The notes under the pieces: generated by a model
Told to the model about the DNA's origin: nothing
Databases searched by the model: none
Seen by the model: the letters and a program-made list of their open reading frames with translations, nothing else
IMG/VR virus record: IMGVR_UViG_3300025102_000033
Coordinates: 1 to 55,848 of that record
Strand: one strand, 5' to 3'
DNA length: 55,848 bases
Origin: a virus
Shown here: positions 1-55,848 of the stretch, one piece after another
Numbering within the stretch: the stretch's first letter is position 1
How the letters are laid out: each line of letters starts with the position of its first letter
Translations under genes and position numbers: made by a program

Positions 1-24
1 ACCCTGAAACCCCACCAGGATGCC

Positions 25-49
25 CTATAATAACAAAGTAATCAAGGGA
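25..49 (+). promoter_or_regulatory. Promoter/leader unit, copy 1 of 3
   Basis: A 25-nt unit: TATAAT at 26-31, a dyad (here imperfect, ATAACAAAGTAAT) and the Shine-Dalgarno-like CAAGGGA, ending 7 nt before the ATG of the first gene. The unit recurs at 1073-1097 and 1527-1551 with one mismatch. It looks like a -10 box plus a short operator/RBS leader. No good -35 is visible. Confidence 0.6.
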
Positions 50-56
50 ACCACCC

Positions 57-530
57 ATGACCACAACCACCTTTGCCGACTATGCTGCTGCTGCCGAGGC
101 ACGTAAGGATATTGCTGCCAAGGTTCTGGCACACTCCTTTGAGTTGTGTGAAGCACTGCGTCAGAATTACATCAATTATGCGATTCGCATGAGCAAAGTC
201 TCTATGTCAATGGATAATGGTGTGGATAAAAAATACTATGAAGATCGCATTGCTAAACTTGAGAAGGGTATTTGTGATGTAGACTTCACCCTGGATACAG
301 GTCGCAAGTATCACAAAATCTGGCACGTTGATAATGGTTCACGTTCCTGCCATGCTTTCATTGATAAGAAGACCGGTGAAGTCTACAAGCCAGCATCATA
401 CAAGGCACCTGCGAAAGGTGTGCGTTACAATCTGCTGATCATTAAAGAACGTGAGTGGGTTCTTAATCCTGCAAATTGTGATTGGGCAGGTGGTTATCTC
501 TATCGCAACTCTACTTACTTCTGTTCATGA
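57..530 (+). CDS. Conserved cyanophage hypothetical protein, 157 aa
   Basis: I do not know its function. The first 45 residues are Ala-rich and helical. The C-terminal half carries the run NGSRSCHAFIDKKTGEVYKP followed by KAPAKGVRYNLL, a block I recall from many T4-like cyanophage early proteins. The start is the ATG right after the leader unit at 25-49, with CAAGGGA as ribosome binding site. Its stop overlaps a small ORF by 4 nt (ATGA). It is soluble-looking, with no signal peptide or membrane segment. Confidence 0.85.
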   Translation: MTTTTFADYAAAAEARKDIAAKVLAHSFELCEALRQNYINYAIRMSKVSMSMDNGVDKKYYEDRIAKLEKGICDVDFTLDTGRKYHKIWHVDNGSRSCHAFIDKKTGEVYKPASYKAPAKGVRYNLLIIKEREWVLNPANCDWAGGYLYRNSTYFCS

Positions 531-661
531 CATCTAAAGAGAAACTTGTCTTTGTCGGATCATTTATTTGGTTAATGCACTGGGGAACATGTCTAACATC
601 AATCATTGTGGATACGGTTATTCTAAAATCCTCTGTGAGGATATTACCTCTTGGTTTGTGA
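527..661 (+). CDS. Possible small membrane protein, 44 aa
   Basis: The ATG overlaps the preceding stop (ATGA at 527-530). The frame encodes MTSKEKLVFVGSFIWLMHWG followed by a second hydrophobic stretch, so residues about 7-33 could be one transmembrane helix. It overlaps the zincin gene in another frame by about 70 nt, so only one may be translated at full length. The coupling to the upstream stop and the K-rich head before a hydrophobic segment favour it being real; its short length argues against. Confidence 0.35.
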   Translation: MTSKEKLVFVGSFIWLMHWGTCLTSIIVDTVILKSSVRILPLGL

Positions 662-1089
662 ATAACTTCTTTCCACGTCATAAAATTAACGTCACAGTTT
701 TACATCGTGGACTGAAACGTGAACATGCTCTGGGTTACTGTGATGTGATGACTGATGTGGAGGAGTATCCACACAGACCACGTAATTTCCTGATTGAACT
801 TGACACCTACATGGATGAGGAAACTTATTCATTAACTCTTTTTCATGAACTGACCCACATGGCACAGTGGATACGTGGTTCCCTGCGGCACCGATATGGA
901 AAATTGTGTTATTCACTCGAACCAGTGGAAAATTACGACTATTTTGATCAACCACACGAAATTGAGGCACGTAAGGAAGAGATAAGACTACATGAACGGT
1001 ACTTAAATGAGAAACAAGTGGTGTCAGTTGAGGAACCGTCACAGGGATGGTGCAACCGCCTATGTGGTGGTGCTATAATTACAAAGTAA
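589..1089 (+). CDS. Zinc metallopeptidase-like protein (HExxH zincin)
   Basis: About 166 aa. It contains LFHELTHMAQW, an HExxH zinc-binding/catalytic helix at about residues 84-88. A downstream QPHEIEAR supplies a Glu that could be the third metal ligand, as in gluzincin/SprT-like minimal peptidases. There is no signal peptide, so it would act in the host cytoplasm; the substrate is unknown. I chose ATG 589 because the frame upstream offers only a TTG (568). The gene ends inside promoter unit 2. The fold family is inferred; the metal site is visible. Confidence 0.75.
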   Translation: MSNINHCGYGYSKILCEDITSWFVNNFFPRHKINVTVLHRGLKREHALGYCDVMTDVEEYPHRPRNFLIELDTYMDEETYSLTLFHELTHMAQWIRGSLRHRYGKLCYSLEPVENYDYFDQPHEIEARKEEIRLHERYLNEKQVVSVEEPSQGWCNRLCGGAIITK

Positions 1090-1097
1090 TCAAGGGA
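1073..1097 (+). promoter_or_regulatory. Promoter/leader unit, copy 2 of 3
   Basis: TATAAT at 1074-1079, then the perfect dyad ATTACAAAGTAAT and CAAGGGA, 5 nt before the ATG at 1103. It is identical over 25 nt to the copy at 1527. It overlaps the 3' end of the zincin gene. Confidence 0.65.
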
Positions 1098-1102
1098 GGG
1101 AC

Positions 1103-1303
1103 ATGCAGACCACCACTGCAACTTACAACATCCGGATCGAATATCGTGATGGAACCGTAGAAGACTTCAACCGAACGATGCCCACCAAACCCACAACACA
1201 CAAAGGTATTGTGGCACAGAACGACAGATTGGTTAGGTGGGTTGATAAGTACGTCGGTCGCCGTGATTGCATCCGCCACACTGTAACTCCTCTTTTTTCC
1301 TGA
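1103..1303 (+). CDS. Small hypothetical protein, 66 aa
   Basis: Function not recognised. The N-terminal third reads like a beta strand pair (TYNIRIEYRDGTVEDF), followed by a basic, polar tail (RRDCIRHT). The ATG lies directly behind leader unit 2 with GGGAGGG as Shine-Dalgarno. The next gene starts 3 nt after its stop, so the two are probably co-translated. Probably a small early cyanophage protein. Confidence 0.65.
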   Translation: MQTTTATYNIRIEYRDGTVEDFNRTMPTKPTTHKGIVAQNDRLVRWVDKYVGRRDCIRHTVTPLFS

Positions 1304-1306
1304 ATC

Positions 1307-1474
1307 ATGCTCAAGCAACAAGTTCTCAAAGTTGTCGGTCAAACTGCAAATAGTATTGATTCTAAAATGACCCGTGCAGATAAGTTTGATGTTTTCTGTC
1401 GTGTCTGTGATAATCTACTGGAAGATGGTAGAATCAGCAGGATACAGCACGAACGATGGACCAACGTGTTCTAG
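1307..1474 (+). CDS. Small conserved cyanophage protein, 55 aa
   Basis: The frame starts MLKQQVLKVVGQTANSIDSK and ends with VCDNLLEDGRISRIQHERWT plus a short tail, a C-terminal block I associate with small early proteins of marine T4-like phages. It is mostly helical and mixed-charge with two Cys. It begins 3 nt after the previous stop. Its stop lies immediately before a GTGTGAC...CCACTAA promoter module. Function unknown. Confidence 0.75.
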   Translation: MLKQQVLKVVGQTANSIDSKMTRADKFDVFCRVCDNLLEDGRISRIQHERWTNVF

Positions 1475-1551
1475 TGTGACACCTGCCGAACTGACCACTA
1501 ACCGACCACAGGGCACCATCACCCTGCTATAATTACAAAGTAATCAAGGGA
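1475..1551 (+). promoter_or_regulatory. CCACTAA promoter module with leader unit copy 3
   Basis: CCACTAA at 1495-1501 lies 26 nt upstream of TATAAT (1528-1533). This is followed by the dyad ATTACAAAGTAAT and CAAGGGA (leader unit 1527-1551), 9 nt before the ATG at 1561. The same CCACTAA-25/26-(-10) layout occurs at 7221-7278 and 7489-7550, where the -10 is TATTGT. No -35 hexamer is visible, so an activator-dependent early/middle promoter is possible. Confidence 0.6.
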
Positions 1552-1560
1552 ACACACCCG

Positions 1561-1785
1561 ATGCAAATCACTTCCAAGCGTCACTCCATGGTTGTTGAGT
1601 TCCGTCCCCACAACATCCTGACCGATAAGTTTGTTTACACTCTGAAGTTCAAGGATAGTGCAATGTCCATGCGACTGATGACCAAACGTGAGATGAACGA
1701 AACAATCAATTCACGTCTGGACATGGGTTATGAAGTCACCGACATTCTGACCGAACCCCAAGAATACTTTTTTGCTTCCTGCTGA
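1561..1785 (+). CDS. Small hypothetical protein, 74 aa
   Basis: Unknown function. The protein is Met-rich (nine Met) with a basic N-terminal half and an amphipathic segment around residues 38-56, and it ends in FFASC. The ATG follows leader unit 3. Its stop overlaps the start of the next gene (TGATG), indicating translational coupling. No domain recognised. Confidence 0.75.
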   Translation: MQITSKRHSMVVEFRPHNILTDKFVYTLKFKDSAMSMRLMTKREMNETINSRLDMGYEVTDILTEPQEYFFASC

Positions 1786-1931
1786 TGTTTACTAAAGAAG
1801 ACCATGAGTTTATCGACTTTCTGTTCGGTAAACTCACTTCCCTGACTGACACTGACATGATCGATTTGCATGATGATGACACTGCCGGTATTGATGCCCT
1901 TGAATTTGAACAACTTATGATTGACATTTAA
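1785..1931 (+). CDS. Small acidic protein, 48 aa
   Basis: It starts at the ATG of a TGATG overlap with the previous gene. It is strongly acidic (about 12 Asp/Glu, including DLHDDDTAGIDALEFEQ), with a hydrophobic patch FIDFLFGKL near the N terminus. Small acidic early proteins of phages often bind host enzymes or mimic nucleic acid, but nothing here proves that role. Confidence 0.65.
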   Translation: MFTKEDHEFIDFLFGKLTSLTDTDMIDLHDDDTAGIDALEFEQLMIDI

Positions 1932-1973
1932 TCACAACTGACCTAAAATAGTAAGACAAATTCAATTAATTCC

Positions 1974-2150
1974 ATGGAAGAAAGACTTTACAAAATTCAG
2001 GAAATGACTACTACTGGATGGGAAGATATTGTTGAAGATGACAATTCTAATAGTAAATTGACCAAAGAACAATGTGATGCTAAACTGCAAACCTACCTTG
2101 GAATCGGAATTGCACCAAACAGACTTCGTGCAGTCATCGACAATTCATGA
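1974..2150 (+). CDS. Conserved small cyanophage protein, 58 aa
   Basis: It starts MEERLYKIQEMTTTGWEDIV and contains LTKEQCDAKLQTYLGIGIAP, then a basic end. I recognise this as a widespread family in T4-like cyanophages with no assigned function. It is probably a compact helical protein. The next gene overlaps its 3' part in another frame. Confidence 0.8.
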   Translation: MEERLYKIQEMTTTGWEDIVEDDNSNSKLTKEQCDAKLQTYLGIGIAPNRLRAVIDNS

Positions 2151-2439
2151 ACTTCCTAGCGATTTCATCCATGAACCCCCGAAAGGTTTTTCCTATGAAG
2201 TTAAGTCTCACAAATCAAATGTTCTTGCTATTTGGTTACTTCATCACCGTAAGTATTGTTATAGCAGCGATCCAGTTAGGACAATCTGGGGATTCTACAA
2301 CACAAAGAAGAGATGCTATTTCTCCCCTGTTAATGCCACCAAGCAAGGTAATCAGGTAGACATTTCTGATACTCGTCCCTATACTGCAATGCAACTCAAA
2401 CTCACACCTCTTGAATATGCACTATACTCCACAAGTTGA
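2077..2439 (+). CDS. Conserved cyanophage hypothetical protein, uncertain start
   Basis: The recognisable core begins near 2155 (SDFIHEPPKGFSYEV, then RTIWGFYNTKKRCYFSPVNA and RPYTAMQLKLTPLE). It matches a conserved small protein family of marine cyanophages with no known role. There is no ATG in frame between 2077 and the core. Either translation starts at ATG 2077 (about 120 aa, overlapping the previous gene by 74 nt), at a non-ATG codon such as TTG 2098, or the native start has decayed. The 3' end overlaps the next gene by about 20 nt. Confidence 0.65.
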   Translation: MLNCKPTLESELHQTDFVQSSTIHELPSDFIHEPPKGFSYEVKSHKSNVLAIWLLHHRKYCYSSDPVRTIWGFYNTKKRCYFSPVNATKQGNQVDISDTRPYTAMQLKLTPLEYALYSTS

Positions 2440-2704
2440 TGACTATGTAAGATGGAATCGTCCAGGAATCAGTGGGCACATTGATGAGGGGTGGGTCTAT
2501 TTTAAGTGTGATGAAAGCATCAGCATTGAAGTTGGAGTCAAAGATAAACCTCATTGTCAATATACCAAAGAAGAAAAACATAAGAAGATTCATATTTTAG
2601 TATGTTGTCCTAATTTTTTGTGGCATCAGTTGGAGTATGTGAAGAACAGAAGAGATGATGTGGATGATTATAAATCACAAGAGCACAGACACATAGATCC
2701 GTGA
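2417..2704 (+). CDS. Conserved cyanophage hypothetical protein, 95 aa
   Basis: It starts MHYTPQVDDYVRWNRPGISG and continues with EGWVYFK, SISIEVGVKDK and a Cys/Trp-containing segment before EYVKNR. It resembles a small beta-barrel protein family common in cyanophages; function unknown. ATG 2417 is preferred over TTG 2411. The start overlaps the upstream gene and the stop overlaps the following GTG start, so this is part of a tightly packed transcript. Confidence 0.7.
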   Translation: MHYTPQVDDYVRWNRPGISGHIDEGWVYFKCDESISIEVGVKDKPHCQYTKEEKHKKIHILVCCPNFLWHQLEYVKNRRDDVDDYKSQEHRHIDP

Positions 2705-3351
2705 ATCCATATAAAAAAGTATTATTTCCAATACATATCTTTCAGTCTCACATCAAAGAGAATGAAAGAATCAAGGAAGAATTGTGTCATATAATTGAAA
2801 AGTTTCGTAATAGTGGAAATGCAAAAATACCTGATGGGTGGTTGACTGATAATCTTCTGACATCATATGAGGATGAAGACTTTAACTTTGATCTTTTTAC
2901 TCAAAGTGAAATCACACAAAAATTGTATGAAAAATATATTTTAAGATTCTTTGATAGACCCACAAAGGTAAATGTATCAGATATGTGGTTCAACTATTAT
3001 AGTAATGGTGAGTATCAGGAAGTGCATTCACATGTTCAACCGGATATGTTTGCACCACGCCCACATTTCTCATGTATTCATTATTTGAAGTTTGACCCGG
3101 AGGTGCATCAACCAGTTGTATTCAATGATCCGATTAGAGAATTGAGACAGACAAATTCAATCGAACTTGATTCGAATAACTATGAAGAGAAATATGAACC
3201 ACAATTAAGAGAGGGTAGCATACTCATGTTCCCACCATATTTGGAGCACTATGTGCCAAAGTCGGAACCAACTCCTGACAATCCAAGAATCACAGTGGCA
3301 TTTAATATCATCCTGACAGAATATGGAGAGGACAAATTGTATGGACCTTAA
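2701..3351 (+). CDS. 2OG-Fe(II) oxygenase-like protein, 216 aa
   Basis: A putative 2-oxoglutarate/Fe(II)-dependent dioxygenase. A jelly-roll core is suggested by WFNYYSNGEYQEVHSHVQPD, with His residues in the position of the iron-binding HxD/HxH motif (about residues 107-109). Later come LREGSILMFPPYLEHYVPKS with the distal His (about 182) and PRITVAFNI with the Arg that would hold 2OG. This resembles the phage 2OG-FeII_Oxy_5 type. It starts at GTG (GTGA overlap with the upstream stop). Substrate unknown; two more oxygenase-like genes lie within 3 kb. Confidence 0.75.
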   Translation: MNPYKKVLFPIHIFQSHIKENERIKEELCHIIEKFRNSGNAKIPDGWLTDNLLTSYEDEDFNFDLFTQSEITQKLYEKYILRFFDRPTKVNVSDMWFNYYSNGEYQEVHSHVQPDMFAPRPHFSCIHYLKFDPEVHQPVVFNDPIRELRQTNSIELDSNNYEEKYEPQLREGSILMFPPYLEHYVPKSEPTPDNPRITVAFNIILTEYGEDKLYGP

Positions 3352-3820
3352 TTATATTGACCAGTTCTTTTCTGCAGAGGAGCATCAGATTATTCATGAT
3401 TATTGTAATGATGCAGAGTATTCATATGGTGAGAAGGATGATGTGAATTTACCTGTCACGGGTATGATTCATAATATACCGGAGACAGAGTTTGTTTATA
3501 AGTTAATTAAAAAGAGATTAAAAGACTCTGCCGAACAAGTGCAGAACAAAAAACTCTATCGAATGTATGTAAATTGTTTTGTGCCATGTGAACGTCCATA
3601 CTTTCATACCGATGGTGATGAAGGAGTAACATTTTTGTATTATCCGAATATGAAATGGGACAAAGATGATGGTGGTGAGACACAATTTTTGATGAATGAT
3701 GATCTGTATGGTGTATTACCAATACCGAATCGTATGGTCGTGTTTAGTGCCAATCTACTACATCGTGCCACCACATTTAGAAATGACCATCGATTCACCG
3801 TTGCAATTAAGTATATTTGA
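3341..3820 (+). CDS. 2OG-Fe(II) oxygenase, prolyl-hydroxylase-like, 159 aa
   Basis: A compact dioxygenase with the canonical facial triad visible: PYFHTDGDEG (HxD at about residues 89-91) and NLLHRATTF (distal His near 142). It ends with RFTVAIKYI, whose Arg would bind the 2OG carboxylate. GGETQF is typical of P4H-like members. I chose ATG 3341, which overlaps the previous gene by 11 nt; ATG 3323 is possible. It would hydroxylate a protein or small substrate in the host cytoplasm; the substrate is unknown. A late promoter and a glycine-rich virion-like gene follow. Confidence 0.8.
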   Translation: MDLNYIDQFFSAEEHQIIHDYCNDAEYSYGEKDDVNLPVTGMIHNIPETEFVYKLIKKRLKDSAEQVQNKKLYRMYVNCFVPCERPYFHTDGDEGVTFLYYPNMKWDKDDGGETQFLMNDDLYGVLPIPNRMVVFSANLLHRATTFRNDHRFTVAIKYI

Positions 3821-3827
3821 ATAAATA
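3820..3827 (+). promoter_or_regulatory. T4-type late promoter (AATAAATA)
   Basis: AATAAATA matches the NATAAATA late consensus and lies 25 nt before the ATG of the glycine-rich gene at 3853. A second overlapping ATAAATA register follows directly. Confidence 0.7.
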
Positions 3828-3852
3828 AATATGGATAAAAACTGGTCATGTA

Positions 3853-5040
3853 ATGGCAATCAATAACACACAAACTAAATTCTTTGAGTCCGGAGAGATT
3901 AAGTTTAGTGCGATTAGAAATACTTTTGGTGATTTACCGGGCACAGATGTAAAGGCATCGGATTATTTGAGAAATGCCGGTGATGATGTTGATTGGTCTG
4001 ATGATTCTACCATCAGTCCCAGAGTGCCGAATGCAACAGAAAATGCAGATGTATCAACGTCAACTAATTGGCAAATGTCACATCTGAGAGATTCGATTGT
4101 AGAATATAATATCACACAAAGTGGAAATAATGAAGAATTAGAATTTGCGGATAGTAATACCGGAACCTGGAATAACAATCTATCGAAGAATGTTCCAAAG
4201 AGAATGAATGTGGGAGGAGTTGTTTATGCGAATGAGGTTAGTAAGTATGCACTCAAGTTTAGTGCAGGAGAATATAATAATCTAACAATTAATGTACCGG
4301 ATGGTGGTGCAATCTATGGTGAGGGTGGTGCTGCCGGAGGAGGAAATGGTGGTGGTGCTCTGTATATTGAAAATACTGCCACATATGATAATGTATCAAT
4401 CACATTAGGAAGTAATGGTCGAATCTGGGCAGGTGGTGGCGGAGGAGATAATGGAAACAGTGGAAATAGTGGTAGTAGTATATCATGTTTCACTAATTCA
4501 AATCATAATGCAGGTTATGGAGATGGTGGAAGAAATTATAATTCGGGTTCTGCACAAAATGCCTGTCAAAGTGCATCACCGAGTGGATCATATGATGTTC
4601 AGGTCGTAACTGCCACTCCGACAAGTGTAAGAAGTCGTTGTCGTGGTGGAACATTTCGTAGAGGACAAGGATGGAATTCATCCAATAAAACAGGATATTC
4701 ATGTAGTCCTAACTGGTCAATGAATTGTTCATCGAAGATTGCAAATAACATTGCCGGTGGTAGTGGTGGAACCGGTGGTAATGGTGGAGTCGGACAAGGA
4801 TTCAGCAATCAAAGTGCACCCGGATCAGGAAATTCGGGTAATGGTGGTAATACTAATACATGTGCGGCAAGTGGTGCAACAAGTGTCGGAAATGATGGAA
4901 ATAGTGGTAGTTCCGGCGGAACATGGGGAGTCGGTGCATCAAATGGTGGAAATGCAGGTTTTGCCGTTTTAAGAAGTAGAACAGCAATTAATAGTGGACA
5001 ATCCAGTAATACGGTCAAGGGAGCAGTCGGTAATATATAA
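3853..5040 (+). CDS. Glycine-rich tail-fibre/adhesin-like structural protein
   Basis: 395 aa. Residues 1-150 form a conventional N-terminal part ending in beta strands (YALKFSAGEYNNLTINVPDG). The remainder is dominated by Gly/Asn/Ser segments, such as AGGGGGDNGNSGNSG and GGSGGTGGNGGVGQG, separated by short hydrophobic strands and several Cys. Glycine-rich lattices of this kind occur in T4-like gp38 adhesins and other fibre tips. The late promoter just upstream fits a virion component. It may be the receptor-binding tip; this is inferred from composition, not homology. It is flanked by oxygenase and zinc-ribbon genes. Confidence 0.7.
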   Translation: MAINNTQTKFFESGEIKFSAIRNTFGDLPGTDVKASDYLRNAGDDVDWSDDSTISPRVPNATENADVSTSTNWQMSHLRDSIVEYNITQSGNNEELEFADSNTGTWNNNLSKNVPKRMNVGGVVYANEVSKYALKFSAGEYNNLTINVPDGGAIYGEGGAAGGGNGGGALYIENTATYDNVSITLGSNGRIWAGGGGGDNGNSGNSGSSISCFTNSNHNAGYGDGGRNYNSGSAQNACQSASPSGSYDVQVVTATPTSVRSRCRGGTFRRGQGWNSSNKTGYSCSPNWSMNCSSKIANNIAGGSGGTGGNGGVGQGFSNQSAPGSGNSGNGGNTNTCAASGATSVGNDGNSGSSGGTWGVGASNGGNAGFAVLRSRTAINSGQSSNTVKGAVGNI

Positions 5041-5056
5041 TTAAAAATATGATATA

Positions 5057-5392
5057 ATGGATGATGTGAAACTATCAACAATTGTATTTCATTTTTTGGA
5101 TGAATTCTTTCTACAGGAAGCATCCGGTAAGGTATGGACTGCATCAAAGAAATGTCAAAAGGAAAGATGGTCTATTTGTGAAGGATGTGAGCACTTTGAT
5201 GAACCCGAAGAAGGATGTAGGTATTGTGGATGTTACTTACCACATAAGATAATAGATCCATTTGGTGATTGCCCATTAGATAAGTGGATATCAAATAGTG
5301 ATGCATGGTACGAAGAACATTTTGATTTTATCAAAGACAAACTAATTGAAAAGAATCCAGAACTGAAGGAGTATTTGAATGGAAAGGATTGA
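5057..5392 (+). CDS. Zinc-ribbon protein, 111 aa
   Basis: The central part holds two Cys pairs, ICEGCEHF and CRYCGCYLPHK, followed by DCPLDKW. This CxxC...CxxCGC...CP..KW arrangement is the small phage zinc-ribbon family (DUF6171-like, from memory). An N-terminal helix and a charged C-terminal helix flank the ribbon. A second copy of the same ribbon is encoded at 5974-6243, with an oxygenase gene between. Its 3' end overlaps that oxygenase start by 14 nt. Function unknown, possibly protein or nucleic-acid binding. Confidence 0.75.
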   Translation: MDDVKLSTIVFHFLDEFFLQEASGKVWTASKKCQKERWSICEGCEHFDEPEEGCRYCGCYLPHKIIDPFGDCPLDKWISNSDAWYEEHFDFIKDKLIEKNPELKEYLNGKD

Positions 5393-5981
5393 ACTCAAAG
5401 GTGAATATAGTGACTTTATCGGAACATATCATAATGTTTATGATTCGAAGTTCTGTGATGGTGTCATAAAAGCATTTGATTATTATCAGGAGATAGATGC
5501 AGTTTTCTGTGAGGATAATCAATTTGAGAACAGTAATGCCGGACGATTCGATTGGGCATTAGATCTATCAGAGATGAATCCTGCAATGAAGGATAATCAT
5601 TCACAATTACTGAATGAGACATTGCAATCATGTTTTGATGAATATGTGAATGTCTTTGGTCATCTAAAGACTGTACCAATGTATTCACTTTCACAGAAGA
5701 TACAAAAGACTCCTGCCGGTGGTGGTTATCATGTCTGGCACGATGAGAATTCAGGACTGGAACATTCGAATCGATGTCTTGTATGGATGATCTATTTGAA
5801 TGATGATTATGAGGGTGGAGAGACTGAATATTTGTATTATAAGAAAAGGATAAAACCTGAAAAGGGAAAGTTACTAATATGGCCCGCAGGTATGACACAT
5901 TGCCATAGAGGAGGGTTAGTATTATCAGGAACAAAATATATTGCAACAGGATGGTTCTATCTGGCAAATTACAATGGATGA
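5379..5981 (+). CDS. 2OG-Fe(II) oxygenase, 200 aa
   Basis: The third dioxygenase-like gene of the cluster. GGGYHVWHDENSG provides the proximal metal His and acid. EGGETEYLYYKKRIKPEKGK leads into LLIWPAGMTHCHRGG with the distal His, and ATGWFYL ends the jelly roll. The WHxE and THxHRG pattern is typical of phage/bacterial 2OG-FeII oxygenases acting on protein side chains or small molecules. It overlaps the zinc-ribbon gene before it and the second zinc-ribbon gene after it, so the three are probably one translational unit. Substrate unknown. Confidence 0.8.
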   Translation: MERIELKGEYSDFIGTYHNVYDSKFCDGVIKAFDYYQEIDAVFCEDNQFENSNAGRFDWALDLSEMNPAMKDNHSQLLNETLQSCFDEYVNVFGHLKTVPMYSLSQKIQKTPAGGGYHVWHDENSGLEHSNRCLVWMIYLNDDYEGGETEYLYYKKRIKPEKGKLLIWPAGMTHCHRGGLVLSGTKYIATGWFYLANYNG

Positions 5982-6243
5982 TAAGAAGGAAGAGTTTCCT
6001 AATATAAAGGAACAAGGGAAGAATCTGGCAAAGTTTACATTTGAAGTGGTGAAAGATAGTGTGACACATTTATCTACACCATCAGAGGTATTTGCAAATG
6101 AAGAGTTAAAGGAAGAAAGAATGAGTATATGTAAGAAGTGTGAGTATTATAGTTTGAGACAGAATAGATGTAAGCACTGTGGTTGTTGGTTAGAACATAA
6201 GGTTAAGTTTAGTTCAAGTCAGTGTCCTGTTCATAAGTGGTGA
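5974..6243 (+). CDS. Zinc-ribbon protein, 89 aa
   Basis: An N-terminal helical half (NIKEQGKNLAKFTFEVVKDS) is followed by a zinc ribbon: ICKKCEYY, CKHCGCWLEHK and QCPVHKW. This is the same CxxC/CxxCGC/CP..KW pattern as the protein at 5057-5392, so the two are paralogues or at least the same family. ATG 5974 lies 8 nt before the end of the oxygenase gene. The next ATG follows its stop by 1 nt. Confidence 0.75.
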   Translation: MDDKKEEFPNIKEQGKNLAKFTFEVVKDSVTHLSTPSEVFANEELKEERMSICKKCEYYSLRQNRCKHCGCWLEHKVKFSSSQCPVHKW

Positions 6244-6244
6244 A

Positions 6245-6484
6245 ATGAAGAGTATTCTACGTATATGGAAGTATTCATTAGGGTCGTTCTCTGATGGTAA
6301 GACTGAACCATATGATAACTGGATTGCTATTATTAGAAGTATTATCTTTGTCTCTTATATGGTGACGAATGCCTTTATTGTGTCCGGAGTCATTAGACAT
6401 TGGGACACTTCGCGTCCCGCACCCCTTCGGGATTGGAATTCGAGTGATTGTGTATCCGTTGATACAGAATTAATTAAAAAATAG
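6245..6484 (+). CDS. Small membrane protein, 79 aa
   Basis: The N-terminal basic segment WKYSLGSFSDGKTEPYDNW is followed by one hydrophobic helix (about residues 28-50, IIRSIIFVSYMVTNAFIVSG). It looks like a family of cyanophage membrane proteins that, as I remember them, end soon after this helix. Here the frame runs on through a GC-rich hairpin region (6402-6432) into a tail with no recognisable content. The C-terminal about 25 residues may therefore be new. Function unknown. Confidence 0.65.
   Translation: MKSILRIWKYSLGSFSDGKTEPYDNWIAIIRSIIFVSYMVTNAFIVSGVIRHWDTSRPAPLRDWNSSDCVSVDTELIKK
6402..6432 (+). other. Two overlapping alternative hairpins
   Basis: GGGAC (6402-6406) can pair with GTCCC (6414-6418). 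Alternatively TCCCG (6415-6419) can pair with CGGGA (6428-6432). The stems share bases and exclude each other. The patch is GC-rich in AT-rich DNA and lies in the 3' end of the membrane protein gene. There is no U-run, so it is not a clear terminator. Confidence 0.4.
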
Positions 6485-6498
6485 GTTTTAAATATGTT

Positions 6499-6506
6499 TA
6501 TAAATA
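6499..6506 (+). promoter_or_regulatory. T4-type late promoter match without a nearby gene
   Basis: Exact TATAAATA. The first downstream ORF of any length on the + strand starts at 6867, so a transcript from here would have a leader of about 350 nt or be non-coding. Confidence 0.5.
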
Positions 6507-6546
6507 TAAAACTCTTTTTTATTTGAATTGTTAAATCTTTTGGTTT

Positions 6547-6612
6547 GTGGTGTCTTGAGAGGGTATTCGGAGTGTCTTTGTAGATACTTTGGAGTGTCTT
6601 TAAGTATCTCAT
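6547..6612 (+). repeat. 22-bp tandem repeat, three imperfect units
   Basis: GTGTCTT occurs at 6550, 6572 and 6594, spaced exactly 22 nt, about two helical turns. Units 2 and 3 share GGAGTGTCTTT; unit 1 is more diverged. The phasing suggests protein binding to one DNA face, iteron- or operator-like. Confidence 0.55.
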
Positions 6613-6662
6613 AAAGGTCAGATCTTATGTTCTTTTAATCTTATAAAGGGTCAGATCTTATG
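6611..6662 (+). repeat. Direct repeat around an AGATCT palindrome, two copies
   Basis: ATAAAGGTCAGATCTTATG at 6611-6629 and ATAAAGGGTCAGATCTTATG at 6643-6662 differ only by one inserted G and are 32 nt apart. Each contains the palindrome AGATCT. Role unknown. Confidence 0.6.
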
Positions 6663-6763
6663 CAAGTTTAGCGAGCGTATCATGGAGAGCGCGGTTTGTC
6701 AACCCACAGGGCGCAAAATTTTTCTCGACGAGATACAAAATGTAATATAAAGACATCTTATAG

Positions 6764-6771
6764 TATAAATA
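6764..6771 (+). promoter_or_regulatory. T4-type late promoter match
   Basis: Exact TATAAATA inside the inverted-repeat cluster, about 95 nt upstream of the ORF at 6867. It could give late expression of the small genes that otherwise follow the sigma-70 promoter. Confidence 0.45.
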
Positions 6772-6805
6772 TATTGATTCGATGAATCTCGACGAGACAT
6801 CATAC

Positions 6806-6834
6806 TTGACACTCGACGAGATATCTGTTATACT
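6806..6834 (+). promoter_or_regulatory. Near-consensus sigma-70 promoter with embedded operator-like repeat
   Basis: TTGACA (6806-6811), 17-bp spacer, TATACT (6829-6834). The spacer contains CTCGACGAGA (6812-6821). This should be a strong host-polymerase early promoter. It drives the small-gene block starting at 6867, and a repressor binding the embedded dyad would block it. Confidence 0.75.
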
Positions 6835-6866
6835 CATATCATAATCATCCAATCTCGACGAGAACC

Positions 6867-7037
6867 ATGAACGATTACGAAACATCATACATATGGGACT
6901 ACGAGATGTCATGCCATGATTATCTCGACGAGACATATGCATATCATAATGTGTCACCATACACATATGATCTAGACGACGAGTATGCACGAGATAGCAC
7001 AGACTATCAGGCACTTGCATACAGACATTATGCATGA
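6867..7037 (+). CDS. Tyrosine-rich acidic small protein, 56 aa
   Basis: ATG 6867 is about 25 nt downstream of the expected start of the 6806-6834 promoter. The product starts MNDYETSYIWDYEMSCHDYL and contains DLDDEYARD and DYQALAYRHYA. About ten Tyr and many Asp/Glu make it highly acidic. One CTCGACGAGA repeat encodes its LDE at residues 20-22. No family recognised. The frame could be fortuitous, but its place directly after a strong promoter and before a recognised gene supports it. Confidence 0.45.
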   Translation: MNDYETSYIWDYEMSCHDYLDETYAYHNVSPYTYDLDDEYARDSTDYQALAYRHYA

Positions 7038-7067
7038 TACAATACGTAAACATCGCACGAGATTCCC

Positions 7068-7220
7068 ATGTATGCACACAAGCGCATTGTAAGTGTAACA
7101 TTAGACATCGAATGTTATGAAGACCTCGACCTCAAGATGCTGGATTGGCGAGAAATCCTAGATCTTCAAGGTGACGAGAACGTCGATGTTAGCATCAAGG
7201 AGACTGCAGACGTATACTAG
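7068..7220 (+). CDS. Small conserved cyanophage protein, 50 aa
   Basis: It starts MYAHKRIVSVTLDIECYEDL, continues LKMLDWREILDLQGDENVDV and ends in IKETADVY. I recall closely similar short proteins in T4-like cyanophages; function unknown. It looks like a small beta-alpha fold with an acidic surface. It is probably transcribed from the 6806-6834 promoter. Its stop abuts the next GTGTGCCAG...CCACTAA promoter module. Confidence 0.75.
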   Translation: MYAHKRIVSVTLDIECYEDLDLKMLDWREILDLQGDENVDVSIKETADVY

Positions 7221-7278
7221 TGTGCCAGTTCGGAAACTGTCCACTAAATCCCCATGGGGGTCCAAAATCGTGTATTGT
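7221..7278 (+). promoter_or_regulatory. CCACTAA-type promoter module
   Basis: GTGTGCCAG..., then CCACTAA (7241-7247), then 25 nt to TATTGT (7273-7278), 29 nt before the ATG at 7308. CAGTT (7227-7231) and AACTG (7235-7239) form a small inverted repeat just before CCACTAA. There is no TTGACA-like -35. Confidence 0.55.
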
Positions 7279-7307
7279 AGTTTCAGTTGAGAAATTTGTT
7301 TTCTTAA

Positions 7308-7484
7308 ATGAACACTTTCGTCCCTAATCCTCATCTGGAAATGTTAATGAGTCGTGAGCAGTTAATGGAAGATATTGACTGCATTGTTGATGGTGAACTT
7401 AGTGGCATTATTTCTCAGGAATTGAGTGATGAATTGGTGCGGCGTCTATGTGATGCAGTCTGCCGCAATTTCCCTGCTAAGTAA
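7308..7484 (+). CDS. Small conserved cyanophage protein, 58 aa
   Basis: The product contains MSREQLMEDIDCIVDGELSG and then ISQELSDELVRRLCDAVCRN, a largely helical small protein. I recognise it as a recurrent cyanophage early family without known function. The three Cys are spaced for possible metal or disulfide use but form no clear motif. The gene sits alone between two promoter modules of the same type. Confidence 0.75.
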   Translation: MNTFVPNPHLEMLMSREQLMEDIDCIVDGELSGIISQELSDELVRRLCDAVCRNFPAK

Positions 7485-7488
7485 CAAG

Positions 7489-7550
7489 AATGTGTGCCAG
7501 TCGTAGAGGTGTCCACTAATCTCCCCACTGGCACCAAAATCGTGTATTGT
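7489..7550 (+). promoter_or_regulatory. CCACTAA-type promoter module
   Basis: GTGTGCCAGT..., CCACTAA (7513-7519), 25 nt, TATTGT (7545-7550), 23 nt before the ATG at 7574. The segment AAAATCGTGTATTGTA is identical to the module at 7221-7278. Confidence 0.55.
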
Positions 7551-7573
7551 ATTACAAGTTGAGAAATTCACTC

Positions 7574-7708
7574 ATGTTTGATGAACTTTGGTCTGAAATC
7601 GCTGATGCTCCCGGTGAGATCTTCGATGTGATTGAATACAAAGAAGAATGGGAGAAAGAAGATAAATTCGATGTTGAAGAGTACATTAAAGGAAACACCG
7701 ACTACTGA
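7574..7708 (+). CDS. Small acidic protein, 44 aa
   Basis: It starts MFDELWSEIADAPGEIFDVI and continues with YKEEWEKEDKFDVEEYIKGN. The charge is strongly negative with an amphipathic helical pattern. No family identified. It follows a CCACTAA promoter module and leads a run of three tightly spaced genes (next ATG 5 nt after its stop). Confidence 0.6.
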   Translation: MFDELWSEIADAPGEIFDVIEYKEEWEKEDKFDVEEYIKGNTDY

Positions 7709-7713
7709 AAACA

Positions 7714-7872
7714 ATGAACGAACAACTGCAATCTCAGGCAATTGAAGTGATGGAACTGATTGAAGATTCCGTCGAACATATTTGCACTGAAAACCTCCTA
7801 AGTGGAGAGAAAGTGTGGACAATGATTGCTGCACTTGCTGATGCCAAACTTGAAGAATTTCCTGAAAACTAA
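7714..7872 (+). CDS. Small helical protein, 52 aa
   Basis: It starts MNEQLQSQAIEVMELIEDSV and ends in MIAALADAKLEEFPEN. It is predicted all-helical and acidic. Its TAA overlaps the ATG of the next gene (TAATG), which indicates coupled translation. Function unknown. Confidence 0.65.
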   Translation: MNEQLQSQAIEVMELIEDSVEHICTENLLSGEKVWTMIAALADAKLEEFPEN

Positions 7873-8108
7873 TGTCTTTCGTTTCCACCTTCGTTGACAC
7901 AAACTCCATGACTGATAACATCATCGACCGTGACAATCTGCAGGATGCTTATATCAGAGCACTGATTGATGGAATGGATTTTAAAACAATGGAAGCATTC
8001 GTTTATGACACAATCAATGAGAATCTTGAGAGTTATTCTATGAAAGAACTGATTGAGGAAGTTGAGAACTATGACCCCGAACTTCTGGAGGAAAGTAACA
8101 CAAACTGA
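7872..8108 (+). CDS. Small acidic hypothetical protein, 78 aa
   Basis: Coupled to the preceding gene by a 1-nt overlap. The sequence is helical with a repeated acidic pattern (TINENLESYSMKELIEEVEN, then DPELLEESN). No motif recognised. An early cyanophage protein by position. Confidence 0.7.
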   Translation: MSFVSTFVDTNSMTDNIIDRDNLQDAYIRALIDGMDFKTMEAFVYDTINENLESYSMKELIEEVENYDPELLEESNTN

Positions 8109-8147
8109 TCGGCCGCCCGTGGACGGTTGGATAGGTGGCACACATTT

Positions 8148-8176
8148 TTGGCACAGGGTCGGAAACCGTGTATTGT
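8148..8176 (+). promoter_or_regulatory. Sigma-70-type promoter TTGGCA-17-TATTGT
   Basis: TTGGCA (8148-8153), spacer 17, TATTGT (8171-8176). The upstream CACATTTTTGGCACAG is shared with the promoter at 8608-8636. The ATG at 8183 is only 6 nt after the -10, so that transcript would be nearly leaderless unless a later ATG is used. Confidence 0.65.
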
Positions 8177-8182
8177 AGATGC

Positions 8183-8416
8183 ATGAACAAAACCGACTCA
8201 ATGCACACCTACACCGACCCTTGCACCTATGCTCTGCAGGAGGACATGCGTCAACTAAAGGAAATGATTGCATCAGACCTCTCTCAGTACATGTGCGAAA
8301 TGATGCCTTCCATGAACGATTGCGTTGATTGGGTATGTGATCGTTTTGCAATTGATGCAACTGATGAACTGATTGATTTCGTTGCTGATTGTCACGATGA
8401 GTTCTTCGGTAACTAA
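8183..8416 (+). CDS. Small hypothetical protein, 77 aa, uncertain start
   Basis: The frame is open from 8135, but that segment is promoter DNA. Candidate starts are ATG 8183, ATG 8201 and ATG 8246 (the last with AGGAGG only 2 nt upstream). The core contains QLKEMIASDLSQYMCEMM and CVDWVCDRFAIDATDELIDF, and it ends CHDEFFGN. It is helical and acidic with five Cys. Function unknown. Confidence 0.65.
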   Translation: MNKTDSMHTYTDPCTYALQEDMRQLKEMIASDLSQYMCEMMPSMNDCVDWVCDRFAIDATDELIDFVADCHDEFFGN

Positions 8417-8451
8417 CACAAACCTCTCTGTCCTTAAGTAACACAAACATC

Positions 8452-8583
8452 ATGCGTATCTGTCTCTCTGCCATTGTCATCCTGCTGGGTGCGAATCTTC
8501 TCATTGATCTCCTGGATTCTGATATGGTGCAAATCATGCAGGAGCGTAACGAAACAATCCAGCGCAGCATAGACCGGATGTGA
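8452..8583 (+). CDS. Small single-pass membrane protein, 43 aa
   Basis: It starts MRICLSAIVILLGANLLIDL, a Lys/Arg-start hydrophobic helix that could be a membrane anchor. A charged helical tail follows (MQERNETIQRSIDRM). The layout of a short N-terminal anchor with a cytoplasmic tail fits a phage inner-membrane peptide, but the function is unknown. It lies between two small genes of the early block. Confidence 0.6.
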   Translation: MRICLSAIVILLGANLLIDLLDSDMVQIMQERNETIQRSIDRM

Positions 8584-8607
8584 CAGTCGGATTAGTGTCA
8601 CACATTT

Positions 8608-8636
8608 TTGGCACAGGTCTCAAAATGCCCTATTGT
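8608..8636 (+). promoter_or_regulatory. Sigma-70-type promoter TTGGCA-17-TATTGT
   Basis: TTGGCA (8608-8613), 17-nt spacer, TATTGT (8631-8636), 27 nt before the ATG at 8664. It shares CACATTTTTGGCACAG with the promoter at 8148, so the pair looks duplicated. Confidence 0.7.
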
Positions 8637-8663
8637 AAAAGAGTCAAAGGAATTCAACCAACC

Positions 8664-8990
8664 ATGCGTAAGATCGAAACCCAGATGAACGAAGCAATCA
8701 CCGATCGCACCGATTGGGGAAAGGACAACACAAGGGTTGAAACGATCGACGGAGTTTCGAAGGTCTTCCTCCACGGGCATCTCATTGCTGAGATCGACGA
8801 CAATGCCATCATCCTGCGTGATGGTGGATATCAGAGCAACACCACTAAGAGCAGACTCAACGCAATCCTAGCAGAGCACGGATACTCTGGCGAAAGCGTG
8901 TTTCAAAAGAACTGGACTTGGTTCGTCCGTCTCTGGACTGGCACCGACTTCACCACCACCGAATTCCGTTCGGGTATGCGACTGGCATAG
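8664..8990 (+). CDS. Conserved phage hypothetical protein, 108 aa
   Basis: It starts MRKIETQMNEAITDRTDWGK. The core is VFLHGHLIAEIDDNAIILRD, GGYQSNTTKSRLNAIL and VFQKNWTWFVR. The TTKSRLNAIL block is a recurrent motif in small cyanophage and other phage proteins whose role is unknown. ATG 8664 is chosen because the open frame upstream (from GTG 8580) is promoter sequence. Confidence 0.75.
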   Translation: MRKIETQMNEAITDRTDWGKDNTRVETIDGVSKVFLHGHLIAEIDDNAIILRDGGYQSNTTKSRLNAILAEHGYSGESVFQKNWTWFVRLWTGTDFTTTEFRSGMRLA

Positions 8991-9002
8991 TGGCACACTG
9001 CC

Positions 9003-9032
9003 ACGGCAGAACGACCCCTGACCGACTATTGT
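9003..9032 (+). promoter_or_regulatory. Weak promoter with TATTGT -10
   Basis: TATTGT at 9027-9032, 24 nt before the ATG at 9057. ACGGCA (9003-9008) is a poor -35 at 18 nt spacing. The box matches the -10 used at 7273, 7545, 8171 and 8631. Confidence 0.4.
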
Positions 9033-9056
9033 AAGAAAACAAACGAACTGAACCAC

Positions 9057-9965
9057 ATGACAAAGATCCTTCACCTTGAGCACCCTGAAGACACCATCCT
9101 CACCGGTGACGATTTATTCCTTCAGTCGCTGCGCCTTAAGGGTGACCTCTCAGTGAAGGTTGACGGAGCACCTGCCATCGTATGGGGAACAAACCCTGCG
9201 ACCGGTAAGTTTTTTGTGGGCACCAAATCTGTCTTCAACAAAGTGAAGATTAAGATTAACGAATCTCATCAGGACATTGATGCAAACCACACCGGTGAGG
9301 TTGCTACTATTCTCCACAAATGTTTTGATTATTTGCCACGTAACGGCGGCATCATTCAGGGAGACTTTATCGGACTCGGTGGGTCTGATGAATACACACC
9401 GAACACAATCACCTATCAGTTCGATGGTATTGTAGATGCTGAAATCATCGTTGCTCCACATACACTTTACACGGCAGAATCTGACCTGCGTGATGCTGTG
9501 GCAGAACCAATGAGGTTCATCATCACCGACACAGTTTACTGTAAGTTCGTGTTTCCCAAGGCATACACTTGGTCCGGTGAATATAACTACGACCACACCG
9601 CGTTTGAGATGCCTCCAATCTTAGACTTGATTCGTCAGGTGTATGCTAAGACCACGTTCGTTACTAACAAGGAAGCAGAACAGATTAAGCGTAATGTGAA
9701 TAAGTCTATTCGCGAAGGTTATCCTATGACAAATGAGGATTTCCTGGGCAATGAGTCACTAATGCACCTCTACGGGTTGATGATAATTTTGAAAGAAGAG
9801 TTGATGTATCAGTGCCGCAATGTAGGTCCCAGGGCATTCATCGGGCAGGATGAAGTCTCTGCAGAGGGTTATGTCTACTCCACGACGTTAGGCACATATA
9901 AGTTGGTCGATCGTCGTCGCTTCAGTGTTGCTAACTTCAACAACACTAAGTTCACAGCAGTGTAA
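9057..9965 (+). CDS. Putative nucleotidyltransferase of the DNA/RNA ligase superfamily
   Basis: 302 aa. Motifs in order resemble covalent nucleotidyltransferases: LSVKVDGAPAIVWG (motif I KxDG, candidate AMP-accepting Lys34), IIQGDFIG (motif III-like, about 99-106), ITYQFDGIV (IIIa-like), SAEGYVYS (motif IV, Glu270) and TYKLVDRRRF (motif V, Lys282). A segment of about 140 residues separates IIIa from IV, unlike compact T4 Rnl-type ligases. If active it would adenylylate itself and seal or cap nucleic-acid ends. It could also be a divergent, non-catalytic member. It is a single gene after a TATTGT promoter and before a hairpin. Confidence 0.6.
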   Translation: MTKILHLEHPEDTILTGDDLFLQSLRLKGDLSVKVDGAPAIVWGTNPATGKFFVGTKSVFNKVKIKINESHQDIDANHTGEVATILHKCFDYLPRNGGIIQGDFIGLGGSDEYTPNTITYQFDGIVDAEIIVAPHTLYTAESDLRDAVAEPMRFIITDTVYCKFVFPKAYTWSGEYNYDHTAFEMPPILDLIRQVYAKTTFVTNKEAEQIKRNVNKSIREGYPMTNEDFLGNESLMHLYGLMIILKEELMYQCRNVGPRAFIGQDEVSAEGYVYSTTLGTYKLVDRRRFSVANFNNTKFTAV

Positions 9966-9995
9966 GGATTAGCAGTCGTTCGTTAATACAGCAGT

Positions 9996-10014
9996 CCCCC
10001 CGTTTAAGGGGGGG
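9996..10014 (+). terminator. GC hairpin, possible terminator
   Basis: CCCCCC (9996-10001), a loop containing GTTTAA, then GGGGGGG (10008-10014), about 30 nt after the ligase-like gene. The downstream bases are CGTTTATAAAA, not a clean U-run, so termination efficiency is uncertain. Confidence 0.5.
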
Positions 10015-10130
10015 CGTTTATAAAACCGCATGACTCCCCTAACCTACAAAGGTTTCCAAGAGCACGATAAAAATTCAAGAGATATAAAAATTTTTTTCGC
10101 TATATAAAATCAAGTGTAGGGTTCGCGTAT

Positions 10131-10307
10131 ATGCAAAAAAATTCCGAGAAAATTTTTAGTGAAATAGAGGTCGATCCCGTAACCGGAGATTATCACATCA
10201 TAGTGCCAGAGATAATCTTAAATGAAATGCAATGGTACGAAGGCACCAAAATAAGATGGTTGGTGGACGGTAATGAGATTATTCTGACAGAAGAAAAGGA
10301 TTCTTGA
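10131..10307 (+). CDS. AbrB/MazE-like small DNA-binding protein, 58 aa
   Basis: The pattern EVDPVTGDYHIIVPEIILNE, then MQWYEGTKIRWLVDGNEIIL, reads like the swapped-hairpin AbrB/SpoVT fold: a central hydrophobic-V-P-x-x-(I/L)-L, a GT-x-I turn and a final strand. Similar short proteins occur in cyanophages. It could be a transcription regulator. Upstream (10070-10130) is AT-rich with TATATAAAAT but no clear promoter. Its stop codon lies within the TTGACA of the next promoter. Confidence 0.6.
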   Translation: MQKNSEKIFSEIEVDPVTGDYHIIVPEIILNEMQWYEGTKIRWLVDGNEIILTEEKDS

Positions 10308-10332
10308 CAACCGCTATATAATGTTGTATGAT
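10304..10332 (+). promoter_or_regulatory. Sigma-70 promoter TTGACA-17-TATGAT
   Basis: TTGACA (10304-10309), 17-nt spacer, TATGAT (10327-10332), 23 nt before the ATG at 10356. A second -10-like TATAAT at 10317-10322 lies too close to the -35 to pair with it. Confidence 0.75.
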
Positions 10333-10355
10333 TCGAAAGTAAAATCGTTATTCTT

Positions 10356-11111
10356 ATGGCAAAAGGATTTACTGTAAAGGCAAAATCGCCGGTTAAAAAA
10401 GCAGCACAAGAGTGGGACTACGACAAGGCAAAAGAAATGGTAAGGGGCAAGGCAATTGTCTTCTGTTTGCCAGGTCGCGGAGTTTCATATACATACTTGA
10501 AGAATTTTGTACAACTTTGCTTTGACTTGGTGCAGTCAGGAGCAAGTATCCAGATTTCGCAGGATTATTCCTCCATGGTAAACTTTGCAAGATGCAAGTG
10601 CCTTGGTGCTAATGTATTGCGTGGTCCGGATCAATTGCCATGGGACGGAAAATTAAAATATGATTATCAGTTGTGGATTGACAGCGATATTGTGTTTAAT
10701 ACTGAAAAATTCTGGCAATTGATTCTCATGGATCAAGACATTGCATCTGGATGGTATGCAACAGAGGATGGCAGAACGACCTCAGTGGCACACTGGATGG
10801 ACGAGGACGACTTCCGCAACAATGGTGGAGTCATGAACCATGAAACAGTTGAAAGCATCTCCAAGCGCAAATCTCCATTCACCGTAGACTATGCCGGATT
10901 TGGGTGGTTGCTCATTAAGCACGGAGTCTGGGAGAATGAGGAGATGAAGTATCCTTGGTTTGCTCCGAAGATGCAAGTCTTCGAAAGTGGCGAAGTACAG
11001 GACATGTGTGGTGAGGATGTCTCATTCTGCCTTGATGCAAAAGAGGCAGGTTACGAAATCTGGTGCGATCCCCGTGTTCGCGTTGGTCACGAAAAGACAC
11101 GGGTTATTTGA
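10356..11111 (+). CDS. GT-A-type glycosyltransferase-like protein, 251 aa
   Basis: After a basic 25-residue head comes a Rossmann-like start (GKAIVFCLPGRGVSYTYLKN). YQLWIDSDIVF follows, with a DxD-type metal/nucleotide-sugar motif at about residues 109-111. CGEDVSFCLDAKEAGYEIWC carries the acidic catalytic-base region of GT-A enzymes, and RVGHEKT ends the domain. The likely role is transfer of a sugar to phage DNA, phage protein or a host glycan, which the sequence cannot decide. It is expressed from the strong sigma-70-type promoter at 10304-10332. Confidence 0.7.
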   Translation: MAKGFTVKAKSPVKKAAQEWDYDKAKEMVRGKAIVFCLPGRGVSYTYLKNFVQLCFDLVQSGASIQISQDYSSMVNFARCKCLGANVLRGPDQLPWDGKLKYDYQLWIDSDIVFNTEKFWQLILMDQDIASGWYATEDGRTTSVAHWMDEDDFRNNGGVMNHETVESISKRKSPFTVDYAGFGWLLIKHGVWENEEMKYPWFAPKMQVFESGEVQDMCGEDVSFCLDAKEAGYEIWCDPRVRVGHEKTRVI

Positions 11112-11113
11112 CA

Positions 11114-11281
11114 ATGACACGTCAAGAATTTCACAGAATTCTTGTGAATGGAAAAATTCTTTATGATCGTTTAGGTATGACAGAATTTTTCGATAGAATG
11201 GATGACCTTGCAATTGAATATTATCAAACAGGTCATCCAGATCCAGGTAGCATTACAACTGAAATTATTACAGAGGACTAG
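11114..11281 (+). CDS. Small hypothetical protein, 55 aa
   Basis: ATG 11114 is 2 nt after the glycosyltransferase stop. The frame is open further upstream, but only inside that gene. The product starts MTRQEFHRILVNGKILYDRL and continues with FFDRMDDLAIEYYQTGHPDP, a small helical protein. I do not know its role. It is co-transcribed with the glycosyltransferase gene. Confidence 0.65.
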   Translation: MTRQEFHRILVNGKILYDRLGMTEFFDRMDDLAIEYYQTGHPDPGSITTEIITED

Positions 11282-11287
11282 TACATT

Positions 11288-11437
11288 ATGGCAGTAAGAT
11301 CAAAAGTCGGACTCAATGGTGAACAAAACATTCAACCGACTCCGAAAAAAACTCGTCAAGGTAAAGGTAAGCACACGAAGTATGCCGCAACATCGCGTAA
11401 CTCGGCTCGTAAGAGGTATCGTGGACAGGGAAGTTAA
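11288..11437 (+). CDS. Small basic protein, 49 aa
   Basis: A very basic peptide starting MAVRSKVGLNGEQNIQPTPK, containing KTRQGKGKHTKYAATSRNSA and ending in KRYRGQGS. About 13 Lys/Arg and disorder-promoting residues suggest nucleic-acid or ribosome binding. I recall near-identical short proteins in cyanophages. It lies between two tightly spaced genes. Function unknown. Confidence 0.75.
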   Translation: MAVRSKVGLNGEQNIQPTPKKTRQGKGKHTKYAATSRNSARKRYRGQGS

Positions 11438-11439
11438 GT

Positions 11440-11814
11440 ATGAAACAAGAAATACTTACTTATCTTGCTCCAAGTAAAGTATGTAAGGGTGTTGGTGTTT
11501 TTGCATATATTAATATACCCAAAGACACCAGTATTTTTCCTGTTACAAAGGAGGAGGACTGGTTATTTGTCCCTTGGTCTGATGTAACAGGACGTGCTAG
11601 TAAAAAAATTAAAGAACTTACCTGTGGATCATATGAGGAAGGATTTTATACTGATGTAGATATCAATCGTTTTGATATTTCATATTATATAAATCATTCT
11701 CGTAAACCAAATGTTTATCATGACTCTGAAACAGGTACATTATATGCAATGCGTGATATCAAACAAGGAAAAGAACTTCTACAATATTATCCACCAAATG
11801 AAAGAACGTGGTAA
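11440..11814 (+). CDS. SET-domain protein, 124 aa
   Basis: SET-fold signatures in order: SKVCKGVGVFAYINIPKDTS (AdoMet-binding GxG region, about residues 12-31), DISYYINHSRKPNVYHD (the NHS..PN core that closes the active-site knot, about 77-93) and AMRDIKQGKELLQYY, with the final catalytic-Tyr-type YY. It is about the minimal length of a SET domain with no pre- or post-SET cysteines. It would methylate protein lysines, host or phage; the substrate is unknown. It follows the basic 49-aa protein by 2 nt. Confidence 0.75.
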   Translation: MKQEILTYLAPSKVCKGVGVFAYINIPKDTSIFPVTKEEDWLFVPWSDVTGRASKKIKELTCGSYEEGFYTDVDINRFDISYYINHSRKPNVYHDSETGTLYAMRDIKQGKELLQYYPPNERTW

Positions 11815-11839
11815 TAGTAAATAAAATGGAGCACAACTA

Positions 11840-12280
11840 ATGTTTTGTCGCATTCGACTCAAGGACACAAACTATCAGGAATACCATAACTATCGGTTTC
11901 TTGATAGTTCTTCTTATGAACGGTGTTTGAGAATCTATAAAGAGTATGTTGATTATAAGGGATTTGAAGATGTGGTTCCAATCTTTCGTGAAGAGTTTGA
12001 ATTGCCCCATACAGACATCATTGGTTACTATGATGGTAATGAATTAGTTGCTTTCACTCTTGCATATAAGTTCAAGAGTGTCAATAGTGCATGGGGTGAT
12101 CAGTTTGCATGGAATTATAAAAATAAAAAGTTAAGTCTTGGACATATGGCGAATAAGAATGAGATCGCATTATATAAAAGATTAGGTTATGATTATTATT
12201 ATCTGGGTGAATCATCAGATTATAAATCAAAATTAGACGGATACGAAATTTCAGACTTTTTTAAAACATGGCAAAATTAA
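11840..12280 (+). CDS. GNAT/ATE-like acyltransferase, 146 aa
   Basis: The core DIIGYYDGNELVAFTLAYKF and then SAWGDQFAWNYKNKKLSLGH, with YKRLGYDYYYLGE, resembles the C-terminal acyl-CoA N-acyltransferase fold of leucyl/arginyl-tRNA-protein transferases and related GNAT proteins. The usual acetyl-CoA pyrophosphate-loop signature is not obvious, so the donor may be other than acetyl-CoA. It overlaps the next gene by 13 nt. Function is inferred from fold resemblance only. Confidence 0.6.
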   Translation: MFCRIRLKDTNYQEYHNYRFLDSSSYERCLRIYKEYVDYKGFEDVVPIFREEFELPHTDIIGYYDGNELVAFTLAYKFKSVNSAWGDQFAWNYKNKKLSLGHMANKNEIALYKRLGYDYYYLGESSDYKSKLDGYEISDFFKTWQN

Positions 12281-12924
12281 TCGCAAATCTACCCACCAAG
12301 AAAGTATATGTCAGAAGAGAGTATCTTCGTGATTTTCAAGATGGGCATGGAGAATACGTAGAAGGAATCTGGGTCAGCGCAAAGTCCATACAAGGACGTG
12401 CATTCTACTTTGAGACCTATCTGCCTGAATATGGTGCAATGTTCGATAAACTGCCCATATCGGCGTTCCTAGCACGTCCAGAGAAACCAGATCCTGATAT
12501 GGACCTTGTGAATCTTCAGTTCTGGAATTGTATGGACTATGATTTCACTGTAATTGAAAAGCAATTTGTATCACCGATGGAATGGGAAGTCAGAACAAGA
12601 CACTTTGGTAACATTAAAGGCAGTTATATCTGCACTTTAGACAACTATCACGGAGATTTTAATCAAATCGATGCTTCAACAAGTGAGTTGCCTGATGAAC
12701 ATAAGTCATTTAATCTGATTGAGTTAAGAAATGGTCAGTTTTGCCTATATCCAAACAACAGGTGTCGGATCTATGACACTTCAATGACTCCTGAAAAACC
12801 TAAAATTCCCGATTTTAAGGTATCAACATGTATTTTCCAAACTGAAAACGATACTAACTGGGGAAGACTTGGTGATTGTGACGATTATTTCTGGACAACA
12901 CCCGATGAGAGACAAAAAAAGTAG
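12268..12924 (+). CDS. Conserved cyanophage hypothetical protein, 218 aa
   Basis: Function not recognised. It is rich in aromatic residues and beta strands (YVEGIWVSAKSIQGRAFYFE, SPMEWEVRTRHFGNIKGSYI, FNLIELRNGQFCLYPNNRCR), with no membrane segment. It sits just before the structural module and may belong to it or be a late non-structural protein. It overlaps the preceding gene by 13 nt and the next by 20 nt. Confidence 0.7.
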   Translation: MAKLIANLPTKKVYVRREYLRDFQDGHGEYVEGIWVSAKSIQGRAFYFETYLPEYGAMFDKLPISAFLARPEKPDPDMDLVNLQFWNCMDYDFTVIEKQFVSPMEWEVRTRHFGNIKGSYICTLDNYHGDFNQIDASTSELPDEHKSFNLIELRNGQFCLYPNNRCRIYDTSMTPEKPKIPDFKVSTCIFQTENDTNWGRLGDCDDYFWTTPDERQKK

Positions 12925-13375
12925 ACATGTTCGGAAATGGATTCGTAATTTATCCAGAGTTAGACCTGAGTTAGGAAACTTTTCATTATGTCCCTTTGCT
13001 TCGACTGCCAATTTTCTGATTATTGAACAGAAATTGGATGAAATTGTTCCATATCCAGATTATGATGTGGTAATTAACATTGTAGAAGATCATCATGAGA
13101 GTGATTACCTTTACAATGCTGTTGACCACTACAATTTAAAGTATAAAGACTACAAATTCATTGCAGATCACGGTAAAACTGATACTTTTATCAACAAAAT
13201 ACAATCCAATAACGGAAAATATAATCTAGTTCTTTTTCAACCACGAAAAGATTTAACTGAGGCAAGAATAAAACTTGCAAAAACCAATTATTATGATTAT
13301 TGGGATAAAGATTACCTTAAAGAAGTTCTTGAAGATGATTATGAAATCGTAAAACAAGAAATAAATAAAAAATAA
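12905..13375 (+). CDS. Hypothetical protein with LCPFA motif, 156 aa
   Basis: It starts MRDKKSRHVRKWIRNLSRVR. The segment GNFSLCPFA near residue 25-33 resembles the conserved N-terminal N..L..CPFA block of DUF1415-like proteins, but I am not certain of the family. The rest alternates strands and acidic helices (DYDVVINIVEDHHESDYLYN). ATG 12905 is chosen inside the end of the previous gene. It is the last gene before the late promoter of the baseplate operon. Confidence 0.6.
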   Translation: MRDKKSRHVRKWIRNLSRVRPELGNFSLCPFASTANFLIIEQKLDEIVPYPDYDVVINIVEDHHESDYLYNAVDHYNLKYKDYKFIADHGKTDTFINKIQSNNGKYNLVLFQPRKDLTEARIKLAKTNYYDYWDKDYLKEVLEDDYEIVKQEINKK

Positions 13376-13427
13376 AGATTATGTGCAACGATTTGAAGGC
13401 AGGGAAGAAAAATCTTCAAGAATAAGG

Positions 13428-13435
13428 TATAAATA
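13428..13435 (+). promoter_or_regulatory. T4-type late promoter (TATAAATA)
   Basis: Exact TATAAATA, 18 nt before the gp25 ATG. It is the likely main late start for the wedge operon gp25-gp6-4005-aa gene. Confidence 0.85.
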
Positions 13436-13453
13436 AATAAAAACTCCTTGTAA

Positions 13454-13855
13454 ATGGCAATCCAAAGGATATCAAGAGCATTTAAAGACATTAGTTTGTC
13501 CTTTGATGCACATCCTGTCACCAAAGATCTACTAGTTCTAAAGAATGAAAACGCGATTCGTAGATCGGTGAGGAATATTGTGGAAACTATCCCAACAGAA
13601 AGGTTTTTTAATTCATTATTTGGATCTGAAGTTAGGGATAGTCTATTTGAATTTGTAGATTTTGGTACTGCATCAGCAATTCAAAATCAAATTTTAGTTT
13701 CACTTGAAAATTTTGAACCAAGAATTGGAAATGTAGAGGTAAATGTTTTTCCTCGTCCAGATCAAAATTCATTCAATGTAACTGTTATATTTGATATTAT
13801 TGGTCAGGAGTTTCCAACTCAAGAATATTCGTTCCTATTAGAGGCAACAAGATAA
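13454..13855 (+). CDS. gp25: gp25 baseplate wedge protein
   Basis: 133 aa, the same length as T4 gp25 (132 aa). This is the lysozyme-fold-related wedge component that nucleates sheath contact at the baseplate periphery. Landmarks are the KNENAIRRSVRNIVETIPTE segment typical of gp25/W-like proteins and a C-terminal beta part (FNVTVIFDIIGQEFPTQEYS). It lies directly downstream of a late promoter and 1 nt before gp6, as expected. Confidence 0.93.
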   Translation: MAIQRISRAFKDISLSFDAHPVTKDLLVLKNENAIRRSVRNIVETIPTERFFNSLFGSEVRDSLFEFVDFGTASAIQNQILVSLENFEPRIGNVEVNVFPRPDQNSFNVTVIFDIIGQEFPTQEYSFLLEATR

Positions 13856-13856
13856 T

Positions 13857-15767
13857 ATGCCTTTTACTAAGTATACAAATCTAGACTTTGATCAGATAAA
13901 GTCATCCATCAAAGATTATCTCCGTGCAAATTCTAATTTCACTGACTTTGATTTTGAAGGATCTAACTTTTCTGTCTTAATAGACACGCTAGCATATAAC
14001 ACATATATCACAGCATTCAACTCAAATATGATTGTGAATGAATCCTTCTTGGATTCTGCAACTCTCAGAGAGAATGTTGTATCATTGGCAAGAAATATTG
14101 GTTATGTGCCTCGCTCTAGAACCTCTGCAAGGGCACAAATCTCATTTTCGGTACAAAGACCTGATGGAGATTCATCCGCGCAGGTGACCCTCAGTAGAGG
14201 TCTCGTATGTACCGGAACTAGTTCTAACAGCAATTTTGTATTTTCAATACCAGAGGATATTACCAGAAATTTTGTTGATGGAGTGGCAACGTTTGACAAC
14301 ATTGTAATCTATGAAGGAACGTATTTAACAAAGCAATTTTTATATGATGGATCTCTCGATCAAAAATTTATCCTCAATAACTCTTTTATAGACACTTCTA
14401 CTCTTAAAGTATACATTAAAAAAGAAAATGATAGTGGTATAGGAATTGAATATTCTTTGGTTGATAATATTGTTAATGTAAAATCAAATTCTCAAATTTA
14501 TCTTATACAGGAAGTACAAGATGAAAAGTATCAATTACTTTTTGGGGATGGATTAATTGGAAAAAAACTTGGAACTGATAGAAATTCTGATGGCAACATC
14601 ATAACGACAAATTATATCGTATCAAACGGTTCTGATGGCAACGGAGTTAGTAATTTTTCTCTTGCTGGAAGTTTTTTAACCTCTGATGGTAACAATATTA
14701 ATCCATCTACGATAGCAATCATTACAAATCAAAAATCTCAAAATGGATCTGAGATAGAATCGATTGATTCCGTTAGATATTTTGCTCCAAAAATATATTC
14801 TGCACAATCAAGAGCAGTTACTGGTCGTGATTATGAAGCAATTATCAAAATGATCTACCCAGACACCGAATCTGTGGCGGTTGTTGGTGGAGAAGAGATG
14901 GAACCACCACAATTTGGAACTGTAAACATCAGTATAAAACCAAAAAATGGAACTTTTGTCTCAGATTTTAATAAATCTAGAATTTTATCACAATTAAAAC
15001 AATATACAGTCTCTGGAATCAATCAAAAAATTACAGATTTGAAAATTCTCTATGTTGAAATTGATTCTTCCGTTTATTATGACTATTCTCGAATATCAAC
15101 TGTCGAGACACTCAAAACAAATGTTCTTAATTCTTTAAATGAGTATTCGAACTCAGTGGATATTAATAAATTTGGTGGTAGATTCAAATATAGTAAAATT
15201 CAACAAATTATTGACAACACAAATACAGCAATAACTTCAAATATCACCAAAGTAAAAATTAGAAGGGATTTAAAGGCAGTAATAAATCAATTTGCCCAGT
15301 ATGAACTATGTTATGGAAACAGATTTCATGTAAATAGTGGTGGATATAATATTAAATCAACCGGTTTTAGAATTGCAAATGATTCCGATGTGGTTTATTT
15401 GACAGATATTCCCAATCTTGACGGAAGAACGGGAGTTTTATCAATTGTGAAACCACTCGATAGTCAAAATATAAAAGTTGTTGTAAAATCCGCAGGAACA
15501 ATTGATTATATGAAAGGTGAGATAAATCTTAATACAATAAAAATTGTTTCGACGGAACTTCAAAATAACATTATTGAAGTTCAGGCATTTCCAGAGTCAA
15601 ATGATGTAGTTGGACTTAAAGATTTGTATCTTAATTTTAACGTCTCTACAAGTGCAATAAATATGGTGAAGGATGTTATTGCATCAGGAGATGAAATATC
15701 GGGAACGGTATTCAATAGAGATTTTTACACATCAAGTTATCTAAACGGAAATTTAATAAGAGAGTAA
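13857..15767 (+). CDS. gp6: gp6 baseplate wedge protein
   Basis: 636 aa, close to T4 gp6 (660 aa); J-like family of baseplate proteins that build the wedge ring. The N terminus (DQIKSSIKDYLRANSNFTDF, then NFSVLIDTLAYNTYITAFNS and ANIGYVPRS-type segments) is the classical gp6 head. The region around 14800 (RYFAPKIYSAQSRAVTGRDY) is the conserved core of J-like domains. It is followed after 1 nt by the giant gene. Late-expressed from the promoter at 13428. Confidence 0.93.
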   Translation: MPFTKYTNLDFDQIKSSIKDYLRANSNFTDFDFEGSNFSVLIDTLAYNTYITAFNSNMIVNESFLDSATLRENVVSLARNIGYVPRSRTSARAQISFSVQRPDGDSSAQVTLSRGLVCTGTSSNSNFVFSIPEDITRNFVDGVATFDNIVIYEGTYLTKQFLYDGSLDQKFILNNSFIDTSTLKVYIKKENDSGIGIEYSLVDNIVNVKSNSQIYLIQEVQDEKYQLLFGDGLIGKKLGTDRNSDGNIITTNYIVSNGSDGNGVSNFSLAGSFLTSDGNNINPSTIAIITNQKSQNGSEIESIDSVRYFAPKIYSAQSRAVTGRDYEAIIKMIYPDTESVAVVGGEEMEPPQFGTVNISIKPKNGTFVSDFNKSRILSQLKQYTVSGINQKITDLKILYVEIDSSVYYDYSRISTVETLKTNVLNSLNEYSNSVDINKFGGRFKYSKIQQIIDNTNTAITSNITKVKIRRDLKAVINQFAQYELCYGNRFHVNSGGYNIKSTGFRIANDSDVVYLTDIPNLDGRTGVLSIVKPLDSQNIKVVVKSAGTIDYMKGEINLNTIKIVSTELQNNIIEVQAFPESNDVVGLKDLYLNFNVSTSAINMVKDVIASGDEISGTVFNRDFYTSSYLNGNLIRE

Positions 15768-15768
15768 T

Positions 15769-18700
15769 ATGATAGAAACTGGATTTGAATCTAGAGTTAA
15801 GGTTCAACAACTTATCGATAGTCAGTTACCCGAATTTGTTTTGGATGAAAATCCAAAATCGGTAGAATTTTTAAAGCAATATTATATTTCTCAAGAATAT
15901 CAAGGTGGTCCAACTGATATTACAGATAATTTAGATCAATATCTAAAACTTGATAATTTAACACCTGAAGTAATAGTTGACACTACACGCACTACATCAG
16001 GAATTACCTCTACGGACACTACAATCGCCGTAAACAGCACTAAAGGGTTTCCTAATGAATATGGTCTCTTTAAGATAAACAATGAAGTTATAACCTATAC
16101 TGGCGTAACTACAAACTCATTTACTGGTTGCCAACGTGGTTTTAGTGGCATCACTTCATATCATAGTGATTTAAATCAAGAAGAACTTGTATTTTTAGAT
16201 TCTTCAAGAGAAGATCACTCAAAAGATGATGTAGTTCATAATTTAAGTTCTCTATTTTTAAAAGATTTTTATAAAAAATTAAAATTTACTTTTGCTCCTG
16301 GTTTAGAAGACGTTGATTTTGTCAAAGAATTAAATGCTGGAAACTTTATAAAAGAAGCAAGATCATTTTATCAGTCAAAAGGAACTGATGAATCATTTAG
16401 AATTTTGTTTAATGTTCTCTATGGTGCAACACCTAGAGTAGTTAATTTAGAAGAATATTTAATTAAACCATCTTCTTCAAATTATGTGAGAAGAGAAGTT
16501 GCTATTGCTGAAGTTATTAGTGGGGATCCATCAAAACTTGTTGGTCAAACGATAGTAAAATCTACTGATTCAGGAACAACTGCTGCGATATCAGAAATAG
16601 AACCATTTACAAGAGAAAATAAGCAATATTTTAAACTTTCTCTTTTTGTTGGATATGATGATTCTTCAACTATTGAAGGAACTTTTAATATAACTCCTAG
16701 CACAAAAAATATTGAAACTGTTGCTATTGGCGCATCAGTAATTACTGTTGATTCCACAATAGGTTTTGCACAGACTGGAATGGTTATATCTGGTATTAAT
16801 AGTATCAGTTATACAGATAAAAGCATTAATCAATTTATTGGATGTACTGGAGTCGGTGCCACGATTTCTGCCGCAAGTAATATAAGATCTGATCAAATTT
16901 ATTTTGGATTTGAAAATGGAGATCCGGACAAAAAAGTTGAAATACGATTGACCGGAGTATTGTCGAAATTTATTCAAATATCCGAAGAACTTAGTGCTTC
17001 TGAAAATGATATTATTTCAGTAAAAAATATTGGAGATTTAATTGAAAATCCTACCATTGGAGAAAAAACAAATAAAGAAATTTTCGCCAACTCTTGGATT
17101 TACAATACTAGTTCAACTTTTGAAGTAGAAAGTTTTGGTGTCACCTTAACATTAACGTTAAAAAGTGAAATTGACAAATCTAGTTTAAAGAAAGGTGATA
17201 GTATTGAAATTATTCAAAAAGGTGGCAGTGACGACGGAAAGGTCGTATACCCAACAACAACCACTCCATCAAGTGTAATTGACATTTCTCCGGATAGAAA
17301 ATCTATTAGTTTAGATAATTTTACATTTAATGCGGATAGTTCTGTAGATTATAGTTTGAGAAGGAAAATTAATAAAGTTAGTAGCGAATTTACTCCGATT
17401 GAATTTGGAAATGATGTAATTACCGGTGATGTGCAAAATGTCTATACCGATTTAGATGGAAAACATGCTTATGTTGCATCCAATTCTTTACCATCAAAAA
17501 CACCGGGGATAACCACATCATTTACTTATGAAATAACTAAAAAAATTAACTCTGCTTCTATTGATTCTGAAACAAGTTTAGGTGATCGCAATAGTTCAAA
17601 TAATTTTACAACTATAACTTTTGCAGATGATGCTCCATTCGTCACTGGAGATAGAGTTTTTTATAAGCCAGATGGAGATCCTCTTGTTGGTTTAATTGAA
17701 GGATCTTACTTTGTAGAAATTTTACCAACCAATAAGAAAAAAATTAAGTTATACAATTCTAGAGTTTTTGTCGGAACAGAAAGTTACTTAACATTTTCAA
17801 CTCCATCCTCTGGAATTGGAAAACATACTTTCACATTATTTGAACACAAATCTGGCGAAATTGCTCCACAAAAAATATTTAAAAAATTCCCCCTACCTCC
17901 CAATAACAAAAATGGAGTTAATGAATTAACTGAACCAGATAATTCAACTGGGATGTTGATTAATGGTGTAGAAATCATTAATTACAAATCTAATGATGTT
18001 GTATATTATGGTCCATTAGAGTCAATAAGTGTTTTAAATGGTGGACGTGGATATGATGTAATCAATTTGCCCAATTTAGTAGTTTCTGCTGGATTTGGAT
18101 CCACGGCACTGTGTCGTCCAGTGATTCAAGGATCTATTGAAAGAATTGATGTTGATGTTTTAAATTTTGATATTGATTCTGTAGAGTCAGTAAAAATAAC
18201 AGGTGGTAATGGTAGTGGTGCAAATCTTAACGCGATTGTTCAGAAAAGAGTTAGAGAAGTATTTTTTGATGCACAACTAACAGCAGATAATGGTGGAATT
18301 GATAATAATACAAATCAGATTACATTTTTAACTGATCATAATTTTATTAATGGTCAAGAGGTAGTGTATGATTCCAATGGAAATCAAGGAATAGGAGTTG
18401 GAATCGGAACTTCTTCTCTAGTTGATTCGGCAGTTTATTATGCAAAGGTTGATAATAATACTACAATTCAAATATTTGAAAGTTTTGATGATTATTCTTC
18501 AAACACAAATGTTGTGGGATTGAGCACCCTTTATACGGCAGGTGTTCATAAATTTAAAACTAATGATAAAACAAAAACCATATCTTCAATTGATGTTATT
18601 GATGGTGGAAGTGGATATACCAATAGAAAACTAATTGTTAAACCAAGTGGAATATCAACATCAAAAGATGTAATTAACTTTATAGATCATGGATTTAATG

Positions 18701-21700
18701 ATGGCGATGTAGTTTTGTATTCCTCTGACGGAACACCAATTACTGGATTAACAACATCAACAGGAATAACAACCACATCTGTTCAATATAAAATTATAAA
18801 AATTGATGATGATTCTTTTAGAGTTGCAGATATTGGAGTTGGAGGAACATCTCCATCAAATTATGAAAGAAAAAATTATTCCAAATTAGAATCAACTGGA
18901 GTTGGATATCAAAATTTTGCATTTCCGGATATTACAGTTTCATTGGAATTTACTTCCACTGGATTGGGAACAGATACACAAAATAGATCAGTTATAGCAA
19001 CTCCTGTAGTGAGAGGATCATTAATTGATGCATATGTTTATGAAACTGGAATTGGTTATGGATCTAGCACGATTAACCTTGAGAGAAAACCACTAATCAC
19101 CATACAAACCGGTAGAGATGCTCAATTAAAACCCATTATAATTAATGGATCTTTTAATTCTGTAAATGTTCAATTTGGAGGATTTGAATATTTTTCAGCT
19201 CCAGAATTAGAGGTATTTGATAATAGTGGATCTGGATCTGGAGCAATATTGCGACCAGTAATATCATCTCAAGGTAAGATAACAGATGTTAAAGTTATTA
19301 ATGCTGGAATAGGATACTCCGCTGCTTCAACTGGAATCAAAGTTTCGCCTAAGGGATTTGGAGCAACATTTGATACAACTATTAGAAAATTAAGAGTAAA
19401 TAATATTCATAAGTATGGAAATGAAATACTCAAAGAAAGGAACGATAAACTGCAATACAACATATGTGGATATTATGATGATTTAAGATCCACTTTTAAT
19501 GAAAGTCAATCCAAAGTATCTGGGATAATTGGGTGGGCTTATGATGGAAATCCAATATATGGTCCATTTGGAAATTCGGATTCGTTTAACACTAGTTCAG
19601 ATCCAGCTCGTTTAACTTCCGGATATGTAGAAAATTCATCTAGTGTGATTGATAGACCTGCAGGATTTAGTGCTGGATTTTTCGTTGAAGATTATGAATA
19701 TACTAATTCTGGAGATTTGGATGTCCATAATGGAAAATTTGTAAAAACAACAGATTATCCAAAAGGAGTCTATGCATATTTTGCCACTATTGACAGTAGT
19801 GGAGACCCACAATTCCCATATTTTATTGGAAATACGTTTAGATCTAACACTTTAAATGAAAATAAAACTTTAGATCAAAAATTTGATTTTAAAAATTCTC
19901 AATTATTAAGAAACACTTTCCCGTATAGAGTATCCGATCCGTTTGCTGACAACGATTTTCTAATTGAAACTAATGAAATTTCAAGACAAAAAGCAGTTAT
20001 TGAATCTGTAACGGAAGGTCCTATTGAAAAAATTAATATCATTAATCCTGGCACAGGGTTCAAAGTAAATGATGTTTTAAATTTTGATAGTGATGGCACC
20101 GGAGGAGATGGAATTATTGTAAGAGTATCATCAATATCAGGAAAAAGTATTGATGATATACAAACTTCTGTAGAAACTTATGAAAATTCTATTTTCACTT
20201 GGAATGGTGGAAATGAAATAAAAGTTTCAATATTACCTCAACATAATCTGAGAGATAAAGAATATGTTACTATCTCCGGATTTAGTAGTTCTTTATCTGA
20301 ATTGAATAGAAATTTCCAGATTGGAATCTCATCTTTCTATTCAAATCTTTCCTCATTAATAAAAGGATCGGATGCATCTCCAGGAGCAGCCACCACAGAA
20401 ATATACGTATCTCAAATACCAGATTCAGTTTCTGTTGGTAGCAGTGTTGGAATTGGTTCAGAAACTTTGCAGGTATTAAATATATTCCCCAATTTGAATA
20501 TTCTCAGAGTTAAGAGAGGTTTGGTGGGAACTTCTCATACTGCCACAACAAAAATCTCATATATTCCAGATTCATTTACAATAACCAAAAATGTAGATTA
20601 TTTTGAATCTGCGGTCAATGATAAAATATATTTTAATCCAAAAGAATCTGTCGGTGTTGGAACTACTGTTGGAATATCCAGTTCTATGACATTTATATTT
20701 GGAGATTCCTCTATTACTAGAGAAATTCCAACTAAGAGGATTTATATTGAAAATCATCCATTTGCAACAAATCAACCAGTCAATTTAACTGTTCCTACAG
20801 GTGGAGCAATATCGATTTCAACTTCACCAACTGGAACACCATTTAATTTGCCAATATCCGGAGTCACTACTACAGTATACATTGTAAGAAAAACAATTAA
20901 CTCAGTTGGCATTAAGACAGGAATTGGATCTGAATTTGATGAAGTATTTTTCCGCAATAATGGAAGTGATAGTGATGAATATCTATTTGAAAGTATAAAA
21001 ACACAAATTAAATCCAGAGTCCAAAGAATAAATTCTGTTGTATCTATTTCTACCGTAGGTCTTTCAACTGTTGCGCCGGGTGCCACGTATCATAAGTTGT
21101 TGACAGGCGATACAATAAAATTAAACCTTCAATCAAAACTTATTTCTGGAATTGGAACGGATGCTTCAGTAATTGTAAAAAGAGATACTATCTCCGATAA
21201 TATTTTAATAAATCCACTTACAATTGATCCATCAGGAATTAATACTACCACAAATCAAATAACAATACTATCACATGAATTAAAAACTGGAGATAAGGTT
21301 AGTTATGCAGCATCATTACCTGCTTCGGGATTGACCACAGGTTCTTACTATGCATATAGAGTTAATGAAAATGTCATTCAATTGGCAGAAACTCTTATTG
21401 ATGCAAAATTAGATCCTCCAACTATTGTAAGTATTGGAAACACTGGAGGAGGAGAGCAAACAATTTCTCCAATCAATCCAAGAATTGCAATAACGAAAGA
21501 TAATAGTGCAATTTTTGATTTGTCGGACTCCACATTATCTGGATATGATTTTAAAATTTATTATGATAATGAATTTAATAACGAATTTGTTTCTACAGGA
21601 TCTACTAATGGAATAACTATCGCAGGAGTTGGAACTATTGGAGTTAGTGCCAACGCTTCATTAACTATCAATTACAACACAGATCTTACTAATATACTAC

Positions 21701-24700
21701 CTACAAGATTATATTATAATTTAGAGAAATCAGGTTACATTAGCACAGCAGACACTGAAGTTGAAAATTATTCTGAGATACTTTATATTGATAGTTCTTA
21801 TAATTCTTCATATAAAATTTCTGGAGTAGGAGAAACTACATTTAATATTGCTCTTAATGAAGTTCCTGAAAGATTGTTCTATAAATCAAGTGAGTGTTCT
21901 TCTTTAGAATATACTACAGAATCATTAAATGTAGAAGGTCCTATTAATAAAATCAACATTGTCTCTGGGGGATCTGGATATAAGAAGTTGCCGAATTTTG
22001 TTGGATCTTCAAATACAACAGCAAAAGATGCATATTTAATTGCCAAATCTGGTTCAGTTGGGAATGCAAAGAGAGTTAGAATAATAAATCAAGGATTTGA
22101 ATATTCTTCTGATAGAACACTGCAACCAAACGCAAACGTACCAGTTTTAGTTTCTGCTAAAGATTCAAACACTATAGGAATTGTTACTGTTATTAGTGGC
22201 GGAAGAAATTACATAACTCCACCAAAACTCGTAGTTGTTAATACATCCTCAAAACAAAAAATTGATAATGGTATTATAGAAGCAAATCTTACCGGAAACT
22301 CTATAACTGAAGTTAAAATTATTCAAGAACCAAAGGGTCTTCCATCTGAGTCAGTAGGAATTTTTGCTGAGGAAAATACTAATGGAATCAGTATTCAAAA
22401 AATTTCCCAACAATCTGATACTAAGTTTATATGCAAATTGACTACACCAGTTCTTGGATTCTCCACAAGCGCGTTTAGCGTTGGAGAAGAAGTTTTTATT
22501 GAAGGGATTCAAAAAGTTGGTGCCGCAGGTTCAGGATTTAATTCTGCAGACTATGGATATCAGTTTTTTGTCGTTGAGGAATATAAAAACTCATCTTTTA
22601 TTGGAACCGTTACTCAAGATGAAGTAACAATCAATTTAAGTAGTTTAACAACTAATACAGGCACAGCAAAAACTGTTCAAGATTCTCTTGGGACGATTAT
22701 AAAAAAATCTGATTATCCATCATTTGCTGTTGGTCAAAAAGAATCTAAATTCTTCATAGGAGAAAAATTAAATCTTAATGGATCTGTTGCAGATTTGCGA
22801 ATAACTGGTATTGACGGCGATAATATAAAAATAACGGGTGATGCTTTTGGATTATCTCCAAATGATGTTCTTACGGGACAAACAAGTGGAAATATTGCTT
22901 CCATAGAAAATATTGTCAGAAATGAAGGAAGATTTGAAGTTGATTTCTCTAGTAGGCAAAATATTGGATGGGATGACAACATTGGAAAATTGAGTCTTGA
23001 TGATCAAGTGATTCCTGATAATGATTATTATCAAAATCTTTCTTATACAATCAAAAGTCCTATTGAATGGAGAGAATTAAAGACTCCAGTCAATAGTCTT
23101 GTCCACACTAGTGGTCTTAAAAATTTTGCTGATGTTGGGATAGTATCAACTGCAAACATTGGAGTTGGTAATTCGGATAATTTAGTTATTGCTCGTGATT
23201 TAATTGAAGAACTTAGAGTAGATACAATTAATAATTTTGACAATGTATTAGATATTGATGTTGTAGGATCTCAATCTAAATTCCTAAAATTAGAATCAAA
23301 AAAATTAACAGACTTTACTCTTTCCAAGAGTAACGTTGTATTAAAGATAGATGATATTTCCGGTCTATTTTCAAATGACGATAATGTCACTAATAATGAA
23401 TTTGTCGATATTTTCAAATTTGTTGCTTCTGATTCTTATGATGATGTTTTAGTTAGAATAACTAATTCCGAAAATAGTGAAGTTCAATTAACAGAATTGA
23501 CTATTATTAGCAATAATAGTGGAGATAATTTCTTATTGGAAAAAGGAGAAATTGCTAATATTGGATCATCTCCAACTTCAGTAATAGATGAAAATTACGG
23601 AACTTTTTCCGTCACCGATAGCAATTTCCTTAGATTTACTCCTAAAGATACTAATGATACTGATTATGATATTAAATATCTTAAAAATACTTTTGGTTCC
23701 TCTACATCTGGTGTAGGAACAACTTCAATTGGATTTATTGATTTAACTAATGTTGCTGGAGTTGTAACTTCCGGAGGTTCCGGCATAACAAGTTCTATTA
23801 TTGGAGTTGCAACGGATAAATTTACATCATTGCATGTCAATACACAAATTATTCAATCCAATACTGATGAATTAAATTTTGTTGAGTTGTACATAACTCA
23901 TGACGGAGAAAACACATTTCTTGCAGAATCGTTTTTTGATACTGATGAAAACAGTTCTTCTTTCAATTTTATTGGATCTTTTGGTGCAAATATCAGTTCT
24001 GGTGTTCTCAATTTAAATTATACAAATGATACTGCAAATGATGTTCAGTTGAAATCAAGAATTGTTGGATTTGGAACAACATCAGTAGGCACAGGAATTC
24101 ACAGATTTATAACACCATCTCAACCAGAGGGTGCGGAAAGAAGTGCAGTAATTAGATCTGCATATGAAACTACAGTTTCTGCTGCCGCAACGACAGTTAT
24201 CAGTTTTGATAGGAATTTGTTTAATTCTGTTAAATCAGTGGTCGAAGTAAGTATGGGTTCGACAAAGGCAGTTCATAACGTATTGGCTTTACAGGATAAT
24301 TCTTTTGACACATATGTTCAACAATCATCTTTCCTTTCTGCTGGAGGAATAGGTGTAACCGATGGAAGAAGCGGCATGGGAACATTCGGTGTAGAATACT
24401 CCGGAGAAAACTTTATATTGAAGTTCTATCCTGATGCAGCAATGACATCAAATCTGCAGGTTTCATCTCTCAATGAAATTCTATACACGGAAATAGACGC
24501 ATTTAATACTGCCCCAGAACTTCAATATGGGGATAATATTCAATCACTTGAAATTAAACTTTATAATGCAAAAAATGGTAATAGAATTAATAAAACTGAT
24601 TTTGTTGCAAAAAATGAAGGCACTCCAATTTTTGCAAAGTCTTTTAATCCAACAAACTCCACTCAATTAGATCTTTCTACTGGAAAATTCACTATACAGA

Positions 24701-27700
24701 ATCACTTCTTTAGAACCGGTGAAGAGTTGTCATATACTCCAAAATCAACTTTTGTTGGAGTTGGATCAACTGCAATGACGTATGGCAGTGGCACCCCATT
24801 ACCATCAATTGTATATGCTATTAGAGATAATGATGACGAATTCAAACTTGCTACAACTAGAGCAAATGCAGAAGCAGGTGTAAATGTATCTTTTGGATCC
24901 TCTGGTGAAGGAAATGCTCATGAATTGGCAATGTTATTAGGTAATGAAAAAACTATAATAACACTAGATGGAATTGGTCAATATCCGCTTAAATTTACTC
25001 CAATTGCACATACATTATCAGGAAATGCCGGTGGACAAATTGGAACAGCATCTACGATATTTGCTTTAAGTGGGATTTCCACAATAATTCCGACAGATCT
25101 TCTAAAAATTAATGATGAATTTATGAAGATTCAAAATATAGGTTTTGGAACTACTGCAGTTGGACCAATAACAGGAATTGGTCAATCAACTCTTGTTCAA
25201 GTTGAAAGAGGTGCAGTTGGATCTATATCAACATCTCATGCAGATGGAAGCGAAGTTAGAATTTTTAAAGGTTCTTATAATATTGTTGGTTCCAAAATAC
25301 ACTTTGTAAATTCACCTAGAGGATCTTCTTCAATCGAAAGAGATGATAGAAACTTGGAACCAGAAACTTCTGATTTTACTGGAAGAGTATTTTTAAGAAA
25401 TAATTATGATACCAATCAAATATATGATGATATTTCTGATCAATTTACTGGAATTGGAGCAACATTTACGCTGACTGTTGGTGGTGCAAATACCACAGGA
25501 ATTGGAAGCACCGGGGGAAATGGAGTTCTGTTTATCAATGGAATTTTCCAAACACCTTCAACTTCTAATAATCCATTCAACAATTTTAAATTTGATGATG
25601 AAAGCACTGCAGGAATAACAAGTGTCATCTTTAGCGGAATAACCTCTGCAGACGGATCTCGTCAAATATCAGATATTGACATTAATCAAAATCAACTTCC
25701 AAGAGGAGGAGTAATTGTTTCTCTAGGTTCTTCTGGTGGATTGGGATATGCACCTTTAGTTGGTGCTGCAGTGAGTGCTGTAGTTGGTGCTGGTGGTTCC
25801 ATAGCAGGATTTACTACAGCATTAACCGGAGGAACTTTTGGATCTGGATATAACGGATTAGTATCTATTGGAGTCAGCGTTCATGAGGATGGACACACCG
25901 GTGCTGCTGCAGTGGTGTCAGCAACTGCTTTAGTTGGAGCTGGCGGAAGTTTATCCCTCACTGTAGTTGGAAATGGAGGATCTGGATACTCTAATCCTCA
26001 AATTATGGTTTCGGAACCAACTTATGAAGGTCTCGAAATAGAGGGAGTCTCAAGGTTGGGACTTGGAAACACTACATTAAGTGGCACAGGATTATTACTC
26101 GATATTGGAGTTGGTGCTGCAACTACTACAGGAATAGGGTCGGATACTTTTGAAGTTAATAGTTTTAGTATCGCAAGAAACGGATATGGATTTAGGGAAG
26201 GTGATGTTATTAGACCAGTTGGTTTAGTTACACACAGCACTCTATCTTCAACAACTTCCGAATTGTTATTAACAGTTGAACGAGTGTTTAATGATTCCTT
26301 TGCTTGTTGGCAATTTGGAGAATTTGATTTTATCGATTCAATTGCAAATTTCCAAGATGGAAAAAGAACTAGATTCCCATTATTCTATAATGAGGAACTC
26401 TTAAGTTTTGAAAAACAGGAGGGAAGTAGGGTAAATCTTTCTAATGCATTATTAATAGTCATTAATGGAATTATTCAAGATCCTGGAGTAGCATACTTAT
26501 TTGAAGGTGGAACATCATTTAGTTTTACTGATCCTCCTCAAATTGAAGATAGAGTTGATATTTTCTTCTATAGAGGTACTAGAAACGATGATGATCAATT
26601 AGTTACAAGTATAAATCAAACGATTAAACGAGGTGATAGTGTAAGAGTTTATAAAAATAATGCAATTGATGGAACTATAACTCAAAATAGCAGAACTGTG
26701 TTTGATTTAGCATTCTCTGATAAATTTGAAACAAATCTGTATAGCGGAGTTGGAATAGATCAAAACAATTTCAAACCAATGTCTTGGACAAAACAAAAAG
26801 TTGACACCGTTATTAACGGCGAAATTGTTCAAAAAGATAGAGATTCTATTGAAGCACTAGTTTTTCCAACAGCAAAGATTATTAATACTATTGAAACTAC
26901 TGATAGTGAAATATTTGTCGAAGATGCTGATTTATTTGATTACAATTCGGAAACAGAATTGTCTGGTTTAATTGTGTCTGGTTCTTTAGATCCAATATCG
27001 GCTGCCGCAACAGCAGTGGTTTCTACTGCTGGAACAATTTCATCATATATTGTCTCTGGCGGTAGTGGGTATACTGCAGTGCCTACAGTCTCTGTTCTTG
27101 CTCCTCCAGAAATTGGAGTAGGAGTAGGAACCACTGCTACTGCAACTGCCACCATATCCAATGGGGCCGTAACTGCAATTACGGTCAACAACCCAGGATT
27201 GGGATATACAATTGCTCCAAATGTAATTATTTCTCTCCCCAATCCCATCGTCGAAACAGTAACTAGTATTGATGTGATTCAAGGATTCTCTGGAATTGTC
27301 ACTGGAATTAGCACCGTCAATGCTCAAGGAATTGGAACTTTAGCAATTCAATTTAATTTGCATAGATTTGATGCAACAAATTACACTGATTTAAATATTG
27401 GATATCCAATTTATATTTTTGACACTCAAGTTGGAAATGGTGTAACCTCAGTTGCAAATAATGATTTATCCATAGTTGGTGTGGGCACAACATTTGTTGA
27501 TAATATATACTTTATTCAGGAACTTTCTTCTGTTGGTGCTGCGGGTTCAATTGTTTGTTACGTGGATTCTGGAACATCAATAGTTGGTGTTGCAACTACA
27601 TCAAACTCTGATAATCCTGTGGGTAAATTCTCTTGGGGTAGACTTGCGGGAATTTCTAGAGCAACTTCTCCAGTTTCTATAGCAGTTACTGGAAATGTGG

Positions 27701-27786
27701 TTGATGTCGGACTGACAACCTTCCCAACTATTCAAAGAAGAGGTGTTGGTCTGAGAGATAGTGGTGCTCTTCCTAAAAGGTTATAA
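15769..27786 (+). CDS. Giant baseplate/virion structural protein (gp7 position), 4005 aa
   Basis: A single 12-kb frame between gp6 and gp8, where T4 has gp7 (1032 aa); I infer a greatly expanded gp7-position wedge protein. The N-terminal 250 residues (FLKDFYKKLKFTFAPGLEDV, ARSFYQSKGTDESFRILFNV) look like a phage tail/baseplate head. The body is Thr/Ser/Gly-rich beta sequence. It has repeated modules of type GLFKINNEVITYTG...QRGFSG and GGSGYT/GYTxxP. A YHYH-like domain lies at about residues 1205-1360 (IIGWAYDGNPIYGPFG, FPYFIGNTF). The C-terminal quarter contains WQFGEFDFIDSIANFQDGKR and LLIVINGIIQDPGVAYLFEG, familiar from cyanophage virion proteins. Confidence 0.8.
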   Translation: MIETGFESRVKVQQLIDSQLPEFVLDENPKSVEFLKQYYISQEYQGGPTDITDNLDQYLKLDNLTPEVIVDTTRTTSGITSTDTTIAVNSTKGFPNEYGLFKINNEVITYTGVTTNSFTGCQRGFSGITSYHSDLNQEELVFLDSSREDHSKDDVVHNLSSLFLKDFYKKLKFTFAPGLEDVDFVKELNAGNFIKEARSFYQSKGTDESFRILFNVLYGATPRVVNLEEYLIKPSSSNYVRREVAIAEVISGDPSKLVGQTIVKSTDSGTTAAISEIEPFTRENKQYFKLSLFVGYDDSSTIEGTFNITPSTKNIETVAIGASVITVDSTIGFAQTGMVISGINSISYTDKSINQFIGCTGVGATISAASNIRSDQIYFGFENGDPDKKVEIRLTGVLSKFIQISEELSASENDIISVKNIGDLIENPTIGEKTNKEIFANSWIYNTSSTFEVESFGVTLTLTLKSEIDKSSLKKGDSIEIIQKGGSDDGKVVYPTTTTPSSVIDISPDRKSISLDNFTFNADSSVDYSLRRKINKVSSEFTPIEFGNDVITGDVQNVYTDLDGKHAYVASNSLPSKTPGITTSFTYEITKKINSASIDSETSLGDRNSSNNFTTITFADDAPFVTGDRVFYKPDGDPLVGLIEGSYFVEILPTNKKKIKLYNSRVFVGTESYLTFSTPSSGIGKHTFTLFEHKSGEIAPQKIFKKFPLPPNNKNGVNELTEPDNSTGMLINGVEIINYKSNDVVYYGPLESISVLNGGRGYDVINLPNLVVSAGFGSTALCRPVIQGSIERIDVDVLNFDIDSVESVKITGGNGSGANLNAIVQKRVREVFFDAQLTADNGGIDNNTNQITFLTDHNFINGQEVVYDSNGNQGIGVGIGTSSLVDSAVYYAKVDNNTTIQIFESFDDYSSNTNVVGLSTLYTAGVHKFKTNDKTKTISSIDVIDGGSGYTNRKLIVKPSGISTSKDVINFIDHGFNDGDVVLYSSDGTPITGLTTSTGITTTSVQYKIIKIDDDSFRVADIGVGGTSPSNYERKNYSKLESTGVGYQNFAFPDITVSLEFTSTGLGTDTQNRSVIATPVVRGSLIDAYVYETGIGYGSSTINLERKPLITIQTGRDAQLKPIIINGSFNSVNVQFGGFEYFSAPELEVFDNSGSGSGAILRPVISSQGKITDVKVINAGIGYSAASTGIKVSPKGFGATFDTTIRKLRVNNIHKYGNEILKERNDKLQYNICGYYDDLRSTFNESQSKVSGIIGWAYDGNPIYGPFGNSDSFNTSSDPARLTSGYVENSSSVIDRPAGFSAGFFVEDYEYTNSGDLDVHNGKFVKTTDYPKGVYAYFATIDSSGDPQFPYFIGNTFRSNTLNENKTLDQKFDFKNSQLLRNTFPYRVSDPFADNDFLIETNEISRQKAVIESVTEGPIEKINIINPGTGFKVNDVLNFDSDGTGGDGIIVRVSSISGKSIDDIQTSVETYENSIFTWNGGNEIKVSILPQHNLRDKEYVTISGFSSSLSELNRNFQIGISSFYSNLSSLIKGSDASPGAATTEIYVSQIPDSVSVGSSVGIGSETLQVLNIFPNLNILRVKRGLVGTSHTATTKISYIPDSFTITKNVDYFESAVNDKIYFNPKESVGVGTTVGISSSMTFIFGDSSITREIPTKRIYIENHPFATNQPVNLTVPTGGAISISTSPTGTPFNLPISGVTTTVYIVRKTINSVGIKTGIGSEFDEVFFRNNGSDSDEYLFESIKTQIKSRVQRINSVVSISTVGLSTVAPGATYHKLLTGDTIKLNLQSKLISGIGTDASVIVKRDTISDNILINPLTIDPSGINTTTNQITILSHELKTGDKVSYAASLPASGLTTGSYYAYRVNENVIQLAETLIDAKLDPPTIVSIGNTGGGEQTISPINPRIAITKDNSAIFDLSDSTLSGYDFKIYYDNEFNNEFVSTGSTNGITIAGVGTIGVSANASLTINYNTDLTNILPTRLYYNLEKSGYISTADTEVENYSEILYIDSSYNSSYKISGVGETTFNIALNEVPERLFYKSSECSSLEYTTESLNVEGPINKINIVSGGSGYKKLPNFVGSSNTTAKDAYLIAKSGSVGNAKRVRIINQGFEYSSDRTLQPNANVPVLVSAKDSNTIGIVTVISGGRNYITPPKLVVVNTSSKQKIDNGIIEANLTGNSITEVKIIQEPKGLPSESVGIFAEENTNGISIQKISQQSDTKFICKLTTPVLGFSTSAFSVGEEVFIEGIQKVGAAGSGFNSADYGYQFFVVEEYKNSSFIGTVTQDEVTINLSSLTTNTGTAKTVQDSLGTIIKKSDYPSFAVGQKESKFFIGEKLNLNGSVADLRITGIDGDNIKITGDAFGLSPNDVLTGQTSGNIASIENIVRNEGRFEVDFSSRQNIGWDDNIGKLSLDDQVIPDNDYYQNLSYTIKSPIEWRELKTPVNSLVHTSGLKNFADVGIVSTANIGVGNSDNLVIARDLIEELRVDTINNFDNVLDIDVVGSQSKFLKLESKKLTDFTLSKSNVVLKIDDISGLFSNDDNVTNNEFVDIFKFVASDSYDDVLVRITNSENSEVQLTELTIISNNSGDNFLLEKGEIANIGSSPTSVIDENYGTFSVTDSNFLRFTPKDTNDTDYDIKYLKNTFGSSTSGVGTTSIGFIDLTNVAGVVTSGGSGITSSIIGVATDKFTSLHVNTQIIQSNTDELNFVELYITHDGENTFLAESFFDTDENSSSFNFIGSFGANISSGVLNLNYTNDTANDVQLKSRIVGFGTTSVGTGIHRFITPSQPEGAERSAVIRSAYETTVSAAATTVISFDRNLFNSVKSVVEVSMGSTKAVHNVLALQDNSFDTYVQQSSFLSAGGIGVTDGRSGMGTFGVEYSGENFILKFYPDAAMTSNLQVSSLNEILYTEIDAFNTAPELQYGDNIQSLEIKLYNAKNGNRINKTDFVAKNEGTPIFAKSFNPTNSTQLDLSTGKFTIQNHFFRTGEELSYTPKSTFVGVGSTAMTYGSGTPLPSIVYAIRDNDDEFKLATTRANAEAGVNVSFGSSGEGNAHELAMLLGNEKTIITLDGIGQYPLKFTPIAHTLSGNAGGQIGTASTIFALSGISTIIPTDLLKINDEFMKIQNIGFGTTAVGPITGIGQSTLVQVERGAVGSISTSHADGSEVRIFKGSYNIVGSKIHFVNSPRGSSSIERDDRNLEPETSDFTGRVFLRNNYDTNQIYDDISDQFTGIGATFTLTVGGANTTGIGSTGGNGVLFINGIFQTPSTSNNPFNNFKFDDESTAGITSVIFSGITSADGSRQISDIDINQNQLPRGGVIVSLGSSGGLGYAPLVGAAVSAVVGAGGSIAGFTTALTGGTFGSGYNGLVSIGVSVHEDGHTGAAAVVSATALVGAGGSLSLTVVGNGGSGYSNPQIMVSEPTYEGLEIEGVSRLGLGNTTLSGTGLLLDIGVGAATTTGIGSDTFEVNSFSIARNGYGFREGDVIRPVGLVTHSTLSSTTSELLLTVERVFNDSFACWQFGEFDFIDSIANFQDGKRTRFPLFYNEELLSFEKQEGSRVNLSNALLIVINGIIQDPGVAYLFEGGTSFSFTDPPQIEDRVDIFFYRGTRNDDDQLVTSINQTIKRGDSVRVYKNNAIDGTITQNSRTVFDLAFSDKFETNLYSGVGIDQNNFKPMSWTKQKVDTVINGEIVQKDRDSIEALVFPTAKIINTIETTDSEIFVEDADLFDYNSETELSGLIVSGSLDPISAAATAVVSTAGTISSYIVSGGSGYTAVPTVSVLAPPEIGVGVGTTATATATISNGAVTAITVNNPGLGYTIAPNVIISLPNPIVETVTSIDVIQGFSGIVTGISTVNAQGIGTLAIQFNLHRFDATNYTDLNIGYPIYIFDTQVGNGVTSVANNDLSIVGVGTTFVDNIYFIQELSSVGAAGSIVCYVDSGTSIVGVATTSNSDNPVGKFSWGRLAGISRATSPVSIAVTGNVVDVGLTTFPTIQRRGVGLRDSGALPKRL

Positions 27787-27803
27787 TAAAATCTTCCAAC
27801 CCT

Positions 27804-27811
27804 TATAAATA
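27804..27811 (+). promoter_or_regulatory. T4-type late promoter (TATAAATA)
   Basis: Exact TATAAATA 17 nt before the gp8 ATG. Confidence 0.85.
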
Positions 27812-27828
27812 TCTAAAAAACTATTAAT

Positions 27829-29376
27829 ATGGCTGCGGTAGTAACAGATCAATTTAGAATATCCAATGCAAATAATTTTGTAGACTCGGTGTCCAATACG
27901 AGTAACTCTTATTATGTTTTTCTGGGATTACCAAATCCTTCCAATCCAGTTTCTGGTTTTGGTAGAACTACTTCGGACAACGAATGGAGCACTAATACTC
28001 CAGTTCCTATAGATAATTTACAATTTAACTCCCATTTTAGGGATACTGCTCTATTTGGAAAAAAAGTAACAACTTCCAATGTTAGAAGATTAATAAGAAA
28101 AGTTTCTTGGTCTAGTAATACACGTTATGATATGTATAGGCATGACTATAGTATCATAAATCCTGCTCCAAACTCAAATTTAAGTAGATTATATGATTCA
28201 AATTATTATGTAATAAATAGCGATTTTAGAGTTTATATTTGTATTGATAATGGTTCATCAGGAACAAATTTAACTGGAAATGTATCTAAGGATGAACCAA
28301 CTTTTACAGACCTAGAACCAACGGCAGCTGGAACTAGTGGAGATGGATATGTTTGGAAATATCTATTTTCAGTTGCTCCGAGTGACATTATAAAATTTGA
28401 TTCAACTGAATATGTTGTTGTTCCAAATGATTGGGCGACTTCAACTGACAGTCAAATTTTAAGTGTTAGAGAAGCTGGAGATTCTGATATAAATTTAAAT
28501 CAAATTAAAAAAGTATATATTGATAATGGCGGATCTAATTATAGTTCGGGGGTAGTAAATATTAATGGGGATGGAACTGGTGCTAAAGTATCAATTGAAG
28601 TGGATTCTGCGGGAACAATAACTTCTGCTGTTATGACTGCTGGTGGAAGTGGATATACTTATGGCATTGTTGATCTTGGTTCACTTCAACCATCAGGAAC
28701 TTTGTCAGACCCAGCAAAATTAATTCCCATTATTCCACCATCTAAAGGTCATGGGTATGACATTTATACCGAATTAGGAACTGATAAGGTATTGGTTTAT
28801 GCTAGATTTGATGATTCCACAAGAGATTTTCCAGTTGATACGAGATTTACTCAAGTAGGCATTATAAAAAATCCACAACAATTTTCGTCCACGTCAATTT
28901 ATACTGCCAGTGATTATTCATCTTTATTCTCATTGAAACTCAATTCAGTCACCTCCACTCCGGTTGTTGGTGCTGCAATTTCACAATCAGTTTCTGGAGG
29001 TGCTGCCAAGGGATATGTTGCATCATATGATTCCGAAACTAGAGTTTTAAAATATTTCCAAGATAGATCTTTATATTTTGGAAATACTAAAGATGAAACT
29101 GACAGCAGTGATGTTAGTTCCTCAAGTAAGTTGCTTTCTTTTGAATCATCATCAGCAAATATTTCTCCATTTACTGGATCTATTGACACAGGATTCTCTG
29201 GAATTAAAACCACAGTAAATACCAAAGAAATTGATTTGGGAGTAACTTTTACAGATGGACTTGCAAATCCAGAGATAAATAAAAAGACAGGGGAAATTAT
29301 TTACATTGATAATAGACCTCTCATACAGAGAGACTCTCGCCAAAAAGAAGACGTTAAAATCATTCTGGAATTCTAA
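27829..29376 (+). CDS. gp8: gp8 baseplate wedge protein
   Basis: 515 aa, longer than T4 gp8 (334 aa) but with the cyanophage gp8 start (VTDQFRISNANNFVDSVSNT then SYYVFLGLPNP) and DGYVWKYLFSVAPSDIIKFD, the wedge core. An inserted GxGY-type beta segment (NGGSNYSSGVVNINGDGTGA, MTAGGSGYTYGIVDLG) at about residues 235-285 explains part of the extra length. The C terminus (EIIYIDNRPLIQRDSRQKED) is typical. It has its own late promoter and is followed after 5 nt by the 2500-aa gene. Confidence 0.85.
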   Translation: MAAVVTDQFRISNANNFVDSVSNTSNSYYVFLGLPNPSNPVSGFGRTTSDNEWSTNTPVPIDNLQFNSHFRDTALFGKKVTTSNVRRLIRKVSWSSNTRYDMYRHDYSIINPAPNSNLSRLYDSNYYVINSDFRVYICIDNGSSGTNLTGNVSKDEPTFTDLEPTAAGTSGDGYVWKYLFSVAPSDIIKFDSTEYVVVPNDWATSTDSQILSVREAGDSDINLNQIKKVYIDNGGSNYSSGVVNINGDGTGAKVSIEVDSAGTITSAVMTAGGSGYTYGIVDLGSLQPSGTLSDPAKLIPIIPPSKGHGYDIYTELGTDKVLVYARFDDSTRDFPVDTRFTQVGIIKNPQQFSSTSIYTASDYSSLFSLKLNSVTSTPVVGAAISQSVSGGAAKGYVASYDSETRVLKYFQDRSLYFGNTKDETDSSDVSSSSKLLSFESSSANISPFTGSIDTGFSGIKTTVNTKEIDLGVTFTDGLANPEINKKTGEIIYIDNRPLIQRDSRQKEDVKIILEF

Positions 29377-29381
29377 AGAAA

Positions 29382-32300
29382 ATGTCACAAAAAACAAATT
29401 TAAATATTAATCCATATTATGATGATTATAATTCTGAAAAGAATTTTTATAAAGTTTTATTTAAACCAGGATTTCCAGTTCAAGCGAGAGAACTGACAAC
29501 GTTACAGTCCCTCTTACAGGGGCAGGTAGAGTCTTTTGGTAGTCACATTTTTAAGGAAGGATCCGTAGTAGTTCCTGGAAATATTTCTTATGATAGTCAA
29601 TTCTACTCTGTAAAATTAAACGCAACCAATTCAGGAATAGATGTTGCATTATATATTGAGAACTTTGTAAATAAAAAAATAGTAGGATCTGCATCAGGAA
29701 CTACCGCTAAAATTCAACGTGTTGAATTTGCTGACGACAATAATTTTGAATTTTTAACTATCTACGTCAAATATCTAGATTCTGATAATGATTTTGAATT
29801 TACACCATTTGAAGATGGAGAATCTTTATCTTGTGTAGACAACGTAACCTATGGTAATACTACGATTCCTGCAGGTGCAGAATTTGCATCTTTGATTGCG
29901 TCTGATGCAACTGCTATTGGTTCTGCAGCTTCTATTGGGAAGGGAATTTATTTTATTAGAGGTTATTTTGTTAATGTTTCAAAACAAACTATACTTTTAG
30001 ATAATTATACTAATACTCCATCATATAGAGTTGGTTTAAAAATTGATGAGTTAATTGTTGGGTCCAAAGACGATGAGTCTTTATTTGACAATGCAAAGGG
30101 ATTTACAAATTTTGCTGCACCTGGTGCTGATAGATTTAAAATAAATTTAACTCTTACTAAAAAATTAATATCTGATACTAATGATACCGACTTTGTTGAA
30201 CTTTTAAGACTGAAAAATGGTAAAATTCAAAAAATTACCACAAAAACGCAATATAATCAAATTCGCGATTATATGGCAGAAAGAACGTATGATGAGTCTG
30301 GTGATTATGCTGTAGAACCATTTGATCCATCAGTTCATAACTCATTAAATAATAGACTGGGCAATAATGGTCTTTTCTTCTCTAATGAATTAACAGAGGA
30401 AAGAAATGTGCCATCTGAAGATTTGATGTGCTTTAAAATATCACCCGGAAAAGCGTATGTAAGAGGATATGATGTAGAAAAAGTTTCGACCACAATAATT
30501 GATGTAGAAAAACCAAGAGATACTCAAAAAGAATCTAATGTAACTATTCCATTTGAAATGGGTAATTTACTCAGAGTAAATAATGTTACTGGTGTTCCAC
30601 AAAATAAAGCAACAATTCAATTATTGAATAGAAAAAAAGGTGATACTGAGTCGGTGATAGGGGACGCAAGAGTATATACATTTAATCTTACTGATGCTGC
30701 ATATTCTGGAGCAGCAACAAAGTATGATTTGAGATTATATGATGTCCAAACATATACTAAAATAACTTTAAATCAGAGCGTAGATGCCACTGACATGCCT
30801 GATGGATCTTACATTAAAGGAAAGAGTAGTGGTGCTAGTGGATATCTTGTTGATGCTGGTGGTGGATCAGCAGTTATTAACTTAAGACAAACGTCTGGTT
30901 CTTTTGCCAAAGGTGAGCAAATAACTGTCAATGGAGTTGATTTTTCAAGAACAATTGTTAATTTTGTAGAATATGGAACTCAAAATATTAAATCAGTAAG
31001 ACAAGCAGCAGGTGGTGGTTTTCCGCAGTTTACAGCAGACTCAGTTCTTGAAAAATTTAGAATGCCTAATGGCATAGATCAAATATCAATTCCATTACTT
31101 GGAAACTTAGGTACTAGTGGCGTTGCAACAGTGACTGCTACAGGAAAAGTTTTTAGTGGAATAAGAACTGATACGATAATTTCATATCAAAGACCAGGAT
31201 TTAGCACAGAAACATTTAACAGAGTTTCATCAGTTGCTGCAGATGGACTATCAATAGAATTAAGTCCAATTAACGTTGGTGCTGCTGTCACTAATGTATA
31301 TGATGGGAAATTGGCTACAGGATCTGGAAATTTATTAGTCACACCATTCCCTCGTGGACCAATTATCGATGCAGAAAACGGATATTTATTTGCACAACTG
31401 CCCGACATTAATATTTCTTCTGTAGATTTACTTAATTCAACATTTACAGTTGTTGAACAAATCACGGAGGGGGAAACGAGTGGTGCAGGAGAACTAACTT
31501 TTAACCTTTCAAGTATTTCTGGAATTACTAGTGCATCGTTTGCAACTTTTGATCAGGAAAGATATGGAGTTCACTACTCGACTGGTATAGCAGGAACAAT
31601 TACAGATGATGCTTTTGATCTTACGAATAATATTGTAACTATTAGAGGTTTAAGGCCAAGTCAAAATAATGTTGTCATAAATACAACTCTTACAAAATTT
31701 GGTGTTCAAAGTAAAATTAAAAAATACAATAGAAGTCAAACTTTAAATATAACAAGATCAAAATATTCGGATTCTGGGGTTGGAATTAACACTTCTAATA
31801 ATGATGGACTTAATTTTAACACTCAATATGGATTGAGAGTTCAAGATGAAGAAATTTCTTTGAATTATCCAGACGTTGCAAAGGTCATAGTAATCTATGA
31901 ATCTTTGGGAACAGGAAATCCGACTTTAGATAGATTTCAATTTACTTCAACTGCAAGTGTTCAAACAAATGCAATAATTGGAGAAAATGTAGTAGGGAAT
32001 TCTAGCAATGCAATTGCAAGAGTTGTTTCATCACCTTCAGCAAATAATTTAGAATTAGTATATTTGACTAATGATGTTTTTAGTGTTGGGGAAACAGTAA
32101 CTTTCCAAGAATCAAATATAGTTACGGAAATAGAATCCATTACATTGGGAAGTTATAAGGATGTAACTGAATTATTTAAGTTGGATAAGGGACAAAAGGA
32201 TGAATACTATGATTATTCTAGAATTGTTAGAAATAAAAATGTTTCAGAACCAACTCGTAGATTATTAGTTGTTTTTGATTATTATTCTGTTCCATCTGAT

Positions 32301-35300
32301 GATAATGGAGATGCATTTACTGTATTAAGTTATGATGAAGAGAGATTTGCACAGGACATACCAAATATTGGTCGTTATAAAATAAGAGCATCAGATACAC
32401 TTGATTTCCGTCCAAGAGTATCTGTATTTGATCCGACCACTGCAACAGTTTCTCCATTCGATTTTTCTTCTAGAAGTTTCGATTCTGTTCCAAAACTTTT
32501 AATGGCACCTGGAGAAGGATCTATTTTAGGATACGAATATTATCTTCCCAGAATTGATAAATTATACCTTGACAAATATGGAAATTTTATTGTCGAAAAG
32601 GGAATATCTGCAAAATATCCTAAAGCACCCACTAAAAATGATGCATTATTGGAAATTGCTACCATTAATCTTCCACCTTTCTTATACACTCCACAAAACG
32701 CATCTATAACTCTAATTGACAATAGAAGATTTACCATGAGAGACATTGGTAATATTGAAGATAGAGTTGAAAATTTGGAGAGAGTAACTTCACTATCATT
32801 ATTAGAGTTAAACACTCAAACGTTGCAAATTAGAGATGCAGACGGAAGAAATAGATTTAAGAGTGGATTTTTTGTTGATGATTTCAAAAATTATTCACTA
32901 ATTGATAGACCATTATCATCAATACAAATCAATCCAACAGCAGAAGAATTAATACCAATTATTAGTAGAAATTCACTTAAATCACAGATTGCACTGACGG
33001 AAAATATTATCCCCCAGAGTTTAGATTTTACTGATAATGCTGATCTATTGGATCCCAATATTCAAAAGACAGGAGATTCCATAACTCTAGCATATGATGA
33101 GATAGATTGGATCGAACAACCAATAGCAACTACAACAGAAAATGTTAATCCATTTAACGTTGTTGTATATACTGGAAATATTGAATTAAATCCAGCAGTT
33201 GACACTTGGGTTAGAACCATCCAACTTCCGGATAGAAGTATTAGAACTTCCACTAATAGATCTAGAACTCTCACACAAAATCTAACTAGTTCGATAAATT
33301 TAAATCTTGGCACGGCACAAATTCAAGGTCAAACTACTAATGTAAGAGTAGGTAGACAAGATGGTGGAGTTTTAACAAGAACTTCCACAAGAACTACCAC
33401 AAGAAATAGAAATCTTAGTGCGAGTAGTTCAAGTTTTGATTCTAGTACAACTGTTGATACTATTAGTTTTGATGACATTAGTATTAGAAATGAACATATT
33501 TCATCTTCGGATGAAACATTCATGAGATCTAGAAACACCGAATTTTTAATATCTAATCTCAAACCATCTACAAGATTCTATCAATTCTTAGATGGAAATA
33601 GTAGTGTTGATTTTATTCCCAAATTAATTGAAATTTCCAACAGTCAATCTTTGGCAAATTATGGCACTGCTAATGGTTCTTTCCAAGTTGGAGAGACAGT
33701 CGTAGGAACTTTAGGTTCAGCTTCAATTAATTTTAGAGTTGCTACTCCAAATCACAAATTTGGAATATTTAATGATCCATCATCAATATACAATGTAAAT
33801 CCTTACATAATTTCCGAATCAATACCATCTTCTTACAGTCAATCATCTAAAGTTCTTAATGTTGACACTACTTCATTATCTGAAGAGGCACAGGGATTAT
33901 ATTCTGGATATCTTGTCAAGGGAATGAAATTGGTTGGGCAAACTAGTGGTGCAATTGCTTATGTTAAAGATTTAAGATTGATATCGGATAATTATGGAGA
34001 TTTGAATGGTTCTTTCTTCATAAGAAATCCAAACGCATCTCCAGTTCCCCCAGTTAGACTTCAAACTGGAACAAAAACATTTAAGATTACTTCTAGTGCC
34101 ACAAATGATCCAGGTCTTCCTGGAAGCAATACAGTTTCTTTTGCAGAAGCAAATTATAGTTCTACAGGTTCTTTAGAGCAGTGGCAAAATGAAGTCACTA
34201 CTCGCACTGACAACCTTACAACCACATCTACAATAAACCTCAGAACTCAAGCAGCTGCATCTCTGACAATTTCGCAAGTTGATACAGAAGTTAGAGAAGA
34301 ATATGGTGATCCATTAGCTCAAACGTTTGTTGTTGGAGGGAATGTAGAAGCACCTTCAGACATTGACACCAGTGATGATATTAATGGTGCTTTCTTAACT
34401 GCTGTTGATTTATTCTTTGCAAAAATAGATGAAGGAAATGCTCCAGTAAAAGTTCAAATTAGAACAACTGAGTTGGGTTTCCCAACAAGAACAATTTTAG
34501 GAAAAACTGTCACTATAAGACCAACAACCGTTGATTCTAATGGTAATATCATAAAGAATATTGAAGTATCAGACACTGGAGATGTTGCAACAAAAATTAC
34601 TTTCCCAGAACCTATTTTCTTACCGCCAGGTAAAGAATATGCGGTGGTAATTTTAGCAGAAACTAGTGATGAGTATGAAGTTTGGACCGCTACTATGGGA
34701 GAAACTTCTGTAGCATCAGATAATCTTCCTCCAAATTCAAATGCACAAAGTGCTGTCTATTCTAGACAATTTGCCCTTGGAAGTCTGTTCAAATCTCAAA
34801 ATGGATCTATTTGGACTCCAAACCAATATCAAGATCTTAAATTTAAACTTTATAAGGCAGAATTTACTTCAAATACTGGAACAGCATTTTTCTACAATCC
34901 TGTGCTGGATAAGAGTAATGATTATGTTTCCAAATTGTCTATTGATCCGTTAAGAACTTTACCAAAAACTGGAACAATTGGTATTACCACCATTAGTGGA
35001 TCTTCTGCCAATATTGGAATATTGACTACAGGGAGAAAACTTGCGGGTGCTAATAATACTAACGGATCTGCAATTATTGTTGGTAGGGGAAGTTCTATTA
35101 CAACCTTAAGCGCAACTGAGGGTGGAACTGGATATGTTGTAGATAGTTCGGTGGAAACCTTTAATGTTGTTGGTTCCGGTTCCGGATTAAAATTGAACAT
35201 TAGCAGTATTAATGCCAATACTGGGGCAATTACGGGTATTGCTGCCGCATCTGCCGCAGAAGATCGTGGCAATGGATATAAAGTCGGTGACGTAGTTGGT

Positions 35301-36884
35301 GTTGTAACTTCAACTGTTTCTAGTTCAACTGGAAGAGACGCCAGAATTACAATTACTGGAATCTCAACAGATGTTGATACACTTTATGTTTCCAATATTC
35401 AAGGTGAGTTTGGTTCTAATGGTTCTGGAAAAGCATTTGCGGTGGGTGCAGGAATAAGTTACTTTGCTGATGATGGGACGTTAACATCAATAGCAACTAA
35501 TGATATAAGAACTGCCACTGGAACAGGTGGAGTGTATTCAGGAAACTACCTGAGAGTTGATCACTTTAATCATGGAATGTATTCTAACACAAATAAAGTG
35601 ATATTGAGTGACGTTCAATCCAATATTGAACCAACAACTTTATCTGCAGCATTATCAGTTAGTGAGGTCAGTAGTGTTAGTGTAGCAAATACAAGCAACT
35701 TCACCACATTTGAAGGTGTATCAGTAAGTGCAACAAATCCAGGTTACATTAAAATAAATAATGAAATTATCGCTTATGATGGCATTGGTTCTGGATCACT
35801 TTCAATTGCCAGCAATGGAAGAGCAACAGATTCTTCCGTTATAGAATTGCATGATATTAATAGTATTGTTTATAAGTATGAACTTAGTGGAATCTCTTTG
35901 AGAAGAATAAATAAGACTCACACTATTGCAGAACCAATAGGAATTGATGATTACTACATTATTGTTGATCGATCTGCGAATGGAGTTGATAGAAGTGTCG
36001 ATGGCACTCCTTCAGGAATGCCTCAACTCAATTTCTCCAGTGAGGCATCTACGGGTAGTAACAATTGTAGAGCAACAGAAAATATTATGTTTGACTCTAT
36101 AATTCCAACTTATAATATTATTACTCCAGGATCTTCTACTTCTATTAATGGCACGATAAGAACTATTAGTGGAACCAGTGTTGATGGAACTGAAGCTTCA
36201 TTTAACGATGAAGGATTTGAACCTGTTGGGATAAATGTATTAAATACTTTGAATTCTCCAAGAATAGTTTGTTCCAAAGTAAATGAGGATCAGTTCTTAT
36301 CAAATCTTCCAAGAGGCAAATCTTTCACCACAGGAATAACTTTAAATTCTGGTGATTCTAATTTATCCCCACAAATAAATCTAGACACTGCATTTACAGA
36401 ATTTAGATCTAGTCGTTTTAATAAACCAATTACTGATTATGCCTCTGATGGTAGAGTTAAATCAATTTTCAATGACCCACACTCTGCTGTATATGTTTCA
36501 AATACTATATTCTTAGCAAATCCTGCTACATCACTCAAAGTAATTTTGAGTGCATATAGAGATCAATCTGCTGATTTTAGAGTTCTTTATAATTTAATAA
36601 GGTCAGATTCTGGACAAGTTGATCAAACATTTGAATTATTCCCTGGATATGATAATGTAACTTATACCGATGATGATGGATTTAGTGTTGTAGATGCATC
36701 TAAAAATAGTGGGTTGCCAGATAAATTTGTTCCAGCAAGTTTAGATAATGAATTTTTAGAGTATGAATTTACTGCAAATGAATTGCCGTTATTTACGGGA
36801 TATACAATTAAAATTGTAATGTCTGGCACCAATCAGGCATATCCCCCAAGAATTAGCGAACTGAGGACTATAGCAGTAAGATGA
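29382..36884 (+). CDS. DUF4815-type virion structural protein, 2500 aa
   Basis: The N terminus (NPYYDDYNSEKNFYKVLFKP, GFPVQARELTTLQSLLQGQV, SFGSHIFKEGSVV) is the DUF4815 signature of large T4-like cyanophage baseplate/fibre-attachment proteins. A second landmark is DPLAQTFVVGG near residue 1643, followed by LTAVDLFFAKIDEGNAPVKV, a jelly-roll-like segment. The C-terminal 250 residues (ILSAYRDQSADFRVLYNLIR) are also family-typical. GxGY repeats and KINNEIIAYDGIGSGSL modules lie between. Position after gp8 suggests a gp9/gp10-equivalent peripheral wedge part; this is inferred. It overlaps the next start by 4 nt. Confidence 0.85.
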   Translation: MSQKTNLNINPYYDDYNSEKNFYKVLFKPGFPVQARELTTLQSLLQGQVESFGSHIFKEGSVVVPGNISYDSQFYSVKLNATNSGIDVALYIENFVNKKIVGSASGTTAKIQRVEFADDNNFEFLTIYVKYLDSDNDFEFTPFEDGESLSCVDNVTYGNTTIPAGAEFASLIASDATAIGSAASIGKGIYFIRGYFVNVSKQTILLDNYTNTPSYRVGLKIDELIVGSKDDESLFDNAKGFTNFAAPGADRFKINLTLTKKLISDTNDTDFVELLRLKNGKIQKITTKTQYNQIRDYMAERTYDESGDYAVEPFDPSVHNSLNNRLGNNGLFFSNELTEERNVPSEDLMCFKISPGKAYVRGYDVEKVSTTIIDVEKPRDTQKESNVTIPFEMGNLLRVNNVTGVPQNKATIQLLNRKKGDTESVIGDARVYTFNLTDAAYSGAATKYDLRLYDVQTYTKITLNQSVDATDMPDGSYIKGKSSGASGYLVDAGGGSAVINLRQTSGSFAKGEQITVNGVDFSRTIVNFVEYGTQNIKSVRQAAGGGFPQFTADSVLEKFRMPNGIDQISIPLLGNLGTSGVATVTATGKVFSGIRTDTIISYQRPGFSTETFNRVSSVAADGLSIELSPINVGAAVTNVYDGKLATGSGNLLVTPFPRGPIIDAENGYLFAQLPDINISSVDLLNSTFTVVEQITEGETSGAGELTFNLSSISGITSASFATFDQERYGVHYSTGIAGTITDDAFDLTNNIVTIRGLRPSQNNVVINTTLTKFGVQSKIKKYNRSQTLNITRSKYSDSGVGINTSNNDGLNFNTQYGLRVQDEEISLNYPDVAKVIVIYESLGTGNPTLDRFQFTSTASVQTNAIIGENVVGNSSNAIARVVSSPSANNLELVYLTNDVFSVGETVTFQESNIVTEIESITLGSYKDVTELFKLDKGQKDEYYDYSRIVRNKNVSEPTRRLLVVFDYYSVPSDDNGDAFTVLSYDEERFAQDIPNIGRYKIRASDTLDFRPRVSVFDPTTATVSPFDFSSRSFDSVPKLLMAPGEGSILGYEYYLPRIDKLYLDKYGNFIVEKGISAKYPKAPTKNDALLEIATINLPPFLYTPQNASITLIDNRRFTMRDIGNIEDRVENLERVTSLSLLELNTQTLQIRDADGRNRFKSGFFVDDFKNYSLIDRPLSSIQINPTAEELIPIISRNSLKSQIALTENIIPQSLDFTDNADLLDPNIQKTGDSITLAYDEIDWIEQPIATTTENVNPFNVVVYTGNIELNPAVDTWVRTIQLPDRSIRTSTNRSRTLTQNLTSSINLNLGTAQIQGQTTNVRVGRQDGGVLTRTSTRTTTRNRNLSASSSSFDSSTTVDTISFDDISIRNEHISSSDETFMRSRNTEFLISNLKPSTRFYQFLDGNSSVDFIPKLIEISNSQSLANYGTANGSFQVGETVVGTLGSASINFRVATPNHKFGIFNDPSSIYNVNPYIISESIPSSYSQSSKVLNVDTTSLSEEAQGLYSGYLVKGMKLVGQTSGAIAYVKDLRLISDNYGDLNGSFFIRNPNASPVPPVRLQTGTKTFKITSSATNDPGLPGSNTVSFAEANYSSTGSLEQWQNEVTTRTDNLTTTSTINLRTQAAASLTISQVDTEVREEYGDPLAQTFVVGGNVEAPSDIDTSDDINGAFLTAVDLFFAKIDEGNAPVKVQIRTTELGFPTRTILGKTVTIRPTTVDSNGNIIKNIEVSDTGDVATKITFPEPIFLPPGKEYAVVILAETSDEYEVWTATMGETSVASDNLPPNSNAQSAVYSRQFALGSLFKSQNGSIWTPNQYQDLKFKLYKAEFTSNTGTAFFYNPVLDKSNDYVSKLSIDPLRTLPKTGTIGITTISGSSANIGILTTGRKLAGANNTNGSAIIVGRGSSITTLSATEGGTGYVVDSSVETFNVVGSGSGLKLNISSINANTGAITGIAAASAAEDRGNGYKVGDVVGVVTSTVSSSTGRDARITITGISTDVDTLYVSNIQGEFGSNGSGKAFAVGAGISYFADDGTLTSIATNDIRTATGTGGVYSGNYLRVDHFNHGMYSNTNKVILSDVQSNIEPTTLSAALSVSEVSSVSVANTSNFTTFEGVSVSATNPGYIKINNEIIAYDGIGSGSLSIASNGRATDSSVIELHDINSIVYKYELSGISLRRINKTHTIAEPIGIDDYYIIVDRSANGVDRSVDGTPSGMPQLNFSSEASTGSNNCRATENIMFDSIIPTYNIITPGSSTSINGTIRTISGTSVDGTEASFNDEGFEPVGINVLNTLNSPRIVCSKVNEDQFLSNLPRGKSFTTGITLNSGDSNLSPQINLDTAFTEFRSSRFNKPITDYASDGRVKSIFNDPHSAVYVSNTIFLANPATSLKVILSAYRDQSADFRVLYNLIRSDSGQVDQTFELFPGYDNVTYTDDDGFSVVDASKNSGLPDKFVPASLDNEFLEYEFTANELPLFTGYTIKIVMSGTNQAYPPRISELRTIAVR

Positions 36885-37093
36885 TTAAAGTCAAAGGATA
36901 TCAAAATTTATATCGTGATGAAAACAGTGGTGCCATAATTAACACAGATTCTATGGCATATAATCAATATGTAAATTCACTAGAACAGAGAGATCTTCAA
37001 AAAAAGGAGATCTCTGATATAAAAAATGACATTGATGAGATAAAATCTCTACTCAGAAATTTATTGATGAATTCTGAGAATATAAATATCTAA
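36881..37093 (+). CDS. Small coiled-coil virion-region protein, 70 aa
   Basis: It starts MIKVKGYQNLYRDENSGAII and ends with a heptad-like segment LQKKEISDIKNDIDEIKSLL. YQNLYRD.NSGAI followed by a coiled coil is a frequent small protein in T4-like phages; its role is unknown. Its ATGA overlap with the 2500-aa gene suggests a stoichiometric partner. Its stop abuts the next late promoter. Confidence 0.75.
   Translation: MIKVKGYQNLYRDENSGAIINTDSMAYNQYVNSLEQRDLQKKEISDIKNDIDEIKSLLRNLLMNSENINI
37081..37088 (+). promoter_or_regulatory. T4-type late promoter (TATAAATA)
   Basis: Exact TATAAATA, 31 nt before the ATG at 37120, overlapping the end of the coiled-coil gene. Confidence 0.8.
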
Positions 37094-37119
37094 AGATAAG
37101 ACAGCATAATTTTTGAATA

Positions 37120-37455
37120 ATGGCAGTATTTGTATCCAACATAACAATTGAGCAAGGGTTCGACTTTGATACGTCTTTTCAATTGGAAGATACTAGAACA
37201 AACACTCCATTGGTTTTGACCGGTGCTGAAACGGAAGGCATGTTGAGAAAAAGTTATACAAGTGCAAATGCCGTCTCCTTTGCTTCTACTGTAACTGATG
37301 ATGTGCAAGGTATTATTTCAATATCTTTGACATCTACTCAAACAGCAACACTGAAACCTGGAAGATACGTATATGATGTAAAACTGACCAGTGCCGGAAA
37401 AGAATTCAAAGCAGTTGAAGGATCAGCATTAGTACGAGCCGGAGTAACTAGGTAA
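37120..37455 (+). CDS. Small virion structural protein, 111 aa
   Basis: An all-beta pattern: NITIEQGFDFDTSFQLED, TNTPLVLTGAETEGMLRKSY, GIISISLTSTQTATLKPGRY, VYDVKLTSAG, EGSALVRAGVTR. This resembles the small beta-sandwich (BppU/Ig-like) proteins that accompany phage tail and fibre genes. It shares a base with the next start (TAATG), so production is coupled to the fibre-like protein. Its role is likely fibre or baseplate decoration. Confidence 0.75.
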   Translation: MAVFVSNITIEQGFDFDTSFQLEDTRTNTPLVLTGAETEGMLRKSYTSANAVSFASTVTDDVQGIISISLTSTQTATLKPGRYVYDVKLTSAGKEFKAVEGSALVRAGVTR

Positions 37456-39602
37456 TGCCAAGCATAAACGATAGAATTGGTTCTCAAAACGTAATTCGCG
37501 TTTTATCCAATGCCTCCGCCCCACCATCAAGACTACTTAATCTAACTGATGTTGAATCAACATCTCAGATAGATGGCAATCTTTTAATTTGGGATACTAG
37601 CACTAGCAAATTCGTCATGGGTCGCGACCTTGACGGGACAGAAGGATATGTATTTACTGGTGGAACAGGTCAGGTAGGAATAGTAACATTTTCCGGAACT
37701 ACTCAGTCGGAATCAACCACAACTGGTGCGGTAATCATCAGTGGTGGTTTAGCAGTAGGAAAAAATGCAAATTTTGCTGATGGATTAAATGTTGTTGGTA
37801 TTGCAACATTTTCAAATGAAATTGACATTAATGCTGCTGTTGATATTTTAAGAGGATTAAATGTTGCAGGTGTTACTAGTGTAGCATCTCTGAATATTGG
37901 TGCAACACAAGTAATTAGCAGTGGTAGAGAACTTCAAAATATTGCTTCTTTAGACGCCACCACCACGGCAACTATTGAAGCTGCAATTGAAGTCGCACCA
38001 AATACATTCACTGATTTAAAAATTAGTGGAGTATCAACTTTTATTGGTATTGCAACCTATGCTGCAGGAATTCAGGTTGTCTCTGGAGTATCCACTTTTG
38101 ATGTTGCAGTAGATATTAATGCTGGATTAGATGTTGACGGTCAGACAGATTTAGATGAAGTAGTAATTGCTGGTGTCACTACATTCAATAATGCTGATGT
38201 AGTTTTCCAGGGTGCTGCTGCTGGTCAGAATATAACATTTGATGCTTCTGAAAATGATTTAGAGTTTACTGATAATGCTAGAATAAAATTTGGTAATAAT
38301 GATGATCTTGAGATATGGCATGATGGCACCAACAGTAATATAAAAAATTCTACGGGTGATTTTCATATTCGTAGTGATTCACTCGCACTCAAAACAGCAG
38401 ATAATAGTGAGAGATATCTTAAAGCTGTTAAGAATGAAGATGTAAAATTATATTATAATGGCAATGAGAAATTTGCCACCACTGCTGAAGGTGTCGATAT
38501 CACTGGACGCACAGAGACCGATCTCTTAAATGTTTCTGGTGTATCAACATTTGCTGGTCTTATTGATGCCAATGCTCGTCTTGACGTAGTTGGTGGTGCC
38601 AATTTAGATCAACTAAATGTATCTGGCATTGCTACACTTGGTGCGGTTGACATTAATGGAATAATAGACATTGATGGTCAGTTAGATATAGATGAGTTAG
38701 TTGTTGCCGGTGTTGCAACCTTTAGTTCTTTAATAGATGCTAATAATAGATTAGATGTAGTTGGTGGTGCTAATTTAGATCAACTGAATGTATCTGGTGT
38801 TTCTACATTTACTGGTGACGCAGACTTCAATGGGCACGTTGATATTGATGGGCACACTGAACTTGATAACGTTAATATTTCTGGTGTTACTACATTCCAA
38901 AGTAATGCTTTCTTTGGTGATGGTGATATATTACGCTTTGGTGCTGGTGAGGACTTAGAGATTTATCATAGTGGTTCCTCGTCCAATATTAGAGAGAATG
39001 GAACTGGCAACTTAAATGTATGGGGAGACAATATTGCCTTCTTCAATTCTGCAGGAAATGAGTTTAAAGCAACATTTACCACTAATGGTTCAGTAGGATT
39101 ATATTTTGATAATGCAAATAAATTTGAAACGACTGGTTATGGTGCTACTGTTTTTGGAACTTTACAATCACAACAGTTAAATGTAACTGGTGTTTCTACA
39201 TTCACGGGTGATATTGATGCCAACGGTAATTTGGATGTAGATGGTCAAACTGATTTAGATGAACTAATTGTTGCCGGTGTTTCTACTTTTAGTGCTGCTG
39301 TTGATATTAATAGCACATTAGATGTTGATGGTGATACTCAAGTAGATGACCTTAATGTTGCCGGTGTTGCAACATTTAGTTCACTCATAGATGCCAACAA
39401 CAGATTAGATGTTGTTGGTGGTGCTAATCTAGATCAACTAAATGTTGCCGGAGTATCAACTTTTGGAGGTGTTTCCACTTTCAATGATGATGTAAGAATC
39501 ACTGCTGGTGGATTAGATGTTGTTGGAGTGGCAACATTCTCTACCAATGTAAATGTTACAGGAACACTTGATGCCGGACTTATCGATGGAGGAACCTACT
39601 GA
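37455..39602 (+). CDS. Tail-fibre-like repeat protein, 715 aa
   Basis: After an 85-residue head (SRLLNLTDVESTSQIDGNLL) the protein is built of repeats with the pattern LNVSGVSTF...D(I/A)NG.LDVDGQTDLDELVVAG. Two NDDLEIWHDGTNSNIK-type motifs (about residues 277 and 496) are typical of cyanophage fibres. The sequence suggests a long trimeric beta-helix shaft. It ends in LDAGLIDGGTY without a visible C-terminal chaperone or receptor domain, so the tip may be another protein. It couples to gp13 by a TGATG overlap. Confidence 0.85.
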   Translation: MPSINDRIGSQNVIRVLSNASAPPSRLLNLTDVESTSQIDGNLLIWDTSTSKFVMGRDLDGTEGYVFTGGTGQVGIVTFSGTTQSESTTTGAVIISGGLAVGKNANFADGLNVVGIATFSNEIDINAAVDILRGLNVAGVTSVASLNIGATQVISSGRELQNIASLDATTTATIEAAIEVAPNTFTDLKISGVSTFIGIATYAAGIQVVSGVSTFDVAVDINAGLDVDGQTDLDEVVIAGVTTFNNADVVFQGAAAGQNITFDASENDLEFTDNARIKFGNNDDLEIWHDGTNSNIKNSTGDFHIRSDSLALKTADNSERYLKAVKNEDVKLYYNGNEKFATTAEGVDITGRTETDLLNVSGVSTFAGLIDANARLDVVGGANLDQLNVSGIATLGAVDINGIIDIDGQLDIDELVVAGVATFSSLIDANNRLDVVGGANLDQLNVSGVSTFTGDADFNGHVDIDGHTELDNVNISGVTTFQSNAFFGDGDILRFGAGEDLEIYHSGSSSNIRENGTGNLNVWGDNIAFFNSAGNEFKATFTTNGSVGLYFDNANKFETTGYGATVFGTLQSQQLNVTGVSTFTGDIDANGNLDVDGQTDLDELIVAGVSTFSAAVDINSTLDVDGDTQVDDLNVAGVATFSSLIDANNRLDVVGGANLDQLNVAGVSTFGGVSTFNDDVRITAGGLDVVGVATFSTNVNVTGTLDAGLIDGGTY
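38580..39451 (+). repeat. Internal coding repeats of the fibre-like gene
   Basis: Three nearly identical 47-nt stretches at 38580-38626, 38751-38797 and 39405-39451 encode RLDVVGGANLDQLNV followed by SG or AG. They are similar enough at DNA level to allow slippage or recombination that changes repeat number. Confidence 0.8.
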
Positions 39603-40453
39603 TGGCAAAACCAGCAAGCAGACAAGAACTAGTTGATTATTCTTTGCGACAATTAGGAGCTCCAGTATTAGAGATTAATATAGATGATGATCAACTAGAT
39701 GACTTAGTTGATGATGCCCTTCAATATTTTCAGGAACGTCATTTTGATGGTGTTGAGAGAATGTATCTCAAGTATAAACTTACTGAGGATGATATTAATA
39801 GAGGAACTGCTCAAGTTGGTGGAACTAATACTGTAGGTATTGTAACAACATCTGGAATTACCACCAACGTTAGTGGTATGTCAACTGTAACTAATAACTT
39901 TTTTGAAAATTCCAATTTTATTCAAGTTCCAGATTCAGTTATTGGAATTGAAAAAGTTTTTAAATTTGACAGTAGCACATTATCAGATGGAATGTTTAAT
40001 ATAAAATATCAGTTATTTTTGAATGACGTGTATCAGTTCAATTCAATTGAACTCCTTCAATATTCTATGGTCAAAACATATTTGGAAGACATTGAATTTT
40101 TACTTAGCACTGATAAACAAATTAGATTTAATAAAAGACAAAATAGATTGTATTTGGATATTGATTGGAAATCTGAGAAAAAAGATACTTTTTTAATTAT
40201 TGATTGCTATAGAATTTTAGATCCCAATACATTTACTAACGTTTATAATGATAGTTTTTTAAAAAAATATTTAACTGCTCTCATTAAAAAACAGTGGGGA
40301 CAAAATTTGTTAAAGTTTAGAGGTGCAAAACTTCCTGGTGGATTGGAACTTAATGGAAGAGAATTGTATGATGATGCTTTAAGAGAACTGGACGATATAA
40401 AACAAAGAATGTCTTCTGAATATGAACTTCCACCTCTTGATTTCATCGGATAA
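39602..40453 (+). CDS. gp13: gp13 neck protein
   Basis: 283 aa (T4 gp13 is 309 aa). The start SRQELVDYSLRQLGAPVLEI and LVDDALQYFQERHFDGVERM are the gp13 signature of T4-like phages. The C-terminal half (RLYLDIDWKSEKKDTFLIID, KKQWGQNLLKFRGAKLPGGL) is equally typical. It forms the head-completion/neck ring with gp14 after packaging. It lies between the fibre gene and gp14 as in other cyanophages. Confidence 0.93.
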   Translation: MAKPASRQELVDYSLRQLGAPVLEINIDDDQLDDLVDDALQYFQERHFDGVERMYLKYKLTEDDINRGTAQVGGTNTVGIVTTSGITTNVSGMSTVTNNFFENSNFIQVPDSVIGIEKVFKFDSSTLSDGMFNIKYQLFLNDVYQFNSIELLQYSMVKTYLEDIEFLLSTDKQIRFNKRQNRLYLDIDWKSEKKDTFLIIDCYRILDPNTFTNVYNDSFLKKYLTALIKKQWGQNLLKFRGAKLPGGLELNGRELYDDALRELDDIKQRMSSEYELPPLDFIG

Positions 40454-40459
40454 AATATC

Positions 40460-41908
40460 ATGGTATTAAATTCTTATTTTTTGCAAGGTAGTCCAGGTGA
40501 GCAAACACTCATGCAGGACTTGGTGAATGAGCACATAAAAATTCATGGTATAGAAGTATATTATCTACCTAGAAAAATATTTAAAACGGATGATATTATT
40601 AAAGAAATTCAATCATCAAAATTTGATGATAGTTTTTTAATTGAGGCATACATCAATAATGTTGATGGATATGCACCAGACAGTGATATAATGACTAAGT
40701 TTGGTTTGAGATTGAAGAATGAAGTAAATCTTACAATATCTAGAGAACGATTTGAAGATTTCATTTCTCCATTTTTGGAGGGTATTTCTTCGGGTATTAG
40801 AGAGGGTCAAATTACTGGATTTACTTTTGGAGATTTGATTACTAGACCAAAAGAAGGTGATCTAATTTATTTCCCTTTAGGTGAAAGATTATTCGAAATT
40901 AAAAGAGTTGAGCATGAAAAACCATTTTATCAATTAGGAAAACTTTATACCTATGATTTAAGTTGCGAATTGTTTGAATATGAAAATGAATTTATTGATA
41001 CTAGTATTGCTGAAGTTGATAATCAACTAAAAGATGAAGGTTACATTACAACTATTGATCTTGTTGGAGTTGCTCAAACTGCAACTGCAACTGTTGGTGT
41101 ATCTAGTGGTCGTGTTACTGAAATATTCTTGAATAATGATGGATCTGGATTTACATCTGCACCAACGATTACTTTTTCGAATGCACCAGAAGGTGGACAT
41201 AATGCATCTGCGGTTGCAATCACAACTCAAAGAGCTAATGTTACCTCAATTTTTAGACTTGAAATGACAAATGCTGGTGCTGGATATACGCAAGCACCAA
41301 CTATTTCAATTTCTGGTGGTGGTGGATCTGGTGCAGCAGCAACATGCTCTATCTCTACCACATTTGGTGTTCAGAATATTGTTGTGGGTGCTGCAGGAAC
41401 TGGATATGCTTCTGCCCCAACAGTAACTGTTGCTGGTCCACCATCAGGAATCAATACCGCCACCCTCAATCCAATATTCGCATCCTCTATTGGTGCTGGA
41501 ATTAATACCGTAAGAATACTGAATTCTGGTATTGGTTACACATCCGGTCCAATAAGTCTTGAATTCTCTGGACCAACTTCCGGTATTGGAACTTTCTATT
41601 ATAATGAAACTGTCACCGGACAAAGTTCTGGAGTTACTGCTGTTGTTAGAGATTTTGATTCTGGTGTACGTGTATCTGCTGCAGGAACTGTAACAGTTAT
41701 TGGAGAGAGCAAACTAAGAGTATCACTCAATACAGGTAAGTTCTTTGAGGGCGAAACTATTGTTGGTGGTTCATCTACTGCTACATATATTGTGAAGACT
41801 CATGATCTTGATAGTCATGATCAACCATCAGACTCCAATGAGGAAATCGAATTGGAAGCAGATTCACTATTAGATTTTAGTGAAAGTAATCCCTTCGGAG
41901 AGTATTAA
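40460..41908 (+). CDS. gp14: gp14 neck protein with beta-repeat insertion
   Basis: 482 aa against 256 aa for T4 gp14. Residues 1-190 (LNSYFLQGSPGEQTLMQDLV, YLPRKIFKTDDIIKEIQSS, VEHEKPFYQLGKLYTYDLSC) and the last 30 (DSLLDFSESNPFGEY) are gp14. Between them, about residues 200-430 are an inserted Gly/Thr-rich block with GSGFTSAPTITF, GAGYTQAPTISI, GTGYASAPTVTV and GIGYTSGPISLE repeats, like those in gp8 and the 4005-aa protein. The insert probably projects from the neck as a decoration. Its stop overlaps gp15. Confidence 0.92.
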   Translation: MVLNSYFLQGSPGEQTLMQDLVNEHIKIHGIEVYYLPRKIFKTDDIIKEIQSSKFDDSFLIEAYINNVDGYAPDSDIMTKFGLRLKNEVNLTISRERFEDFISPFLEGISSGIREGQITGFTFGDLITRPKEGDLIYFPLGERLFEIKRVEHEKPFYQLGKLYTYDLSCELFEYENEFIDTSIAEVDNQLKDEGYITTIDLVGVAQTATATVGVSSGRVTEIFLNNDGSGFTSAPTITFSNAPEGGHNASAVAITTQRANVTSIFRLEMTNAGAGYTQAPTISISGGGGSGAAATCSISTTFGVQNIVVGAAGTGYASAPTVTVAGPPSGINTATLNPIFASSIGAGINTVRILNSGIGYTSGPISLEFSGPTSGIGTFYYNETVTGQSSGVTAVVRDFDSGVRVSAAGTVTVIGESKLRVSLNTGKFFEGETIVGGSSTATYIVKTHDLDSHDQPSDSNEEIELEADSLLDFSESNPFGEY

Positions 41909-42705
41909 TGTTAGGAACTTATTATTATCACGAAATAATACGAAAGACAATTATTTCTTTCGGAACTCTGTTTAATAACATTAATATTAAGCACAAAAAA
42001 TCTGATGGAACAATTCTTGATGATATTAAAGTTGGTCTGGCATATGGACCACAACAGAAATACTTAGCAAAAATTCAAGAGCAGGCAGAGTTATCAAAAG
42101 CAGTTGCCATCACCCTGCCAAGAATGTCTTTTGAAATGACAAACATTCAGTATGATCCTACAAGAAAGTCTGGTATAACCCAAACTTTTAAAGCAAGTGA
42201 TGGAACAAATTTGAAGAAAGTTTTTATGCCTGTTCCTTATAATATTGGATTTGAGTTAAGTATTTTTAGTAAATTAAATGATGATGCCTTACAAATTATT
42301 GAACAAATACTTCCATTTTTCCAACCATCATTTAATCTGACAGTTGATTTGGTAAGTTCAATTGGAGAAAAAAGAGACATACCCATAGTTTTAGAAAATA
42401 TTTCTTTCCAAGATGATTATGAAGGATCCTTTGAAACCAGAAGGGCACTGATATACACTTTAAATTTTACTGCAAAAACTTATCTGTTTGGTCCAGTTGC
42501 AGATACTACTGATGGACTTATTAAAAAAGTCACCGTTGATCAACATTCCGGAACAAACACTCAAACTGCAAAAAGAGAAGTTAGATATACAGTTACTCCA
42601 GACCCAATCACTGCTGGACCTGAGGATAATTTTGGATTTAATGAAACAACTACATTTTTTAATGATTCTAAAGAATCAAGTCCTACAAGGCAAATAGATA
42701 TATAA
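41908..42705 (+). CDS. gp15: gp15 tail completion/sheath terminator
   Basis: 265 aa, close to T4 gp15 (272 aa). Landmarks are the start TYYYHEIIRKTIISFGTLFN, ITLPRMSFEMTNIQYDPTRK, MPVPYNIGFELSIFSKLNDD and the C-terminal FETRRALIYTLNFTAKTYLF, all gp15-like. It forms the hexameric ring that caps the tail and joins it to the neck. It starts with a 1-nt overlap from gp14. Confidence 0.93.
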   Translation: MLGTYYYHEIIRKTIISFGTLFNNINIKHKKSDGTILDDIKVGLAYGPQQKYLAKIQEQAELSKAVAITLPRMSFEMTNIQYDPTRKSGITQTFKASDGTNLKKVFMPVPYNIGFELSIFSKLNDDALQIIEQILPFFQPSFNLTVDLVSSIGEKRDIPIVLENISFQDDYEGSFETRRALIYTLNFTAKTYLFGPVADTTDGLIKKVTVDQHSGTNTQTAKREVRYTVTPDPITAGPEDNFGFNETTTFFNDSKESSPTRQIDI

Positions 42706-42709
42706 TATT

Positions 42710-43150
42710 ATGAAAAATAATTACGATGATTTAGATAAAGCACTGAATGTTGAGAGTAGCATCGTTGAAGTTGATGAGACTCCAAAGTCTCTTGATGTCA
42801 CTCCACCAAAGTCATCTTCGAAACCAGAAGATGTAAAAAAGGACTATGATTATACACGAGCAAACTTATATTCGCTAATTGAAAAAGGTCAAGAAACTTT
42901 AAATGGTATAATGGAACTTGCCAGTGAAGGCGGAAGTCCTAGAGCATATGAAGTTGCAGGACAACTTATTAAATCAGTTGCCGATACGACTGATAAATTG
43001 ATGGACCTTCAGAAAAAAGTGAAGGAAGTAGATGAAGAGTCGCCAAGTAAAACTAATAATGTCACAAATAATGCCGTATTTATTGGGTCTACTTCGGATT
43101 TATCAAAAATGTTAAAAAAAGGATTTTTAGATAATAATTCTGAAAAATAA
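42710..43150 (+). CDS. gp16: gp16 terminase small subunit
   Basis: 146 aa (T4 gp16 is 164 aa). The acidic N-terminal part is followed by helices (ANLYSLIEKGQETLNGIMEL, VAGQLIKSVADTTDKLMDLQ) that form the ring-making coiled coil of small terminases, and a C-terminal NNAVFIGSTSDLSKML motif. It recognises DNA and stimulates gp17 during packaging. It lies just upstream of gp17. Confidence 0.93.
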   Translation: MKNNYDDLDKALNVESSIVEVDETPKSLDVTPPKSSSKPEDVKKDYDYTRANLYSLIEKGQETLNGIMELASEGGSPRAYEVAGQLIKSVADTTDKLMDLQKKVKEVDEESPSKTNNVTNNAVFIGSTSDLSKMLKKGFLDNNSEK

Positions 43151-43165
43151 TATAGAAATTAAATT

Positions 43166-44815
43166 ATGACTGATAGTGTATATCTTGGCAACCCCAATTT
43201 AAAAAAAGCAAATACTCCAATCGAATTCAGTGAAGAACAAATCATTGAATTTATGAGATGTAAAGAAGATCCTGTATATTTTGCAAATAACCATATAAAA
43301 ATTATCTCCTTGGATGAAGGATTAACTCAATTCCATCCATATCATTTTCAAGAAAAATTAATCAATAATTTCCATAGTAACAGATTTAATATCTGTAAAA
43401 TGCCCAGACAAACTGGCAAATCAACCACTGTTATTTCATATCTTCTTCATTATCTCATTTTTAATGATAGTGTTAATATTGGAATTCTTGCAAACAAAGC
43501 AGCAACTGCTAGAGAACTATTAGCAAGACTTGCAACAGCATATGAAAATCTTCCAAAATGGATGCAACAAGGTGTGCTGGTTTGGAACAAAGGTAATATT
43601 GAATTAGAAAATGGAAGTAAAATTTTAGCAGCATCAACGTCTGCAAGTGCAGTTCGTGGTATGTCTTTCAACGTTCTGTTCCTGGATGAATTTGCATTCG
43701 TTCCAAATCATGTTGCGGACTCATTCTTTGCATCTGTTTATCCTACTATTACTTCTGGTAAAAATACGAAAGTAATTATCGTATCCACACCACATGGTAT
43801 GAATCATTTCTACCGTATGTGGCATGATGCAGAAAGAGAAAAAAATGAGTATATTCCAACAGATGTTCACTGGTCCGAAGTTCCTGGTAGAGATGCTGCA
43901 TGGAAAGACACCACTATTGCAAATACCTCTGAACAGCAGTTCAAGGTAGAATTTGAATGCGAATTTTTAGGATCTGTCAATACACTCATCAATCCATCAA
44001 AACTAAGAAATCTTGTATATGAAGATCCGATAAAAAGAAATGCAGGTCTTGACATTTATGATAACCCAGAGAAAGATCATAACTACATCATGACCGTTGA
44101 TGTAGCAAGAGGGTTGGGAAATGATTATTCTGCCTTTATTGTTTTTGATACAACAGAGTTTCCATATAAAGTAGTTGCCAAATACAGGAACAATGAAATA
44201 AAACCCATGTTATTTCCAAATATTATTCTTGACGTTGCCAAAGCATACAATCAAGCATACTTGATGATAGAAGTTAATGATATTGGAGATCAAGTTGCAA
44301 GTATTCTTCAGTACGATTTAGAGTATCAGAATATTCTTATGGCATCGATGAGAGGAAGAAATGGTCAAATTGTTGGTCAGGGTTTTTCTGGCAAAAAAAC
44401 TCAACTTGGTGTAAGAATGACTGCTGCAGTCAAAAAGTTAGGATGTTCCAATCTCAAAACACTTTTGGAAGATGATAAATTAATCACTGTTGACTATGAA
44501 ATAATTTCAGAACTAACCACATTTTCTCAAAGGCATAACTCTTTTGAGGCAGAAGAAGGATGTAATGATGACCTTGCTATGTGCTTGGTTATTTTCTCTT
44601 GGTTAGTGCAACAAGATTATTTTAAAGAAATGACCGACCAGGATGTCAGAAAGAGATTATATGAAGATCAGAAAAATCAAATTGAACAGGACATGGCACC
44701 ATTTGGATTCATATCAGATGGGTTTGAAGATGGAGCAAGTTTTGTAGATACTAATGGTGATCGTTGGCACACTGACGAATATGGTGATAGATCATATATG
44801 TGGGATTATATGTAA
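43166..44815 (+). CDS. gp17: gp17 terminase large subunit
   Basis: 549 aa; ATPase motor plus headful nuclease. Walker A PRQTGKST at residues 80-87, Walker B VLFLDE with Asp174-Glu175, coupling motif IVSTPHGMNHFYRMW. The C-terminal RNase H-fold nuclease has first catalytic Asp312 in TVDVARGLGNDYSAF; EVNDIGDQVA and the late ECNDDLAMCL-type acidic cluster complete it. Length is near T4 gp17 (610 aa). The stop shares a base with a zinc-finger ORF. Confidence 0.95.
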   Translation: MTDSVYLGNPNLKKANTPIEFSEEQIIEFMRCKEDPVYFANNHIKIISLDEGLTQFHPYHFQEKLINNFHSNRFNICKMPRQTGKSTTVISYLLHYLIFNDSVNIGILANKAATARELLARLATAYENLPKWMQQGVLVWNKGNIELENGSKILAASTSASAVRGMSFNVLFLDEFAFVPNHVADSFFASVYPTITSGKNTKVIIVSTPHGMNHFYRMWHDAEREKNEYIPTDVHWSEVPGRDAAWKDTTIANTSEQQFKVEFECEFLGSVNTLINPSKLRNLVYEDPIKRNAGLDIYDNPEKDHNYIMTVDVARGLGNDYSAFIVFDTTEFPYKVVAKYRNNEIKPMLFPNIILDVAKAYNQAYLMIEVNDIGDQVASILQYDLEYQNILMASMRGRNGQIVGQGFSGKKTQLGVRMTAAVKKLGCSNLKTLLEDDKLITVDYEIISELTTFSQRHNSFEAEEGCNDDLAMCLVIFSWLVQQDYFKEMTDQDVRKRLYEDQKNQIEQDMAPFGFISDGFEDGASFVDTNGDRWHTDEYGDRSYMWDYM

Positions 44816-45045
44816 TGGATTTTGATGACCAGTTAGAACTTGAACATCTTCTTTTCTACGAAAGAAAATGTAGAGTCTGTGGTCTAAAGAAAGATTTGAT
44901 GGATGGATTTTATTTAACAAGAAAAGGTAGAGGAACTTTACCATCAGCATATTCTTATGAATGTAAAGAGTGTACTAAAAATAGAATATTGAAAACAAGA
45001 AAAAATAAAAGACCAAAGAGTGTTTGGGAATATCCAGATTGGTAA
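44815..45045 (+). CDS. Small zinc-finger-like protein, 76 aa
   Basis: It starts at the ATG in the TAATG overlap with the gp17 stop (five more in-frame codons upstream are possible). CRVCGLKKDL and CKECTKNRI form a CxxC...CxxC zinc knuckle, followed by a basic tail KTRKNKRPKSVW. It resembles short HNH-adjacent or zinc-ribbon proteins often seen beside gp17, but no nuclease His-Asn-His is visible. Probably nucleic-acid binding; function unknown. Confidence 0.7.
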   Translation: MDFDDQLELEHLLFYERKCRVCGLKKDLMDGFYLTRKGRGTLPSAYSYECKECTKNRILKTRKNKRPKSVWEYPDW

Positions 45046-45083
45046 TGTTCATGCATTGTTTCCCCAATGAAAATACCCTTTTT

Positions 45084-45091
45084 AATAAATA
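45084..45091 (+). promoter_or_regulatory. T4-type late promoter (AATAAATA)
   Basis: AATAAATA 37 nt before the gp18 ATG. A weak hairpin (CATTG 45054-45058 with CAATG 45065-45069) precedes it. Confidence 0.75.
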
Positions 45092-45128
45092 TTTCTAGAA
45101 TAAACTTGGACTGAGAGAGGAACTTAAG

Positions 45129-47309
45129 ATGCCGCTAAATTTAGCATCTCCCGGTATTGTCGTAAGAGAAGTAGACCTTACTCAAGGAAGAATTGACGCT
45201 TCATCTAATAAGACAGGCGGAATTGTTGGTGCTTTCGCACAAGGACCAGTAGAACTGCCGACTCTTGTTGGAAACGAAAATGATCTGCTGTTAAACTTTG
45301 GTCAACCCTATGGTTCTGATAAGCAATATGAAACCTGGATGGTTGCCTCATCATTCCTGGCTTATGGTGGATCATTAAGAGTAGTAAGGGCAGATGACGA
45401 CGATCTGAAGAATGCCGTAGATAGTAACAATAGTTCTACTAGCATTAAAATTAAAAGTACAGAGCACTATGAAGAATTAGGATATGACGAAAATGTTGTT
45501 CCTAATGTAATTGTAACTAGTAAGAATCCTGGTTCTTGGGCAAATGGAATCAGAGTTGGTATTCTTGATTGCAAGGCAGATCAAATTTTAGAACTTGCAT
45601 CAAGCGGAATCGCAACAGTAGGATTGGGTGTAACTCAAGTCATCAGTAGTGTTCTTCCTGGCGTTGGTGCAGGAACAACTCTTGACGGAGTTCTGAAAGG
45701 AATCATCACTGAAGTTGAAGGAGCACAAACATCTATTAAGGTTGTCTCTCATGTTTCTGCTGCAGGAACAGAGACTGCTGTTGATTATCAACAAAATGGA
45801 GTTTACAGATTTACTGCAGACTCCAATCTTACAGTTGTCAATAACTCTGGAGTTGCTGCAGCACACACAAGTGTAAATGCAGTGGCAGACTGGTTCGATC
45901 AACAAACTCTTGCAACTTCAACAAGTGCCGTTGGTGTTGGAACTAGTGTTGCAACAATTAAGTGGAACGTCCTTGCTGATAGACCAGGAACTTCTGATTT
46001 TGCTTCTGCAAGAGGAGCAAGATTCGACGAACTTCACATTGTAGTTCTTGATGGTGATGGAAAGATCACCGGAAATGCTGGAACAGTTCTTGAGAAGCAT
46101 TTATCCCTCTCTAAAGCGAAAGACGCAGAATTTTCTGCAGGTTCTCCATCTTACTGGAGAAAGTATCTCAAAAACAATTCTGGTTACATTTTTGGTGGTG
46201 GTGCTCCAACTGGATTAACAACTACTGGATTCAGTGCAGCATTTACCGAACAAGGAGATACTGGTTGGGACCAGAATGCTAAAGGAATTATCTTTGGTGC
46301 ATCTGGAAAGCAAGATTTAAGTTTAGTAAGTGGTAAAGATTATAACGGATCTGCTGGAATTGGCACAGTTGATAGTCTCAAAGCAACTGTTACTAAAATT
46401 TCAACCGGATATCAGTTGTTCCAAAATAATGATGCTTTTGCGGTTGATTTCCTATTAATGGGATCAGGTAATCATACTAAAACCGAAGCACAAAATCTTG
46501 CTCAACAAGTCATTGCAGTTGCTGATACTAGAAAGGATGCAATCGCATTTATTTCTCCTTACAGAGGCGCATTCCTTAGCGACTCTGCCGCAGGTTCAGT
46601 AACCGTTAATAGTGATGCGGACATCACCGACAATCTCTTAAGTTACTATTCACCATTAACGTCATCGTCTTTCGCAGTATTTGATAGTGGATACAAATAC
46701 ATGTATGACAGATTTGCCGATACGTTCCGATATGTTCCTTTGAATGGTGATGTTGCAGGAACATGCGTTAGAACAGACATTAACGGATTCCCATGGTTCT
46801 CACCAGCAGGAACTTCAAGAGGAGCAATCCTGAATGCGGTTAAACTAACATACAATCCATCTAAAGCACAAAGAGATGTTCTGTATTCCAACAGAATTAA
46901 TCCAGTTATTTTCCAAGCTGGTTCTGGAATTGTTCTCTTTGGTGATAAAACAGCACTTGCTAAAGCCTCTGCATTCGACAGAATTAACGTTCGTCGTCTG
47001 TTTATCTTCATTGAGAATGCTATTGAAGCAGCAGCAAGAGATCAACTCTTCGAATTCAACGATGAAATCACGAGAACTAATTTCGTAAATATTGTTGAAC
47101 CATTCCTCCGCGATGTTCAATCCAAGAGAGGAATTACTGATTATGTCGTTGTTTGTGATGAGACTAATAACACTGCTTCTATTATAGATAATAATGAGTT
47201 TGTTGCTGACATCTATGTCAAACCAGCACGTTCTATCAACTTCATCGGTCTAACCTTTGTTGCAACCAGAACAGGTGTTGCATTTGAAGAAATTATTGGT
47301 TCTGTTTAA
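45129..47309 (+). CDS. gp18: gp18 tail sheath protein
   Basis: 726 aa (T4 gp18 is 659 aa). The N terminus (SPGIVVREVDLTQGRIDASS, VGAFAQGPVELPTLVGNEND) and C terminus (YTDYVVVCDET-like ITDYVVVCDETNN, VADIYVKPARSINFIGLTFV) are the conserved parts of contractile sheath proteins that knit neighbouring subunits. The variable middle projects outward. It is the contractile cylinder around gp19 and a major late product. The gene has its own late promoter. Confidence 0.95.
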   Translation: MPLNLASPGIVVREVDLTQGRIDASSNKTGGIVGAFAQGPVELPTLVGNENDLLLNFGQPYGSDKQYETWMVASSFLAYGGSLRVVRADDDDLKNAVDSNNSSTSIKIKSTEHYEELGYDENVVPNVIVTSKNPGSWANGIRVGILDCKADQILELASSGIATVGLGVTQVISSVLPGVGAGTTLDGVLKGIITEVEGAQTSIKVVSHVSAAGTETAVDYQQNGVYRFTADSNLTVVNNSGVAAAHTSVNAVADWFDQQTLATSTSAVGVGTSVATIKWNVLADRPGTSDFASARGARFDELHIVVLDGDGKITGNAGTVLEKHLSLSKAKDAEFSAGSPSYWRKYLKNNSGYIFGGGAPTGLTTTGFSAAFTEQGDTGWDQNAKGIIFGASGKQDLSLVSGKDYNGSAGIGTVDSLKATVTKISTGYQLFQNNDAFAVDFLLMGSGNHTKTEAQNLAQQVIAVADTRKDAIAFISPYRGAFLSDSAAGSVTVNSDADITDNLLSYYSPLTSSSFAVFDSGYKYMYDRFADTFRYVPLNGDVAGTCVRTDINGFPWFSPAGTSRGAILNAVKLTYNPSKAQRDVLYSNRINPVIFQAGSGIVLFGDKTALAKASAFDRINVRRLFIFIENAIEAAARDQLFEFNDEITRTNFVNIVEPFLRDVQSKRGITDYVVVCDETNNTASIIDNNEFVADIYVKPARSINFIGLTFVATRTGVAFEEIIGSV

Positions 47310-47342
47310 TTCTACTTAATAAAAAACGAGGTTTAAAGAAAA

Positions 47343-47936
47343 ATGCCTAGTCGCCAACAACAAAATACCACGCCGCTAAGAACAATTAGTGATTTTAAAA
47401 GTAGATTATCCGGTGGTGGTGCAAGACCCAATCTATTCGAAGTTGAATTAGCATTCCCTGATGCTGTTGCAATTGAAAATGATGTTTTACAGAAAGCAAG
47501 ATTTCTTGTAAAAGCAGCTGCTCTTCCAGCATCCACTATTGCTCCAATTGACGTTCCGTTCAGAGGTCGTATTTTAAAAATCGCCGGAGACAGAACATTT
47601 GAAACTTGGACTATCACAGTCATCAATGACACTGATTTCGTTCTCCGTTCTGCTTTTGAAAAATGGATGAACACCATCAACAAAATGTCTGATGGAACTG
47701 GTGTCGTAGATCCTGAAGCATATCAGAAAGATGCTACGGTCAAGCAACTTGATCGTGATGGATCTGTTCTCAGATCTTATAAGTTCTGGGATATTTTCCC
47801 AACTAATATTTCTACGATTGATGTAAGTTATGAAACGACTGACACTATTGAAGAATTCACAGTAGAAATGCAAGTTCAGTGGTGGGAAGCATACAGAGGA
47901 ACTTCTCAAGCAGCTGGTGGTGAAGATATCAGGTAA
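47343..47936 (+). CDS. gp19: gp19 tail tube protein
   Basis: 197 aa (T4 gp19 is 163 aa). The pattern SRLSGGGARPNLFEVELAFP, FLVKAAALPASTIAPIDVPF, RGRILKIAGDRTFETWTITV and FWDIFPTNISTIDVSYETTD is the T4-type tube fold. It polymerises as hexamers to form the DNA channel. It lies 33 nt after gp18 without a visible late promoter, so it is probably read from the gp18 promoter. Confidence 0.95.
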   Translation: MPSRQQQNTTPLRTISDFKSRLSGGGARPNLFEVELAFPDAVAIENDVLQKARFLVKAAALPASTIAPIDVPFRGRILKIAGDRTFETWTITVINDTDFVLRSAFEKWMNTINKMSDGTGVVDPEAYQKDATVKQLDRDGSVLRSYKFWDIFPTNISTIDVSYETTDTIEEFTVEMQVQWWEAYRGTSQAAGGEDIR

Positions 47937-47979
47937 AGATATCGGCTAAATAGTCAAAACAGAGTAAAATTACTATAAT

Positions 47980-49662
47980 ATGGCCAGACTTTTTGGATTT
48001 TCTATTGGGGACAAAGAAAAAAAATCTGCTTCCATAGTTTCCCCCGTTCCTCCCAATAATGAGGACGGGGTTGATAACTTTGTCGCAAGCAGTTTTTATG
48101 GTTCCTACGTAGATATTGAAGGTGCTTACAGAAACGAATCTGAGTTAATAAAAAGGTATCGAGAAATGGCACTACATCCGGAAGCGGATGGTGCCATTGA
48201 AGATGTAATTAATGAAGCGATCGTGAGCGATTTGTATGACTCACCGATTGAAATTGAACTTACAAATTTAAATGCCAGTGACAAATTAAAAAAGGCAATC
48301 AGAGAAGAATTTAAAACAATTAAGGAAATAATGGACTTTGATACAAAGTCCCATGAAATTTTTAGGAATTGGTATGTTGACGGAAGACTCTATTACTTAA
48401 AGGTAATTGATATCAAGAAACCAGAAGAAGGGATCAAAGATTTAAGATATATTGATCCAATGAAAATGAAGTATGTTCGTCAGGAGAAAAAACCCGATAA
48501 AAATTCTGCCGTAACTTTGAGATCAAATAGAGATGAAGATGCATCTAGAGCACTTTCACCCGAAATTGAAGAATATTTTGTTTATACACCAAAACCGAAT
48601 TATCCATCAAATGCTTTAACCGGAGGTGGTGGTGCTAAAGGAGTCAAAATAGCAAAAGATTCGGTTACTTATGTTACTTCAGGATTAGTTGATCGCAATA
48701 AAGGAACTGTACTTTCTTATCTTCATAAAGCAATTAAGGCACTCAATCAACTTAGAATGATTGAGGATTCTCTGGTCATCTACAGATTATCCAGAGCACC
48801 AGAACGTCGTATTTTTTATATTGATGTTGGCAATCTTCCAAAAGTAAAAGCAGAACAATACCTCAAAGAGGTCATGTCTCGCTACAGAAATAAACTGGTT
48901 TATAATGCAAACACGGGTGAGATCCGTGACGACAAAAAATTTATGTCCATGATGGAGGATTTTTGGTTGCCTCGTAGAGAAGGTGGTCGCGGAACTGAGA
49001 TCACCACCCTACCTGGTGGGCAGAATTTGGGAGAACTCTCAGATATTGAATACTTCCAGAAGAAACTCTATAGAGCACTTGGTGTTCCCGAATCCAGAAT
49101 TGCTGCTGATGGTGGATTTAACCTTGGTCGTTCTTCTGAAATTTTACGTGATGAACTTAAGTTCTCCAAGTTTGTTGGTCGTCTAAGGAAGCGTTTTGCG
49201 AACATGTTTAATGACATGTTGAAGACTCAACTTATACTTAAAAATATCATCACTCCAGAAGACTGGGAAGAAATTAGAGATCATATTCAATATGATTTTC
49301 TTTATGACAACCAATTTGCAGAGTTAAAAGAAACTGAGATGATGAATGAGCGTCTAGGAACGCTCGCAACTATTGAACCTTACATCGGAAAATTTTATTC
49401 AAATGAATATGTTCGTAAAAAAATTCTTCGCCAAACTGATGCAGAAATTATTGAAATTGATGAGCAAATTGAACAGGAAATTAAGGATGGAATTATTCCT
49501 GATCCAAATGCGGTTGACCCCATCACGGGAGAACCTCTGCCCGCAGAAGGTGAGGATATGGGACTGATGGGTAATGTTCCTGTTGATGAAGATCCAGATG
49601 ATGCTGCAGGCAAATTAACTGATGCAGAAATGCAAAAGGATACTAAAAAGGCCGAGATATAA
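47980..49662 (+). CDS. gp20: gp20 portal protein
   Basis: 560 aa (T4 gp20 is 524 aa), the marker gene used for cyanomyovirus diversity. Landmarks: MALHPEADGAIEDVINEAIV, NWYVDGRLYYLKVIDIKKPE, RIFYIDVGNLPKVKAEQYLK, LPGGQNLGELSDIEYFQKKL and ALGVPESRIAADGGF. It forms the dodecameric portal that starts prohead assembly and hosts the terminase. A CTAAATA box 27 nt upstream (47946-47952) may be a variant late promoter. Confidence 0.96.
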   Translation: MARLFGFSIGDKEKKSASIVSPVPPNNEDGVDNFVASSFYGSYVDIEGAYRNESELIKRYREMALHPEADGAIEDVINEAIVSDLYDSPIEIELTNLNASDKLKKAIREEFKTIKEIMDFDTKSHEIFRNWYVDGRLYYLKVIDIKKPEEGIKDLRYIDPMKMKYVRQEKKPDKNSAVTLRSNRDEDASRALSPEIEEYFVYTPKPNYPSNALTGGGGAKGVKIAKDSVTYVTSGLVDRNKGTVLSYLHKAIKALNQLRMIEDSLVIYRLSRAPERRIFYIDVGNLPKVKAEQYLKEVMSRYRNKLVYNANTGEIRDDKKFMSMMEDFWLPRREGGRGTEITTLPGGQNLGELSDIEYFQKKLYRALGVPESRIAADGGFNLGRSSEILRDELKFSKFVGRLRKRFANMFNDMLKTQLILKNIITPEDWEEIRDHIQYDFLYDNQFAELKETEMMNERLGTLATIEPYIGKFYSNEYVRKKILRQTDAEIIEIDEQIEQEIKDGIIPDPNAVDPITGEPLPAEGEDMGLMGNVPVDEDPDDAAGKLTDAEMQKDTKKAEI

Positions 49663-49665
49663 ATA
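49658..49665 (+). promoter_or_regulatory. T4-type late promoter (TATAAATA)
   Basis: Exact TATAAATA overlapping the gp20 stop and lying 26 nt before the ATG at 49692. Confidence 0.8.
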
Positions 49666-49691
49666 AATGAATAGGACTTATATTAATTTTT

Positions 49692-49874
49692 ATGGAAGAA
49701 CTTGTAGATTTGATTGCTGTTGATTCGTCAGCAGCAGAAGTTAGTGACAAAATTAAAGACATTTTGTTTGCAAAGGCAACTGAAAGGATTGATAGTTTCA
49801 AACCAGAAGTTGCAACTTCTATGTTCAGTGAAGTAGAACCTGAAGACCAATCATCACCTGAGGATCAAGAATAA
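49692..49874 (+). CDS. gp67: gp67-like prohead core protein, 60 aa
   Basis: A short protein starting MEELVDLIAVDSSAAEVSDK, with the helix DILFAKATERIDSFKPEVAT and an acidic tail (EVEPEDQSSPEDQE). Length, acidic end and position between gp20 and gp21 match T4 gp67, an internal scaffold-core protein cleaved during head maturation. It has a late promoter of its own and a TAATG overlap with the next gene. Confidence 0.7.
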   Translation: MEELVDLIAVDSSAAEVSDKIKDILFAKATERIDSFKPEVATSMFSEVEPEDQSSPEDQE

Positions 49875-50449
49875 TGGCACATAAACCGGTAGGAAGTGGA
49901 GTATCTTTTGCTGTTGCCACGGCATCGGCATCGTCAGGTATTATGACTCATTTTACCGATACTGTTAGAGTACATGCACTTGGTGGAGATGCACATGTAG
50001 CGGTTGGAATTGATCCCACTGCTGCAAATGCTAATTACTACATTTCATCTGGTGGAACAGAAACACTGAGTATCGGTAGACCAAAGTCACAAAAAGTTGT
50101 TGGTGTTACAACAGGAACAACTACCACGATTGATTTCCCTGCAGGAAGCGGAAGTCCATTTGAAGTCGGAGATAAGGTTCAACTGACTGGAATTGTTCCT
50201 GCTGGTGCCAATGGCGGAACTTCGGGAATAGGACTGACAGTTCTTTCAGTTCTTAATGGATCTTTTAGTCATAATTCTAACGGAGATCCCGGATTTTTCA
50301 GCACAAGACTTACTCTTGCTCACAATACAACAAGTGTGGGACCAATCACTGATGGTGAAGGTGAATTGAGAGATGTTTTCCAAGTGGCGGCAAAAGGAAC
50401 TGCTTCAGCATTGTATGTCCAACAAGTTCAAATTACTGGGGTAGCATGA
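49874..50449 (+). CDS. Putative head-region structural protein, 191 aa
   Basis: Not a T4 gene by name. It is beta-rich and low in charge: SGVSFAVATASASSGIMTHF, DTVRVHALGGDAHVAVGIDP, ETLSIGRPKSQKVVGVTTGT, then a Gly-rich middle and ASALYVQQVQITGVA. It resembles a small decoration or capsid-associated beta-sandwich. Its insertion between gp67 and gp21 occurs in marine T4-like phages. It overlaps the gp21 start, so it is probably made in step with head proteins. Confidence 0.65.
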   Translation: MAHKPVGSGVSFAVATASASSGIMTHFTDTVRVHALGGDAHVAVGIDPTAANANYYISSGGTETLSIGRPKSQKVVGVTTGTTTTIDFPAGSGSPFEVGDKVQLTGIVPAGANGGTSGIGLTVLSVLNGSFSHNSNGDPGFFSTRLTLAHNTTSVGPITDGEGELRDVFQVAAKGTASALYVQQVQITGVA

Positions 50450-51099
50450 TGAAATTAATCACGGAAGAAATTTCTAGTGTAAAATTTGTCACTGAAGGCA
50501 AAGGATCCAATAAAAAAATGTATATTGAGGGAACCTTCCTTCAAGGTGAGATCAAGAATCGCAATGGAAGAATGTATCCTGTTTCAACTCTTGCAAAAGA
50601 AGTTGGAAGATATAACGAATCATTCGTCAATAAAGGACGTGCTCTTGGTGAACTTGGACATCCTGATGGTCCCACTGTAAATCTTGATCGTGTTTCCCAT
50701 AAAATTGTTTCTCTTACTCAAGAAGGAAACAATTTTAGAGGTAAGGCACAACTTCTTGATACGCCAATGGGTAAGATTGCAAAGTCACTTCTTGATGAAG
50801 GTGTGATGCTTGGAGTTTCTTCTCGTGGAATTGGTTCCATTAAAGAAGATAATAATGGTGTAAAAGTTGTAGGTGAAGATTTCATGCTAGCAACTGCTGC
50901 TGACATCGTTGCTGATCCCTCTGCCCCTGATGCTTTTGTCTCGGGAATTATGGAAGGAAAAGAATGGGTGTGGGAAGGTGGAATTCTTCGTGAGCAACTC
51001 GCAGAAAACACTAAAAAAAGAATCAACACCCTAGTTGATCAAAAAACTCTTGAGGAGCATAAACTCCAGTTATGGAACAATTTCCTCTCAAATCTTTAA
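50446..51099 (+). CDS. gp21: gp21 prohead core protease
   Basis: 217 aa (T4 gp21 is 212 aa). Serine protease of the herpes-assemblin/T4 type. GRALGELGHPDGPTVNLDRV supplies the catalytic His and LGVSSRGIGSI the nucleophilic Ser, with DFMLATAADIVADPSAPDAF as the conserved C-terminal core. It cleaves scaffold and capsid N-termini inside the prohead. Two adjacent ATGs (50446, 50449) overlap the upstream stop; either may be used. Confidence 0.95.
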   Translation: MMKLITEEISSVKFVTEGKGSNKKMYIEGTFLQGEIKNRNGRMYPVSTLAKEVGRYNESFVNKGRALGELGHPDGPTVNLDRVSHKIVSLTQEGNNFRGKAQLLDTPMGKIAKSLLDEGVMLGVSSRGIGSIKEDNNGVKVVGEDFMLATAADIVADPSAPDAFVSGIMEGKEWVWEGGILREQLAENTKKRINTLVDQKTLEEHKLQLWNNFLSNL

Positions 51100-51101
51100 A
51101 T

Positions 51102-51109
51102 TATAAATA
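51102..51109 (+). promoter_or_regulatory. T4-type late promoter (TATAAATA)
   Basis: Exact TATAAATA 19 nt before the gp22 ATG; it probably also serves gp23. Confidence 0.85.
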
Positions 51110-51128
51110 AATATAGATTAATACAATC

Positions 51129-52277
51129 ATGTCTAATCAAATGTCCGTTGGTAGCAATTTACAAGAAATGGAAAACGTAGTAACTAAAAACGCTGCGCCT
51201 GGAGAACCAATGCAGAAGTTAACCACAGGTGGTACTCCTGCTACTTATGAGGATCTCGGCGGGCCCACCCCAGAAAACTCCAGACCAGATGACGATTCTA
51301 ACAAACTCGCCACTCCTGGTGCATCTCTCAAACAAGTTAGAGATGTTGTAAATAAAGGAGCTAAACCTGCGGATGCCATGAAAGGCATGAAGGAAGAGGA
51401 AGAATCTGAGATCGATGGCGATCAAGAGATTGTTTCTGAAGAAGAAGCAACTGAAGAAGAAGTAGTTTCTGAAGAGGAAACCGCTGAAGAAGAAGTTGTT
51501 GCTGAAACCACTGAAGAATCAGGAGAAGAGGTTGTTGAGGAAGAAGTGATTGATGTCGAAGAAGACATCAATGCCCTTATTTCCGGCGAAGAGCTCTCCG
51601 AAGAATTCCAAGAAAAGGCACGCACAATTTTTGAAGCAGCAATTAGAACTAAGATTGCTGAAATTAAAGAAGAGATGAAGTCTGAATACGAACAGGCTCT
51701 CGTCGAAGAAGTTGCTGCTGTTAAGGCAGAACTTTCTGAGCGCACTGACGCTTACCTTGAGTATGTTGCTGACGAGTGGATGTCTGAAAATCAACTCGCA
51801 GTTGAGCACGGTCTTAAGACCGAAATGACCGAATCATTCCTTTCTGGAATGAGAGGACTTTTTGAAGATCATTATGTAACTATCCCTGAAGAAAAATATG
51901 ATGTAATTCATAGTATGGTAGAAAAACTTGATGAAATGGAAGATAAACTCAATGAGCAAATCAACAAGAACGTTGCTTTAAATAAAAGATTATCAGAATC
52001 GGTTGCCGATGTAATCCTTGCGGATGTGTCAGAGGGTCTTGCTCTCTCCCAAAAGGAAAAACTCGCTTCTCTTGCTGAAAATGTTGAGTTTGAAAGTGAA
52101 TCTAACTATCGTGAAAAACTGGAAACACTGAGAGATTCTTATTTCTCCAATAACTCCAGCGCACAAAGAAACCATTCAGAATCTATTTCTGAAGGTGCAG
52201 AAGGCGGAAGTCAACCAGAAGTATCTGGTTTGATGGAGTCATATCTTCAGACTCTGAATAGAGTTTCGAAAAAGTGA
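51129..52277 (+). CDS. gp22: gp22 scaffold (prohead core) protein
   Basis: 382 aa (T4 gp22 is 269 aa). Residues 1-90 are polar with two GAKP/GAPGEP-type segments. An extended Glu/Val run follows (about 93-145, repeats of SEEEATEEEVV type). From about residue 150 a long helical coil (EEFQEKARTIFEAAIRTKIA, AEIKEEMKSEYEQALVEEVA) forms the classic scaffold. The acidic insertion accounts for the extra length. gp22 builds the core on which gp23 assembles and is digested by gp21. Confidence 0.92.
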   Translation: MSNQMSVGSNLQEMENVVTKNAAPGEPMQKLTTGGTPATYEDLGGPTPENSRPDDDSNKLATPGASLKQVRDVVNKGAKPADAMKGMKEEEESEIDGDQEIVSEEEATEEEVVSEEETAEEEVVAETTEESGEEVVEEEVIDVEEDINALISGEELSEEFQEKARTIFEAAIRTKIAEIKEEMKSEYEQALVEEVAAVKAELSERTDAYLEYVADEWMSENQLAVEHGLKTEMTESFLSGMRGLFEDHYVTIPEEKYDVIHSMVEKLDEMEDKLNEQINKNVALNKRLSESVADVILADVSEGLALSQKEKLASLAENVEFESESNYREKLETLRDSYFSNNSSAQRNHSESISEGAEGGSQPEVSGLMESYLQTLNRVSKK

Positions 52278-52332
52278 GTTTTTAAATTATTAACAACAAA
52301 CAAAACAAGAAAATTTAAGAGGTAAAATTCAA

Positions 52333-53700
52333 ATGCAAATGTTCAATTCCGAACAACTGCAGGAGAAGTGGGCACCAATTCTTAACCATGATGGTCTTGG
52401 AGAAATCAAAGATCCTCATAAGAGAATGGTAACCTCCGTTCTTCTGGAGAACCAAGAAAAAATTCTTAGAGAGGAGCAAGAGTTCCTTTCTGAAACGCCA
52501 ACCAACGCCACTTCTGGTGGCACTGGAGCGATCACTAATTTCGATCCCGTTCTGATCTCCCTGATTAGACGTGCAATGCCTAACCTGGTCGCTTATGACC
52601 TCGCAGGCGTTCAACCGATGAATGGTCCTACTGGACTGATCTTCGCAATGCGCTCCCGCTACGCTTCTCAGAGTGGCGAAGAGGCATTCTACAACGAAGC
52701 AGACTCTGCATTCTCTGGTCAAAGTAATGGTTTCGACCGCACTGCCGGAATGGTTCAGGCTGCTGTTGGTTTAGGTACTACCAACCAGCAAGGAACTAAC
52801 CCTGGTGCTCTTGACGGCACTTTCCCTGCCACTGCTGATGCTACCACCTATAACGTAGGTCAGGGCATGAGCACTGCTAATGCAGAAGACCTGGGTGATG
52901 GTGGCGGACAATTCAACGAGATGGCTTTCTCGATTGAGAAAATCACCGTTACTGCCAAGTCACGCGCTCTGAAAGCCGAGTATTCACTCGAACTTGCTCA
53001 GGACCTGAAAGCAATCCATGGTCTGAATGCTGAAGCGGAACTCGCCAACATCCTCTCTACTGAGATTCTGGCAGAGATTAACCGCGAAGTCATCAGAACC
53101 ATCTATAACGTTGCTGTTCCTGGTGCTCAGGCAAATGTTGCAACCGGTGGTACTTTCGACCTCGACGTTGACAGCAATGGTCGTTGGTCTGTTGAGAAGT
53201 TTAAGGGTCTCATCTTCCAGATTGAGAGAGACGCTAACGCCATCGCCCAGCAAACTCGTAGAGGGAAGGGTAATATGATCCTCTGCTCTGCTGATGTTGC
53301 TTCTGCACTCACCATGGCAGGTGTTCTTGATTACACCCCTGCGCTCAACGCCAATCTTCAGGTTGACGATGCTGGCAATACCTTTGCTGGTGTTCTTCAA
53401 GGTAAGTATCGTGTATACATCGATCCTTATGCTGCTAACGTTGCTGCTAATCAGTACTACGTTGTTGGTTACAAGGGTTCTTCGCCTTACGATGCAGGTC
53501 TCTTCTACTGCCCCTACGTTCCTCTTCAGATGGTTCGTGCAGTTGGCGAGAACACCTTCCAGCCCAAAATCGGATTTAAGACTCGCTACGGCATCGTCGC
53601 TAATCCCTTTGCTCGTGGTGCTTCTCTGGACAACCCCGGTGTTATTGCTCGTAACTCTAACCGCTACTATCGTCGCGTTAAAGTCAGCAACCTCATGTGA
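52333..53700 (+). CDS. gp23: gp23 major capsid protein precursor
   Basis: 455 aa (T4 gp23 is 521 aa). Conserved blocks include EFLSETPTNATSGGTGAITN near the gp21 cleavage region, FDPVLISLIRRAMPNLVAYD, GVQPMNGPTGLIFAMRSRYA, EMAFSIEKITVTAKSRALKA and the C-terminal FQPKIGFKTRYGIVANPFAR. HK97-fold subunit of the capsid. Codon use is richer in C-ending codons than its neighbours, as expected for a very highly expressed gene. A strong terminator follows; the upstream 55 nt lack a late-promoter match. Confidence 0.97.
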   Translation: MQMFNSEQLQEKWAPILNHDGLGEIKDPHKRMVTSVLLENQEKILREEQEFLSETPTNATSGGTGAITNFDPVLISLIRRAMPNLVAYDLAGVQPMNGPTGLIFAMRSRYASQSGEEAFYNEADSAFSGQSNGFDRTAGMVQAAVGLGTTNQQGTNPGALDGTFPATADATTYNVGQGMSTANAEDLGDGGGQFNEMAFSIEKITVTAKSRALKAEYSLELAQDLKAIHGLNAEAELANILSTEILAEINREVIRTIYNVAVPGAQANVATGGTFDLDVDSNGRWSVEKFKGLIFQIERDANAIAQQTRRGKGNMILCSADVASALTMAGVLDYTPALNANLQVDDAGNTFAGVLQGKYRVYIDPYAANVAANQYYVVGYKGSSPYDAGLFYCPYVPLQMVRAVGENTFQPKIGFKTRYGIVANPFARGASLDNPGVIARNSNRYYRRVKVSNLM

Positions 53701-53720
53701 TCCATCGGACACATATTTTC

Positions 53721-53746
53721 AAAGGACCCTTCGGGGTCCTTTTTTT
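53721..53746 (+). terminator. Intrinsic terminator after gp23
   Basis: AAAGGACCC - TTCG - GGGTCCTTT hairpin (53721-53742) running into TTTT. A 9-bp stem with a UUCG tetraloop and a U-run make a textbook rho-independent terminator. Confidence 0.95.
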
Positions 53747-53775
53747 GTCTAAATACAGATAAAAGCATTCCTGAG

Positions 53776-53931
53776 ATGAAATCGACACCTAGAGAGCATA
53801 AAGAAGCACTGGATCGTCATGCTAAACTTATACAACATTTAATTGATGAGGGTTATGCAGAAGATGAAGAATCTGCAAACAGCATAATTATGGGTATGAG
53901 TGAGCAATGGTATTCTTTAATTATTGATTAA
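53776..53931 (+). CDS. Small conserved cyanophage protein, 51 aa
   Basis: It starts MKSTPREHKEALDRHAKLIQ, continues HLIDEGYAEDEESANSIIMG and ends MSEQWYSLIID. It is helical and acidic; I recall this short family in T4-like cyanophages near gp23. The TAATG overlap couples it to the next gene. A CTAAATA box 20 nt upstream (53749-53755) may be its late promoter. Confidence 0.8.
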   Translation: MKSTPREHKEALDRHAKLIQHLIDEGYAEDEESANSIIMGMSEQWYSLIID

Positions 53932-54221
53932 TGAAAAATTTTAATAAATTTATTTCAGAAGCAACTGCAAAAAAGTGCCCTCCGGGGCAATACTACTGCT
54001 ATACTGACAAAAAATGTAAAAAAATTCCCAAAGGATATCGTGTTGGAGTCCGTGGATACTTAGCAAAAGATAATGAAAGTGACAACAATGACGGAGATTC
54101 TAACAAAAATGGGAATGGTGGGAATGGTAATGGAAATGGTGGCAGTGGCAATGGCGGCAACGGTAATGGTGGTGGCGGCAATGGCGGTGGTAACGGCGGC
54201 GGAGGCGGTAATGGAGGATAA
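53931..54221 (+). CDS. Cys-pair, Gly/Asn-rich protein, 96 aa
   Basis: It begins MKNFNKFISEATAKKCPPGQ, then YYCYTDKKCKKIPKGYRVGV: three Cys in a small, probably disulfide or metal-stabilised knot with many Lys/Tyr. From residue 57 it is a low-complexity Gly/Asn tail (GNGGNGNGNGGSGNGG and similar to the end). The N-terminal FISEA start and CPPGQYYCY block occur in cyanophage virion-region proteins. The Gly tail is likely length-variable. Role unknown, possibly a virion surface protein. Confidence 0.7.
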   Translation: MKNFNKFISEATAKKCPPGQYYCYTDKKCKKIPKGYRVGVRGYLAKDNESDNNDGDSNKNGNGGNGNGNGGSGNGGNGNGGGGNGGGNGGGGGNGG

Positions 54222-54223
54222 TA

Positions 54224-54775
54224 ATGGCGACAGCATTTGACAATCAAATTCAAAACAGGAATTTTCTATCTCCTGTTGGATTTAAATTTACACTGGCAAA
54301 AGAACCCAAAGTATCTTTCTTCTGTAATTCAGCAAGTATACCCGAAATAACACTGGGAAATGCTGTACAACCAACATATCTCAAGGATATTGATATTCCT
54401 GGAGAAAAATTAACTTATGGAGATTTTTCTTTAAGATTTTTAGTTGATGAAAATCTTGAGAATTATATGAAGATGCATAATTGGTTGACTGGATTAGGAT
54501 TTCCAGAAACCACTCAACAGTTTAAAACTTTAACAACTGATGATGTTACTGGTGAAGGAGCACTTGATCAACAATTTAGTGATGCAAGTCTTCATATTTT
54601 GAATAGTAATTTTAGAGATGTTGCTATTGTAAAGTTCAGAGACTTGTTTCCAGTTTCTCTTTCATCTTTGGAATTTGATGCATCAGAAGCAGATGTTCAA
54701 TATTTCACAGCAGATGTTACATTCAAATATACAATTTATGATATACTAGGAGCGGACGGAAGAACACCTCTCTAA
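54224..54775 (+). CDS. Tail-tube-like structural protein in the gp3 position, 183 aa
   Basis: The slot between gp23 and uvsY is where T4-like cyanophages usually carry gp3 (tail completion/sheath stabiliser; T4 gp3 is 176 aa), and the length fits. The sequence (FLSPVGFKFTLAKEPKVSFF, CNSASIPEITLGNAVQPTYL, YGDFSLRFLVDENLENYMKM, DVQYFTADVTFKYTIYDIL) has the beta pattern of tail-tube folds. A tube-like or tube-end protein is therefore likely either way. I cannot separate gp3 from a second gp19 paralogue by eye. Confidence 0.7.
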   Translation: MATAFDNQIQNRNFLSPVGFKFTLAKEPKVSFFCNSASIPEITLGNAVQPTYLKDIDIPGEKLTYGDFSLRFLVDENLENYMKMHNWLTGLGFPETTQQFKTLTTDDVTGEGALDQQFSDASLHILNSNFRDVAIVKFRDLFPVSLSSLEFDASEADVQYFTADVTFKYTIYDILGADGRTPL

Positions 54776-54793
54776 CCATCTGATTTTTTTATT

Positions 54794-55225
54794 ATGGATC
54801 TAGACAAAATTCAATCAATGTGGGAAAGTGATTCTACCATTGATCCGGACAATCTTCATGATGAAAGTTTGAGGATTCCGCAATTACACTGCAAATATTA
54901 CACCATTTACAATACAATTACTTTGTTGAGAGAAAGGACAAGAAACTCTTACAACAAAGTAAAGTTGGAAAGATATAATTACTACACAGGAAAAGCACCT
55001 GCTGAAGTATATGCCGAAGAACCATTTCCATACAAAGTAAGAGAAAAAGATGCGATTCAGAGATACATTGAAGCGGATGATAAGTTGACCAAGTTAGATC
55101 TTAAAATTAGATACTATGATACAACTCTTAAATTTTTAGAAGAGATTATCAAGACAATTTCCAATAGAACTTTTCAAATTAAAAACGCAATTGAGTGGCA
55201 TAAATTCCAATCTGGATTTAATTAA
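54794..55225 (+). CDS. uvsY: UvsY recombination mediator
   Basis: 143 aa (T4 UvsY is 137 aa). The start MDLDKIQSMWESDSTIDPDN, with LHDESLRIPQLHCKYYTIYN and LLRERTRNSYNKVKLERYNY, is the conserved UvsY helical region. It loads UvsX recombinase on gp32-coated single-stranded DNA in recombination-dependent replication. It lies between the tail protein and uvsW as in other cyanomyoviruses. Confidence 0.93.
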   Translation: MDLDKIQSMWESDSTIDPDNLHDESLRIPQLHCKYYTIYNTITLLRERTRNSYNKVKLERYNYYTGKAPAEVYAEEPFPYKVREKDAIQRYIEADDKLTKLDLKIRYYDTTLKFLEEIIKTISNRTFQIKNAIEWHKFQSGFN

Positions 55226-55231
55226 ACATTG

Positions 55232-55238
55232 CTAAATA
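55232..55238 (+). promoter_or_regulatory. Possible variant late promoter CTAAATA
   Basis: CTAAATA lies 20 nt before the uvsW ATG. The same heptamer precedes gp20 (47946-47952, 27 nt) and the 51-aa gene (53749-53755, 20 nt), the spacing seen for exact late promoters. Confidence 0.4.
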
Positions 55239-55258
55239 TTTGATATTGATCTAAATGA

Positions 55259-55848
55259 ATGTCACATTTGATTATATCAAAGAAGAATGAAGTCTATCTT
55301 CATGTTGACTCTGAAATTCATATTCATTATGAATTAGCAGATCAATTTACTTTTGAAGTGCCTGGAGCACAGTTTTCTCCATCCTACAAAAAAAGGTATT
55401 GGGATGGAAAAATTCGTTTATTTAATATACAAACTAAAGAAATATACATTGGTTTACTAGACAGAATCGTTCAGTTCTGTAAGGATCACGGATATACATA
55501 CGAATTTAAAGACAACAAATATTATGGATTGCCATTTGAAGTTAATGATGGTATATCGAAAGAAGGCGTCAAAGATTATGTAACTGCAATATCAAGACAT
55601 AAACCTAGAGATTATCAAATCGAAGGCGTATACGACGCTTTAAGACATAATCGTAAGTTGCTGATATCTCCAACTGCTTCTGGAAAGTCTTTGATGATAT
55701 ATTCTCTTGTAAGATACTACGTTGAAAAGCAACAAAATATTCTGATAGTTGTTCCGACGACTTCGCTAGTAGAGCAGATGTATAAAGACTTTGAAGATTA
55801 TGGGTGGAATGTAGGTTCATACTGTCACAAAGTCTACGCCGGAAAAGA
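55259..55848 (+). CDS. uvsW: UvsW helicase, N-terminal part (cut by window end)
   Basis: About 196 codons are present and the frame is open at the window end. ATG 55259 gives MSHLIISKKNEVYLHVDSEI. A nearer ATG at 55255 stops after 11 codons and is rejected. FEVPGAQFSPSYKKRYWDGK and IRLFNIQTKEIYIGLLDRIV form the N-terminal double-stranded DNA recognition domain. RDYQIEGV is the Q-motif region, and SPTASGKS (residues 137-144, Lys143) is Walker A of superfamily 2. UvsW remodels R-loops, forks and Holliday junctions and controls the switch from origin to recombination-dependent replication. Confidence 0.92.
   Translation, partial: MSHLIISKKNEVYLHVDSEIHIHYELADQFTFEVPGAQFSPSYKKRYWDGKIRLFNIQTKEIYIGLLDRIVQFCKDHGYTYEFKDNKYYGLPFEVNDGISKEGVKDYVTAISRHKPRDYQIEGVYDALRHNRKLLISPTASGKSLMIYSLVRYYVEKQQNILIVVPTTSLVEQMYKDFEDYGWNVGSYCHKVYAGK

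Follow-up and report, generated by a model that had tools for sequence, protein, structure and literature searches.

A conserved array of palindromic sites over a small-gene promoter in T4-like cyanophages, a candidate repressor operator

Results

The window, that is, the whole stretch of 55,848 bp that was analyzed, is a fragment of a T4-like cyanophage, a virus of marine cyanobacteria, with structural genes from ~13.4 kb onward. Four exact copies of TCTCGACGAGA and one near copy with one mismatch, ACTCGACGAGA, span positions 6723 to 6933 (Table 1), and neither exact nor one-mismatch copies were found elsewhere in the window. An earlier note on this DNA had counted five inverted repeats; all five sites are present, but only four are exact. 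Its placement of the copies upstream of, inside, and just downstream of a promoter and within the first open reading frame (ORF) was correct throughout, including the near copy at 6811 that fills the spacer of TTGACA-17-TATACT. This promoter (6806 to 6834) was the top sigma-70-like match within 6400 to 8700 (11/12). The caution that the motif count might equal chance did not hold, as 4 exact copies were observed versus 0.0046 expected from dinucleotide composition (plus strand, whole window).

Table 1. Positions of the dyads, half-sites, promoter elements, and genes in the window
Feature	Positions	Strand	Remarks
Dyad 1, TCTCGACGAGA	6723..6733	.	Upstream operator-like site; center 101 bp 5' of the -10 hexamer
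Dyad 2, TCTCGACGAGA	6787..6797	.	Just 5' of the -35 hexamer; center at -37 from the -10 hexamer
-35 hexamer, TTGACA	6806..6811	+	Sigma-70-like match
Dyad 3, ACTCGACGAGA	6811..6821	.	One mismatch; in the promoter spacer
Promoter spacer	6812-6828		17 bp
-10 hexamer, TATACT	6829..6834	+	TG directly before
Dyad 4, TCTCGACGAGA	6853..6863	.	5' leader; ends three bases before the ORF1 ATG
ORF1	6867..7037	+	56-aa acidic small protein rich in Tyr, Asp, and Glu; end LAYRHYA
Half-site CGAGAT	6902..6907	+	Inside ORF1
Dyad 5, TCTCGACGAGA	6923..6933	.	Within ORF1, in frame, codes Leu-Asp-Glu; nucleotides kept in relatives
Half-site CGAGAT	6990..6995	+	Inside ORF1, codons of conserved ARD
Half-site CGAGAT	7058..7063	+	Immediately 5' of ORF2
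ORF2	7068..7220	+	Conserved gene downstream of ORF1; 50-aa product of unknown function (phrog_12516)
AbrB/MazE-like protein	10131..10307	+	phrog_661; candidate regulator

The reading frame and C terminus of ORF1 are kept in relatives. Across ~170 loci, the ORF1 protein is ~40% Asp plus Tyr, has a mean net charge of -13.7, and ends in a conserved LAY[RK]HYA; it matched no family in Pfam or PHROG and is possibly a nucleic acid mimic. ORF2 was considered as a regulator and rejected, its model being almost without regular secondary structure and having no match in the PDB. An intercistronic repeat (tgtgccagt..gtccact..ggcaccaaaatcgTGTATTGTA) at 7222 to 7280, 7494 to 7552, and 8120 to 8178 (the third copy partial) stands before several of the small ORFs and may serve as a secondary promoter or form a hairpin that undergoes processing.

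A search of viral contigs recovered paired dyads in at least 120 stretches, against a chance expectation that we estimate from the size of the collection at ~1 or fewer. For a motif-independent set, relatives were fetched by their ORF2 protein, at least 400 bp of upstream sequence was required, and a dyad was scored as TCTMGWCKAGA. At least one dyad was present in 74 of these 76 loci, which as related loci are not independent of each other, and in 19 of 21 (320 bp upstream or ORF1) once near-duplicates had been removed. The two exceptions (L207 and L212) retain the promoter and ORF1 and carry only single ACGAGAT half-sites. The possibility, raised in the earlier note, that the dyads would not be conserved at the same promoter in related phages was thereby contradicted. 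Among 20 named phages, clusters were found in S-SKS1, S-SRM01, P-SSM2, and S-T4; the other 16, including S-PM2, Syn9, and P-SSM4, had no dyad cluster. P-SSM5 has a P-SSM2-type region with a cluster. The 252-kb genome of P-SSM2, in which ORF2 was not detectable, contains four exact sites, which all fall in a 140-bp stretch where PSSM2_098 has its promoter and start, and in complete genomes dyad copies are essentially limited to one to three clusters. These sequence comparisons show the dyads to be conserved in many T4-like cyanophages.

Site placement was assessed at 86 nonredundant promoters, and the resulting fractions are biased upwards because the motif itself had served to retrieve many of the loci. 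Dyad centers peaked 12 to 13 bp before the -10 hexamer, the position of dyad 3 in the window, and 52 of 86 promoters had a dyad within the spacer; further peaks were found at about -46, -78, and -110 from the -10 hexamer. The leader peak lay 7 to 12 nt before the ORF1 ATG (63 of 86 with a center 7 to 20 nt before it). Of the 22 loci that had been chosen independently of the motif, 10 had the spacer site. Dyad density was 11.4/kb in the DNA 5' of the -35 hexamer, which is presumably untranscribed. Adjacent sites were most often 31 to 33 bp apart (83 of 226 spacings) and next 40 to 43 bp (43 of 226), with no sharp 10.5-bp period; helical phasing is only suggestive because spacings of 23 to 24 and 35 to 36 bp also occur. 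The extended consensus of the site is AATCTCGWCGAGATT. The multisite operator geometry described in the earlier note was upheld, in that repeated palindromes overlap the core promoter and are kept at the same promoter in relatives.

Variant sites were mostly altered in one arm (TCTAGTCGAGA/TCTCGACTAGA, 73; TCTAGACGAGA/TCTCGTCTAGA, 25) and less often in both (15), and such one-sided half-site changes would fit two independent protein contacts. Dyads inside ORF1 were in frame and coded LDE in 71 of 73 cases. Overall, the LDE tripeptide of ORF1 was written CTCGACGAG in 104 of 129 cases, and in the motif-independent set in 16 of 17, versus 3.8% expected from ORF1 codon use. The ORF1-internal dyad is conserved as nucleotides.

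Single CGAGAT half-sites, which the earlier note had missed, also cluster at the dyad region (6902, 6990, and 7058). Outside dyads, their density in ORF1 was 13.0/kb on the coding strand versus 1.5/kb on the opposite strand, and in the gap between ORF1 and ORF2 it was 28.6/kb versus 0 (background, 0.09/kb). Given this coding-strand bias, the half-sites may also act at the RNA level or in an orientation-dependent way.

Motif-selected loci held 164 dyad clusters, at least 97 of them at ORF1. Others stand before a gene of the KAKNRF type (phrog_1653), before one of the INAIGFTI type, or before an ORF2 homologue unaccompanied by ORF1, so that a small regulon of early genes may exist.

Discussion

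We consider it probable (about 0.6) that the dyads form an array of operators at which a dimeric DNA-binding protein, probably encoded by the phage, represses the strong and presumably early promoter of ORF1. Observed directly were the sites themselves and where they lie, the fact that relatives keep them at the same promoter and, inside the gene, keep their nucleotides, and how scarce they are in the rest of the dyad-bearing genomes that were examined. A symmetric, dimeric protein would contact AATCTCGWCGAGATT through its two inverted CGAGAT half-sites. With the spacer site occupied, RNA polymerase would be barred from the strong promoter at 6806 to 6834; the upstream, leader, and ORF1-internal sites would add to occupancy through cooperative binding and stand in the way of elongation. 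A phage repressor would most likely shut the ORF1-ORF2 early operon once the first phase of infection is over, in the manner of Cro and Arc. It is from sequence that we infer binding by a protein, repression rather than activation, a phage-encoded binder, and the early timing. The dedicated switch over a small early-gene block from 6867, as the earlier note had put it, is likewise supported, with "early" and "switch" still presumptive. Some observations fit the operator less well: the coding-strand bias of the half-sites is not predicted by a simple symmetric operator, the helical phasing is only suggestive, P-SSM2 has the array without a detectable ORF2, and no clear DNA-binding protein is common to and confined to the dyad phages among the profiled genomes.

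This last result comes from a phylogenetic profile of four dyad-bearing versus four dyad-free genomes, which yielded no exclusive DNA-binding family, no helix-turn-helix family confined to dyad phages, and no clearly DNA-binding protein present in all dyad phages and only there. The KAKNRF and INAIGFTI genes beside other clusters had no DNA-binding family either. The sole candidate from the profile comparison, and a candidate only, is the AbrB/MazE-like protein at 10131. Its AlphaFold2 model (mean pLDDT, 86) has the swapped-hairpin AbrB fold and resembles MazE, SpoVT, AbrB, and VapB, all of them dimeric DNA binders; the best PDB matches (MazE, SpoVT, and AbrB) had probabilities of 0.97 to 1.0, with Foldseek E values of >0.05 for this very small protein. 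It is present in those dyad-bearing named phages that have enough sequence and, in most of ~48 distinct dyad loci, is found 2 to 7 kb downstream in the same orientation; its co-occurrence with dyads in the 20 named genomes reached a P value of ~0.01 without correction for ancestry, one or two of the genomes being uncertain. That it binds the dyad AATCTCGACGAGATT, which would be a specific form of the best explanation, is nevertheless doubtful. The protein is acidic (net charge, -6 to -13; pI, ~4.1 to 4.3), K3 is its only invariant basic residue, and the conserved basic residues for DNA contact were not found; its Pfam match is below the cutoff (E = 0.041), it also occurs in the dyad-free phages Sf-CH5, S-CAM7, and ACG-2014f, and the whole gene neighborhood travels together.

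A host transcription factor that binds the sites and is recruited or evaded by the phage appears rather unlikely. Dyad phages infect Prochlorococcus NATL1A, Synechococcus WH7803, and Synechococcus sp. KCZYC6, so a factor widely shared among picocyanobacterial hosts is possible, and that no dedicated phage factor was found also speaks for the host. Against it, among 84,980 species genomes searched, no cyanobacterial genome had two dyads 15 to 45 bp apart. Moreover, of the phages of WH7803, S-SKS1 and S-T4 have dyads whereas S-PM2 and S-SCSM1 do not, and the sites thus follow phage lineage. These two observations make a factor of the phage likelier than one of the host. The paired-dyad matches in genomes numbered 29, all noncyanobacterial and several GC rich or in repeats. 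Host arrays were discarded, as there were none in the cyanobacterial genomes searched. One of the 29 matches, a 3.9-kb contig of a Rhodobacteraceae MAG (L132), resembles the array of a viral locus (L013, ~1571 to 1629) and may itself be viral; in both, dyads are arranged head to tail with a 24-bp period (TCTCGACGAGATGATGTATGCGCG and similar).

Sites reaching upstream to -110 and clusters away from ORF1, one of them at a gene end in S-SRM01, would suit an activator, architectural, partition, or replication site in place of a repressor operator. We hold this to be unlikely: the mid-spacer position in a spacer of the normal 17 bp favors steric repression, and many clusters lie directly before small genes. 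The S-SRM01 gene-end cluster (90.9 to 91.0 kb; L201, ~6887 to 7007) consists of four dyads and adjoins an HNH endonuclease gene on the opposite strand, with no recognizable promoter after it.

Repeats of other sequence stand at the corresponding position in some dyad-free phages. At the promoter of the S-SCSM1 ORF2 homologue (L199 and L365, ~1039 to 1166), four TTCTSAGAA-like sites are found in similar geometry, one of them in the spacer of TTGACA-17-TATAAT; close relatives retain this spacer site, and most of the other repeats vary. In S-CAM7 (54.5 to 54.8 kb; L361, ~14540 to 14790) and its relatives (L430, L432, and L433), GCAGYATATA repeats lie upstream of the ORF2 homologue. As alternative operators, both are suggestive only, and a GGTNACC cluster in Sf-CH5 was discarded because it falls in a repetitive coding stretch. 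T4-like cyanophages are taken to be strictly lytic. With variants such as TCTCGWCGAGA, TTCTSAGAA-like sites (S-SCSM1), and GCAGYATA repeats (S-CAM7 and relatives), one could envisage a repressor-operator system of T4-like cyanophages whose operator sequence is lineage specific at one conserved promoter, by which a resident phage could silence a related incomer, i.e., heteroimmunity without lysogeny; this extension of the operator model is speculative and, in our estimate, improbable.

The coding-strand bias of nondyad half-sites in ORF1 and the ORF1-ORF2 gap, together with a site within a few bases 5' of the ORF1, ORF2, and KAKNRF-gene start codons, could also mean that the motif works in RNA, CGAGAU being the binding or cleavage site of a translational regulator at the ribosome-binding sites of small early genes. 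We give this little credence, as dyads are common upstream of the -35 hexamer and at mid-spacer in the promoter, the sites stay palindromic even though, as RNA, 11 nt with a single central base cannot fold back, and arm changes are mostly uncompensated. An Rfam search returned nothing credible. Finally, chance or a by-product of coding Asp-Leu-Asp-Glu peptides, with which the in-frame LDE of the ORF1-internal copies would agree, can be set aside on the composition (0.005 copies expected in the window), position (most copies are noncoding), and codon (LDE codon choice far off expectation) tests and the 74 of 76 ORF2-selected loci.

Among known systems, the proposed operator appears by analogy to work most like a phage early-promoter operator array. 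The lambda OR and OL regions are CI/Cro operators in which tandem palindromes overlap the early-promoter hexamers. The dyads share this arrangement and multiplicity but differ in sequence, in their spacing of ~32 bp, and in the presence of sites in the leader and gene; among ten proteins scanned around the promoter, Pfam and PHROG revealed no CI/Cro-type or helix-turn-helix family. The Arc protein of P22, which is of the ribbon-helix-helix type, has a single operator region at Pant. As with its operator, which serves shut-off, a site is centered between the -35 and -10 elements of a strong phage promoter; here, in contrast, there are several sites and no ribbon-helix-helix protein was identified. 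Cyanobacterial LexA sites are built on GTAC or GTWC half-sites. Like these repressor boxes, the dyads are palindromic sites at a promoter, but their half-sites are CGAGAT, and AATCTCGWCGAGATT does not match the LexA consensus. The earlier suggestion of a lambda-type or LexA-like array therefore fails at the level of sequence, since the consensus differs and no CI/Cro-type neighbor was found. The stoperators of L5 and other cluster A phages, which are temperate, are asymmetric 13-mers bound by a monomeric repressor and number >20 per genome (PMC9283540). Both systems have one short site in many copies, at promoters and elsewhere along the genome, and an orientation bias relative to transcription, here for single half-sites only. 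Unlike stoperators, however, the main site here is palindromic, not an asymmetric, consistently oriented, genome-wide site; its few copies sit in one to three clusters, and no known repressor gene or lysogeny goes with them. On the features tested, the array is a member of neither the Arc, the lambda OR/OL, nor the L5 stoperator class.

Sullivan et al. (2010) searched T4-like cyanophages for sigma-70, T4 late, and nutrient-related promoters (PMC3037559); a term search of that text gave no mention of a repressor or palindrome. No published description of the motif in a phage context, cyanophage promoter literature included, was found in the open-access literature, and the dyad looks like an undescribed docking site for a gene-switching protein.

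The passage from early to later expression in T4-like cyanophages is not well explained. A conserved, sequence-defined candidate operator in the cultured phages P-SSM2, S-SKS1, S-T4, and S-SRM01 offers a bait for a dedicated transcription regulator and opens the question to direct tests in laboratory strains, Synechococcus WH7803 for example. Should the array be bound by a phage repressor, it may also explain interference between co-infecting cyanophages.
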